From: Treponema sp.
GTDB taxonomy: Bacteria; Spirochaetota; Spirochaetia; Treponematales; Breznakiellaceae
Reading direction: 5' to 3'
DNA: 37,592 nt
Assembly: GCA_031275325.1 (NCBI GenBank)
Contig: JAISOX010000053.1
Location: 1-37,592, forward strand
Made by a program: the position numbers and the translations under genes. Positions 1 through 37,592 of this stretch are shown piece by piece (the stretch's first letter is position 1; each line of letters begins with the position of its first letter). The notes under the pieces were generated by a model that saw nothing but the letters and a program-made list of their open reading frames with translations, had not been told where the DNA came from and did not search any database.

Positions 1-2
1 CG

Positions 3-470
3 AAAGGAAACGCAACCCAGACCAGAGCCTATGATTCCGTTACTGAGGTTACCCCTCGCAATTATGTTAATGTAGACCTTTCTTTGGGTGCAAAAACCCT
101 TACCTCTGTTACTGGCGGCGCGAATAATGCGTATTCGGTTACCCCCTCCTTTGGATACAAAGGGATATTGGGGGCGGCGGATAAGCTGGTTGTCTATTAT
201 ATGACCGGTTCTTCCCCCTCTCAGGGTCCTTACGCTGCGGCGCTTAGTTTCACTAAGGCAGAGCTTGAAGCGGCAACCGTAACCCCCAAGACGCTTACGA
301 TATTCAAGGCCACGAGTGCTTATAATAGTGCGTATGTGCAAGCCTGGCTGGAATTCGCTGACGGTACAAAGGAAAATGTTTCTAGTATTTATGGTGATGG
401 GGTAACATCTGATAGCTCTTATCAGGGTCCCGGTGATGAGTGGGTTAACTGCAAGCTGCTCGACTATTAA
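3..470 (+). CDS. Unidentified protein, C-terminal part (5' end outside window)
   Basis: The frame is open from the left edge to a TAA at 468-470, giving at least 155 residues, so the gene begins before the window. A TTG at 84 could act as a start, but the reading frame continues upstream with protein-like sequence (...TRAYDSVTEVTPRNYV...), so a partial gene is more likely. The product is rich in Ser, Thr, Tyr, Ala and Gly with alternating hydrophobic residues, which suggests a beta-rich fold. It ends in KLLDY and has no membrane segment in the visible part. I do not recognise the family. A strong intrinsic terminator follows at 580-608. Confidence 0.6.
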   Translation, partial: KGNATQTRAYDSVTEVTPRNYVNVDLSLGAKTLTSVTGGANNAYSVTPSFGYKGILGAADKLVVYYMTGSSPSQGPYAAALSFTKAELEAATVTPKTLTIFKATSAYNSAYVQAWLEFADGTKENVSSIYGDGVTSDSSYQGPGDEWVNCKLLDY

Positions 471-494
471 CCCTCCGGCGTAGCAACTCCGGCG

Positions 495-535
495 CCGGAT
501 GTTTCCCGGATTAACCACCCCTGGGAAACATCCGG
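495..535 (+). other. Perfect 13-bp inverted repeat downstream of the left-edge gene
   Basis: CCGGATGTTTCCC (495-507) and GGGAAACATCCGG (523-535) pair perfectly around a 15-nt loop. No T-run follows, so it is more likely an mRNA 3'-stabilising hairpin or a protein site than a complete terminator. It sits 25 bp after the stop of the left-edge gene. Confidence 0.55.
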
Positions 536-579
536 TACACCCTGCCCGGGTCCGGCGGACCCGCAAAAGGGCGATCCTT

Positions 580-608
580 ACGCCTGGCTGAAAGGCCGGG
601 CGTTTTTT
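580..608 (+). terminator. Intrinsic terminator
   Basis: ACGCCTGGC and GCCGGGCGT form a 9-bp stem with one G-T wobble and a 6-nt loop, followed by a run of six T (603-608). It would end transcription of the partial gene at the left edge. Confidence 0.75.
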
Positions 609-660
609 ATACCCAGGGGCGCTGCGGGGACGTGCATCCCTGGAGGCGGAACAGCCAGTG

Positions 661-925
661 AAGGGCGGAGAGGGGCCTCCTCTTTTGTTTTGTTCGTAGT
701 TACATTGCTTCAAACCCATAGCATACCAGGGTGAAAGGGATCTGTTCGAGGGAGAAAGGATCATGCCGATCATGACCGATGAAGAAGCGGACCGGTTTGA
801 CGAAGCCTGGACAAAAACCACGCCCACCATAAATCCCCCCGGCCCGTATCTTTGCCTGTCAGCGGGCTGTGCTTGAAGCCCTTGACCGGGTATCCGCAAA
901 GTATATCCTCAATCGGGCGGGAGAC
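661..925 (+). repeat. Direct repeat, copy 1 (partner at 2083-2370)
   Basis: This block matches 2083-2370 at high identity by eye. The shared parts are a GGAGAGGGGCCTCC segment, TCTTTTGTTTTGTTCGTAGTTA, the leader, the SD and the first ~55 codons of a small gene. Differences are an extra ~20 bp in copy 2 near 2104, scattered substitutions, and a net loss of 2 bp in copy 1 near 836-850 that breaks the reading frame. The two copies flank the gene at 1363-2070. Confidence 0.8.
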
Positions 926-1336
926 AGAACAGGCCATCCGGTTGACAGAACAAACCGGGCGGGAGACAGAACACGCCGGGCGGGAGACAGAACAGGTCAT
1001 CCGGCGGACAGAACACGCCGGGCGGTTGACAGAACACGCCATCCTGCGGACAGAACACGCCGGGCGGTTGACAGAACAAGTCATCCGGCGGACAGAACAC
1101 GCCGGGCGGGAGACAGAACAGGCCATCCGGGAGACAGAACACGCCGGGCGGGAGACAGAACAAGCCATCCGGTTGACAGAACACGCCGGGCGGGAGACAG
1201 AACAGGTCATCCGGCGGACAGAGTAAATCATCGGGTTGACAAAATGGGTCATCCCGCGGATAAAATGAATCATCCCGCGGACAACCCGCGTGCGGGGGCA
1301 GATAAAACCGATCAGCCTGTCCGCGGCGCCGCGTGA
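763..1336 (+). pseudogene. Frameshifted paralog of the 2207-2437 gene with a 21-bp repeat tail
   Basis: From the ATG at 763 the sequence encodes MPIMTDEEADRFDEAWTKTT, matching the intact paralog at 2207, but about 2 bp are missing near 836-850. The original frame therefore stops at about 874. The paralogous protein resumes in the next frame (VLEALDRVSAKYILNRAG) and runs into about 17 heptads of the types xRAGDRT and GHPADRT, ending at TGA 1334-1336. The missing 2 bp account exactly for the frame change. A GTG at 869 could start the downstream frame, so a short repeat protein might still be made. The paralog's own C-terminal half is absent. I infer a broken gene whose 3' end was replaced by a minisatellite. 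Confidence 0.6.
915..1290 (+). repeat. 21-bp tandem repeat tract 1 (about 17 copies)
   Basis: Uninterrupted 21-bp units run from 915 to about 1271, followed by a partial unit. The core GACAGAACA is nearly invariant. Unit heads are of two kinds, GGGCGG and ATCCGG, which largely alternate. Diverged units at the 3' end change the core to GACAAAATG or GATAAAATG. Because 21 is seven codons, all frames without a stop in the unit stay open on both strands, and the apparent opposite-strand proteins (CSVSRPA- and PPGVFCL-type heptads) are explained by this. There are no spacers, so it is not a CRISPR array. Confidence 0.9.
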
Positions 1337-1362
1337 TAAAAGACGAAACAAGGAGGAACCGT

Positions 1363-2070
1363 ATGTCCTATAACACCGATTGGTATCCCGGCAGACGGAC
1401 GGATCAGATCGTCCTGTGCCGGAACTGGATTTCCATCATGACCGCGGAAGTACGGACCGCGTGGGGCATCCCTCAGGACCAGTTTACCGCGCTGAACACC
1501 CTGTTCGCCGCCGCGGAAACCCTGCTGGAAAAGGCCCAGGGCAGCGACCGCACCCCGGTCATCACCGAACAGTGCCGCGAGGCATTTCACGAGCTGGAGG
1601 CGAAGGCCCGCTTCTTCAAGAGCCGCTACTTCCTCGTGCCGCCCCTAACCAACGGGGACATCGTGGAACTGGGCCTTACCCCCCAGGACCCCACCCACAC
1701 CCCCATCCCCAAACCCGAAGCCCAGGTAGAAGCGGACCTCACCTTCCCAGGCATACACCTGGTGGAGCTGAAAAACATCCGCGCCGTAGGAACCCAGGGC
1801 ATCCCGGACCCCCGCAGCGACTACGGGGTGCGGATATTCTACGGCCTCTCCGGAGAACCCACCGATACCTACCGCTTCCGGGTAAACGAGCCGCCGAAGA
1901 AAGGCGGGGACCTGCCCTATTCGGTCTTCACCCGCCGCAAAAAAGAACGCTTCGACTTTGAAGGCGAAAGCGGCAGCCGGGTCTGGTTCTGCCTCCGCTA
2001 CGAAAACAGCAAAGGCGGCAAAGAAGGGGAAGGCCCCTTCGGCCCGATCCTTACCGCGATAATTCCTTAG
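1363..2070 (+). CDS. Uncharacterised 235-aa protein
   Basis: The ATG at 1363 follows AAGGAGG with 6 nt spacing, which fixes the start; the same frame runs to an upstream GTG at 1333 without a good ribosome site. The N-terminal ~110 residues are rich in Trp, Ala, Glu and Arg and appear helical (MSYNTDWYPGRR...AWGIPQDQFTALNTLFAAAETLLEKAQ...). A Pro/Thr-rich hinge follows (PTHTPIPKPEAQVEADL), then a C-terminal half that looks like a beta-sandwich (GVRIFYGLSG, FTRRKKERFDFEG, RVWFCLRYEN, GPFGPILTAIIP). There is no signal peptide or membrane segment. I do not recognise a named domain and give no function. It lies between two copies of a duplicated block and is followed by a terminator. Confidence 0.8.
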   Translation: MSYNTDWYPGRRTDQIVLCRNWISIMTAEVRTAWGIPQDQFTALNTLFAAAETLLEKAQGSDRTPVITEQCREAFHELEAKARFFKSRYFLVPPLTNGDIVELGLTPQDPTHTPIPKPEAQVEADLTFPGIHLVELKNIRAVGTQGIPDPRSDYGVRIFYGLSGEPTDTYRFRVNEPPKKGGDLPYSVFTRRKKERFDFEGESGSRVWFCLRYENSKGGKEGEGPFGPILTAIIP

Positions 2071-2075
2071 TAAAG

Positions 2076-2135
2076 GGAGAGGGAAGGGTGGAGAGGGGCC
2101 TCCCCGTTCCTAACTTCCCTCTCCTCTTTTGTTTT
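2076..2135 (+). terminator. Intrinsic terminator after the 235-aa gene
   Basis: GGAGAGGGAAG (2076-2086) pairs perfectly with CTTCCCTCTCC (2114-2124), followed by TCTTTTGTTTT. An inner GAGGGGCCTCC lies in the loop. The stem sits 6 bp after the stop codon. Confidence 0.75.
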
Positions 2136-2370
2136 GTTCGTAGTTATATTGCTTCAAAACCATAGCATACCAGGGTGAAAACGATCTGTTCGAGGGAGGA
2201 AGGATCATGCCGAGCATGACCGATGAAGAAGCGGACGGGCTTGACGAAGCCTGGACAAAAAACACGCCCACCATAAATCCCGCGCGGCCCGGTATCTTTG
2301 CCCGTCAGCGGGCTTTGCTTGAAGCCCTTGACCGGGTATCCGCAAACTATATCCTCAACCGGGCAGAGGC
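2083..2370 (+). repeat. Direct repeat, copy 2 (partner at 661-925)
   Basis: This is the intact-gene copy of the duplicated block. It covers the GGGGCCTCC segment, the T-rich segment, the leader with GTTCGAGGGAGGAAGGATC, and the 5' two thirds of the small gene at 2207. Similarity stops where copy 1 turns into the 21-bp repeats, after the codons for ILNRA. Confidence 0.8.
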
Positions 2371-2437
2371 CGCCCATAAAAGCCCCGCGGAAATAATCGG
2401 CGAAATGGTCCGGGAAAAGATCCGGCCCCCCGCATAA
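2207..2437 (+). CDS. Small ribbon-helix-helix-like protein (possible orphan antitoxin)
   Basis: A 76-residue acidic protein starts at ATG 2207 after GGGAGGAAGG; a second ATG lies at 2216. The N-terminus is MPSMTDEEADGLDEAWTKN. The C-terminal part (ALDRVSANYILNRAEAAHKS then PAEIIGEMVREKI) has the look of a short strand followed by two helices, as in ribbon-helix-helix DNA-binding proteins that often serve as antitoxins. That assignment is inference from pattern only; no toxin-like partner lies beside it. A degraded paralog with a repeat tail is at 763-1336. Confidence 0.65.
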   Translation: MPSMTDEEADGLDEAWTKNTPTINPARPGIFARQRALLEALDRVSANYILNRAEAAHKSPAEIIGEMVREKIRPPA

Positions 2438-2504
2438 TCCTTAAGTACCGGCTCATGCCGGGGTCTGACCTCATTTCTTATGACCACTTCGTTGACAATT
2501 CCCC

Positions 2505-2535
2505 TTGACAGGTTTTTCTGAGGGTGATATATACT
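2505..2535 (+). promoter_or_regulatory. Sigma-70 type promoter of the Ni/Co transport operon
   Basis: TTGACA (2505-2510) is followed after 17 bp by TATATA (2528-2533), or after 19 bp by TATACT (2530-2535). A second TTGACA lies at 2492-2497. Transcription would start near 2541, directly before the structured leader. Confidence 0.65.
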
Positions 2536-2549
2536 CTATTGTTGCTCAC

Positions 2550-2660
2550 GAAGGGCAGCAAACTAGCCGCACGAAGCCTAGTCTTCCTTGTCGGGAAGCG
2601 GGACTGAACTCCTGTAACGGAATCCTTCCGTAAGACCCCCAATTTATTCGGCAGCCCATA
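2550..2660 (+). ncRNA. Structured leader, candidate metal-sensing riboswitch (NiCo/czcD-like)
   Basis: The leader between promoter and first gene has a closing pair GGGC (2553-2556) with GCCC (2654-2657), each flanked inside by AGC/GGCAGC. Inner helices are ACTAG/CTAGT (2562-2566 with 2578-2582), CTTCC/GGAAG (2583-2587 with 2594-2598), CGGGA/TCCTG (2599-2603 with 2610-2614) and CGGAA/TTCCG (2618-2622 with 2626-2630), with linkers CTGAAC and GTAAGAC. Paired GCAGC elements closing a multi-branched junction recall the NiCo riboswitch, and the downstream genes handle Ni or Co. The GCCACTG-type box of cobalamin riboswitches is missing. CCCCC (2636-2640) can pair with GGGG at 2660-2664 just before the ribosome site AGGAG, a possible expression platform. 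The class is from memory, not from a covariance search. Confidence 0.5.
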
Positions 2661-2685
2661 GGGGAGGCCATATAGGAGTTCTTCA

Positions 2686-3504
2686 ATGAAAAGCAAAAAC
2701 ATGCTCGTTACTTTTGCCTTGTGCGCGGCTATTGCGGCCGCGGCGCAGGCCCACGAGACCTTCATCATCCCCGGCGATACGTCGAAAGACTACAAAGCCG
2801 GAGATACCGCTGCCCTTATCGGCATTTCCTCCCACTATTTCGCGGTGGGCGAGGAAATCGAACCCCCCGAAACCGTGGAGATGTACGTTTACAAAAACGG
2901 CGTAAAGGGCGGGAATATCCCGCTGGAGGCAAACAGGGACCGGCTCTGGTATGAAGGGAGATACCGGCTGACCGACGACACGCCGGTAATCGCGGTGTTC
3001 AGGAGTATCGGCGGCTTTTATTCCATTCTCACCGACGGGAGCTACGCGGACGGCAACAGAAGCCAGGCGCTGGCCGCCAATCCAGGTAAGTCGGTCCAGG
3101 TATCCCGCTATTTTACCAAGTGGGGCAAACTGTACCTCAACCCGAACAGGAACGACCGGAACTTCAGCCAGGCCCTGGGCCTTGATTTTGAGATTGTCCC
3201 CCTCAACAACCCTGCCGAGATGAGGCGGGGTTCAAGCATGAGGCTTCGGGTGCTTTACAAGGGCCAGCCCTGGGCCAACGGGGAAGTCAAGGCGACCTGG
3301 GACTACTACGATTATCACACGATGGATGCCTGGGCGCAGACTGGAAAGACCGATACAAAGGGGGAGGTGAGCTTCCGGCTTGATCATGTGGATATGAAAA
3401 AACCGGTCCTGTGGATCTTCCAGGCAGGGGATACGCGGAAGTCGTCCCAGCCAAATGCGGATGAGGACAACCTCAAGGCAACCCTGGTTTTTGCGGTGAA
3501 GTAA
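2686..3504 (+). CDS. DUF4198 periplasmic component of Ni/Co uptake (NikK-like)
   Basis: A 272-aa secreted protein starting at ATG 2686 after TAGGAG. A signal peptide (MKSKNMLVTFALCAAIAAAA) is predicted to be cut after AQA, leaving His23 as mature residue 1 (HETFIIPGD). The body matches the DUF4198 family, beta-rich periplasmic proteins found beside NikM/CbiM transporters: an N-terminal domain with ...FAVGEEIEPPETVEMYVYKNG... and a C-terminal domain with WANGEVKATWDYYDYHT...GEVSFRLDH, ending LVFAVK. First gene of the operon, 24 bp before the NikL-like gene. Known role of the family: accessory metal handling outside the membrane for an ECF transporter; the metal, Ni or Co, cannot be told from sequence. 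Confidence 0.8.
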   Translation: MKSKNMLVTFALCAAIAAAAQAHETFIIPGDTSKDYKAGDTAALIGISSHYFAVGEEIEPPETVEMYVYKNGVKGGNIPLEANRDRLWYEGRYRLTDDTPVIAVFRSIGGFYSILTDGSYADGNRSQALAANPGKSVQVSRYFTKWGKLYLNPNRNDRNFSQALGLDFEIVPLNNPAEMRRGSSMRLRVLYKGQPWANGEVKATWDYYDYHTMDAWAQTGKTDTKGEVSFRLDHVDMKKPVLWIFQAGDTRKSSQPNADEDNLKATLVFAVK

Positions 3505-3528
3505 GCACAAGTGAATTGGGTGAATAGC

Positions 3529-4020
3529 ATGAAACACCTGTGTGCCGTAGGGGTTGTGCTTTTGATGCTTCCCGCCGCGGTCTTTGCCCACGGCGTGGAG
3601 ATCTCCGATGTAACCGGGCGGCAGGATGTTTATACCATCAGGTTTTCCTATACGGATGGTACGCCTATGCTCTTCGCCCGGGTCAAGGTCTTCCCGCCGT
3701 CATCCCCCGACGCGCCGGCCCAGGAAAGTATCGCTGACCGGAACGGCTATTTCAGTTTTGTAAACGATGAGAGCGGTGAATGGCGGCTGACCGCGGAAGA
3801 CGGTATGGGACACAAGGGAGAAATAATGGTCGCTACAGCCCTAGCCGCGGCTCCTGGGGCGGAGGAAGCGGGGAAACCATCTGGCGAAAAGACCAGAGGA
3901 CCGGCTTCCCTGGGGACGCGGCTCATCCTGGGGCTCAGCCTGATCCTGAATGTCTTCGCCCTTTACGGTTTCGTGCTTGCGGGACTTGCGAAAAAGCGGG
4001 GCGGTTATGCACATCAGTGA
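3529..4020 (+). CDS. NikL-like membrane-anchored accessory protein of Ni/Co transporter
   Basis: 163 residues from ATG 3529 (a GTG at 3511 in frame adds six residues but has no better ribosome site). A signal peptide MKHLCAVGVVLLMLPAAVFA precedes His21 as the predicted mature N-terminus (HGVEIS). An Ig-like or carboxypeptidase-regulatory-like domain follows (YTIRFSYTDGTPMLFARVKVF...NGYFSFVNDESGEWRLTAEDGMGH), then an Ala/Gly/Glu-rich linker and one C-terminal membrane helix (LILGLSLILNVFALYGFVLAGL) with a basic tail. This is the layout of NikL proteins in NikKLMQO systems. The 3' end overlaps the cbiM start by 14 bp, so translation is probably coupled. Confidence 0.7.
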   Translation: MKHLCAVGVVLLMLPAAVFAHGVEISDVTGRQDVYTIRFSYTDGTPMLFARVKVFPPSSPDAPAQESIADRNGYFSFVNDESGEWRLTAEDGMGHKGEIMVATALAAAPGAEEAGKPSGEKTRGPASLGTRLILGLSLILNVFALYGFVLAGLAKKRGGYAHQ

Positions 4021-4606
4021 GGGGGTGCTTTCCGCGCCTGTCCTGGCGGCCGGCTGGGCTGTTACCGCAGGGGGCCTGGCCATAGGGTTACGGAAAACCC
4101 CGGTGGAGGAACTGCCGAAAACAGCCCTGGTTTCGGGGGTGCTTTTCCTTATAAGTCTGGTTCATGTGCCCCTGGGGCCTTCCAGCATACACCTGACCCT
4201 GCTGGGCCTGGCCGGGGTCCTGCTGGGGTGGAGCGCGATCCCCGCCTTGTTTACCGCGCTGTTCCTCCAGGGGCTGCTCCTCCAGTTTGGGGGACTCCTC
4301 TCCCTTGGGGTAAATACCGCGGTGATGGGGAGCGCTGCCCTGGCAGGATGCGCTGTTTTTAAGGCGCTGCCCCGGCGGGTGTACCTCCCCGCCGCGTTTG
4401 CCGCGGGTTTTATCGCGGTGATCACCGGCGCGGTTCTGGTAACCGCAGCCCTGTTTTTCAGCAGCGGAAACCTGGCCCTTACGGCAACGCTTATCTTCGC
4501 GGCAAACCTGCCCCTGGCCGCGGTAGAGGGTGCTATCACGGTATTGATGGTACTTTTCCTTGGGAGGGCCTTGCCGGATTATGTATTTGGACAGACTGGA
4601 ATTTAA
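4007..4606 (+). CDS. cbiM: CbiM/NikM substrate-binding membrane subunit of Ni/Co ECF transporter
   Basis: 199 aa. The start at 4007 is chosen because it gives MHISEG, the hallmark N-terminus of CbiM/NikM in which the free amino group and His2 bind the metal; longer in-frame starts at 3950 would bury it. Several hydrophobic helices follow, and the segment LVHVPLGPSSIHLTLLGLAG carries further His residues of the metal site. The protein is the S-component that captures Ni(II) or Co(II) at the outer face of the membrane. It overlaps the gene before it by 14 bp and cbiQ by 26 bp. NikM and CbiM are not separable with confidence here. Confidence 0.85.
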   Translation: MHISEGVLSAPVLAAGWAVTAGGLAIGLRKTPVEELPKTALVSGVLFLISLVHVPLGPSSIHLTLLGLAGVLLGWSAIPALFTALFLQGLLLQFGGLLSLGVNTAVMGSAALAGCAVFKALPRRVYLPAAFAAGFIAVITGAVLVTAALFFSSGNLALTATLIFAANLPLAAVEGAITVLMVLFLGRALPDYVFGQTGI

Positions 4607-5390
4607 AAGCGATTCTTTTAGGGCCCTTGATCCCCGCTGCCGTATAGCAGCCGGGGTATGCCTTATCTTCTCGGCTGTGAGCGTCTCCAATCCCCTGATC
4701 CTGACCGGCCTTGTCCTGGGAGCGGCTTTAACCCTGTGGCGGGATACGCCGCGGGTACTGGCCCGGCTCGTTCCGGTAAACATCTTTGTCCTCTTTCTCT
4801 GGCTGACCCTGCCCCTGAACGCCTTGGGAACAGGCTTTTTTGCCGCGTCCCAGGCAGCCGCAGGGGGCCTTTTCCCCGGAGGGACAGGCGGCGGAGGTTT
4901 GGAAGGGGCTTTGAAACAGGCGCTGATATACACCCTGCGGATCAACGCGTCGGCCCTTGTTTACATGGCCCTGATCATCCCCCTGGGAATAGGGGGTCTT
5001 ACCAACGCCCTGATGAAGCTCCGTTTTCCGGTAAAACTTGCCGCGCTGTTCCTCCTGAGCTACCGGTATATCTTTGTCATGTACCAGAGGGTCTTTGTCT
5101 CGGTACTTTCCCTGCGGCTCCGGCAGCCCCGGCAAAGCACCCTGGGCCGGTGGCGATCCTACACCGCGGTCTTCGGAACCGCCCTGATAAGCGCGCTCCG
5201 CCGTTCCCAAAGAATAGGCCGGGCCCTGCAAAGCCGGGGTTTCGGCGCGGATCTTCCCCTGACCAGAGCCTTTACCCTGAAGCCCGGGGACCTGCTCTTT
5301 TTCTGCGCTTCCATCCTCCTCTCGGTCAGCCTCCTGGTACTGGACGGCTTTTTCAACGGTTTTTTATCGGGGAATATATGGAACTTTTAA
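4581..5390 (+). CDS. cbiQ: CbiQ/NikQ, transmembrane T-component of Ni/Co ECF transporter
   Basis: 269 aa from ATG 4581 (MYLDRLEFKSDSF), inside the cbiM end; an in-frame ATG at 4560 would only add seven residues. The N-terminal DPRCRI motif is typical of EcfT/CbiQ. Membrane helices occupy residues ~25-130 and the far C-terminus. The coupling region holds the two EcfT Arg motifs: RLRQPRQ and RSQRIGRALQSRGF, the Ala-Arg-Gly type helices that dock into the ATPase groove. It links the CbiM substrate subunit to CbiO. The stop overlaps the cbiO start by 13 bp. Confidence 0.88.
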   Translation: MYLDRLEFKSDSFRALDPRCRIAAGVCLIFSAVSVSNPLILTGLVLGAALTLWRDTPRVLARLVPVNIFVLFLWLTLPLNALGTGFFAASQAAAGGLFPGGTGGGGLEGALKQALIYTLRINASALVYMALIIPLGIGGLTNALMKLRFPVKLAALFLLSYRYIFVMYQRVFVSVLSLRLRQPRQSTLGRWRSYTAVFGTALISALRRSQRIGRALQSRGFGADLPLTRAFTLKPGDLLFFCASILLSVSLLVLDGFFNGFLSGNIWNF

Positions 5391-6103
5391 GGGTGAGCGG
5401 GCTTTCGTACAGCTACGAAGATGTTCCGGTACTCCGGGACATCAGTTTTTCCCTGGAAAGCCGCGGCCGGCTCTGCGTTGCCGGGGCCAATGGTTCGGGA
5501 AAATCGACCCTCCTGGAGCTTATCGCGGGCTGCATGAAACCCGCCTCCGGGGAAATTCTGATAAACCGCGAAAAGGTTTCCCCGAAAAACCGCGGGGTGC
5601 AGCGGAAGACGGGCATGGTGTTTCAGGACCCGGACAACCAGCTCTTCATGCCCACGGTTTGGGAAGACACGGCTTTCGCGGTAATGCACCGGGGGGTAAG
5701 CCCGGCTGAAGCGCGGGACCTGGCCCTTGAAACGCTCAGGGCAGTGGGAGCGGAACATCTTGCGGATCGTCCCCCTTATAAACTCTCCGGCGGGGAAAAA
5801 CAGCGGGCCGCCATCGCCTCGGCCCTGATCCTGAAACCGGAAATTCTGCTTTTGGACGAACCGACCGCTGCGCTTGATCCCCGTGCCCGGAAAAACATCA
5901 TCGCCCTGCTCCGGGGCCTGAACTGCGCGGTCATCATCGCCGGCCACGATCTGGACATGATGCTGGATCTCGGCGGTGAGGCGCTTTTCCTCCACGGAGG
6001 AAGTATCGCTGCCCGGGGCAGGGCCGGGGAACTGCTGCGGGACGGGGCTTTTTTGCGGAGCATAGGCCTGGAATTACCCCTGAGCCTTTCACTCCGCAAC
6101 TGA
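5378..6103 (+). CDS. cbiO: CbiO/NikO, ATPase subunit of Ni/Co ECF transporter
   Basis: 241 aa, start ATG 5378 (MELLRVSGLSYSYEDVPVL) inside the end of cbiQ; the same frame is open further upstream but only as a shadow of cbiQ. Walker A GANGSGKST is at residues 36-44, Q-loop in MVFQDPDNQLF around 82, signature LSGGEKQR at 136-143, Walker B ILLLDEP at 156-162 and the switch His at 190 (AGHD). Length is that of a normal single-domain EcfA. It hydrolyses ATP to power metal import. It is the last gene of the operon; no clear terminator follows, and a gene remnant begins three bases after the stop. Confidence 0.92.
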   Translation: MELLRVSGLSYSYEDVPVLRDISFSLESRGRLCVAGANGSGKSTLLELIAGCMKPASGEILINREKVSPKNRGVQRKTGMVFQDPDNQLFMPTVWEDTAFAVMHRGVSPAEARDLALETLRAVGAEHLADRPPYKLSGGEKQRAAIASALILKPEILLLDEPTAALDPRARKNIIALLRGLNCAVIIAGHDLDMMLDLGGEALFLHGGSIAARGRAGELLRDGAFLRSIGLELPLSLSLRN

Positions 6104-6105
6104 CT

Positions 6106-6270
6106 ATAAAGCGGATCCCCCTGCTGGTAGGCATTATCACCGGAACCGATCTCTTGCAGGTATGTATCAACGCTTTCCACGCTCGCCATCCGGGGGTACG
6201 GATTACCCCACCCATGACCGAACGTCCGGGCCAGTTGGCTAAATTAGCCGGAGCTCTCGCGGAAAAGGGG
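6106..6270 (+). pseudogene. Remnant resembling the CBS-ACT tail of an AcuB-like protein
   Basis: In one frame the sequence after cbiO reads IPLLVGIITGTDLLQVCINAF, the end of a CBS domain (GIITGTDLL), and then GVRITPPMTERPGQLAKLAG, which looks like the first strand and helix of an ACT domain (xRPGQLAxLAxxLAEKGA). This is how AcuB-type CBS-ACT proteins end. There is no start, no first CBS repeat and no proper ACT finish: after EKGA the frame drifts into unrelated hydrophobic sequence and runs into flbB. I read it as the fragment of a gene cut by a rearrangement that placed the metal operon next to the flagellar cluster. Alternative: chance open frame. Confidence 0.45.
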
Positions 6271-6381
6271 GCAACCTCGGGTCTTTTGTTTCCGCTTTAC
6301 CTATGGGCGTACTTTAGAAAAGGGCAGCCTAAAGAATTGTTTTTTTTAACCGATTACTTTAGTAAGTATAAGGAGATTGAG

Positions 6382-7017
6382 GTGGCCCCATTCGGAAAAC
6401 CGCGGATTCTTGGCAAGATAATCGTGCTTTTACTGCTCATTTTGGTCCTTGCCGGAGGAGGATTCGTGTGGTTCGATTATCTCAATGTGATCGATGCTAA
6501 GACCCTTTTATCCCCTCTCTACCGTTTTATAGGCCGGGAGGGCCGTAGCAGCAGCGGCGCCCTTGCGGATGATGCGTTCCTTTCCCTGGACGCGGAACGG
6601 CTCGCCATACGGCTGGAAGCCTTGGAACTGCGTAGTCTGGAACTGGAAAAACAGGAACAGGATATTCAGAGCCGGCGGGGAGAAATAGAACAAATGGCCC
6701 AGGCATTGGAAGAGCGGCAGAAAGCCCTGGAGGAACGGGAGACTTCTTTCAACGCTGTGATGCAGGCCGCGGAGACTAAGAGTAGAAATGTGGAACAGGT
6801 TGCTCGGTACTTGACTGGTATGCCTCCCCAACAAGCGGTGGGTATCATTACCGAGATGGAAGATCAGGATGCTATTGACGTGTTCAGGAAGGCGGAAGAG
6901 CTTGCCCAGGCAGAAGGGACCGCCTCTATCGTCTCGTATTGGATATCCCTCCTGCCCGCTGAACGAGCCGCAGAGTTACAACGGAAGATGGTGGGGCGGC
7001 CTGCTACCCTCAACTGA
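6382..7017 (+). CDS. flbB: FlbB, periplasmic flagellar collar protein (MgtE-N-like)
   Basis: 211 aa. The GTG at 6382 is chosen because AAGGAG lies 6 nt before it and it starts right before the conserved part (VAPFGKPRILGKIIVLLLL); the open frame extends 76 codons further up but that part looks like gene debris. A membrane helix (IIVLLLLILVLAGGGFVWF) is followed by FDYLNVIDAKTLLSP, a long Glu/Gln/Arg coiled coil (~residues 70-145) and a C-terminal MgtE-N-like helical domain (YLTGMPPQQAVGIITEMEDQ). In Borrelia FlbB is the base of the spirochete collar around the periplasmic motor. First gene of the flagellar cluster here; fliJ, its usual upstream neighbour in Borrelia, is absent. Confidence 0.8.
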   Translation: MAPFGKPRILGKIIVLLLLILVLAGGGFVWFDYLNVIDAKTLLSPLYRFIGREGRSSSGALADDAFLSLDAERLAIRLEALELRSLELEKQEQDIQSRRGEIEQMAQALEERQKALEERETSFNAVMQAAETKSRNVEQVARYLTGMPPQQAVGIITEMEDQDAIDVFRKAEELAQAEGTASIVSYWISLLPAERAAELQRKMVGRPATLN

Positions 7018-7072
7018 GGATCTTACCGGTTTTTCGATCCAGTTCAGGCAGGAGCAGGGCATGGGGAGAGCT

Positions 7073-7258
7073 AGTTTCAAAACCCGGTTAGTACAGACGA
7101 CTCCGGGTACTATGAAGGGGGTTCCTGAAAAAGGGGCCTCCCATTCGTTTTTTCTTTAACGAGTTGTTCGGAAATTGCAGTTGTCGAACAAGTCCAATAA
7201 ACTAAGGGGGCGGTTTCAAAACGTAACATTGTGAAACCGCCTAGGGTAACAATATAAA
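7073..7258 (+). repeat. Intergenic repeat element, copy A
   Basis: The core starts AGTTTCAAAACCCGGTTAG, continues after ~30 bp with GGTTCCTGAAAAAGGGGCCT and a C-GTTTTTTC stretch, then a 7-bp inverted repeat TTGTTCG/CGAACAA. It ends in a perfect 10-bp hairpin GGCGGTTTCA (7209-7218) / TGAAACCGCC (7232-7241) and the tail CTAGGGTAACAATATAAA. The same order of elements occurs at 12541 and, inverted, at 25546. It fills most of the 290-bp gap between flbB and fliK; no gene is seen in the gap. Confidence 0.75.
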
Positions 7259-7307
7259 AATGGTCGAAGTTTGATAAGCTCCGGGCATAGTATGAGGAGG
7301 CTGGGTG

Positions 7308-8798
7308 ATGATGCAAGTAGCTCCCCGGATGTACAGTTCGGATGGTTCCCTTGAAGGAATGAACGGGATGGATAAGGGAGGAGAACCCCAATCCCTTAAT
7401 GCTAAGCAGGGTCAGGGAAAGTCCCGTAAACAGGATAAGTTCAATTTTTTTGCTCGACTCCTGGAAGGGCTGGTCAAGAATAGCCCTACCGGAACCGGCT
7501 CCCAGGTGAGCGCTCTGGGGGATGGTCAGCCCGCAGAAGAGGCCCGGGCCGGTGATGAAGGCAAGGGAAACAGGGGGAAGAAAAATCCGCAAAAACAGGT
7601 CCGTTTATCCAGTGGAGAAGCCCAGGAAGGGGAAAGGTCCCGTTTCAAGAAAGGGGTACAGGACTTGAGCCAGAACAGCAGAAATAACCGGGATCCGGGA
7701 GGGGCTTTTTCTTTTTTGGCAGTGCAGGAAGGACAGGATCCTAACCAGGCAGGCTCCCAGGTACTGCTTCAGAAAAAAGACAGCCTCCCTTCGCCGCGCC
7801 GTCACCTAGGTAAGGTTCATCTTGCCCCGGCCCCAGGTTCCCGGACAGAAACCGGATCCGGGGATGCGGGGGGAAAAACCGAAGCCGCAGTTCAGGAAGC
7901 CGGTTCTCAGGAGGGTGTCTCCAAACTCAAGATGAATAATCGGAATATCCGGGATAATACGGGGGCTGAGAAAGCAGGTTCCTCTAAAACAGGGATCTTT
8001 CGGACAAACCAGGCTATAGGAACCGATGAGGGGCTTACCCTTTCTCTGGCTCCTTCACAGGGACTGGAGGCCGGTGAAGAACCTGCCCGGAAGGGCCTCA
8101 AGAGGGATGCTGATGCCAAGGTCCGGGATAAACGCCGGGATCGGATGGATATTCGGGATCTCCGCTCCCGGGAAGGAGCGGAGCCTGTTTCGGGTTCCCT
8201 GGTTCTTGGGAATACCAAATCAGGAGCAGAAACCAACGCCCTGGAACTCACCGTGGACCTTCATACCGATACCCCAGATCAGGAAGCCCTGCCGGGTCCG
8301 CGGGAGACCTCCCTCAGCGGCAGCTTCGAGGATCTCCTCGCCCGGGAGCTCTCCCAAAACCTCAACGGAGATATTGTCCGGCAAGCCCAGGTGTTGTTGC
8401 GGGACCGCGGCGAAGGGACCATACGGCTTGCCCTCAGACCGGAATCACTGGGAAATGTAAAGATACAACTTGAACTAGCCGAAAAGAAAATAACAGGGCA
8501 CATCATCGTAGAAAGTAATGAGGCGCTTCGGGCATTTGAGCGGGAAATACATTCCTTGGAACAGGCATTTAAGGATTCGGGCTTTGGAGAGACCCGCCTG
8601 GATACAGCCTTGGCCTCAGATGGGCAGGGAGGAAACCCCCAGCAGAGAGACCCTGAATCAGGGCCGTTCTTCTCAGAACGCTTTGCCTCGTCTACCTATG
8701 ATACAGCCTCGGAAAGGACCGAGGAAGGGGAACGAGGGTTAAAGGCAGCCGGGAAGGGCGGTTTATCGGGTCATAGCTCGATTGATATGCTGGTATAA
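7308..8798 (+). CDS. fliK: FliK, hook-length control protein
   Basis: 496 aa from ATG 7308, 7 nt after GAGGAGG (GTG 7305 and ATG 7311 are alternatives). The first ~340 residues are low-complexity, rich in Gly, Gln, Ser, Arg and Lys, with no clear fold, as expected for the ruler region. The C-terminal domain (residues ~365-440) has the FliK signature of strands and helix: GEGTIRLALRPESLGNVKIQLEL...KITGHIIVESNEALRAFEREIHSLEQAFKDSGF. FliK sets hook length and switches export specificity through FlhB. In T. pallidum the matching gene, Tap1, starts the fla operon just before flgD, as here. The end overlaps the flgD ribosome site. Confidence 0.88.
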   Translation: MMQVAPRMYSSDGSLEGMNGMDKGGEPQSLNAKQGQGKSRKQDKFNFFARLLEGLVKNSPTGTGSQVSALGDGQPAEEARAGDEGKGNRGKKNPQKQVRLSSGEAQEGERSRFKKGVQDLSQNSRNNRDPGGAFSFLAVQEGQDPNQAGSQVLLQKKDSLPSPRRHLGKVHLAPAPGSRTETGSGDAGGKTEAAVQEAGSQEGVSKLKMNNRNIRDNTGAEKAGSSKTGIFRTNQAIGTDEGLTLSLAPSQGLEAGEEPARKGLKRDADAKVRDKRRDRMDIRDLRSREGAEPVSGSLVLGNTKSGAETNALELTVDLHTDTPDQEALPGPRETSLSGSFEDLLARELSQNLNGDIVRQAQVLLRDRGEGTIRLALRPESLGNVKIQLELAEKKITGHIIVESNEALRAFEREIHSLEQAFKDSGFGETRLDTALASDGQGGNPQQRDPESGPFFSERFASSTYDTASERTEEGERGLKAAGKGGLSGHSSIDMLV

Positions 8799-8814
8799 AG
8801 GGAGGATGCATTAT

Positions 8815-9252
8815 ATGGAACTTCAAGCCATACTGAGTTCACAAGAGCAGGCAGAGCTTGCCCAACGGGTGAAAGAACACAATAGCAAGCTAAATCAGGG
8901 GAAGAATCTTCAACAGAATCTGGGGAAAGATGATTTTCTTAAGATCCTGATTACCCAACTTTCCTATCAAGACCCTACGGCTCCAATGGAAGATAAGGAA
9001 TTTATCGCCCAGATGGCCCAGTTTTCCACTCTGGATCAGATGACCAGTATGGCTACGGATTTTTCCCGGCTTGCGGCTCTCGTTGCAGGGAGTGAAGCTA
9101 CCAGTGCTTTGGGGAAATCCGTGGAAATAGCCGCAGGGGATAAGGTTATCCAGGGTACGGTTAAGGCGGTAACCCGAGGGGATAATCCTGAAGTGCTGGT
9201 CCAGGGTTCCTATTATCCCTGGAGCCAGGTTAAGAAGGTATTTGAGGAATAG
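8815..9252 (+). CDS. flgD: FlgD, hook capping protein
   Basis: 145 aa. ATG 8815 (MELQAILSSQEQ) lies 9 nt after AAGGGAGG; the ATG at 8806 is only 1 nt from it and the start at 8782 overlaps fliK. The N-terminal FlgD signature is GKDDFLKILITQLSYQDPTAPMEDKEFIAQMAQFSTLDQM (residues ~40-80). The protein is short, as in other spirochetes: the C-terminal part (SALGKSVEIAAGDKVIQG...GSYYPWSQVKKVFE) resembles the beta domain but lacks the large FnIII insertion of enteric FlgD. It caps the growing hook and lies 36 bp before flgE. Confidence 0.92.
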   Translation: MELQAILSSQEQAELAQRVKEHNSKLNQGKNLQQNLGKDDFLKILITQLSYQDPTAPMEDKEFIAQMAQFSTLDQMTSMATDFSRLAALVAGSEATSALGKSVEIAAGDKVIQGTVKAVTRGDNPEVLVQGSYYPWSQVKKVFEE

Positions 9253-9288
9253 GGTGAACAACCTTTTAAGCTAGGGAGTATATACGAT

Positions 9289-10689
9289 ATGATGCGATCA
9301 TTGTTTGCCGGCGTATCAGGCCTGCAAAATCATCAAACTCGAATGGATGTGATTGGTAATAACATTGCCAATATCAATACGATGGGTTTCAAAAAAGGGC
9401 GGGTTAATTTCCAGGACCTGCTCTATCAGCAGCTTCAAGGCGCTTCCCGGCCTACCGAGGACATCGGGGGGGTAAACCCTAAAGAGGTGGGCCTGGGTAT
9501 GTCCATTGCTTCCATTGATACGGTCCATACCCAAGGGGCCTTTCAATCGACGGGGGTAGGGACCGACTTGGCGGTTCAGGGTACTGGTTTTTTTGTACTG
9601 AAAGAAGGGGCTAATGCCTATTATACCCGGGCCGGAGCCTTTAATGTGGATCAAGAAGGAACCCTGGTGAATCCTGCCAACGGGATGAAGGTGCAGGGCT
9701 GGATGGCTCAAGACGTACAAGGGGTCCAGACCCTGGATGTTTCCCGGGATGCGGAAAACCTGATAATCCCGGTAGGTTCCAAGGATCCAGCCCGGGCCAC
9801 TACCATGGTTAATTTCGCGTGTAACCTGGATAAACGGATCCCCGTAATTCCCGAAGAAGCTACTGCGTTGGATATTCAGCGGGGCACCTGGAATACGACT
9901 ATCAAGATTTACGATACTTTTGGAGAAGAGCATATCCTGCAGGTGGAGTTTACCCGGGTGCCGGGTACGGCCAATAGCTGGAACGCCGCGGTGGCGGTGG
10001 ATCCAAATGCCGAGGCAGATACCAATACCGCTATCGGGCTTGGGGAAAATGCGCCGGCAGCAGGGGAAGGCGCGGCCTTTACGGTGAATTTCTCTAATAA
10101 CGGGACCCTCCTCAGTGCGATAGACGGCGCGGGGAATGAATCCGGCGGGGCAGGAAACGTGATCATGAACGTGGCCTATGATGTGCAGAATACGGATCCT
10201 GATGCGGATGGGGCCCAGGTGCGTCAAGAATTTGCCCTGAACCTGGGTACTGTGGGGGGCTTTGTCAATTCCATTACCCAGTATGCGGAAGAGAGTTCCT
10301 CCAAGGCGGTGATGCAGGACGGGTATTCCATGGGGTACTTGGATAATTTCAAGATCGATTCCAGCGGGATCATTACCGGGGTCTATTCCAATGGATCAAA
10401 CCGGACCATCGGCCAGATTGCCTTGGCCAGTTTCACCAATCAGGGAGGGCTGGAGAAAGCCGGGGAAAACCTTTATGTGGTTTCTACCAACTCCGGGGCG
10501 GCAAATGTTGGACCTTCGGGAATCGCAGGCAAGGGCGAGATCGTCTCCGGCGTCTTGGAAATGTCCAACGTGGATATGGCCGAACAGTTTACCGATATGA
10601 TCGTTACCCAGCGGGGTTTTCAGGCCAATTCCCGGACCATCCAGACCGCGGATCAGCTCTTGCAAGAACTCTTGGCCCTCAAGCGATAA
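9289..10689 (+). CDS. flgE: FlgE, flagellar hook protein with lysinoalanine crosslink residues
   Basis: 466 aa from ATG 9289, 10 nt after AGGGAG. The N-terminal rod/hook motif ([33 protein letters not shown]) and the C-terminal D0 helix ([30 protein letters not shown]) are canonical. With this start, Lys165 and Cys178-Asn179 fall exactly at the positions reported for the Treponema denticola lysinoalanine crosslink between neighbouring hook subunits, which stiffens the spirochete hook. Middle domains (~140-400) are beta-rich. It forms the universal joint between motor and periplasmic filament. flbD follows after 13 bp. Confidence 0.96.
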
Positions 10690-10702
10690 CGGGTATATTT
10701 AA

Positions 10703-10900
10703 ATGATCAAAGTAACCCGGCTTGACGGAACAGAGTACTATATCAACCCGCATCAAATCGAATCCATGGAACTTAGACCGGATACCACGATTTTAATGTT
10801 ATCTGGAAAGTACTTAGTAGTGCGGGAGACCGCAGCGGTAGTTATAGAGCGCATCGTTGCATACCGCCGGCAGATTGGGGCCTTTAAAAACGAGGAGTAA
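10703..10900 (+). CDS. flbD: FlbD, small flagellar protein
   Basis: 65 aa, ATG 10703. The full-length pattern MIKVTRLDGTEYYINPHQIE and RPDTTILMLSGKYLVVRETA is the FlbD family (DUF/Pfam FlbD), small proteins always next to flgE or motA in spirochetes and Gram-positives. The biochemical role is not established. This protein is not the Caulobacter transcription factor of the same name. It sits between flgE and motA with 9-13 bp gaps, so it is part of the same transcript. Confidence 0.9.
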   Translation: MIKVTRLDGTEYYINPHQIESMELRPDTTILMLSGKYLVVRETAAVVIERIVAYRRQIGAFKNEE

Positions 10901-10909
10901 GTACCTTAT

Positions 10910-11692
10910 ATGAATCTTTCGACCATAATTGGAATCGTTGGTTGTTTTAGTATGGTGATTATGGCTATTTTTACCTCCGGGGGCACCATCATAGCCTACC
11001 TCGATCTCCCTTCGTTTTTTATGACCGTCATTGGTTCGTATCTTGCGCTTTTTATCTTTTGTTCTATTCCGGAAACCCTGGGGGTTTTCGGTACCTTGGG
11101 CCTTTGCATGAAAGTTCCGACATTTAATGAAGAGGGAATCATCACCAAACTGCTGGCTTTTTCCGATAAGGCCCGGCGGGAAGGACTCCTGGCCTTGGAA
11201 GAAGAATTGGAAGATCTGGATGATGAGTTTTTGAAGAAAGGGATGCGCCTCGTGGTAGACGGTACTGATGGGGCGATCATTCGGGAGTTACTTGAGAATG
11301 AGTTGAGCCAAATCCAGGAGCGGCATAGCAGTAAAATCGGGGTGGTAAATATGTGGGGTACTTTGGCCCCAGGACTTGGGATGATAGGAACCGTAGTCGG
11401 CCTTATCGCCATGTTGAAAAACCTGGAAGATAAAAGCGCCTTAGGGCCTAACATGGCAGTGGCGCTGATGACCACCCTCTACGGAGCGCTGATTGCCAAC
11501 GTCCTTATGATTCCCCTTTCAGGGAAGCTGAAAGTCCGGGATGCCATGGAAACCAAACTCAAGGAAATGGAAATTGAGGGGATCCTTTCGATTCAGGCTG
11601 GGGAAAACACCCGGGTTTTGGCTACAAAGCTCCTTTCTTATCTTACCCCTATAGCCCGGAAAAAAGTGGAACAAGAAGTACTGAGGGATTAG
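10910..11692 (+). CDS. motA: MotA, stator proton-channel subunit
   Basis: 260 aa, ATG 10910. Four membrane helices: two near the N-terminus (~5-50) and two near 150-200 (GVVNMWGTLAPGLGMIGTVV, GALIANVLMIPLSG). The cytoplasmic loop between them has the conserved charged segment ARREGLLALEEELEDLDDEF that contacts FliG. The cytoplasmic tail is basic and acidic mixed. It forms the torque-generating stator with MotB in the inner membrane. The motB start is 40 bp downstream. Confidence 0.95.
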   Translation: MNLSTIIGIVGCFSMVIMAIFTSGGTIIAYLDLPSFFMTVIGSYLALFIFCSIPETLGVFGTLGLCMKVPTFNEEGIITKLLAFSDKARREGLLALEEELEDLDDEFLKKGMRLVVDGTDGAIIRELLENELSQIQERHSSKIGVVNMWGTLAPGLGMIGTVVGLIAMLKNLEDKSALGPNMAVALMTTLYGALIANVLMIPLSGKLKVRDAMETKLKEMEIEGILSIQAGENTRVLATKLLSYLTPIARKKVEQEVLRD

Positions 11693-11731
11693 GGCGGTTT
11701 GTTTCCAGGGTAAAGCCAAGAAGGATACGGT

Positions 11732-12460
11732 ATGGCACGGAAAAAGAAAGAAGACGAAGGCGTAAAAGGGGACTGGATTGTAACCTATTCTGATATGGTT
11801 ACCCTGTTGCTCTGTTTTTTCGTCGCCCTTTTTGACGCGAGTGAAATTGATCCGGGGCAAATGTCCGCATTGCTTTCCGCCTTGTCCAATGTAGGGATGG
11901 GGAATTCAAGTGGAGGCATGACCTTATCCGAGGGTAAAAGTGTGGAATTGGGGAATACCATCAATACCTTGCCTTCGATGGACCGCGGCAGGGTTTTAGG
12001 CCAGGCCCTGCGGCGGGCCATGAGCCTTTTCAGCCCGGAGGTGAAATCCAATAAGGTTCGTATCACCCATGATGAACGGGGGCTGGTGATCAACCTGGCG
12101 TCAGACGCTTTTTTCGCCCCGGCCAGCGCCAGAATCAACGTAGAAGAAACCCGGGATATCCTGATCCGGTTGGCAGGGCTTTTGAACGCTGAGGAACTAG
12201 CAGGCCGGAAATTTAGGATTGAAGGGCATACTGACGCGGTACCGGTAGACCCGGATGGGCCCTGGGAATCGAACTGGGAGCTTTCCACTGCCCGCTCTAT
12301 CGCGGTATTGCATTATTTGACGGATCTGGGGGTGGAGGAAAAGCGGTTTCAGGTGGCGGGATTTGCCGACACCATGCCGATAAGTAGAAACGACACCCCT
12401 GAAGGCCGGGCCTATAACCGGCGGGTGGATATTATTATATTGGATGACGGGCACTTATAA
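11732..12460 (+). CDS. motB: MotB, stator peptidoglycan-anchoring subunit
   Basis: 242 aa, ATG 11732. The N-terminus is basic (MARKKKEDEG), followed by the single helix with the essential channel Asp in TYSDMVTLLLCFFVALF. A linker and plug follow, then the OmpA-like peptidoglycan-binding domain (residues ~105-240) with IEGHTDAVPVD, WELSTARSIAVLHYL, RFQVAGFADTMPI and NRRVDIIIL. The length is normal. It pairs with MotA. Downstream, a 243-bp gap holds copy B of an intergenic repeat before fliL. Confidence 0.95.
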   Translation: MARKKKEDEGVKGDWIVTYSDMVTLLLCFFVALFDASEIDPGQMSALLSALSNVGMGNSSGGMTLSEGKSVELGNTINTLPSMDRGRVLGQALRRAMSLFSPEVKSNKVRITHDERGLVINLASDAFFAPASARINVEETRDILIRLAGLLNAEELAGRKFRIEGHTDAVPVDPDGPWESNWELSTARSIAVLHYLTDLGVEEKRFQVAGFADTMPISRNDTPEGRAYNRRVDIIILDDGHL

Positions 12461-12540
12461 CCCTATGGGTATAAAGTGTTATGTATATAGATACAGAGGC
12501 TTTTTCAAAACCCATGCATTTTGGAAAAGGTTCTGGTGCC

Positions 12541-12686
12541 AGTTTCAAAACTCGGTTAGGGGGACATTTTGTTTCCGATGAAACTGGTTCCTGAAAGAGC
12601 GGCCTAAAATCCGTTTTTTCCGTACATCTGGTTGGCGTTTCAAAATTTGACATTTTGAAACAGCTTCTCTAGAGTAAAAATATAAA
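12541..12686 (+). repeat. Intergenic repeat element, copy B
   Basis: Same orientation as copy A: AGTTTCAAAACTCGGTTAG at 12541, then GGTTCCTGAAAGAGCGGCCT, CCGTTTTTTC, a perfect 10-bp hairpin GTTTCAAAAT (12637-12646) / ATTTTGAAAC (12652-12661), and CTAGAGTAAAAATATAAA. Similar sequence (CTTTTTCAAAACCC...TTGGAAAAGG) already begins near 12500. It fills the gap between motB and fliL and ends 17 bp before fliL. No gene is seen here. Confidence 0.75.
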
Positions 12687-12703
12687 GTGGGAGGTAACAG
12701 GGC

Positions 12704-13261
12704 ATGTCTGATGCACAAGCAACTGAGAATCAGGAAGAAGGCTCTCCAGAGGGAGAGGGATCCTCTAAGAAAAAAGCTGCCGGCTTAATCGCTTTTTTGC
12801 CCCATTTGCTTAAATTTGTAGCGATTGGCCTGGGGGTGTTGGTACTGATCGTAACGGTGGTAGTGATTACCTATAATATTCTCAACAAGGGCGGCAAATC
12901 GCAGACCGTAGTTCCGGAAAATTCCCCTTATATTGGGAGCAGGCCCCAGTATTCCATGTTCAGCGCTATCGGTACGATCCGGGCCCGCACCAAGGATCCG
13001 ACCCCCTATGCAGTGGTGGTGGATATGATTATCGGGTATGATTTAAATAACGCGCAGGCTGCAACAGAATTAACCGGACGTTTGTATGAATTGCGGGATT
13101 TTGTACGGAATTATTTCAGCAGTAAATATGTGGAAGAATTGCAGCCTGAAAATGAGACCCGGTTAAAACAGGAGATTATAGAGCTCCTCAATACCCGGGT
13201 GCTTAATACGGCAAAAGTACGGACGATCTTGTTTAACCAGCTTGATGCAATGGAAATGTAG
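12704..13261 (+). CDS. fliL: FliL, stator-associated protein
   Basis: 185 aa, ATG 12704 with GGGAGG 9 nt upstream. A short Glu/Ser/Lys-rich cytoplasmic tail is followed by a membrane helix (residues ~28-58, FVAIGLGVLVLIVTVVVITYN) and a periplasmic domain with YAVVVDMIIGYDLNNAQAAT, ELTGRLYELRDFVRNYFSSK and LKQEIIELLNTRVLNTAKVR, the FliL fold (stomatin-like). It supports stator function and swimming under load. A 263-bp gap without a recognisable gene separates it from fliM. Confidence 0.92.
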   Translation: MSDAQATENQEEGSPEGEGSSKKKAAGLIAFLPHLLKFVAIGLGVLVLIVTVVVITYNILNKGGKSQTVVPENSPYIGSRPQYSMFSAIGTIRARTKDPTPYAVVVDMIIGYDLNNAQAATELTGRLYELRDFVRNYFSSKYVEELQPENETRLKQEIIELLNTRVLNTAKVRTILFNQLDAMEM

Positions 13262-13455
13262 GGTCTGAATAAACCTGAGCTTCTTCCCTTGACCCGGGGA
13301 CTGGAGCATCCGTGCGTTTTGCATGTCTTTAGGGCGTGAGATGGTTCGGCGTATAGCGCGGTATGTAAGGTCGAAATGCATCAAATTTCCGGGGATAGGG
13401 TAAGAGCGTGGTACTGGGGGGAAAGGTTAGCCTTGGTGATGGGTTGAATGAGGGT

Positions 13456-13491
13456 AATCGAATTTTGGTAACATACGTACCGTTTTCGATT
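13456..13491 (+). other. Nested inverted repeat before fliM
   Basis: AATCGAA (13456-13462) and TTCGATT (13485-13491) enclose GGTA...TACC. It lies in the 263-bp gap between fliL and fliM, which otherwise shows no open frame or RNA gene that I can support. It could be a transcript-processing or regulatory site; no promoter of standard form is clear here. Confidence 0.35.
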
Positions 13492-13524
13492 GAATTTTCA
13501 TAATAGATGGTTTAGGATACGGGT

Positions 13525-14556
13525 ATGACCGAAGTTCTTTCTCAAAATGAAATAGATCAGTTACTAAGCGCCATTAATGCCGGAGATACCGAGACTGAAG
13601 ACTTCAAGCCGGCGGCAGATATCCGTAAAATAAAGATCTATGATTTTAAGCGGCCTGATAAATTCTCTAAAGAACAGATTCGAACCGTCTCGATTATGCA
13701 TGAGACCTTTGCCCGGCTCACCACGACCGCGCTTTCTGCAACGCTGCGCAGTATGGTTCATGTCCATGTGGCCTCGGTGGATCAGCTCACCTATGAAGAA
13801 TTTATCCGGTCTATTCCGACTCCCACCACTTTGGCGATCATCAATATGGATCCCTTAAAGGGGAACGCCATTTTGGAAATTGATCCAGCCATAACGTTTT
13901 CCATTATTGACCGTCTCTTTGGTGGTACCGGGGAGGGTACCAAAATCCAGCACGAGCTTACAGATATTGAAACCTCGGTCATGGAAGGGATTATCGTCCG
14001 TATCCTGGGCAATATGCGGGAGGCCTGGACCACGGTAATAGACCTGCGGCCCAGGCTCGGTCAGATCGACACGAACCCTCAGTTTGCCCAAATCGTACCG
14101 CCTACGGAAATGGTGGTCCTGGTTACTCTGGAGACCAAAGTAGGGGAGGTAGAGGGTATGATGAATTTCTGTATACCCTACCTGACCATTGAACCGATAA
14201 TTGGTAAACTTTCAGCTCAATTCTGGTATTCCTCAGTACGCCGGGGAACCACCACGGAAAATTTGAATATACTCAAGGAAAAGTTGACAACTGTCGATGT
14301 TAATGTAGTAGCTGAGATAGGGACGATTCAGATATCGGTTCGGGATGTATTGGCTCTTCAGCCTGGGGATGTGATCTGCTTATATAATACGAAGATAGGA
14401 GATCCCTATTCCCTTAATATCGGCAACAAAAAGAAATTCCTTTGCCGGCCAGGGATTATTGGAAAAAAAATGGCGGTACAGGTTATCAAAAAAATCGCAG
14501 AAATGAAACAAGAAGATTTTATAGAGATTGCATCTGACGGGGAGGAGACGCTATGA
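13525..14556 (+). CDS. fliM: FliM, flagellar switch protein
   Basis: 343 aa, ATG 13525. The N-terminal CheY-P-binding peptide is LSQNEIDQLLSAI. Next is IYDFKRPDKFSKEQIRTVSI and the CheC-like middle domain (residues ~45-225, with NPQFAQIVPPTEMVVLVTLE). The C-terminal SpoA domain (~255-335) includes TVDVNVVAEIGTIQISVRDV and LQPGDVICL. It sits in the C-ring between FliG and FliY and receives the chemotaxis signal. It overlaps fliY by 4 bp (ATGA), a sign of coupled translation. Confidence 0.96.
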   Translation: MTEVLSQNEIDQLLSAINAGDTETEDFKPAADIRKIKIYDFKRPDKFSKEQIRTVSIMHETFARLTTTALSATLRSMVHVHVASVDQLTYEEFIRSIPTPTTLAIINMDPLKGNAILEIDPAITFSIIDRLFGGTGEGTKIQHELTDIETSVMEGIIVRILGNMREAWTTVIDLRPRLGQIDTNPQFAQIVPPTEMVVLVTLETKVGEVEGMMNFCIPYLTIEPIIGKLSAQFWYSSVRRGTTTENLNILKEKLTTVDVNVVAEIGTIQISVRDVLALQPGDVICLYNTKIGDPYSLNIGNKKKFLCRPGIIGKKMAVQVIKKIAEMKQEDFIEIASDGEETL

Positions 14557-15599
14557 GTGACGGTACACTTTCGCAAGCTGAACTTGATGCATTATTGGCT
14601 GGAACCGGAGAGAGTTCTGTAGCAGTTGCAGGGGGTAACGAGCGCGAACGGCAGCTTTTGCAGGACTTTCTCGTTTCCTCCGCGGATAGCTTGAGCGCTA
14701 ATTTTTCACAGCTCACGACCACCGAAGTTTCGCTCAGAGGGCCGGAGGTATCCTTCACCAATCAGGATGCGTTGCTTGAACAGCTTCCCGATATGGTTAC
14801 CACGATTAAAGCGGATTTTAATGCGGGTTTTCCTGGTGAACATGTGTTTATTATGGGAGAGGCCACGGCCAAGGCTATAGCCGCGCGTATGACCCAGGAA
14901 GAAGATATTCAGATGGACGCTATGGCCCTTTCGGTCATTGGAGAGCTGGTGTCCACCTTAGTGGGAACCCAAATTACGGCCCTGACCAAACAGACCGGTA
15001 ATAAGTCCATTGCCTCGGTTTCTCCTGAGGCAAGCAATGTGCCTAAAGCGGTCGTTGCGTTACCCCGGGGTGATTTTTCCACTGCGCTCTATCAGCTCGA
15101 TCTAGGGGACGGAAATGCGCAACAGTTCTGGGAAATATATGGTTCTGAGGTATCAGAAAGTATTGCTCGTTCTTTGGATAAGGATAACATTCCGACTGCT
15201 CGATCTTCACCGCCTCCGAGGAACAGCATGATGTCGGGGAGAGGAGGGGGTATGTCAGGTATAGGTAATAGCGGGATAGGGCAGCAGGCGCAGGTACAAT
15301 CAGTACAGTTCCCTGGTCTTACGCCTCATTCAACGCCTCAAGAGCAGGGAAATATCGGTCTTCTCATGGATGTTTTCATGGAAATGACCGTGGAATTGGG
15401 CCGTACTAAGAAACTTATCAAGGAAATTCTGGGAATGGGCGAGGGGACTATCATTGAGTTGGATAAACTGGCCGGTGAACCGGTGGATATTTTAGTGAAC
15501 CATAAACTTATCGCTAAAGGTGAAGTGGTAGTTATTGACGAGAATTTTGGTGTTCGGGTTACCGAAATTGTTTCTCCTACAGAACGTATGCAGGATTGA
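14553..15599 (+). CDS. fliY: FliY/FliN-type switch protein
   Basis: 348 aa, ATG 14553. The N-terminus repeats a FliM-like CheY-binding motif (LSQAELDALLAG). A CheC-like domain covers residues ~30-190 (TTIKADFNAGFPGEHVFIMG...MALSVIGELVSTLVG), then a flexible linker rich in Ser, Pro, Gly and Met (~210-260), and the C-terminal FliN/SpoA domain (~265-345: MEMTVELGRTKKLIKEIL, GTIIELDKLAGEPVDILVNH, GEVVVIDENFGVRVTEI). It forms the lower C-ring. Longer than enteric FliN, and of the FliY type found in treponemes and Firmicutes. Whether it has phosphatase activity cannot be read from here. Confidence 0.93.
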   Translation: MSDGTLSQAELDALLAGTGESSVAVAGGNERERQLLQDFLVSSADSLSANFSQLTTTEVSLRGPEVSFTNQDALLEQLPDMVTTIKADFNAGFPGEHVFIMGEATAKAIAARMTQEEDIQMDAMALSVIGELVSTLVGTQITALTKQTGNKSIASVSPEASNVPKAVVALPRGDFSTALYQLDLGDGNAQQFWEIYGSEVSESIARSLDKDNIPTARSSPPPRNSMMSGRGGGMSGIGNSGIGQQAQVQSVQFPGLTPHSTPQEQGNIGLLMDVFMEMTVELGRTKKLIKEILGMGEGTIIELDKLAGEPVDILVNHKLIAKGEVVVIDENFGVRVTEIVSPTERMQD

Positions 15600-15656
15600 G
15601 CTGGTTTGAACCTTGGACGCTTCGTTTCATCAAGCCTGCCCTGGGGATGGGGGAAT

Positions 15657-15745
15657 GGGCCGCTTGCTAAAGCCAGTGGGCCGCTCATTAAAGCCAATGA
15701 GCGGCTTGCTAAAGCCAATGAGCGGCTCATTAAGGCCAATGAGCC
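15657..15745 (+). repeat. 21-bp tandem repeat tract 2 (four copies)
   Basis: Four complete 21-bp units (15657-15677, -15698, -15719, -15740) plus five bases lie in the 301-bp gap between fliY and fliO. Odd units carry CTTGCTAAAGCC and even units CTCATTAARGCC, so the higher-order period is 42 bp. One plus-strand frame (15606-15851, TTG start) reads GPLAKAS/GPLIKAN/ERLAKAN/ERLIKAN heptads. No ribosome site supports that frame and its ends look random, so I list the DNA as a repeat only. Confidence 0.85.
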
Positions 15746-15900
15746 AGGAAACGCATTTTTTCATCTCAGGCGTTTGTTTGAGAGATGGGTGAGTAGGATG
15801 AGTACGGTATGCACCTTGCAAACAGGCAGGGGGGAGTATTGTTTTTTGTAGTTCAGTTCGTATTGGGGAGGGGGAAAAACTGGGATCCTTTCGTATAATC

Positions 15901-16515
15901 ATGGTCATTATGGTACTTACCGGTAGTTTCTGGACCGGCAGTACCGAATTACCCGCGCAAACTTCGGACACCCTATCGGGAACCGTGGAATTGACCGATC
16001 TCCAAGGAAGTTCGATTCCTTCGGGGGAACAGGCGATCCCCCTGGGAACAGGCCCCGCAGTAGCTATCCCTCCGAGTCAAGGCGCGGGTTCTTTTTTTGC
16101 GATCCTCCGGATGGTCCTGGTTCTTGCGCTGGCGGCGGGGGCGATTTATGGGGTTGTGGTTTTTCTAAAACGGATTTCCCGCCCTCCTGACCAGAAAGAT
16201 CCGTATCTCAAGGTATTAGCAGGGGCCCATCTCGGTTCTAATCGTTTTCTCCATGCGGTGTCTTTGGGTTCTCAAGCCTGGCTTGTGGGAGCTGGTGAGG
16301 GCGGGGTCTCCCTCATAGCCGAGATAACCGATAGGGAAACCATAGACGCCATGCTCCTGAATGCGTCCCGGAAGCACGCCGAACCAGGAGAAGGTAAATT
16401 GCTTGATTTTTCACAACTCCTTCGCCGTTTGGGAGGGGAAGCAGGGCCGGATCCTCAAACTAAACTCAAGGCAGAAAATGTCCGTAAACGGCGGGAACGG
16501 TTGAGGGGGCTCTAG
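15901..16515 (+). CDS. fliO: FliO (FliZ), export-gate assembly protein
   Basis: 204 aa from ATG 15901. The N-terminal helix (MVIMVLTGSFW) looks like a signal or anchor, then a Ser/Gly/Pro-rich stretch, one membrane helix (residues ~62-90, FFAILRMVLVLALAAGAIYG) and the FliO domain (DPYLKVLAGAHLGSNRFLHAV, AWLVGAGEGGVSLIAEI). The tail is strongly basic (RKRRERLRGL). The ribosome site GGGGAGGGGG (15865-15874) lies 26 bp from this ATG but 5 bp before an in-frame CTG at 15880, so the true start may be non-standard. FliO helps assemble FliP. fliP starts right after the stop. Confidence 0.8.
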   Translation: MVIMVLTGSFWTGSTELPAQTSDTLSGTVELTDLQGSSIPSGEQAIPLGTGPAVAIPPSQGAGSFFAILRMVLVLALAAGAIYGVVVFLKRISRPPDQKDPYLKVLAGAHLGSNRFLHAVSLGSQAWLVGAGEGGVSLIAEITDRETIDAMLLNASRKHAEPGEGKLLDFSQLLRRLGGEAGPDPQTKLKAENVRKRRERLRGL

Positions 16516-17343
16516 GTGTATGGGGGTAAGATCGCGCGGGCGGGGTGTTTGGGTCTCTTGTGTATCCTGGGGATGGTGAGCGTGCCTATGGTCCATGCCC
16601 AAATGTTCCCGGATATGGGGACTTCTGGAACCGCAGGCATCCCGGCTCCTCCTGCAAATCCGGTGATTCCTTTCATTGATCTTTCGATCCGCAACCCTGC
16701 AACAGGGCAGGAAGTTGCCTTTTCTCTCCAGGTGCTCCTGCTTATTACGGTTCTTTCCCTGGCGCCCAGCATCATCATCCTGATGACCAGCTTTCTGCGG
16801 ATTTCTATAGTCTTGGATTTTATCAAGCGGGCCTTATCACTCCAACAGGTTCCTCCGAATCAGGTAATCTTGGGAATATCCTTGTTTTTAACTATTTTCA
16901 TCATGTGGCCCACCTTTGAAACCATCTACCAGGACTCGGTGCAGCCCTTAGCCGGGGGCGCCATTTCAGTGGAGCAAGCCTATCGAGCCGCTGAAGGCCC
17001 GCTGCGGCTCTTTATGTACAATCAGATGCGGAATCATCCCGATAATATCCGACTATTCATGGCGATGCGGGGACTGGAACGGCCGGAAACCCTGGCGGAT
17101 GTACCTACCTATGTGCTGATTCCGGCTTTTATCTTGAATGAATTAACCGTGGCCTTCAAAATAGGGATACTCCTCTTTATCCCCTTTATTGTGATCGATA
17201 TGGTGGTGGCGAGCGCGCTCATGTCCATGGGGATGATCATGCTGCCTCCGGTGATGATTTCCATGCCTTTTAAGCTCATCCTGTTCATTCTCGTCGATGG
17301 GTGGGGACTCTTGACGGATCAACTGATCCGTTCTTTTATATAG
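16516..17343 (+). CDS. fliP: FliP, flagellar export gate protein
   Basis: 275 aa, GTG 16516 directly after the fliO stop, with GAGGGGG upstream. A cleavable signal peptide (GCLGLLCILGMVSVPMVHA) is followed by a short linker and the FliP domain: LLITVLSLAPSIIILMTSFL (P-type motif), RISIVLDFIKRALSLQQVPP, NQVILGISLFLTIFIMWPTF and the C-terminal VASALMSMGMIMLPPVMISM and LILFILVDGWGLL. It forms the core of the FliPQR channel in the inner membrane. Confidence 0.95.
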   Translation: MYGGKIARAGCLGLLCILGMVSVPMVHAQMFPDMGTSGTAGIPAPPANPVIPFIDLSIRNPATGQEVAFSLQVLLLITVLSLAPSIIILMTSFLRISIVLDFIKRALSLQQVPPNQVILGISLFLTIFIMWPTFETIYQDSVQPLAGGAISVEQAYRAAEGPLRLFMYNQMRNHPDNIRLFMAMRGLERPETLADVPTYVLIPAFILNELTVAFKIGILLFIPFIVIDMVVASALMSMGMIMLPPVMISMPFKLILFILVDGWGLLTDQLIRSFI

Positions 17344-17352
17344 GAAGCAGGG

Positions 17353-17622
17353 ATGAGTATCGGCGAAATAACGACCCTCTTGCGCGGAGGTATCCTGGAA
17401 GTCCTCTTGTTGGCGGCTCCCTTGCTTTTTTCCGCGCTGGCGGTGGGCTTGGTAGTGGCCATACTCCAGGCTACTACCTCCATCCAGGAACAGACCCTTA
17501 CCTTTGTCCCTAAAATTATTGCGATTCTTCTGGTCCTCGCCTTTTTGGGAGGATGGATGTTTTCCTCTTTGGAGAATTATACGATCCAGTTATTTCGGAT
17601 GATTCCGGATATGGCGCGGTAA
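17353..17622 (+). CDS. fliQ: FliQ, flagellar export gate protein
   Basis: 89 aa, ATG 17353, 9 bp after fliP. Two membrane helices with the family pattern (VLLLAAPLLFSALAVGLVVA, ILQATTSIQEQTLTFVPKII, AILLVLAFLGGWMFSSLENY). Four copies wrap FliP and FliR in the export gate. Full length and unremarkable. Confidence 0.94.
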   Translation: MSIGEITTLLRGGILEVLLLAAPLLFSALAVGLVVAILQATTSIQEQTLTFVPKIIAILLVLAFLGGWMFSSLENYTIQLFRMIPDMAR

Positions 17623-17679
17623 GGAAACAGCGTGGAATATAGACAAGCGTGAAAACAAACAGCAAAAGATGGAAAAATT

Positions 17680-18507
17680 ATGATTGAAGAGCTGCTGATG
17701 CAGGGGCCGTTTTTTATTCTGATCGCGGTCAGGGCCTTGGCCATGATTGAAACGGCCCCGCTCCTGTCATCTTCTGCGATTCCCCAAGTGGCAAAACTTG
17801 CCTTAGCCGGTTTCGCTGCTTATGCGGCCTTCCCTGCAGCGGAGCATACCTTAGGGGCGGTGGCGTTAAACGGGGATATAGGCCTCTATAGCCTGAGCTT
17901 TTTGCTTCTCGTGATAGGAGAGGGAATTATCGGCCTCATCATGGGGTTTTTTCTTACCCTTATATTCTCAGCTTTCGCCACTGCAGGGCAGTTCTTCTCC
18001 CTTCAGATGGGCTTTGGGGCTTCAGAAACCTTCGATCCCCTCGCTCAGGTGGAAAACCCGCTCATGGGCCAATACCTCAATTTGGTAGCCATGCTGGTTT
18101 TCCTTTCTATGGGGGGCTTTAGGGCGCTCTTTCTCGAAGGGTTTTGGCATTCGCTGCAATCCATCAGTATCATCCACCTCATAGAAGGCAGGGAAACGGT
18201 GATGGGTATGCTCCTTTCAGGACTCTCGCAGTTGTTCCTGGATGCCATTATCATTTCCATGCCTATTCTGGGGACCCTTTTTTTGACGACCCTCTCCACC
18301 GGGCTTATTTCCAAAGCTGCCCCGCAGATCAATATTCTTTCGGAAGGGTTTCCTATATCCATCACCGTAGCCTTTGTACTCATCTTCGCCACCTTGCCCT
18401 TCATGGTAGAAGCCTTTAGCCGGGTGGTGGATGCAGGTTTCCAGGGCCTGGAAACCCTCTATAGCCGGATCGGGCTTCAAATCAGCAGATCTCGGGAGGC
18501 CCTATGA
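17680..18507 (+). CDS. fliR: FliR, flagellar export gate protein
   Basis: 275 aa, ATG 17680. About six hydrophobic helices. Family landmarks are FFILIAVRALAMIETAPLLS, FLLLVIGEGIIGLIMGFFLT, FFSLQMGFGASETFDPLAQV, and the helix PILGTLFLTTLSTGLISKAA with PQINILSEGFPISI. It completes the FliPQR pore. The ribosome site is weak (AGATGG), and the gap to fliQ is 57 bp. It overlaps flhB by 4 bp (ATGA). Confidence 0.94.
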   Translation: MIEELLMQGPFFILIAVRALAMIETAPLLSSSAIPQVAKLALAGFAAYAAFPAAEHTLGAVALNGDIGLYSLSFLLLVIGEGIIGLIMGFFLTLIFSAFATAGQFFSLQMGFGASETFDPLAQVENPLMGQYLNLVAMLVFLSMGGFRALFLEGFWHSLQSISIIHLIEGRETVMGMLLSGLSQLFLDAIIISMPILGTLFLTTLSTGLISKAAPQINILSEGFPISITVAFVLIFATLPFMVEAFSRVVDAGFQGLETLYSRIGLQISRSREAL

Positions 18508-19682
18508 ATACGCCGCCAATTCCAGCCTGGAATTGCCACCGGTTTTATGACGCCCAATCCGCGTTGAGCATCGCCGCGGCCATGGATCTCCAATGGTTTG
18601 CCGCGGAAGATGAAGGCCGGACCGAGGAACCTTCGGAATATAAGATCCGTAGAACCCGGGAAGAGGAAGGCAGGGTTGCTAAAAGTCAAGAACTCATCAG
18701 CGCCCTGGTGCTCCTCTTGCCGGCGCTGGGGCTTCTCTTTTTGGCGCCTTTCATGCTGCGGACCTGTGTAGAAATGGTTCGGTTCTTTCTGCTCCGGGTT
18801 ACCGCCTTGGACCCTGCCCAAAACAGGAGCATCTTAGGCTTGGTGTTTTTCTATTATATTCGGCTGAGTCTCCCTATCCTGGCCATAGCCCTGGGCGCGG
18901 CCATCTTTTCAAACCTGGTACAGACCGGTTTGCTCTTTACCACCAAACCCTTGACGCCCAAATTTTCCAAGATCCTCCCCCATGTTGGGCGTTATTTTCA
19001 GAAAACCCTTTTTTCTGTAGAAGGGCTATTTAACTTTTTTAAGTCCACTATTAAAATGGTAATTATCGGAGGAGTTGCTTTTTTCCTTATCCGTTCCCGG
19101 ATAGCAGAGCTGGCAAATCTGCAAACCGCGAGTTTGTGGTTGGGGATACAGACGGTGGCTTCCTTGGCCATACGAATGCTCATCATCTCGGCTTTGCTCT
19201 TGTTACTGCTTTCTATTCCGGATTATATGTTCCAGCGTTGGCAGTACCGGGAATCCCTCAAGATGACCAAACAGGAAGTCAAGGAAGAGCACAAGATGTA
19301 TGAGGGAGACCCTTTAATCAAGTCCCGGCTCCGCAGCCGTATGCGGGAGATTTTGAGTCAGAATATGGCTATCAATGTGCCTAAGGCGGATGTGGTTATC
19401 ACCAATCCTACCCATGTAGCGGTTGCTTTGGAGTATAATCGGACCAATATGGCCGCTCCCCAAGTTACCGCTAAGGGTGAAGATGAAATGGCCTTCAGGA
19501 TCCGCCGTATTGCCCAGGATCATGGGGTACCCCTGGTGGAGAACAAGCCCTTGGCCCGGGCCCTCTATGCGGAGACCAAAGTCGGGGATATGGTACCAGA
19601 AGCCTATTGGGAAATTGTGGCGGTGGTATTGAGTAAAGTGATGAAAATTAACGAAGAACGCCGGCGAGCCCAGGGTGTATGA
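18504..19682 (+). CDS. flhB: FlhB, export substrate-specificity switch
   Basis: 392 aa, ATG 18504. The first ~30 residues are a treponeme-type extension; the conserved part starts LQWFAAEDEGRTEEPSEYKI...EEGRVAKSQEL. Four membrane helices follow (~60-230). The cytoplasmic domain has the linker QWQYRESLKMTKQEVKEEHK and the autocleavage motif Asn301-Pro302-Thr303-His304 (ITNPTHVAVALEYNR), then HGVPLVENKPLARALY. Self-cleavage between Asn and Pro lets FliK switch export from hook to filament. A start nearer 18582 (MDLQWFAAE) is possible but the 4-bp overlap with fliR favours 18504. Confidence 0.93.
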   Translation: MNTPPIPAWNCHRFYDAQSALSIAAAMDLQWFAAEDEGRTEEPSEYKIRRTREEEGRVAKSQELISALVLLLPALGLLFLAPFMLRTCVEMVRFFLLRVTALDPAQNRSILGLVFFYYIRLSLPILAIALGAAIFSNLVQTGLLFTTKPLTPKFSKILPHVGRYFQKTLFSVEGLFNFFKSTIKMVIIGGVAFFLIRSRIAELANLQTASLWLGIQTVASLAIRMLIISALLLLLLSIPDYMFQRWQYRESLKMTKQEVKEEHKMYEGDPLIKSRLRSRMREILSQNMAINVPKADVVITNPTHVAVALEYNRTNMAAPQVTAKGEDEMAFRIRRIAQDHGVPLVENKPLARALYAETKVGDMVPEAYWEIVAVVLSKVMKINEERRRAQGV

Positions 19683-19749
19683 GCCGGTTCTCCGCCCTTT
19701 CTGCAGGAAGGGACATGACGATTGATTGAAAAGGAGCGCTAGATACAGT

Positions 19750-21867
19750 ATGGCCAATAGGCTGCATACGAATAATACATCCAAGTCAGGTACGCTTATA
19801 GGGGAGTCCCGGGATCTGGTCATTGCCATCGGCGTGGTGGCAGTGGTGATCATGCTCATAGTACCCCTGCCCACGATCTTACTGGATACCCTCATGGCTA
19901 TGAATCTAGTGTTCTCCCTGTCCGTCCTCCTCATCGTGCTTTACACCAAGAAGGCCACGGATTTCAATGTTTTTCCTACGGTTCTCTTGATCGTTACGGT
20001 CTTCGGTCTGGCGCTGAATATTTCTTCCACCCGGCTCATCCTCACCCAGGGCGCGCGCTTTGACGGCCGGATGATCCGGGCTTTCTCTACCTTTGTGGTT
20101 GGTTCAGGCGGGACCGATGGCCTAGTGGTGGGGTTCATTATCTTCATCGCCCTCATTGCGGTTCAGGTGGTGGTCATCACCAAGGGTTCCACGCGGATCT
20201 GCGAAGTGGCGGCCCGTTTCGCGCTGGACGCCCTGCCGGGCAAGCAAATGGCCATTGACGGCCTCTATAGTTCCGGGGCAATTACCGAGGAGGAGTCCCG
20301 AATTCGGAAACAGGAACTGCAGAAGGAAGTGGATTTTTACGGCGCTATGGATGGTTCCAGTAAATTTGTATCCGGTAATGTGAAGGTAGGGATCTTCATA
20401 ACCGCCATCAATATCCTGGGAGGGATCATCATCGGCGCGGCCATCCATGGAGAACCCATTAGCGCCGCCATAGGCACCTACATTGCCTTTTCTGTGGGAG
20501 ACGGGCTGCTTTCCCAGTTTCCTGCGCTCCTGATATCCACTGCCACGGGTATCGCGGTTACCCGTTCCGCTTCAAACGGTACCTTTGGGGAGGATGTTTC
20601 CAGTCAGTTTTCCCGGGATGCCCGGGTTTATTGGATCGGTGCCTTGGTACTTCTTGGGTTCGCCCTGCTTCCGGGTTTTCCCTGGTATGTGCTTATTCCT
20701 ATGGCTGTTGGGTTAGGATTCTTCGCCTTTAAATTAGGACAAGCCCAGCAGCGAACCGCGAATTTTAATGCTATGATGAGCAAAACTGCGGATCCCCAGA
20801 AACTCCAGGGAGGCGCTACCGGAGAACTCTCTCCAGTAGTGCCTCTGGACACCTTATCCCTTGAATTGGGCTACGGCCTCATCCCTTTAGTTGATAAGGA
20901 TAAAGGGGCTGAGCTGTTAGAGCGGGTCCAGGGGATTCGCAAACAAGCCGGTTTAGAGCTGGGACTGGTTATACCCAAGATCCGGATCATTGATAACATG
21001 CTACTGGAACCCTCGGAATATTGCTTCAAAATTCGAGGCGTCGATACAGGCCGGGGTAAGATCCGGATGGGATACTATCTTTGTATGAATCCTGGGAACA
21101 TCCGGGAAGAGATAGCCGGCGAAAAAACCCGGGAGCCGGTTTTTGGCCTTCCCGCATTGTGGATAAGCGATGATAAGCGGGACGCCGCTGAACGGGCTGG
21201 GTACACCGTGGTGGATCCTCCTTCCATGATCGCGACCCATTTAACGGAGATCATCCGGCGTCATGCTGCAGAAATACTGGGCCGTCAGGAAACTCAGGCC
21301 ATTCTTGATACCCTGCGGAGGGATTACCCCGCGCTGGTAGAGGAGGCTCAGAGCCAGAAGGCATTGAATGTCGGTGAAATCCAAAAGGTACTCCAAGGAC
21401 TACTCAAAGAACAGGTCTCCATCCGTAACATGGTAACCATTTTGGAAGCCTTAGCGGATTTTGCCCCAGTAACCCGGGATACCCGGTTCCTTACGGAAAA
21501 GGCCCGGCAGGCCCTGGGCAGGCAGATATGCCATCGTTATGCGGATGATCGTCTGGTGCTCCATGTGCTCACCTTGGATCCTGCTTTGGAACAGAAGATC
21601 ATCGACAGTCGAGTGGAAACCAGTTCCGGGATCGTGTCAGCCCTGGACCCGGCGGTTCAAAATGCCTGGATAAAGGCCCTTACCCGGTCAGTCGCGGCGG
21701 TCCAAGAACATGGGTGGTACCCGGTTATTGTCTGTTCAGAATCTGCCCGATACTTGGTTAAGTCTTCCTCTGACCGGGATCTCCCGGATTTGGTGGTCCT
21801 TTCAGTGCCGGAGATCGTAGCGGATGTTACCTTAGAATCGGTAGGGGTCATACGGTTGGACCATTAA
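19750..21867 (+). CDS. flhA: FlhA, flagellar export gate protein
   Basis: 705 aa from ATG 19750, 13 nt after AAAGGAG; a TTG at 19726 in frame would overlap that site. Eight membrane helices in the first ~330 residues. The FHIPEP region is present as VFPTVLLIVTVFGLALNISS with TRLILTQG, and the cytoplasmic loop has RFALDALPGKQMAIDGLYSS and AMDGSSKFVSGN. The C-terminal cytoplasmic domain (~345-700) is complete, with the nonameric-ring and chaperone-docking subdomains (LELGYGLIPLVDKDKGAELL onward). It is the proton-linked gate of the export apparatus. flhF starts 16 bp later. Confidence 0.95.
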   Translation: MANRLHTNNTSKSGTLIGESRDLVIAIGVVAVVIMLIVPLPTILLDTLMAMNLVFSLSVLLIVLYTKKATDFNVFPTVLLIVTVFGLALNISSTRLILTQGARFDGRMIRAFSTFVVGSGGTDGLVVGFIIFIALIAVQVVVITKGSTRICEVAARFALDALPGKQMAIDGLYSSGAITEEESRIRKQELQKEVDFYGAMDGSSKFVSGNVKVGIFITAINILGGIIIGAAIHGEPISAAIGTYIAFSVGDGLLSQFPALLISTATGIAVTRSASNGTFGEDVSSQFSRDARVYWIGALVLLGFALLPGFPWYVLIPMAVGLGFFAFKLGQAQQRTANFNAMMSKTADPQKLQGGATGELSPVVPLDTLSLELGYGLIPLVDKDKGAELLERVQGIRKQAGLELGLVIPKIRIIDNMLLEPSEYCFKIRGVDTGRGKIRMGYYLCMNPGNIREEIAGEKTREPVFGLPALWISDDKRDAAERAGYTVVDPPSMIATHLTEIIRRHAAEILGRQETQAILDTLRRDYPALVEEAQSQKALNVGEIQKVLQGLLKEQVSIRNMVTILEALADFAPVTRDTRFLTEKARQALGRQICHRYADDRLVLHVLTLDPALEQKIIDSRVETSSGIVSALDPAVQNAWIKALTRSVAAVQEHGWYPVIVCSESARYLVKSSSDRDLPDLVVLSVPEIVADVTLESVGVIRLDH

Positions 21868-21883
21868 GGAGTGAGCAGAACAA

Positions 21884-23158
21884 ATGGAATATTTTACCGA
21901 ACAAGCCTTAACCTATACTGAATGTCTCAATAAAATCCGTATGAAGTATGGGGAGCGGTTTTCTATATTAAACCATAAGAGTATTCGTTTGGGGGGATTT
22001 TTAGGGTTATTCGCCAAGGATGGGGTAGAAATCAGCGGGTTTACCTCAAACAACGTGGTAAAAAATATCAACCTTGGCAGTACGGAGCCGGTTATTTCCC
22101 GTCCTTCCTCAGGGGCGGATCCAGCAGGAGCGGCCCGGAAATCGCCCCTGGATTTTGAAGAGGAAAAACGCAAAGTCCTGGATGCGGCGAATACCGCGAG
22201 TAAGGGAGAAAGCGGCTGGCAGGTAGTCTTGAAAGAGGTACAGACCCTCAAGGAACGGATCGATGCAGGCGCGGCTGCTCAAGTCCCGGAAGAACATCCT
22301 ACCCTGAGCCGTATTGGAGAGGTCCTGGAGTACAATGATTTTTCCCCCCGTTTTAGCCAAATGATCTTGGAACGGATTAAAAAGGAATTGTCTCTGGATG
22401 CCCTCAATGATTATAAAGCGGTGCAGGACAAGGTTATCCAGTGGATTGGTGAAAATATCTCCATCTACAAAGAGGAGAAGTTTCAGCGGCTGCCCCGTAT
22501 CATGGTTTTGGTGGGACCTACCGGCGTGGGGAAGACCACGACTATTGCCAAGTTAGCTGCTATTTTTGGGATTGGGAATGCGGACCGGCGTCCTCTCTCG
22601 GTGCGGATGATCACCATTGACGCCTTTAGGATCGGCGCGAAAGAACAGATCGAAAAGTACGGTAATATCATGGCTCTTCCCGTTTCCTATGTGGAAGATT
22701 ATGATGATCTCAAGAAAACTATCGCCCAATACTCGGAAGGGGTGGATCTCATCCTGGTAGATACCATTGGGAAGAGTCCCCGGGATTCCGCCCAGTTGGG
22801 GAAGATGAAGCAGATGCTGGATGCCTGCGGGACTCAGGCGGAGCTGTATCTTGCGGTGGCAGCGACCACAAAATCCAGCGATCTCAAGGAAATCATCCGG
22901 CAGTTTGAACCGTTCAATTACCGGTCGTTGATCATCACGAAACTGGATGAAACCATACGGATGGGTAATGTGATCAGTGTGCTTTCGGACATGGGAAAAT
23001 CCGTTTCCTATATTACCGACGGACAGAAGGTACCCAGTAATATACAGAAGGCCACGGTGGTTCGTTTCCTTATCAATCTTGAGGGCTTCCAGGTCAATAG
23101 GGCAAAAATTGAGCGACTTTTCCCGGTTGATGAATCCGAACAAATTCAATGGAGATAG
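21884..23158 (+). CDS. flhF: FlhF, SRP-type GTPase for flagellar placement
   Basis: 424 aa, ATG 21884 after AAGGAG. The N-terminal B domain ([40 protein letters not shown]) is followed by a low-complexity part and the NG domain from ~residue 135. The GTPase motifs are G1 [17 protein letters not shown]2/G3 in [20 protein letters not shown] and [13 protein letters not shown], and G4 ITKLDET. The catalytic-type DTIGKS replaces the common DTAGRS. It recruits the flagellar base to the cell pole together with FlhG, which overlaps its 3' end region. Confidence 0.94.
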
Positions 23159-23160
23159 TT

Positions 23161-24054
23161 ATGGAAGATCAGGCTGAAAAACTACGGGAAATCATGCGTA
23201 AAAAAAACGACTTCCAGGAGAAACCCAAGCCGGTAAAGTCCCAGGAAGTCAAAAGAACCCGGATTATTACCGTTACCAGCGGCAAGGGAGGGGTGGGAAA
23301 AACGAGTATATCCGTCAATATGGCCTTAGCCTATGCCCGGATGGGGAAGAAAGTGGTGGTCATGGATGCGGATTTGGGTCTTGCCAATGTCAATGTCATG
23401 CTCAACACGATTCCAAAGTTTAACCTGTACCATGTGATGCGTAAGCAAAAAACCATGAAGGAAATCCTGTGGGAAACGGATTACGGCATTTCCATTGTGG
23501 CCGGGGCTTCAGGGCTTTCCAAGATCGCGAACCTTACCGAAGATGAGCGGCAGTATTTCATCAATGAATTGGATTCTCTTTCTGAGGCGGATATTATTAT
23601 TATTGATACCAGCGCCGGGGTTTCCAGTAATGTGCTCGATTTTATCGCTGCCGCAGACGATGCGGTGATCATCGCGACTCCAGAGCCCACCGCGATTACC
23701 GATGCCTATGGCATCACCAAGATAATCGCTACCGAATATGAAAGCCTTACTATGGGGCTTAAGTTGGTGGTGAACCGGGTAAGAAGTGTGGCTGAGGCAA
23801 AGAAGGTGGCGGACCGGATGACCCATATTGCCGGTCAATTTCTAAACATCCGGATTGATTATTTAGGGTTTATCTACGATGATGCTATGGTTTCCCAGGC
23901 GGTGCTGCGGCAGAAGCCCTTCATGGCGCTGGACGCTAAGTGTAAGGCTTCGCTCTGTATTCAGCATATCGCGGAACGCATGGAAAAGCATGAGTCTCGA
24001 AGCGAAAACGACGGCTTTGCCGTTATGATTCGACGGCTTTTTGGGCGGGCCTAG
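23161..24054 (+). CDS. flhG: FlhG (FleN/YlxH), MinD-like ATPase controlling flagellar number
   Basis: 297 aa from ATG 23161, 6 nt after GGAG; a start at 23149 inside flhF would have no ribosome site. The N-terminus has the short conserved region [16 protein letters not shown] that in other FlhG proteins stimulates FlhF. The deviant Walker A is [16 protein letters not shown], then [28 protein letters not shown] (Walker B region) and [12 protein letters not shown]-terminal [19 protein letters not shown] could be the membrane-targeting helix. It limits flagellar number with FlhF. Confidence 0.93.
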
Positions 24055-24108
24055 TAGAATGAGGGGATGCGGCCCCATAAATTGCAATAGATAAGGTGGA
24101 TTACCAAG

Positions 24109-24744
24109 GTGCTTGGGGGAAAAAAGGTAAAAGTAAATGGTATGGCCGGGGGGATGGGCTTTGTACTGTCCTTTATCGTGGGGATCATCAGCGGCGGTAG
24201 TTTTCTTATTGTTCTTTTGCGGGCGTTTATTTTTGGAGCATGTTTTTTTGTCTTCATGGAGATTTCCCAGCGGCTTATTGGCGCCTTTCTCCCGGAACTG
24301 CTTAACCCCGATGAGGATACATCATCCGCAGCCTATGACGCCCCTGGTTCCCGGGTAGATATTTCCGTGGAAGATGAAACAGATAAGGAACGAGCTGATT
24401 TATTCGATGTATCCATATCCCCGGAGCAGAAGGACCTGGCCAGCAGGGGTGATGCTTTTATCGCTGCTGGAGGAGGATCCCTGGATCAGGAGCAGAAAAA
24501 AGACTATACTCAACAAAAAGGGGGGGGAGTAGATGATCCTACCGGCTTTGTGCCTTCAGTACCCGGTTCCACGGATAGTGTTCAAGAGATGGCCGAAAGG
24601 GATCCTTTTTTCTCGACCAATGAGGTTATTCCTGAGGTAACGTCAAGCAAAGCCAAGAGTACGAGCAGGGCGCCAAGTATGAAAGAAAATCTGGATCCGA
24701 GAAAAATGGCGTCCGCTATACAGACCATATTAAAACAAGAATAA
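24109..24744 (+). CDS. Conserved-position membrane protein of the flagellar cluster, unknown function
   Basis: 211 aa, GTG 24109; the AAGGTGG upstream is a plausible ribosome site. The N-terminal third holds two hydrophobic helices (MGFVLSFIVGIISGGSFLIV, LLRAFIFGACFFVFMEISQR). The remainder is a disordered, acidic and Ser/Gly-rich cytoplasmic or periplasmic tail, ending RKMASAIQTILKQE. I do not recognise a domain. Its place between flhG and the sigma-28 gene is where other treponemes also carry an unnamed gene, so a link to flagella is reasonable but only inferred. Confidence 0.75.
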   Translation: MLGGKKVKVNGMAGGMGFVLSFIVGIISGGSFLIVLLRAFIFGACFFVFMEISQRLIGAFLPELLNPDEDTSSAAYDAPGSRVDISVEDETDKERADLFDVSISPEQKDLASRGDAFIAAGGGSLDQEQKKDYTQQKGGGVDDPTGFVPSVPGSTDSVQEMAERDPFFSTNEVIPEVTSSKAKSTSRAPSMKENLDPRKMASAIQTILKQE

Positions 24745-24755
24745 GGGGATAGGCT

Positions 24756-25544
24756 ATGGGGAATGTCCCCCTGGAACAAAGAAGAGAAGATGAGCTTTGG
24801 GTGGAATACCACCAAAACCGGGATTTGAAGATTCGGGAACATTTTATTAAACAATATGCTCCTTTGGTGAAGTATGTGGCCGGTAAAGTTGCGATTGGTA
24901 TGCCCCATAATGTGGAGTTTGATGACCTAGTAGGGTACGGGGCATTTGGTCTCCTGGATGCTATTGATAAATTTGATCCTGATAAGGGGGTTAAATTTAA
25001 AACCTATGCGGTAACCCGCATCCGAGGGGCTATCTTTGATGAACTCCGTTCCATTGATTGGGTCCCCCGGTCGGTACGGCAGAAAACCCGGGAAGTGGAG
25101 GATGCCATAGGAACCTTGGAAGCGCAGCTTGGCAGAACCGCTACGGATCAAGAGATTGCGGGGTCCTTGGGTATGGACGAAGGTGAATATCTTAAAACCA
25201 TGATGAAGATATCCGGTACTTCGATCCTTTCCCTCAACGATGTGTGGTTCTCAGGGGATGAAAACGATAAAGTTTCTATTGGGGATAGCATTGAGGCTCC
25301 TATCAGTCTCAATCCTGATGTGATTGTCGAGAAAGATGAGATCCGCCGGGTCATTGTAGAGCATATCAATGAATTGCCGGACAAGGAAAAGAAGATTTTA
25401 GTTTTGTATTACTATGAGGATTTGACTTTAAAAGAGATAGGCCAGGTATTGGAAGTAACCGAATCCCGGGTATCTCAACTGCATACCAAAGCGATACTGC
25501 GGCTTAGGTCAAAACTCACGAATATTCGTAAAGGTATTATATAG
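24756..25544 (+). CDS. fliA: Flagellar sigma factor (FliA/WhiG family, sigma-28)
   Basis: 262 aa, ATG 24756, 11 bp after the previous stop. Region 2 has [38 protein letters not shown] and [20 protein letters not shown] (the RIRGAIxDELR motif is diagnostic of sigma-28). Region 3 follows ([20 protein letters not shown]) and region 4 is [40 protein letters not shown]. It directs transcription of late flagellar and chemotaxis genes. No anti-sigma FlgM is seen here. Copy C of the repeat element follows within 2 bp of its stop. Confidence 0.94.
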
Positions 25545-25545
25545 A

Positions 25546-25687
25546 GCGGTTTTGAAACCCTACCCGTAGCGGTATGGGAAAAAAGGGAAAAAAGGGAAAA
25601 AGCAGAGGGGAGGCCGCTTTTTCGGGAGCCCGTTTCATGGGAAATGACGTTTCCCTGCGTAAGCGCGTTTTGAAAAAGACCCGCTAA
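25546..25687 (-). repeat. Intergenic repeat element, copy C (inverted)
   Basis: Read on the minus strand this matches copies A and B in order: TTTTTCAAAACGCG, CCCATGAAACGGGCTCCCG, GAAAAAGCGGCCTCCCC, CTGCTTTTTCCC, and an end with GGGTTTCAAAACCGC. The block also has three tandem 9-bp units (GGGAAAAAA, 25576-25602). It fills the 175-bp gap between the sigma factor and the Jag-N/FapA gene. Confidence 0.7.
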
Positions 25688-25719
25688 TTTAAGAAGCAAC
25701 AGGAGGGGGAGGAGAGAGA

Positions 25720-27684
25720 ATGGTTGATTTTGTTCAGCTTCAAGCTATCATGAAGGAGCGTTTGACCCAGGATAGGGCCATACGTACGGTTGATACCGAA
25801 GGCCCTACCCTGGAAGCGGCGATTACCGAAGCGGCTACCTTGCTTAACCTTCCGGTTAAACGGATTAATTATGAAATTACCGAAAAAGGGTTTTCCGGTT
25901 TTTTAGGGGTCGGTAAAAAAGACTGGAAAATTCGGGCCTACCCACGGTTGGTTACTAAGCAAGATGCGACGGTGGCATCAGTTTTAGCCGATGCCGATAC
26001 GGAAACCGCCGCGCCGGTGATGGTGAGTAAAGACGGGGATGTGTTTGTGCATCTGGATGACGATGGGGCAAATCTCAAGGTGGTAGCTCCCGTGATGGAA
26101 GGGAAACGGGTAACTAAGGGAGAAGCGATGAGAGCCCTCGCTGCCAAGGGAGCGATAGATATTGACGAAGACTTGGTTGCTATCGTGGTCAATGAGGCGA
26201 AGGGCGTATATGTACGGGTCGGTAGTTTCACTCGTAAATACACCAACGATAGTATGGTTTCGGTGAGTATTAGCGATCAAGATATGAAGGCCTATATTAC
26301 GCTGATGCCTCCAGGTCCTGGAGGGATCGATCTGTCTTTTGAGACGGTTATCAATGTTTTGCGGGATAACCGGGTGGTATATGGCATTAAAGAAGATTTT
26401 TTACGGGATTTTTTGGACCGTCCAAGCTATCGAGTGCCTGTGGTAGTAGCTGAGGGGACTCCAGGAGAGAACGGCCATGATGCATACATAGAGTACCTTT
26501 TTAAGACCACTCAGAAGCGGGGCCCCCTCCATGAGGGAATTGATGGAAGGGTCGATTTCAGGGATGTTAATACGATCCAAAATGTGGTCAAAGACCAGCC
26601 CTTAGCCAGAAAAATTCCCCCCGGAGAGGGAACCGTGGGTAGGACCGTGGTAGGGGGCTACCTCCCCGCTAAACCGGGCAATGATATTGAGATTCCCCTG
26701 GGGAATAATGTCCATGTCGGTGAAGATCGAGCCACTATTATTTCAGATATCCATGGTCAAGTCATATTGGCATCGGGGACGATCAATGTGGAACCGGTAT
26801 ACACGGTGCCGGGTAATGTGAATCTTAAAACCGGGAATATTATTTTCTTAGGTACTGTCGTGGTAACCGGTAATGTGGAGGACGGCTTTTCCGTTAAAGC
26901 CCAGGGAAATATTGAAGTTAAAGGGTCCGTTGAAATGGCGAATCTGGAAGCGGAAGGGGATATTGTCGTCCAGAAAGGTATTACCGGTCGAAATACCGGT
27001 ACGGTAAAGGCAGGGAAATCCGTCTATGCACGATTTATTGAGAATGCCGTGATTGAAGCAGGGAATATGGTGATTGTGTCTGACGGTATTATCAATTCCC
27101 GGGTGGATGCGCTGAAGCGGATAGTTTGTAAGGGTAAACGGGCCACCATCGTCGGGGGCCATCTGCGGGCTACTGAAGAGATTAATGCCAAGATCATCGG
27201 CAGCGCTGCCAGCGGTACGGAAACCATCTGTGAAGTCGGTATTGACCCCAAAAGTAAGAAAGAGTTGGATACCCTTATGGCGAATAAGGCAACCCGGGAA
27301 AAAGAAATCGAGCAATTGAAACTGGACTTCCAGACGCTTAACAATATTTTACAACAACGTAAATCCCTTCCTGAAGATAAAGATCTCCAAATGCAGGAAG
27401 TGATGGAACGGCACCGGACCCTATTGGCTGAAATAAAGGAAATAGATGAGAATATCAATAAAATACAAGAGTTGATTAATGGGGTAAAAGTCCGGGGACG
27501 GGTCTCTGCATCAGAAAAAATACTTCCAGGAGTTAAGATCATAATCCGGGATGTGGTCGAAACCGTAAAAAATGAATACCGGGCGACTACCTTTATTCTG
27601 GAAAATGAGTTGATACGGGTGACTAAATATGAAGAACCGGATGAAGAGGCAAAGCGAGGTCCTGATGGCTATACAACCAATTGA
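25720..27684 (+). CDS. FapA/DUF342-type protein with N-terminal Jag-N domain
   Basis: 654 aa, ATG 25720 with AGGAGGGGGAGG upstream. Residues ~20-75 (EGPTLEAAITEAATLLNLPV, INYEITEKGFSGFLGVGKKD) are a Jag-N type domain as in KhpB/Jag RNA-binding proteins. The rest is the DUF342/FapA region: PPGEGTVGRTVVGGYLPAKP, then a long right-handed repetitive beta segment (GTINVEPVYTVPGNVNLKTG, VVVTGNVEDGFSVKAQGNIE, and so on), and a coiled coil at ~515-590. FapA proteins affect flagellar placement or assembly in Vibrio; the role here is inferred. The last 20 bp overlap the next gene. Confidence 0.85.
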   Translation: MVDFVQLQAIMKERLTQDRAIRTVDTEGPTLEAAITEAATLLNLPVKRINYEITEKGFSGFLGVGKKDWKIRAYPRLVTKQDATVASVLADADTETAAPVMVSKDGDVFVHLDDDGANLKVVAPVMEGKRVTKGEAMRALAAKGAIDIDEDLVAIVVNEAKGVYVRVGSFTRKYTNDSMVSVSISDQDMKAYITLMPPGPGGIDLSFETVINVLRDNRVVYGIKEDFLRDFLDRPSYRVPVVVAEGTPGENGHDAYIEYLFKTTQKRGPLHEGIDGRVDFRDVNTIQNVVKDQPLARKIPPGEGTVGRTVVGGYLPAKPGNDIEIPLGNNVHVGEDRATIISDIHGQVILASGTINVEPVYTVPGNVNLKTGNIIFLGTVVVTGNVEDGFSVKAQGNIEVKGSVEMANLEAEGDIVVQKGITGRNTGTVKAGKSVYARFIENAVIEAGNMVIVSDGIINSRVDALKRIVCKGKRATIVGGHLRATEEINAKIIGSAASGTETICEVGIDPKSKKELDTLMANKATREKEIEQLKLDFQTLNNILQQRKSLPEDKDLQMQEVMERHRTLLAEIKEIDENINKIQELINGVKVRGRVSASEKILPGVKIIIRDVVETVKNEYRATTFILENELIRVTKYEEPDEEAKRGPDGYTTN

Positions 27685-28003
27685 TATCCAGACCTTGTTC
27701 ACGCAAGTGGAGAAGGTAGGTAAAATTCAGGCGTCCCAAAAAGAGGGTCTTGCTATTCAACAAGCCTTGCAGGGTATTCAAGTCCAGAAAAAGGTGGAAG
27801 CCCAAATCCAATCGGTAAATGAACCCCAGAATATGGGAGAAGGGTCTGAAGGGGTGCGGGATCGCAATCCCCGAAAACAACCGGAAGAGGAAGGGACAGG
27901 CCGCGAGGAGGCGGGAGGAAATACGGAAAAGGACAGCATTGCCGATCCAGTTTCCATCATACGAGATCCGACTCTAGGAAAAAACATTGATATAAATGGG
28001 TAG
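27665..28003 (+). CDS. Small conserved-type protein in the flagellar cluster, unknown function
   Basis: 112 aa from ATG 27665 (MAIQPIDIQTLFTQVEKVGK), after AGCGAGG, inside the end of the FapA-type gene. The N-terminal half is helical and amphipathic (QASQKEGLAIQQALQGIQVQ), and the C-terminal half is acidic, Gly/Glu/Arg-rich and probably disordered. No membrane segment. I do not recognise a family. Overlap with its upstream neighbour and close spacing downstream suggest co-translation with the FapA-type and the next gene. Confidence 0.7.
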   Translation: MAIQPIDIQTLFTQVEKVGKIQASQKEGLAIQQALQGIQVQKKVEAQIQSVNEPQNMGEGSEGVRDRNPRKQPEEEGTGREEAGGNTEKDSIADPVSIIRDPTLGKNIDING

Positions 28004-28034
28004 GCCTCCCTTATTCTGGAGGCATGGGAGTTGT

Positions 28035-28721
28035 ATGAATATAGCTATGGTTCTTTCTGTATCAACGCTTATAGCATGTGTTTGTTTCTTTATATACTGC
28101 CGAGCGTATCTGAGGCGCCGCACTGGATCCGAACGGATTTTAGCCGAATTCCGGGAAGAGGTGTATAAACTGATTGCCGAAATTGATGCGGCCACTGATA
28201 AGGATGCGCTTTTGGTGGAAGAGCGGATAAAAACCCTCCGGGCTACTTTAGAGGAGGTAGATAAGCGTATTAGCGTCCACCTCCGGGAAGCGGACCGGCG
28301 GCAATGCCAGGAAGAAGTCTATGCTGAATTAGGCAGAAAGCACCGCTTGACCAATCCTTTTTCTGCGGTTATCCAGCCTTTTCCCAAGGCCTATGATCTT
28401 TTTTCCGGCTCTTCCGCTAAAACCGGCACGAAGGGGAATCCCGAAGAACCAGAGGCTGCAGAAAAAGATATCCCTGTTGCATCCAGCGCGGCGGTGGGCT
28501 TTACCGCTCCCGCTGATACTGCGCCCATCCCCCTAAAACGGGAACCCGTAGGTCCCCGTATTGTGCGAGCCCAGCGGGAAATAACGCCGAAACCCCCTCC
28601 TTTCGCAGAACAGGTGGCGGAATTATCCAAGGCTGGTCTTTCAGCTAGTCTGATTGCCACACGGCTAGGAGTCAGCCTATCTGAGGTCGAACTGGCCATC
28701 GCCATTTCTGAACGATCATAG
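28035..28721 (+). CDS. Membrane-anchored protein with C-terminal HTH, SwrB/DUF6115-like layout
   Basis: 228 aa, start ATG 28035 after GGGAG; the frame opens 13 codons earlier inside the previous gene. One N-terminal membrane helix (MVLSVSTLIACVCFFIYCRA), a coiled coil (~25-95), a Pro/Ala-rich linker, and a short helical C-terminus (FAEQVAELSKAGLSASLIAT, RLGVSLSEVELAIAISERS) that looks like a helix-turn-helix. The same layout is found in SwrB (DUF6115), which follows the sigma-D gene in the Bacillus fla/che operon and helps activate flagellar export. The match is by layout and position only. It is the last gene of the cluster and overlaps the convergent UMP kinase by 6 bp. Confidence 0.65.
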   Translation: MNIAMVLSVSTLIACVCFFIYCRAYLRRRTGSERILAEFREEVYKLIAEIDAATDKDALLVEERIKTLRATLEEVDKRISVHLREADRRQCQEEVYAELGRKHRLTNPFSAVIQPFPKAYDLFSGSSAKTGTKGNPEEPEAAEKDIPVASSAAVGFTAPADTAPIPLKREPVGPRIVRAQREITPKPPPFAEQVAELSKAGLSASLIATRLGVSLSEVELAIAISERS

Positions 28722-29405
28722 GGGGCCTATGGTAGTACCGATAAAGGATTCCCCATGAAGTATTTTTTTTAAGTTTTCCAAATTACGCCCGGCAGCGCAG
28801 ATCACCGGGAGGTTCAGGTGTGCCGCATACCGGCTTGCAACAGGGTCGAAGGGAATATGCTTCCCCGGCGCCCATTCATCGCCCACCAGGCCGCGAAATT
28901 CCGCCCAGCTTATGGCGTCTATGGGTTTTGCCTGGGTGTTGGCGCGGGGATCATCGGTATAGACCTGTTCAATATTAGATAAATTGATCACCTTATCAGC
29001 CTTAAACCGTTCTGCCAGGAGGACCGCATCATAATCAGAAGAAAATCCTGGTTTCCATCCTGCGGCTACCAGTACCCGGCCCTCAAATACCGCCTGGGTT
29101 GGATCCGTTACCACTGCTTGGGTACACCAGGGCCCCAGTATTCCCCGAATAAGTTCTGCATTGAGCCGGGTCGCCATGATGCCAATCCAATCGGCCTGCT
29201 CGTGAGAAACTGCGGTCCCAGATATAGTCTGGTAGGCATGCTGCCATACCCGGGCAGGTCCGCCGCCGCCGGCTACTAAAATAAACCGGCGCTGGGACTC
29301 CTCTTCTAAAAGCATGGTGATGAGGGAGATAAAATCCTTCAAAAAAGGTTCATCCACCGTATCGGGGGCTACAATGGAACCGCCCACTGAAATAACCGTA
29401 ATCAT
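28716..29405 (-). CDS. UMP kinase, archaeal/spirochete type
   Basis: 229 aa on the minus strand. Start ATG at 29405-29403 (MITVISVGGSIVAPD) with AAGGAG 6 nt upstream; the frame extends upstream to 29558 without such support. Amino-acid-kinase fold: SVGGSI phosphate loop, RRFILVAGGGGPARVWQHAY, AGWKPGFSSDYDAVLLAERF and ADKVINLSNIEQVYTDDPR, which binds nucleotide. The protein matches the family of uridylate kinases shared by archaea and spirochetes rather than the usual bacterial PyrH. It phosphorylates UMP to UDP. The 3' end overlaps the last flagellar-cluster gene by 6 bp, with no terminator visible between them. Confidence 0.8.
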   Translation of the reverse strand: MITVISVGGSIVAPDTVDEPFLKDFISLITMLLEEESQRRFILVAGGGGPARVWQHAYQTISGTAVSHEQADWIGIMATRLNAELIRGILGPWCTQAVVTDPTQAVFEGRVLVAAGWKPGFSSDYDAVLLAERFKADKVINLSNIEQVYTDDPRANTQAKPIDAISWAEFRGLVGDEWAPGKHIPFDPVASRYAAHLNLPVICAAGRNLENLKKILHGESFIGTTIGPL

Positions 29406-29619
29406 ACTACACTCCTTAGCTGAAACTGAAACCCTATGCCGGAAGGACCGTGCGAGCGGAATGAGGATCGGTCCTGCAACCTGCCCGGAGGAACTTTTTT
29501 GACCTGAGTTCGATGCAATCTCATTTTTCTTTAGGCCCGTGAATGAACGCATTTCCACGAATTATTCAGATACATGAGCGTTAATTCGCGTCATTCGCGG
29601 AGTGTACTCTGGAAGTCCC

Positions 29620-29782
29620 GGACTCAAGTCCGCGACCGCCGGAGTTAAGTCCGCGACCGCCGGAGTCAAGTCCGCGACCGCCGGACTCAAGTCCGCTACT
29701 GCCGGACTCAAGTCCGCGACCGCCGGAGTTAAGTCCACAGCCGCTGGGGTCAAGTCCGCGACCGCCGGACTCAAGTCTGACG
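29620..29782 (+). repeat. 21-bp tandem repeat tract 3 (seven copies plus partial)
   Basis: Seven 21-bp units begin at 29620, each with the core AAGTCCGCGACCGCC or a close variant, headed by GGACTC, GGAGTT, GGAGTC or GGGGTC, followed by a partial unit to 29782. Both strands are open across it (GVKSATA-type heptads on plus, AVADLTP-type on minus), but neither frame has a ribosome site or recognisable ends. It lies in the 457-bp gap between two minus-strand genes (29406-29862). The remainder of that gap shows no gene or RNA I can support. Confidence 0.9.
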
Positions 29783-29862
29783 GACTTTTTCTCGCTGTCG
29801 AACGCACGTTAGGCAGCAGGCAGCTATTAGACTTGTTTCACCCCTGAAATTGCCGGACAAGC

Positions 29863-31515
29863 CTATTGGACGTACATACCGGTAATGGTAATGTCACTCC
29901 AGAGGGAAGAATAAGACGCTATGCCCCCTATCGCTTCTTCCCAGAGATTTTGTAGCGCATAATCCCGGCTGCGCACCGTGATCCTGCCCCGGGGGTCCAT
30001 CTGAGAAAGAACCTCCTGTCCACGGGAAAAGGCGATCCGCTGGTTATCCAGATTACCGAAATAATAACCTCCCGGTTCTTGATGCAGATTGAAATCCTCT
30101 GGAGCAATCCCTGCACCCAGGCACGGATCCACCGGTATCCAGCCGAATCCTTCAATCCAGAATTCCGCCCAGTAATGAGGGCTGGACAGGCGGGCGCGGT
30201 TTATGAGCACCCCTGCCACAGGAATGGCTGGTATGGCCGCTGCTCTGGCCAAGGCGCAAAAGAGGAGCGCCCCGGAATAGGCGTCCGTTTGTTTTTGCAT
30301 CAGCCCGTCCAGCGCGCTGTTATGCAGCGGCGTCCCCTGGATACCTCCTTCATATATAAGCCATTCGTATACTTTCCGGGCTTTTTCGTAGGGATTCCGC
30401 TCGTTACCGGTAATGGCATTCGCTCGTGCGGCTATGTCAGGATTATCCGAAGGTATCAGCGTGGAAGGAAGGGTATATACCGTAGGAATCGGAGAATCGC
30501 CGGTTTGCCGAATGGACTGGCTCTTCAAGGCAGTCTCCAAGGTATACACATCCACCAGATATGACAGGCTCATCCGGACGCTGGTATGCGCGGCTAGATC
30601 GGTTAATTGAAACAGGGTAGTCCCCTGGTAATGTTCTGCAAAAGGCTCCCTGTTCCGGGATAAGAGGGTAACATTCCGCTGGGAAGCGGAACTAACCGGA
30701 TGGGGGATCCAGAGGTACAGGGTATTCGGGGCTTCTGCCTCTTGTACCTGGATATCCACGGTATAGGCAATGGTGTAGCTGCGTTTTTCTTTGAAGGTTT
30801 TAGTTCCCGGCCTGCCGGTAATCGTAAACAAGACCGGCTTGGAACTTCCCCAGGGGGTCTGAACCAGGATATTCCCGCTTACCGCCCCGTCGGGAATCCG
30901 CAGGCGAATTTCCCGTTCACTCCAGAGCTCATAACCGAATTCCATTTCAAAAACCTCGACCATTTCCGGCTCTTGAGCTGCCTCAGGCGCGGTAGGGGAT
31001 GGTTCAGCATTCCACGGGAAAAACACCCCGCTTTTTTCCCGGGAAGCGCCGAAACCGCTTCCCTGTATGCTTATGAGGGCGCCAATGGAACCGGCTTCCG
31101 GTTTTATCGAACTGATTTGAGGCGCCAGCCCGACAACCTGGTTCTGTACCAGATCCGGCATGGCTGCCCGATTGGAAAAGAGCTGGGGGTTACTTTTCTT
31201 ACCATCCCTATGCACATATACCAGTCCGAATCCTCCCAATGCCGGTATTTTCACGGTAATGCGATCATCCTGCCACGTAAGGTATGAGGAACTAGTAGGG
31301 GGTATGCCTGAGATGGTGATGTACGATTCATGCTGTTCATCGCCAAAGCCGGTCCCTTCAATGGTGAGGATATCCCCGCTCATGCCGATCCGGGGATCAA
31401 TCGAAAGAATGAACGGCGCATCTTCTTTACAGGCATATAAACACAAACAGAACCAGGGAAAAAAGAACCCGTACCAGATCCGCTTGCCCACAGGCCCTTC
31501 CATAGGACGTTTCAT
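29863..31515 (-). CDS. Lipoprotein with two IPT/TIG domains and a transglutaminase-like domain
   Basis: 550 aa, ATG at 31515, overlapping the upstream gene by 4 bp. Signal sequence with lipobox L26-Y27-A28-C29, so likely lipid-anchored. Two IPT/TIG Ig-like domains: FILSIDPRIGMSGDILTIEG and QISSIKPEAGSIGALISIQG. After a beta-rich middle, a transglutaminase-like core spans ~385-465: ARKVYEWLIYEGGIQG, DAYSGALLFCALARAAAIPA, SPHYWAEFWIEGFGWIPVDP. His447 and Asp463 of the triad are present, but the position expected for the catalytic Cys reads Ala412 by eye, so it may be non-catalytic. Last gene of the ECF-sigma operon; probably an envelope or surface protein. Confidence 0.75.
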   Translation of the reverse strand: MKRPMEGPVGKRIWYGFFFPWFCLCLYACKEDAPFILSIDPRIGMSGDILTIEGTGFGDEQHESYITISGIPPTSSSYLTWQDDRITVKIPALGGFGLVYVHRDGKKSNPQLFSNRAAMPDLVQNQVVGLAPQISSIKPEAGSIGALISIQGSGFGASREKSGVFFPWNAEPSPTAPEAAQEPEMVEVFEMEFGYELWSEREIRLRIPDGAVSGNILVQTPWGSSKPVLFTITGRPGTKTFKEKRSYTIAYTVDIQVQEAEAPNTLYLWIPHPVSSASQRNVTLLSRNREPFAEHYQGTTLFQLTDLAAHTSVRMSLSYLVDVYTLETALKSQSIRQTGDSPIPTVYTLPSTLIPSDNPDIAARANAITGNERNPYEKARKVYEWLIYEGGIQGTPLHNSALDGLMQKQTDAYSGALLFCALARAAAIPAIPVAGVLINRARLSSPHYWAEFWIEGFGWIPVDPCLGAGIAPEDFNLHQEPGGYYFGNLDNQRIAFSRGQEVLSQMDPRGRITVRSRDYALQNLWEEAIGGIASYSSLWSDITITGMYVQ

Positions 31516-32114
31516 GGGCTGTTTTCAGGACCTCCTGGTTTTACCGGAACTCCCTCCGGTGAAGCTGAAGGAACCGTATCCGGGGACACCTCTTCGGATA
31601 GGGGGGCTTCCTTAGGATCCTCCAGTTCTTTTGCATTTTCTGAATAGGGATGTAATACCAATTGGATTTCTATATGAGCCTCATCTTGGGCATTAACCGA
31701 ACCCAGGGGGAAAAAATAGATCTGCTCCCCGAATTCCAGGGGTATCGACTGTATCGTGGTCTGATAGTGGATTCCCTGGTTGGGGATATCTATCCATATC
31801 TGGCCTTGAGCTACCAAGAGGTTGTTGCCGTCACGCCGGAGATAGGGGGTAAATTGCACTACCACAAGAATATTAGTACCCACCAGCTTCAAACTTACGG
31901 GCTTTCCAGGAATCGTAACTTTTGAATTAAAAGAATGCCAGACTTCCTGTTGGGTTTTTTCCACTACCCGGGCAATGATATCTAAGACCACTGCCCGCTC
32001 TTTGAGCGCTGGCAGCAGTTCTTCGAGAGAAGGTTCCTGAGCTGGTCCCCGGGCAGCAAGAAACAACAGGCTTCCGAAGAGGGTTACCCGCCGTAAGAGC
32101 GCGTAGGATCTCAT
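31512..32114 (-). CDS. Secreted protein of the ECF-sigma operon, unknown function
   Basis: 200 aa, start ATG at 32114. A signal peptide (LLRRVTLFGSLLFLAARGPA) is followed by AQEPSLEEL. The middle is beta-rich (VTIPGKPVSLKLVGTNILVV, VQFTPYLRRDGNNLLVAQGQ, IWIDIPNQGIHYQTTIQSIP) and the C-terminus is Pro/Glu/Ser-rich and acidic. I do not recognise a domain. It overlaps both neighbours by 4 bp, so it is translated together with the anti-sigma factor and the transglutaminase-like lipoprotein. Confidence 0.75.
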   Translation of the reverse strand: MRSYALLRRVTLFGSLLFLAARGPAQEPSLEELLPALKERAVVLDIIARVVEKTQQEVWHSFNSKVTIPGKPVSLKLVGTNILVVVQFTPYLRRDGNNLLVAQGQIWIDIPNQGIHYQTTIQSIPLEFGEQIYFFPLGSVNAQDEAHIEIQLVLHPYSENAKELEDPKEAPLSEEVSPDTVPSASPEGVPVKPGGPENSP

Positions 32115-32701
32115 GGACTTCTGTTTCTCCTCGTATAATCCGCAGCCCGCAGAATGGTGGGTTCCCCGGAACTAGAGAAACTCCGGGTCTCGGGAAGCCG
32201 TATGATCACGATATCGGTCATGTCCTGATTTTCCAGGTATTGCAGCACCTCGTTCATATCCGATACAGGTATAATACCCTGCATATCCACCGTCTCACTG
32301 GCTGCCATGGTATCCTGCTGAGGCGGCGAAATCCCCATAGGCAGTCTGGTTAAGATGAAAGCAAAAGCCATGATGAGCAATACCGCGGCTGCAGTTGCCA
32401 GAGGCAGGGGAATCGAAAGGCTCCGCTGCCAGAGGCTAGGGCGCTGTCTCCAGCCCCATTTTTCAGTTTCCAGACGAACCATACGCTGCCACACCCGATC
32501 CTTTGCAGCTTCCATGGCTGGAATTTTAGGCGTGATCCCTCCTGCATAAGGATCCCTCAGGGCTTCTGAACACCCCCTGAACCGTTCAAGCCGGGCCTTA
32601 CATACCGGACACGATATGAGGTGCAACTCCATTTTTTCTTTCCATGGAGAAGGAAGCTCCTGGTCAAAGTATACGGAAAGAATGTGATAATCAGGACACA
32701 T
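32111..32701 (-). CDS. Membrane anti-sigma factor with zinc-binding motif
   Basis: 196 aa from ATG at 32701 (MCPDYHILSVYFDQELPSPW), with AAGG about 9 nt upstream; an ATG at 32710 is the alternative. The ZAS-type zinc motif His27-x3-Cys31-x2-Cys34 lies in the N-terminal cytoplasmic region. One membrane helix at ~91-115 (LPLATAAAVLLIMAFAFILT) is followed by an extracytoplasmic domain (VDMQGIIPVSDMNEVLQYLE, NQDMTDIVIIRLPE). The layout is that of anti-sigma factors that hold ECF sigmas until an envelope signal. The start overlaps the sigma gene by 11 bp, the usual pairing. Confidence 0.85.
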   Translation of the reverse strand: MCPDYHILSVYFDQELPSPWKEKMELHLISCPVCKARLERFRGCSEALRDPYAGGITPKIPAMEAAKDRVWQRMVRLETEKWGWRQRPSLWQRSLSIPLPLATAAAVLLIMAFAFILTRLPMGISPPQQDTMAASETVDMQGIIPVSDMNEVLQYLENQDMTDIVIIRLPETRSFSSSGEPTILRAADYTRRNRSP

Positions 32702-33227
32702 GTGAACCATCCTTCGATAAAAGCCCGGCTAAGCGTTCCCGGGCTCTAAATACCCGAACTTTTACATTTCCCTCGCTGATGCCCAAGGCACGTCCAATTT
32801 CTTTATAATTCAGCTCACCGTATTCTTTTAATATTAACACGATACGCAAATTTTCCGGTAATTTTTCCAGGGCTTCCTGCACTTCCCGCTGGGTTTCCTG
32901 GTTAATCAGTACCTGCTCTCCCGTCTTTTCAAGCCGGATATCCTCACGGAACGCCTTTTGGTATGCCTTCCGTTCCCTATCTTTACGTTTAGCATAATTG
33001 AGCGCGGCATTTTTAACCACCCGGATAAGCCAGTACTTGGCCTCTTCAGAATTGGGAAAAACCATGTTTTTTTCATACAGCCGGAAAAAAGCCTCCTGGC
33101 ACAAATCCTCTGCTGCTTCTTCACTAGTAGCAATACGATAAGCAACCTTGAATAGTATGGGGAATACCGTCTCATAGAGCTTACGGAATTCCGTCATAGG
33201 CATCTTATCATCCATAGCTAAAAACAA
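32691..33227 (-). CDS. ECF sigma factor (RpoE family)
   Basis: 178 aa. The TTG at 33227 has AAGGAT 5-6 nt upstream and is kept as start; ATG codons at 33215, 33203 and 33197 are alternatives. Region 2: KLYETVFPILFKVAYRIATS, EEAAEDLCQEAFFRLYEKNM, AKYWLIRVVKNAALNYAKRK. Region 4: ALEKLPENLRIVLILKEYGE, LNYKEIGRALGISEGNVKVR, VFRARERLAGLL. It would direct RNA polymerase to an envelope-stress or surface regulon including, probably, its own operon. It lies 63 bp after cysS on the same strand; no clear ECF promoter motif is visible in that gap, so read-through from cysS is possible. Confidence 0.9.
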   Translation of the reverse strand: MFLAMDDKMPMTEFRKLYETVFPILFKVAYRIATSEEAAEDLCQEAFFRLYEKNMVFPNSEEAKYWLIRVVKNAALNYAKRKDRERKAYQKAFREDIRLEKTGEQVLINQETQREVQEALEKLPENLRIVLILKEYGELNYKEIGRALGISEGNVKVRVFRARERLAGLLSKDGSHVS

Positions 33228-33290
33228 GATTTATCCTTAATCGTTACACCCGCGGGGGAATCTTCCTGTAAGACCCGGGGAGCGCCGGCT

Positions 33291-34742
33291 CTACCCACGA
33301 CGCCATACCGTTTCAGTGGGCCTGTCTTCCAGAATAATACCTTGTTCTTTGAGGGTTTGCCGGATATGGTCAGCCCTGGCAAAATCCCGGGCCTTCTTTG
33401 CCGCGGCCCGTTCGGTAATCAGGGCTTCAATGGAATCCCGCAATGCAGGGCTTTCTACTGGAACCAGGGTTTCCGCGCCTTCCGCCAGGTTAAGCCCCAA
33501 GATTTCATCCATAGCGCAGGCTCCCAGGAGGGCATCCTGAGCAGATACGGCAGGATCCCGGAGGATCCCCCACAGTTCGGCCAAACCCCGGGGGGTTGCC
33601 AGGTCATCATCCAGCGCGGCATTGAAGGCCGCCAGATAAGTCCCAGCCTTGCCTTCAGTAAACGAGCGAGGCAGGGGCTTGTTTCGTAACTCAAGAAAGC
33701 CCCTCCCCAGAGCCTTCACCCGCTCCCGGATCCGATCCATCAGCGATTTCCGGGCATTCCGGGCGCCGGTCAAGGCTTCATAGGAAAACTGGACCTGGCT
33801 CCGGTAATGAGCGCCCAAAAGAAAATACCGGTAATCTAAGGGATCATACCCGGCATCCATCAAGGTTTGAAGGGTCAGGAAACCTCCGGTAGATTTGGAC
33901 ATCTTCCCCTTATCCAGAACCAAGAATTCGTTATGTACCCAGTACCGTACCCAAGGGTGTTTACCGGTGGCAGCTTCGCTTTGGGCAATTTCATTGGTAT
34001 GATGGATAGGTACATGGTCAATGCCGCCGGCATGAATATCAAAGGTCTCCCCCAGGTATTTGATGCTCATGGCGGAACATTCAATATGCCAACCTGGATA
34101 GCCCCGTCCCCAGGGGCTGTCCCATACCATGGCCTGATTTTCAAATTTACTTTTGGTGAACCAGAGCACAAAATCCTGGGGGTTGCGCTTGTTCTTGTCC
34201 ACGCCGATTCGGGCCCCGGCCTTCTGGTCTTCCAGCCGCAGCCGGCCCAGTTCCCCGTAGGAAGAAAACTTAGTGATATCGAAATAGAGATTCCCTGCGG
34301 CAAGATAGGTGAACCCCCGCTCCTCAATCCGTTTGATAAGGGCAATCATGTCGGCTATATGCTCGGTGGCTTTACAGATCACCCTGGGTTTTTGGATATT
34401 GAGCCGTTCCGTATCCTGGAAAAAGCGCTGGGTATACATATCCGCCACTTCCCAGACGGTTTTCCCCCGTGCTTCCGCGCTTTTGAGCATTTTGTCATCT
34501 CCCTCGTCGTTATCCCCGGAAAGATGGCCCACATCGGTGATGTTCATCACATGGGTTACTTCAAATCCTGCCCGATGCAGGGTCCTTACCAGGATATCAT
34601 GGAGCACATAGGCCCGGAGGTTCCCGATATGGGCGTAATTGTATACCGTAGGGCCGCACCCGTAAAAACCGACCTTTCCAGGTTTGAGGGGTTCAAAGGG
34701 CTGTAAGGTTCGCCCTAAGGTGTTGAATAAGGTAAGCGCCAT
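33291..34742 (-). CDS. cysS: Cysteinyl-tRNA synthetase
   Basis: 483 aa. Start ATG at 34742 (MALTLFNTLGRTLQPFEPLK), preceded by GGAGG; the longer frame to 34892 runs into murB. The class I signatures are FYGCGPTVYNYAHIGN (zinc ligand Cys29 and the HIGH-type HIGN), GYPGWHIECSAMSIKYLGE (zinc Cys), GGIDHVPIHHTNEIAQSEAA (zinc His) and GKMSKSTGGF (KMSKS loop). The C-terminal helical domain is complete (AKKARDFARADHIRQTLKEQ, GIILEDRPTETVWRR). It charges tRNA-Cys. It is divergent from murB with 55 bp between start codons. Confidence 0.96.
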   Translation of the reverse strand: MALTLFNTLGRTLQPFEPLKPGKVGFYGCGPTVYNYAHIGNLRAYVLHDILVRTLHRAGFEVTHVMNITDVGHLSGDNDEGDDKMLKSAEARGKTVWEVADMYTQRFFQDTERLNIQKPRVICKATEHIADMIALIKRIEERGFTYLAAGNLYFDITKFSSYGELGRLRLEDQKAGARIGVDKNKRNPQDFVLWFTKSKFENQAMVWDSPWGRGYPGWHIECSAMSIKYLGETFDIHAGGIDHVPIHHTNEIAQSEAATGKHPWVRYWVHNEFLVLDKGKMSKSTGGFLTLQTLMDAGYDPLDYRYFLLGAHYRSQVQFSYEALTGARNARKSLMDRIRERVKALGRGFLELRNKPLPRSFTEGKAGTYLAAFNAALDDDLATPRGLAELWGILRDPAVSAQDALLGACAMDEILGLNLAEGAETLVPVESPALRDSIEALITERAAAKKARDFARADHIRQTLKEQGIILEDRPTETVWRRG

Positions 34743-34758
34743 GAAACCTCCGTTACTG

Positions 34759-34787
34759 TTTGCGCGGCTCGTATATCCTGCTATACT
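34759..34787 (+). promoter_or_regulatory. Putative murB promoter giving a very short leader
   Basis: TTTGCG (34759-34764) and TATACT (34782-34787) are separated by 17 bp. A start about 7 nt downstream would fall only ~4 nt before the murB ATG at 34798, which itself lacks an obvious ribosome site. The -35 box is weak. Confidence 0.4.
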
Positions 34788-34797
34788 ACTAATAAAT

Positions 34798-35751
34798 ATG
34801 ATTAGTGTACGGAAATTCATAGAAAAAATCAATATAGAGCGGGGATTTACCGGGGAACTCCGGTATGATGAGCCTTTAGCCTTGCATACCACCTTTAAGG
34901 TCGGCGGCCCTGCGGATCTGTGGATACGGCCCCAGGCAGGGTGTTTCCCGGAGTATGGGGCCTGCTTACTCCGTCATGCGCAGGCTGAGGGCATCCCGGT
35001 TTTTGTGCTGGGGGGCGGGGCGAATATCGTGGTTTCAGATCAGGGTATTCGGGGTATTGTCCTGGATACCGGCGGATGGTCCGGGCTGTCCCTTACTGGG
35101 GAGGAGGTAATCATCCGTTCAGGCATGGGGATCGATGCGGCCTTGGATACCCTGGCCGCGCATGAGCGGGGAGGGCTTGAATTTCTCGCGGGTATGCCTG
35201 GATCCTTTGGGGGCGCGCTATGGATGAACGCCCGGTGTTATGAAAAATCCCTTTCCGATGTGGTGGCGAGCGCGGAATGTTTGGATGCAGATTTTCAGCC
35301 GTGCTGGGTACCCTATAGAGCGGAAGACTACGGCTATAAGCGGAGTCCCTTCCAGACCCAGGATAGGCTCATCCTTTCCGTCAGGCTGAGAACAATGCAC
35401 CGGCCAGAGACCGCCATACGGCAGGAAATGGAACAGTACCATCTGGATCGGGAACGCAAGGGCCACTACCGGTTCCCCTCGGCAGGGTCGGCCTTTAAGA
35501 ACAACCGGCATTTTGGAAAGCCTACGGGAAAGATCCTGGATGCATTGGGTTTACGGGGCCTGCAGATAGGCGGGGCTGCGGTGGCTCCTTGGCACGGCAA
35601 TATCATCATCAATACGGGGAATGCCCGTGCCAAGGATATCCGCGCTTTGGTCCTGCACATCACCGAACAGGTTCAGGCTGCCTTGGGGATACACCTTGAA
35701 CCGGAGATCCGCTTTGTAGGAGACTGGCCGCCTCAAGCGCCCTCCCCGTAA
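34798..35751 (+). CDS. murB: MurB, UDP-N-acetylenolpyruvoylglucosamine reductase
   Basis: 317 aa from ATG 34798 (MISVRKFIEKINIERGFTGE); the frame is open further upstream but lies inside cysS on the other strand. FAD-binding region: LHTTFKVGGPADLWIRPQAG, VFVLGGGANIVVSDQGIRGI, and GLEFLAGMPGSFGGALWMNA. The catalytic domain has YGYKRSPFQ, RFPSAGSAFKN with the proton-donor Ser, and LEPEIRFVG with the catalytic Glu. It reduces enolpyruvyl-UDP-GlcNAc to UDP-MurNAc with NADPH in peptidoglycan synthesis. Length is typical. Confidence 0.95.
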   Translation: MISVRKFIEKINIERGFTGELRYDEPLALHTTFKVGGPADLWIRPQAGCFPEYGACLLRHAQAEGIPVFVLGGGANIVVSDQGIRGIVLDTGGWSGLSLTGEEVIIRSGMGIDAALDTLAAHERGGLEFLAGMPGSFGGALWMNARCYEKSLSDVVASAECLDADFQPCWVPYRAEDYGYKRSPFQTQDRLILSVRLRTMHRPETAIRQEMEQYHLDRERKGHYRFPSAGSAFKNNRHFGKPTGKILDALGLRGLQIGGAAVAPWHGNIIINTGNARAKDIRALVLHITEQVQAALGIHLEPEIRFVGDWPPQAPSP

Positions 35752-35755
35752 TAAA

Positions 35756-35782
35756 AGCGCCTCCAAAAAGGAGGCCCCGGTA
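35756..35782 (-). terminator. Terminator hairpin between murB and the TM2 gene
   Basis: GCCTCC (35759-35764) and GGAGGC (35770-35775) pair around AAAAA. On the minus strand the stem is followed by GCTTTTATT, as expected for the end of the TM2-domain gene transcript; on the plus strand no T-run follows. Confidence 0.6.
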
Positions 35783-35814
35783 CACTGGAGGAATGCGCTC
35801 AGGCCAGGGCTTAC

Positions 35815-36318
35815 TTAAAAGTCTTCCAAGGGGGAATCAGTATCCATCAATTCCGGGAGGGTATACACCAACGTACCGGATTTACGCACCCGAATTTCCG
35901 CGAATCCTTTGGAAACCAGGGTATCCAGATTTTTCTTCGCCTCATCCATGGAAATGTTAGCCCCCAAGGCCACTTCACTGGCAGTCAGGATACCCTTATT
36001 CTCTTTAGCTAGTTTCAGGATGACCCGTTCAACCGTTTCTTTTTCCTTAACCACCCGGGCGTCCCCGTCATTAACATACCGCCAGAGAGGTGAGCCATGG
36101 CGGTACCTGGGGTGGTTAAAGAGGGCGTTCCGAATATTCGCCTCCCGAACCTGCCCAGGGAGGGTAAAAAAATCGTAAACCGCGCCGATCATTCCCAGCC
36201 CGCCGGTACACATCCAGAGAATACCGGTAGGGATTTTCCCCAAATAAAACCGGTGGAACCCTAAGGCTCCGCACCCTGATACGAGCCAAAGCAAATATGC
36301 TATCCCCACACTGTACAT
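35815..36318 (-). CDS. TM2-domain membrane protein with C-terminal winged helix
   Basis: 167 aa, ATG at 36318 with GGGAGG 5-6 nt upstream. The N-terminal TM2 domain has two membrane helices joined by a short loop with GFHRFYLGKIPTGILWMCTG, GLGMIGAVYDFFTLPGQV. A basic linker (IRNALFNHPRYRHGSPLWRY) is followed by a soluble domain at ~85-160 (EKETVERVILKLAKENKGIL, TASEVALGANISMDEAKKNL, DTLVSKGFAEIRVRKSGTLV) that looks like a winged helix. The function of TM2 proteins in bacteria is not settled; a combined membrane sensor and DNA-binding role is only a guess. It ends in an intrinsic terminator. Confidence 0.8.
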   Translation of the reverse strand: MYSVGIAYLLWLVSGCGALGFHRFYLGKIPTGILWMCTGGLGMIGAVYDFFTLPGQVREANIRNALFNHPRYRHGSPLWRYVNDGDARVVKEKETVERVILKLAKENKGILTASEVALGANISMDEAKKNLDTLVSKGFAEIRVRKSGTLVYTLPELMDTDSPLEDF

Positions 36319-36606
36319 TCTAACCTCCCCACGCGCTTTATATCTATTGAAGGGCGCATTACCCTGAAATAGTTAATAACCGGGCTTGCTGCGGGTGAAA
36401 GTCCGGCGGGCTTCCATCAGGGCCTTTGGGGTCCCTTATGGATCACGATGGTATAAAGTATAGCAAGGGGAGGGATCTATGGCAAGTACGGGGGTACCTT
36501 GGACAGGATACATTGATGAGGAGCCGGGTTTTGGCTGACCCCTGAACAGGGAGGGGAGCCCCGGCTGGATGGTATCCGGCCTGCAGGATCCCCTCTCTGT
36601 TCTTTG
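36319..36606. other. 288-bp gap rich in inverted repeats, candidate structured RNA or group II intron debris
   Basis: There is no gene. The stretch GCGGGTGAAAGTCCGG (36391-36406) resembles segments seen in some group II intron RNAs, and GAGGAGCCGGGTTTTGGCT near 36513-36531 also looks structured. Neither is enough for a family call. A very stable hairpin lies at 36544-36602 (listed separately). A transcribed RNA, intron remnant, or only a terminator region are all possible. Confidence 0.3.
36544..36602. other. Long imperfect hairpin after the AT-rich lipoprotein gene
   Basis: GAACAGGGAGGGGA (36544-36557) pairs with TCCCCTCTCTGTTC (36589-36602), 14 bp with one wobble. Inside it, GGCTGGAT (36563-36570) pairs with ATCCGGCC (36574-36581). 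It starts 4 bp from the stop of the minus-strand gene, so it may stabilise or end that transcript; no T-run follows on either strand. Confidence 0.6.
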
Positions 36607-37059
36607 CTATTCCCAGCCGCCTGGAGGAGTCATTTTTTTCCAAAAGTCAAAACCAACCATAGCCACATTATTTATTAGACGATCTACCTCTGTAAAATAT
36701 AAGATTTCATAGGTGACTCTATCGCCAATCTTGGGATTATAATTAAAAATTTGGGCTTCATCATCATCAAGAAAGAATTTTTGTTGATCCCTTCTTCCTT
36801 CGTTGGCGACTTGGACAAAACATATTTTACCCTTTTTGTCTCTAACCCATTTATAATCGGTTTTATCACCATAGGTCCCGAAAAGCCATTCACCGAATTT
36901 TTGACCCGCTGATTTTTTCTCCAGCTTCATGGTATACCCATCTACAATACGGACAATTTTGCCCTCAACAATATCGCCTTTTTGAGGTTTTGGAACCGAA
37001 GAACATGAAACAAAGAAACCAAACATGAGGACCAGCATAAAACCAAAAACAATTTTCAT
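36607..37059 (-). CDS. AT-rich lipoprotein gene, unknown function
   Basis: 150 aa from ATG at 37059 (MKIVFGFMLVLMFGFFVSCS), 8 nt after GGAG; the frame extends to 37137 without support. The lipobox FVSC gives a lipid-anchored Cys20. The mature part (SSVPKPQKGDIVEGKIVRIV, DGYTMKLEKKSAGQKFGEWL, FGTYGDKTDYKWVRDKKGKI, CFVQVANEGRRDQQKFFLDD) begins with a strand pattern like an OB or KOW-type barrel, but I do not recognise a family. Base composition is clearly AT-richer than neighbours, which hints at recent acquisition. A stable hairpin follows the stop. Confidence 0.75.
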   Translation of the reverse strand: MKIVFGFMLVLMFGFFVSCSSVPKPQKGDIVEGKIVRIVDGYTMKLEKKSAGQKFGEWLFGTYGDKTDYKWVRDKKGKICFVQVANEGRRDQQKFFLDDDEAQIFNYNPKIGDRVTYEILYFTEVDRLINNVAMVGFDFWKKMTPPGGWE

Positions 37060-37184
37060 CTTTAATACTCCTTTCAAATTTTTCACATATACCAAAAGTT
37101 GATATGTCCGGCACGCCGGCCGCTGCGCCGAACCCATATCCTTCCGCTCACACCCTCGTAATAGGGCCTACAGCGTGTTCTCTC

Positions 37185-37214
37185 CTGCCCTGCGGCCAAT
37201 AGACCGCGGGACAG
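37185..37214 (-). other. Hairpin after the 51-aa lipoprotein gene
   Basis: CTGCCCTGCGG (37185-37195) and CCGCGGGACAG (37204-37214) pair with one wobble and one mismatch. It sits directly downstream of the stop on the minus strand. It shares the GCGGCCAA motif with the hairpin at 37438-37480. No T-run follows. Confidence 0.5.
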
Positions 37215-37216
37215 TT

Positions 37217-37372
37217 TTAGTTACTGGAGCTGCAGCCACCGGTACTGCAGCTGCATCCGGCAGTGCGCTTTGAGCCGGAACAAGACCCTAGAAACCCCAT
37301 AATACCCAAGACCAAGAGACCGATTGCCGTTCCTTGGATGACAGCCTTAGAAAATCGAGTAAAGCCCGTCAT
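37217..37372 (-). CDS. 51-aa Cys-rich lipopeptide precursor
   Basis: A short gene on the minus strand, ATG at 37372, preceded by AAAGGAGG with 5 nt spacing, stop TAA at 37219-37217. The N-terminus is MTGFTRFSKAVIQGTAIGLL, then a hydrophobic helix and a lipobox LGSC at residues 28-31. The mature peptide is about 21 residues and starts CSGSKRTAGCSCSTGGCSSS, with four Cys. It would be an unusually small lipoprotein or an exported Cys-rich peptide. I do not recognise a family. The strong ribosome site and the clean signal sequence support it as real despite its length. Its neighbour at the right edge is of the same kind. Confidence 0.65.
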   Translation of the reverse strand: MTGFTRFSKAVIQGTAIGLLVLGIMGFLGSCSGSKRTAGCSCSTGGCSSSN

Positions 37373-37387
37373 ACTATCCTCCTTTGT

Positions 37388-37407
37388 GTCCGGCCAGGAT
37401 GCCGGAC
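37388..37407. other. Hairpin just upstream of the 51-aa gene
   Basis: GTCCGGC (37388-37394) and GCCGGAC (37401-37407) pair perfectly around a 6-nt loop. On the minus strand it lies 4 nt before the AGGAGG ribosome site, so it could protect or control translation of the small lipopeptide gene. Confidence 0.45.
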
Positions 37408-37437
37408 AGCTGTTTTACCGCGCTCAGAGGCGGGTTA

Positions 37438-37480
37438 AAGCGGCTTTTTCCCCCGCGGCCAACTGGCCGCGGGACCGCTT
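37438..37480 (-). other. Strong intercistronic hairpin between two small lipoprotein genes
   Basis: CCCGCGGCC (37452-37460) and GGCCGCGGG (37465-37473) pair perfectly around AACT. Outer arms AAGCGG (37438-37443) and CCGCTT (37475-37480) add a second stem. It separates the partial gene at the right edge from the 51-aa gene on the minus strand and may act as terminator or attenuator. Confidence 0.5.
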
Positions 37481-37496
37481 CATTAACAGTTGCCTC

Positions 37497-37592
37497 TTAG
37501 GTTTGTATGTGCTGGTACTGGATACCGCACTTTATAGACTGCGAAACTTCACTTGCAGTATCGCACCCGGCAAAGGCCAGCCCGAAAACCAG
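37497..37592 (-). CDS. Small lipoprotein, C-terminal part (5' end outside window)
   Basis: On the minus strand the frame enters from the right edge as LVFGLAFAGCDTASEVSQSI and then KCGIQYQHIQT with a TAA at 37499-37497. LAFAGC is a good lipobox, so the visible part starts inside a signal sequence and the mature product would be only about 22 residues with two Cys. It resembles the neighbouring 51-aa gene in layout: signal, lipobox, very short tail. The full gene probably starts within about 50 bp outside the window. Unknown function. Confidence 0.5.
   Translation of the reverse strand: MVFGLAFAGCDTASEVSQSIKCGIQYQHIQT

Follow-up and report, generated by a model that had tools for sequence, protein, structure and literature searches.

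The importer operon near the start of this Treponema sp. contig is preceded by a leader with several paired segments, which raises the question of what kind of regulatory RNA it is and whether it belongs to a known riboswitch class. The window analysed here is the whole stretch of 37,592 nucleotides, contig C6 of a genome of 2.15 Mb in 178 contigs that is 66% complete. Downstream of a structured 5' leader at about 2539-2681, the genes are arranged in the order NikK(DUF4198)-NikL-CbiM/NikM-CbiQ-CbiO, in agreement with the original prediction of a riboswitch-like leader in front of a nickel/cobalt ECF importer:

2686 to 3504, + strand: nikK (DUF4198), the first controlled gene (protein domain annotation)
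3529 to 4020, + strand: nikL-like gene (NF058648 match, under the curated cut-off)
4007 to 4606, + strand: cbiM/nikM (PF01891; CbiM models)
4581 to 5390, + strand: cbiQ (PF02361)
5378 to 6103, + strand: gene for a CbiO-type ATPase (PF00005)

Comparison with related loci points to a candidate new leader-RNA family, unlisted in Rfam, that precedes genes for nickel uptake and nickel cofactors in a subset of gut spirochaetes; as judged from sequence, the window leader is probably a derived sub-type of this family. In an exact-pattern scan of species genomes, the records with the same leader were titled 'Treponema sp.' and 'Spirochaetaceae bacterium'; these MAGs presumably originate from the termite gut.

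The leader had been likened to the NiCo (czcD) riboswitch (RF02683), with which it shares the tie of a leader RNA to nickel/cobalt transport. NiCo riboswitches are known mainly from efflux genes. In that class, binding of Ni/Co prevents a terminator and the genes are turned on (PMC7917058). In contrast, the window leader and its relatives precede importer and cofactor genes, are built of separate hairpins and appear to act by SD occlusion, and the search for a terminator in the leader found none. No Rfam match was obtained in the whole window at gathering thresholds, in any family for positions 2440-2760 at E<=10, or at the leaders of 15 related loci at E<=3. Thus, the scan with the NiCo and cobalamin (RF00174) models that had been proposed gave neither a match at E<=10 nor a clear hit to another known class, and both classes were rejected; what stands is a riboswitch-like leader, not a NiCo variant. 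Guanidine-II (mini-ykkC, RF01068) consists of small hairpins in tandem, whose short loop is fixed while the stems are free and the linker varies, and controls genes at the level of the SD. The nickel leaders resemble it in this layout and in their predicted control at the SD, but they carry the pentaloop NYGAA instead of ACGR tetraloops, have two to four hairpins, precede nickel genes and give no match to the model. CsrA or ANTAR sites were also rejected, since the words that define such sites are missing from the loops, and so was a tiny leader ORF through the loops (AUG AAC UCC UAA in some leaders), because C frequently replaces the U of the loop and the stop codon is not conserved.

The features of the window leader are as follows:

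2505 to 2533, + strand: promoter-like pair TTGACA-17-TATATA (by eye; spacing the same in the orthologue L007)
2539 to 2561, + strand: P1 hairpin of 9 pairs with pentaloop ACGAA at 2548-2552 (fold; covariation)
2562 to 2582, + strand: P2 hairpin, outer stem ACUAG/CUAGU, inner GC-ACGAA-GC, loop at 2571-2575 (common fold)
2583 to 2598, + strand: P3 hairpin CUUCCU-UGUC-GGGAAG, in the window sub-type only (common fold)
2600 to 2613, + strand: P4, the last hairpin, GGGA-CUGAAC-UCCU, which holds the anti-SD CUCC (counterpart of GGAG-AUGAA-CUCC in the wider family)
2606 to 2616, + strand: anti-SD strand GAACUCCUGUA, mutually exclusive with P4 (fold; permutation tests)
2617 to 2631, + strand: P5 hairpin ACGGAA-UCC-UUCCGU within the SD helix (fold; L003 has GCGGGA/UUCCGC)
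2671 to 2681, + strand: SD strand UAUAGGAGUUC, with GGAG at 2675-2678 (fold; two-state energies)

Transcription from the promoter-like pair, which is absent from the list of the strict promoter scan because its second hexamer has no T at position 6, would start at the foot of P1. P1 is formed by GGGCAGC (2553-2559) and GUUGCUC just upstream. Among four distinct sequences, both sides have changed at five of its nine pairs and 97% of cells are paired, compared with 36-71% in slid controls. GGGCAGC had instead been drawn as an arm pairing with GGCAGCCC (2650-2657); that pairing competes with P1, and GGCAGCCC is absent in L003/L004, so the arm is not retained. Similarly, small hairpins are present as had been noted, but the helices proposed at the time are not the conserved ones. 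The inner hairpin of P2 is kept with other loops, AUGAA in L007 and GUGAA in L003. The fold of the leader is only moderately better than that of shuffled sequences (z -2.2, 6/200), and it is the homologues rather than this z-score alone that make the predicted structure convincing.

The wider family was delimited with two sets of leaders. The nikK set came from a protein search in 200 family genomes with RNA features disregarded, and the larE set from a protein search done after pattern hits had pointed to larE. Most nikK leaders hold several hairpins with the same pentaloop, as in L065 (CAGC-AUGAA-GCUG, UGUUCU-GUGAA-AGAACG and GGGG-AUGAA-CUCC). With all loops counted, AUGAA was the top pentaloop in both sets, with 42 hairpins against 0.49 expected in 38 nikK leaders and 22 against 0.38 in 29 larE leaders; by a strict count, at least one AUGAA hairpin was present in 24/38 and 13/29, respectively. 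Of the AUGAA words, 56% in the nikK leaders and 61% in the larE leaders were enclosed by a stem of four or more pairs, versus 4.5% in the background (Fisher 2e-25 and 2e-18, the leaders being related and thus not independent draws). The resulting design is two to four hairpins with an NYGAA pentaloop, mostly AUGAA or ACGAA, separated by linkers that range from a few bases to tens of bases; leaders with three hairpins occur commonly, and two-hairpin leaders exist (L126, L139 and L146). The upstream stems vary freely and covary, 24 cells having changed on both sides, a level reached in 0/500 shuffles. Because the rows of this alignment (A4) were picked as hairpins, its percentage paired is biased to structure; the loop-based counts are free of this circularity. 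The last hairpin, by contrast, hardly departs from GGAG-AYGAA-CUCC, with variants GGAA/UUCC and GAAG/CUUC.

A second type of nikK leader carries YGAA tetraloops (L052, L053, L054, L058, L059, L060, L061 and L100), for example GGU-UGAA-GCC, GUUC-UGAA-GAAC and UGU-CGAA-GCA, CGAA and UGAA being the top tetraloops; these may be a different form of the recognition element seen in the NYGAA leaders. In addition, the spirochaete locus L067 has a Flavo-1 RNA match ahead of its nikK leader (2638-2724, - strand; 39.8 against a gathering threshold of 42 bits, E 4e-5).

The window leader agrees with the wider family in the order of leader and SD and in the ACGAA loops of P1 and P2, which provide at least two NYGAA pentaloop hairpins upstream of the SD. 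The GGRR-NYGAA-YUCC hairpin whose 3' strand pairs with the SD is present in the shortened form GGGA-CUGAAC-UCCU with an 11-pair SD helix, and the gene downstream is that of a nickel transport operon, nikK. Moreover, the window nikK is 89% identical to its orthologue in G088/L050, which has a leader of the wider family's type, and L070 has a bridging leader, its last hairpin having the form GGGAACGAACUCC that is also found in L003/L004. The closest leaders to that of the window are those of L003/L005 (nikK operon, one genome) and L007 (nikK operon), while the leader of L004 precedes a gene for a family-5 solute-binding protein and that of L038 a NikL-like gene. In the common fold of these close relatives, the P1 loop is ACGAA (AUGCA in L003), the P2 loop is ACGAA, AUGAA or GUGAA, P3 is CUUCC..GGGAAG and P4 is RGGA-NNGAAC-UCCU. 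The weakest link in assigning the window to the family is that R2, a covariance model of two adjacent hairpins, gave no match to the window leader at E<=1, because P3 separates the hairpins and the P4 loop is shortened. Model R1, made from the window sub-type alone, found only the window and one doubtful place across the phylum, since this sub-type is rare. Its exact core pattern matched spirochaete leaders and four stray places in other bacteria among species genomes and one stray place among viral contigs; the plasmid search gave no match.

In the family, the CUCC of the last hairpin can pair either within the hairpin, leaving the SD free, or with the SD, hiding it, the two states excluding each other. 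For the window leader, the lowest-energy structure joins GAACUCCUGUA to UAUAGGAGUUC and hides the SD; it lies about 6 kcal/mol below the best P4 fold. Across 42 leaders the two states are close, with a median difference of 1.3 kcal/mol favouring the hairpin; the hairpin is the predicted ground state in 23/42 and the SD helix in 14/42. Beyond the CUCC:GGAG core, leaders pair better with their own SD partners than with permuted ones (p 0.02 strict, 0.007 with one slip; p 0.03 by duplex energy). The covariation at the SD is modest because any CUCC matches an SD. Occlusion of the SD is thus likely, as the earlier idea of an OFF platform held, but not through the CCCCC (2636-2640) and GGGG (2661-2664) it had named, as L007 reads GACGCC there; the conserved alternative at the SD is that between GAACUCCUGUA (2606-2616) and UAUAGGAGUUC (2671-2681). 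Some larE leaders have no anti-SD and the hairpin adjoins the SD, where hairpin binding might block instead. As anatomy, this modelled translational switch is well founded; its direction and signal are what we infer.

The genes under the element define its likely function. The pattern of last hairpin plus SD gave 21 matches in 200 genomes against 3 in reversed controls, and R2 at E<=0.05 found 56 places in 44/140 family genomes, the majority of them preceding nickel genes; hits lying within coding sequence were discounted as chance matches (L119, L124, L125, L127, L130, L242-L244 and L249). LarE and LarC serve the nickel-pincer cofactor pathway, and both are encoded downstream of the element, matching TIGR00268 with 312.8 bits (cut-off 150) and TIGR00299 with 153 (cut-off 90), respectively. 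Further downstream genes encode NikK, NikA/CntA-like solute-binding proteins and NikB-like permeases, the latter two below curated cut-offs, as well as FmdE, FecCD permeases and, by inspection, a methyltransferase followed by FecB-, FecC- and FecE-like proteins. The FmdE, FecCD and methyltransferase operons have the element in common (L112, L123, L214, L218, L231, L232, L235, L237, L240, L241 and L248), and these spirochaetes may therefore possess another, uncharacterised system for importing nickel (or a metal complex). Lipoproteins of no known function also carry it (L118 and L220), and they are possible surface proteins of the nickel regulon. The genome of the window has a second copy before a NikB-NikC-NikD-like operon (G000:C143:6596-6630; R2 E 1.8e-5). 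Its larE (L152) is without NYGAA hairpins by the criterion used, and therefore control differs between genes of one genome.

The range seen comprises the family of the window and one other family of the class, in which G581 and G585 have the element before larE-larC and before methyltransferase genes. A sample of 29 larE upstream regions from across the phylum, almost all belonging to other families, yielded a single weak hairpin and nothing credible as the element. Other phyla were covered by one exact pattern of the window sub-type, and a wider range is possible.

Taken from these sequence patterns, it is likely that the element is a leader RNA acting in cis to control translation within a nickel regulon. 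A nickel-status signal would act on the NYGAA hairpins and so set the state of the anti-SD, which is retained by the hairpin in the ON state and covers the SD in the OFF state. Should stabilisation of the last hairpin release the SD, a hairpin binder at the importers should mean 'nickel short'. It seems slightly more likely than not that the NYGAA array is the receptor of a new nickel-status sensor, either the first class of nickel or nickel-pincer riboswitch governing uptake and cofactor synthesis or a bacterial nickel counterpart of IRE/IRP with a putative RNA-binding protein.

For a protein that reports nickel status as the iron-regulatory protein does with its hairpins, the chance seems not far short of even. 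We lean slightly towards such a protein, active when nickel is short, because the number of hairpins (two to four) and their spacing vary freely around a constant loop, and because import would be turned on by a metal stabilising the last hairpin, which is the wrong sign and counts against direct nickel binding; binding by a metal-free form would fit the sign of control. The narrow taxonomic range is what a dedicated protein would lead one to expect. However, no candidate has been found, and the window gene list has none beside the operon. A true riboswitch, in which paired NYGAA loops dock and are themselves the binding site for Ni2+/Co2+ or the nickel-pincer nucleotide, is plausible at rather less than an even chance. 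The ACGR loops of guanidine-II dock with Y-G pairs both ways, and the Y of the nickel loops is C or U, each able to pair with G; fixed loops on free stems, the presence of no more than two hairpins in some leaders (L126, L139, L146) and targets in both nickel import and nickel-pincer cofactor synthesis (larE-larC) are consistent with it. A compact conserved core is absent, though, and the common three-hairpin leaders and linkers of a few to tens of bases do not suit docked pairs.

That the regulon concerns another metal or complex, such as cobalt, cobalamin, iron or a metal-opine, we regard as unlikely: FecCD permeases with a FecB-like protein, FmdE and a methyltransferase are among the targets, one solute-binding protein is closest to CntA and CbiM-type components can transport cobalt, but LarE and LarC, which serve the nickel-pincer cofactor, lie far above their curated cut-offs, and NikA- and NikB-like matches, though below cut-offs, also point to nickel. 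A diverged NiCo or cobalamin riboswitch is highly improbable, as only the kind of downstream gene speaks for it, against the Rfam results given above for the window and the 15 relatives and an architecture that is a chain of independent hairpins.

The inferred logic of the nickel leaders, control by metal status via leader hairpins, is akin to that of IRE/IRP iron control, from which they differ in the loop, the domain of life and the lack of a known binding protein. The TwoAYGGAY motif (Weinberg 2010) reportedly also consists of hairpins with a conserved loop word. Its loop word is AYGGAY and it occurs in other taxa with no gene association listed (PMC2864571). Termite hindgut DNA was part of that 2010 survey, whose motifs include Termite-flg and Termite-leu besides TwoAYGGAY, and nickel is nowhere mentioned in it (PMC2864571). 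In the literature searched, mostly without subscription papers and preprints, no paper came up that describes a riboswitch for nickel uptake or the nickel-pincer cofactor, or RNA control of these genes.

Nickel uptake in bacteria is usually explained by DNA-binding repressors of the NikR type. With one leader family across nikK, nikA-/nikB-like genes and larE-larC, RNA control becomes testable with short synthetic RNAs, and the element may serve as a marker with which to catalogue the nickel regulon in uncultured spirochaetes of the gut.

Two other features lie upstream in the window. At 918-1284 there is a tandem array of a 21/42-base unit (CGGGAGACAGAACA...), with about 14 copies of 21 bases and several readable frames. 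Two similar stretches, at 690-900 and 2130-2400, surround a 76-aa reading frame (MPSMTDEEADGLDEAW...); of these, the one at 690-900 is broken and continues into the tandem array.
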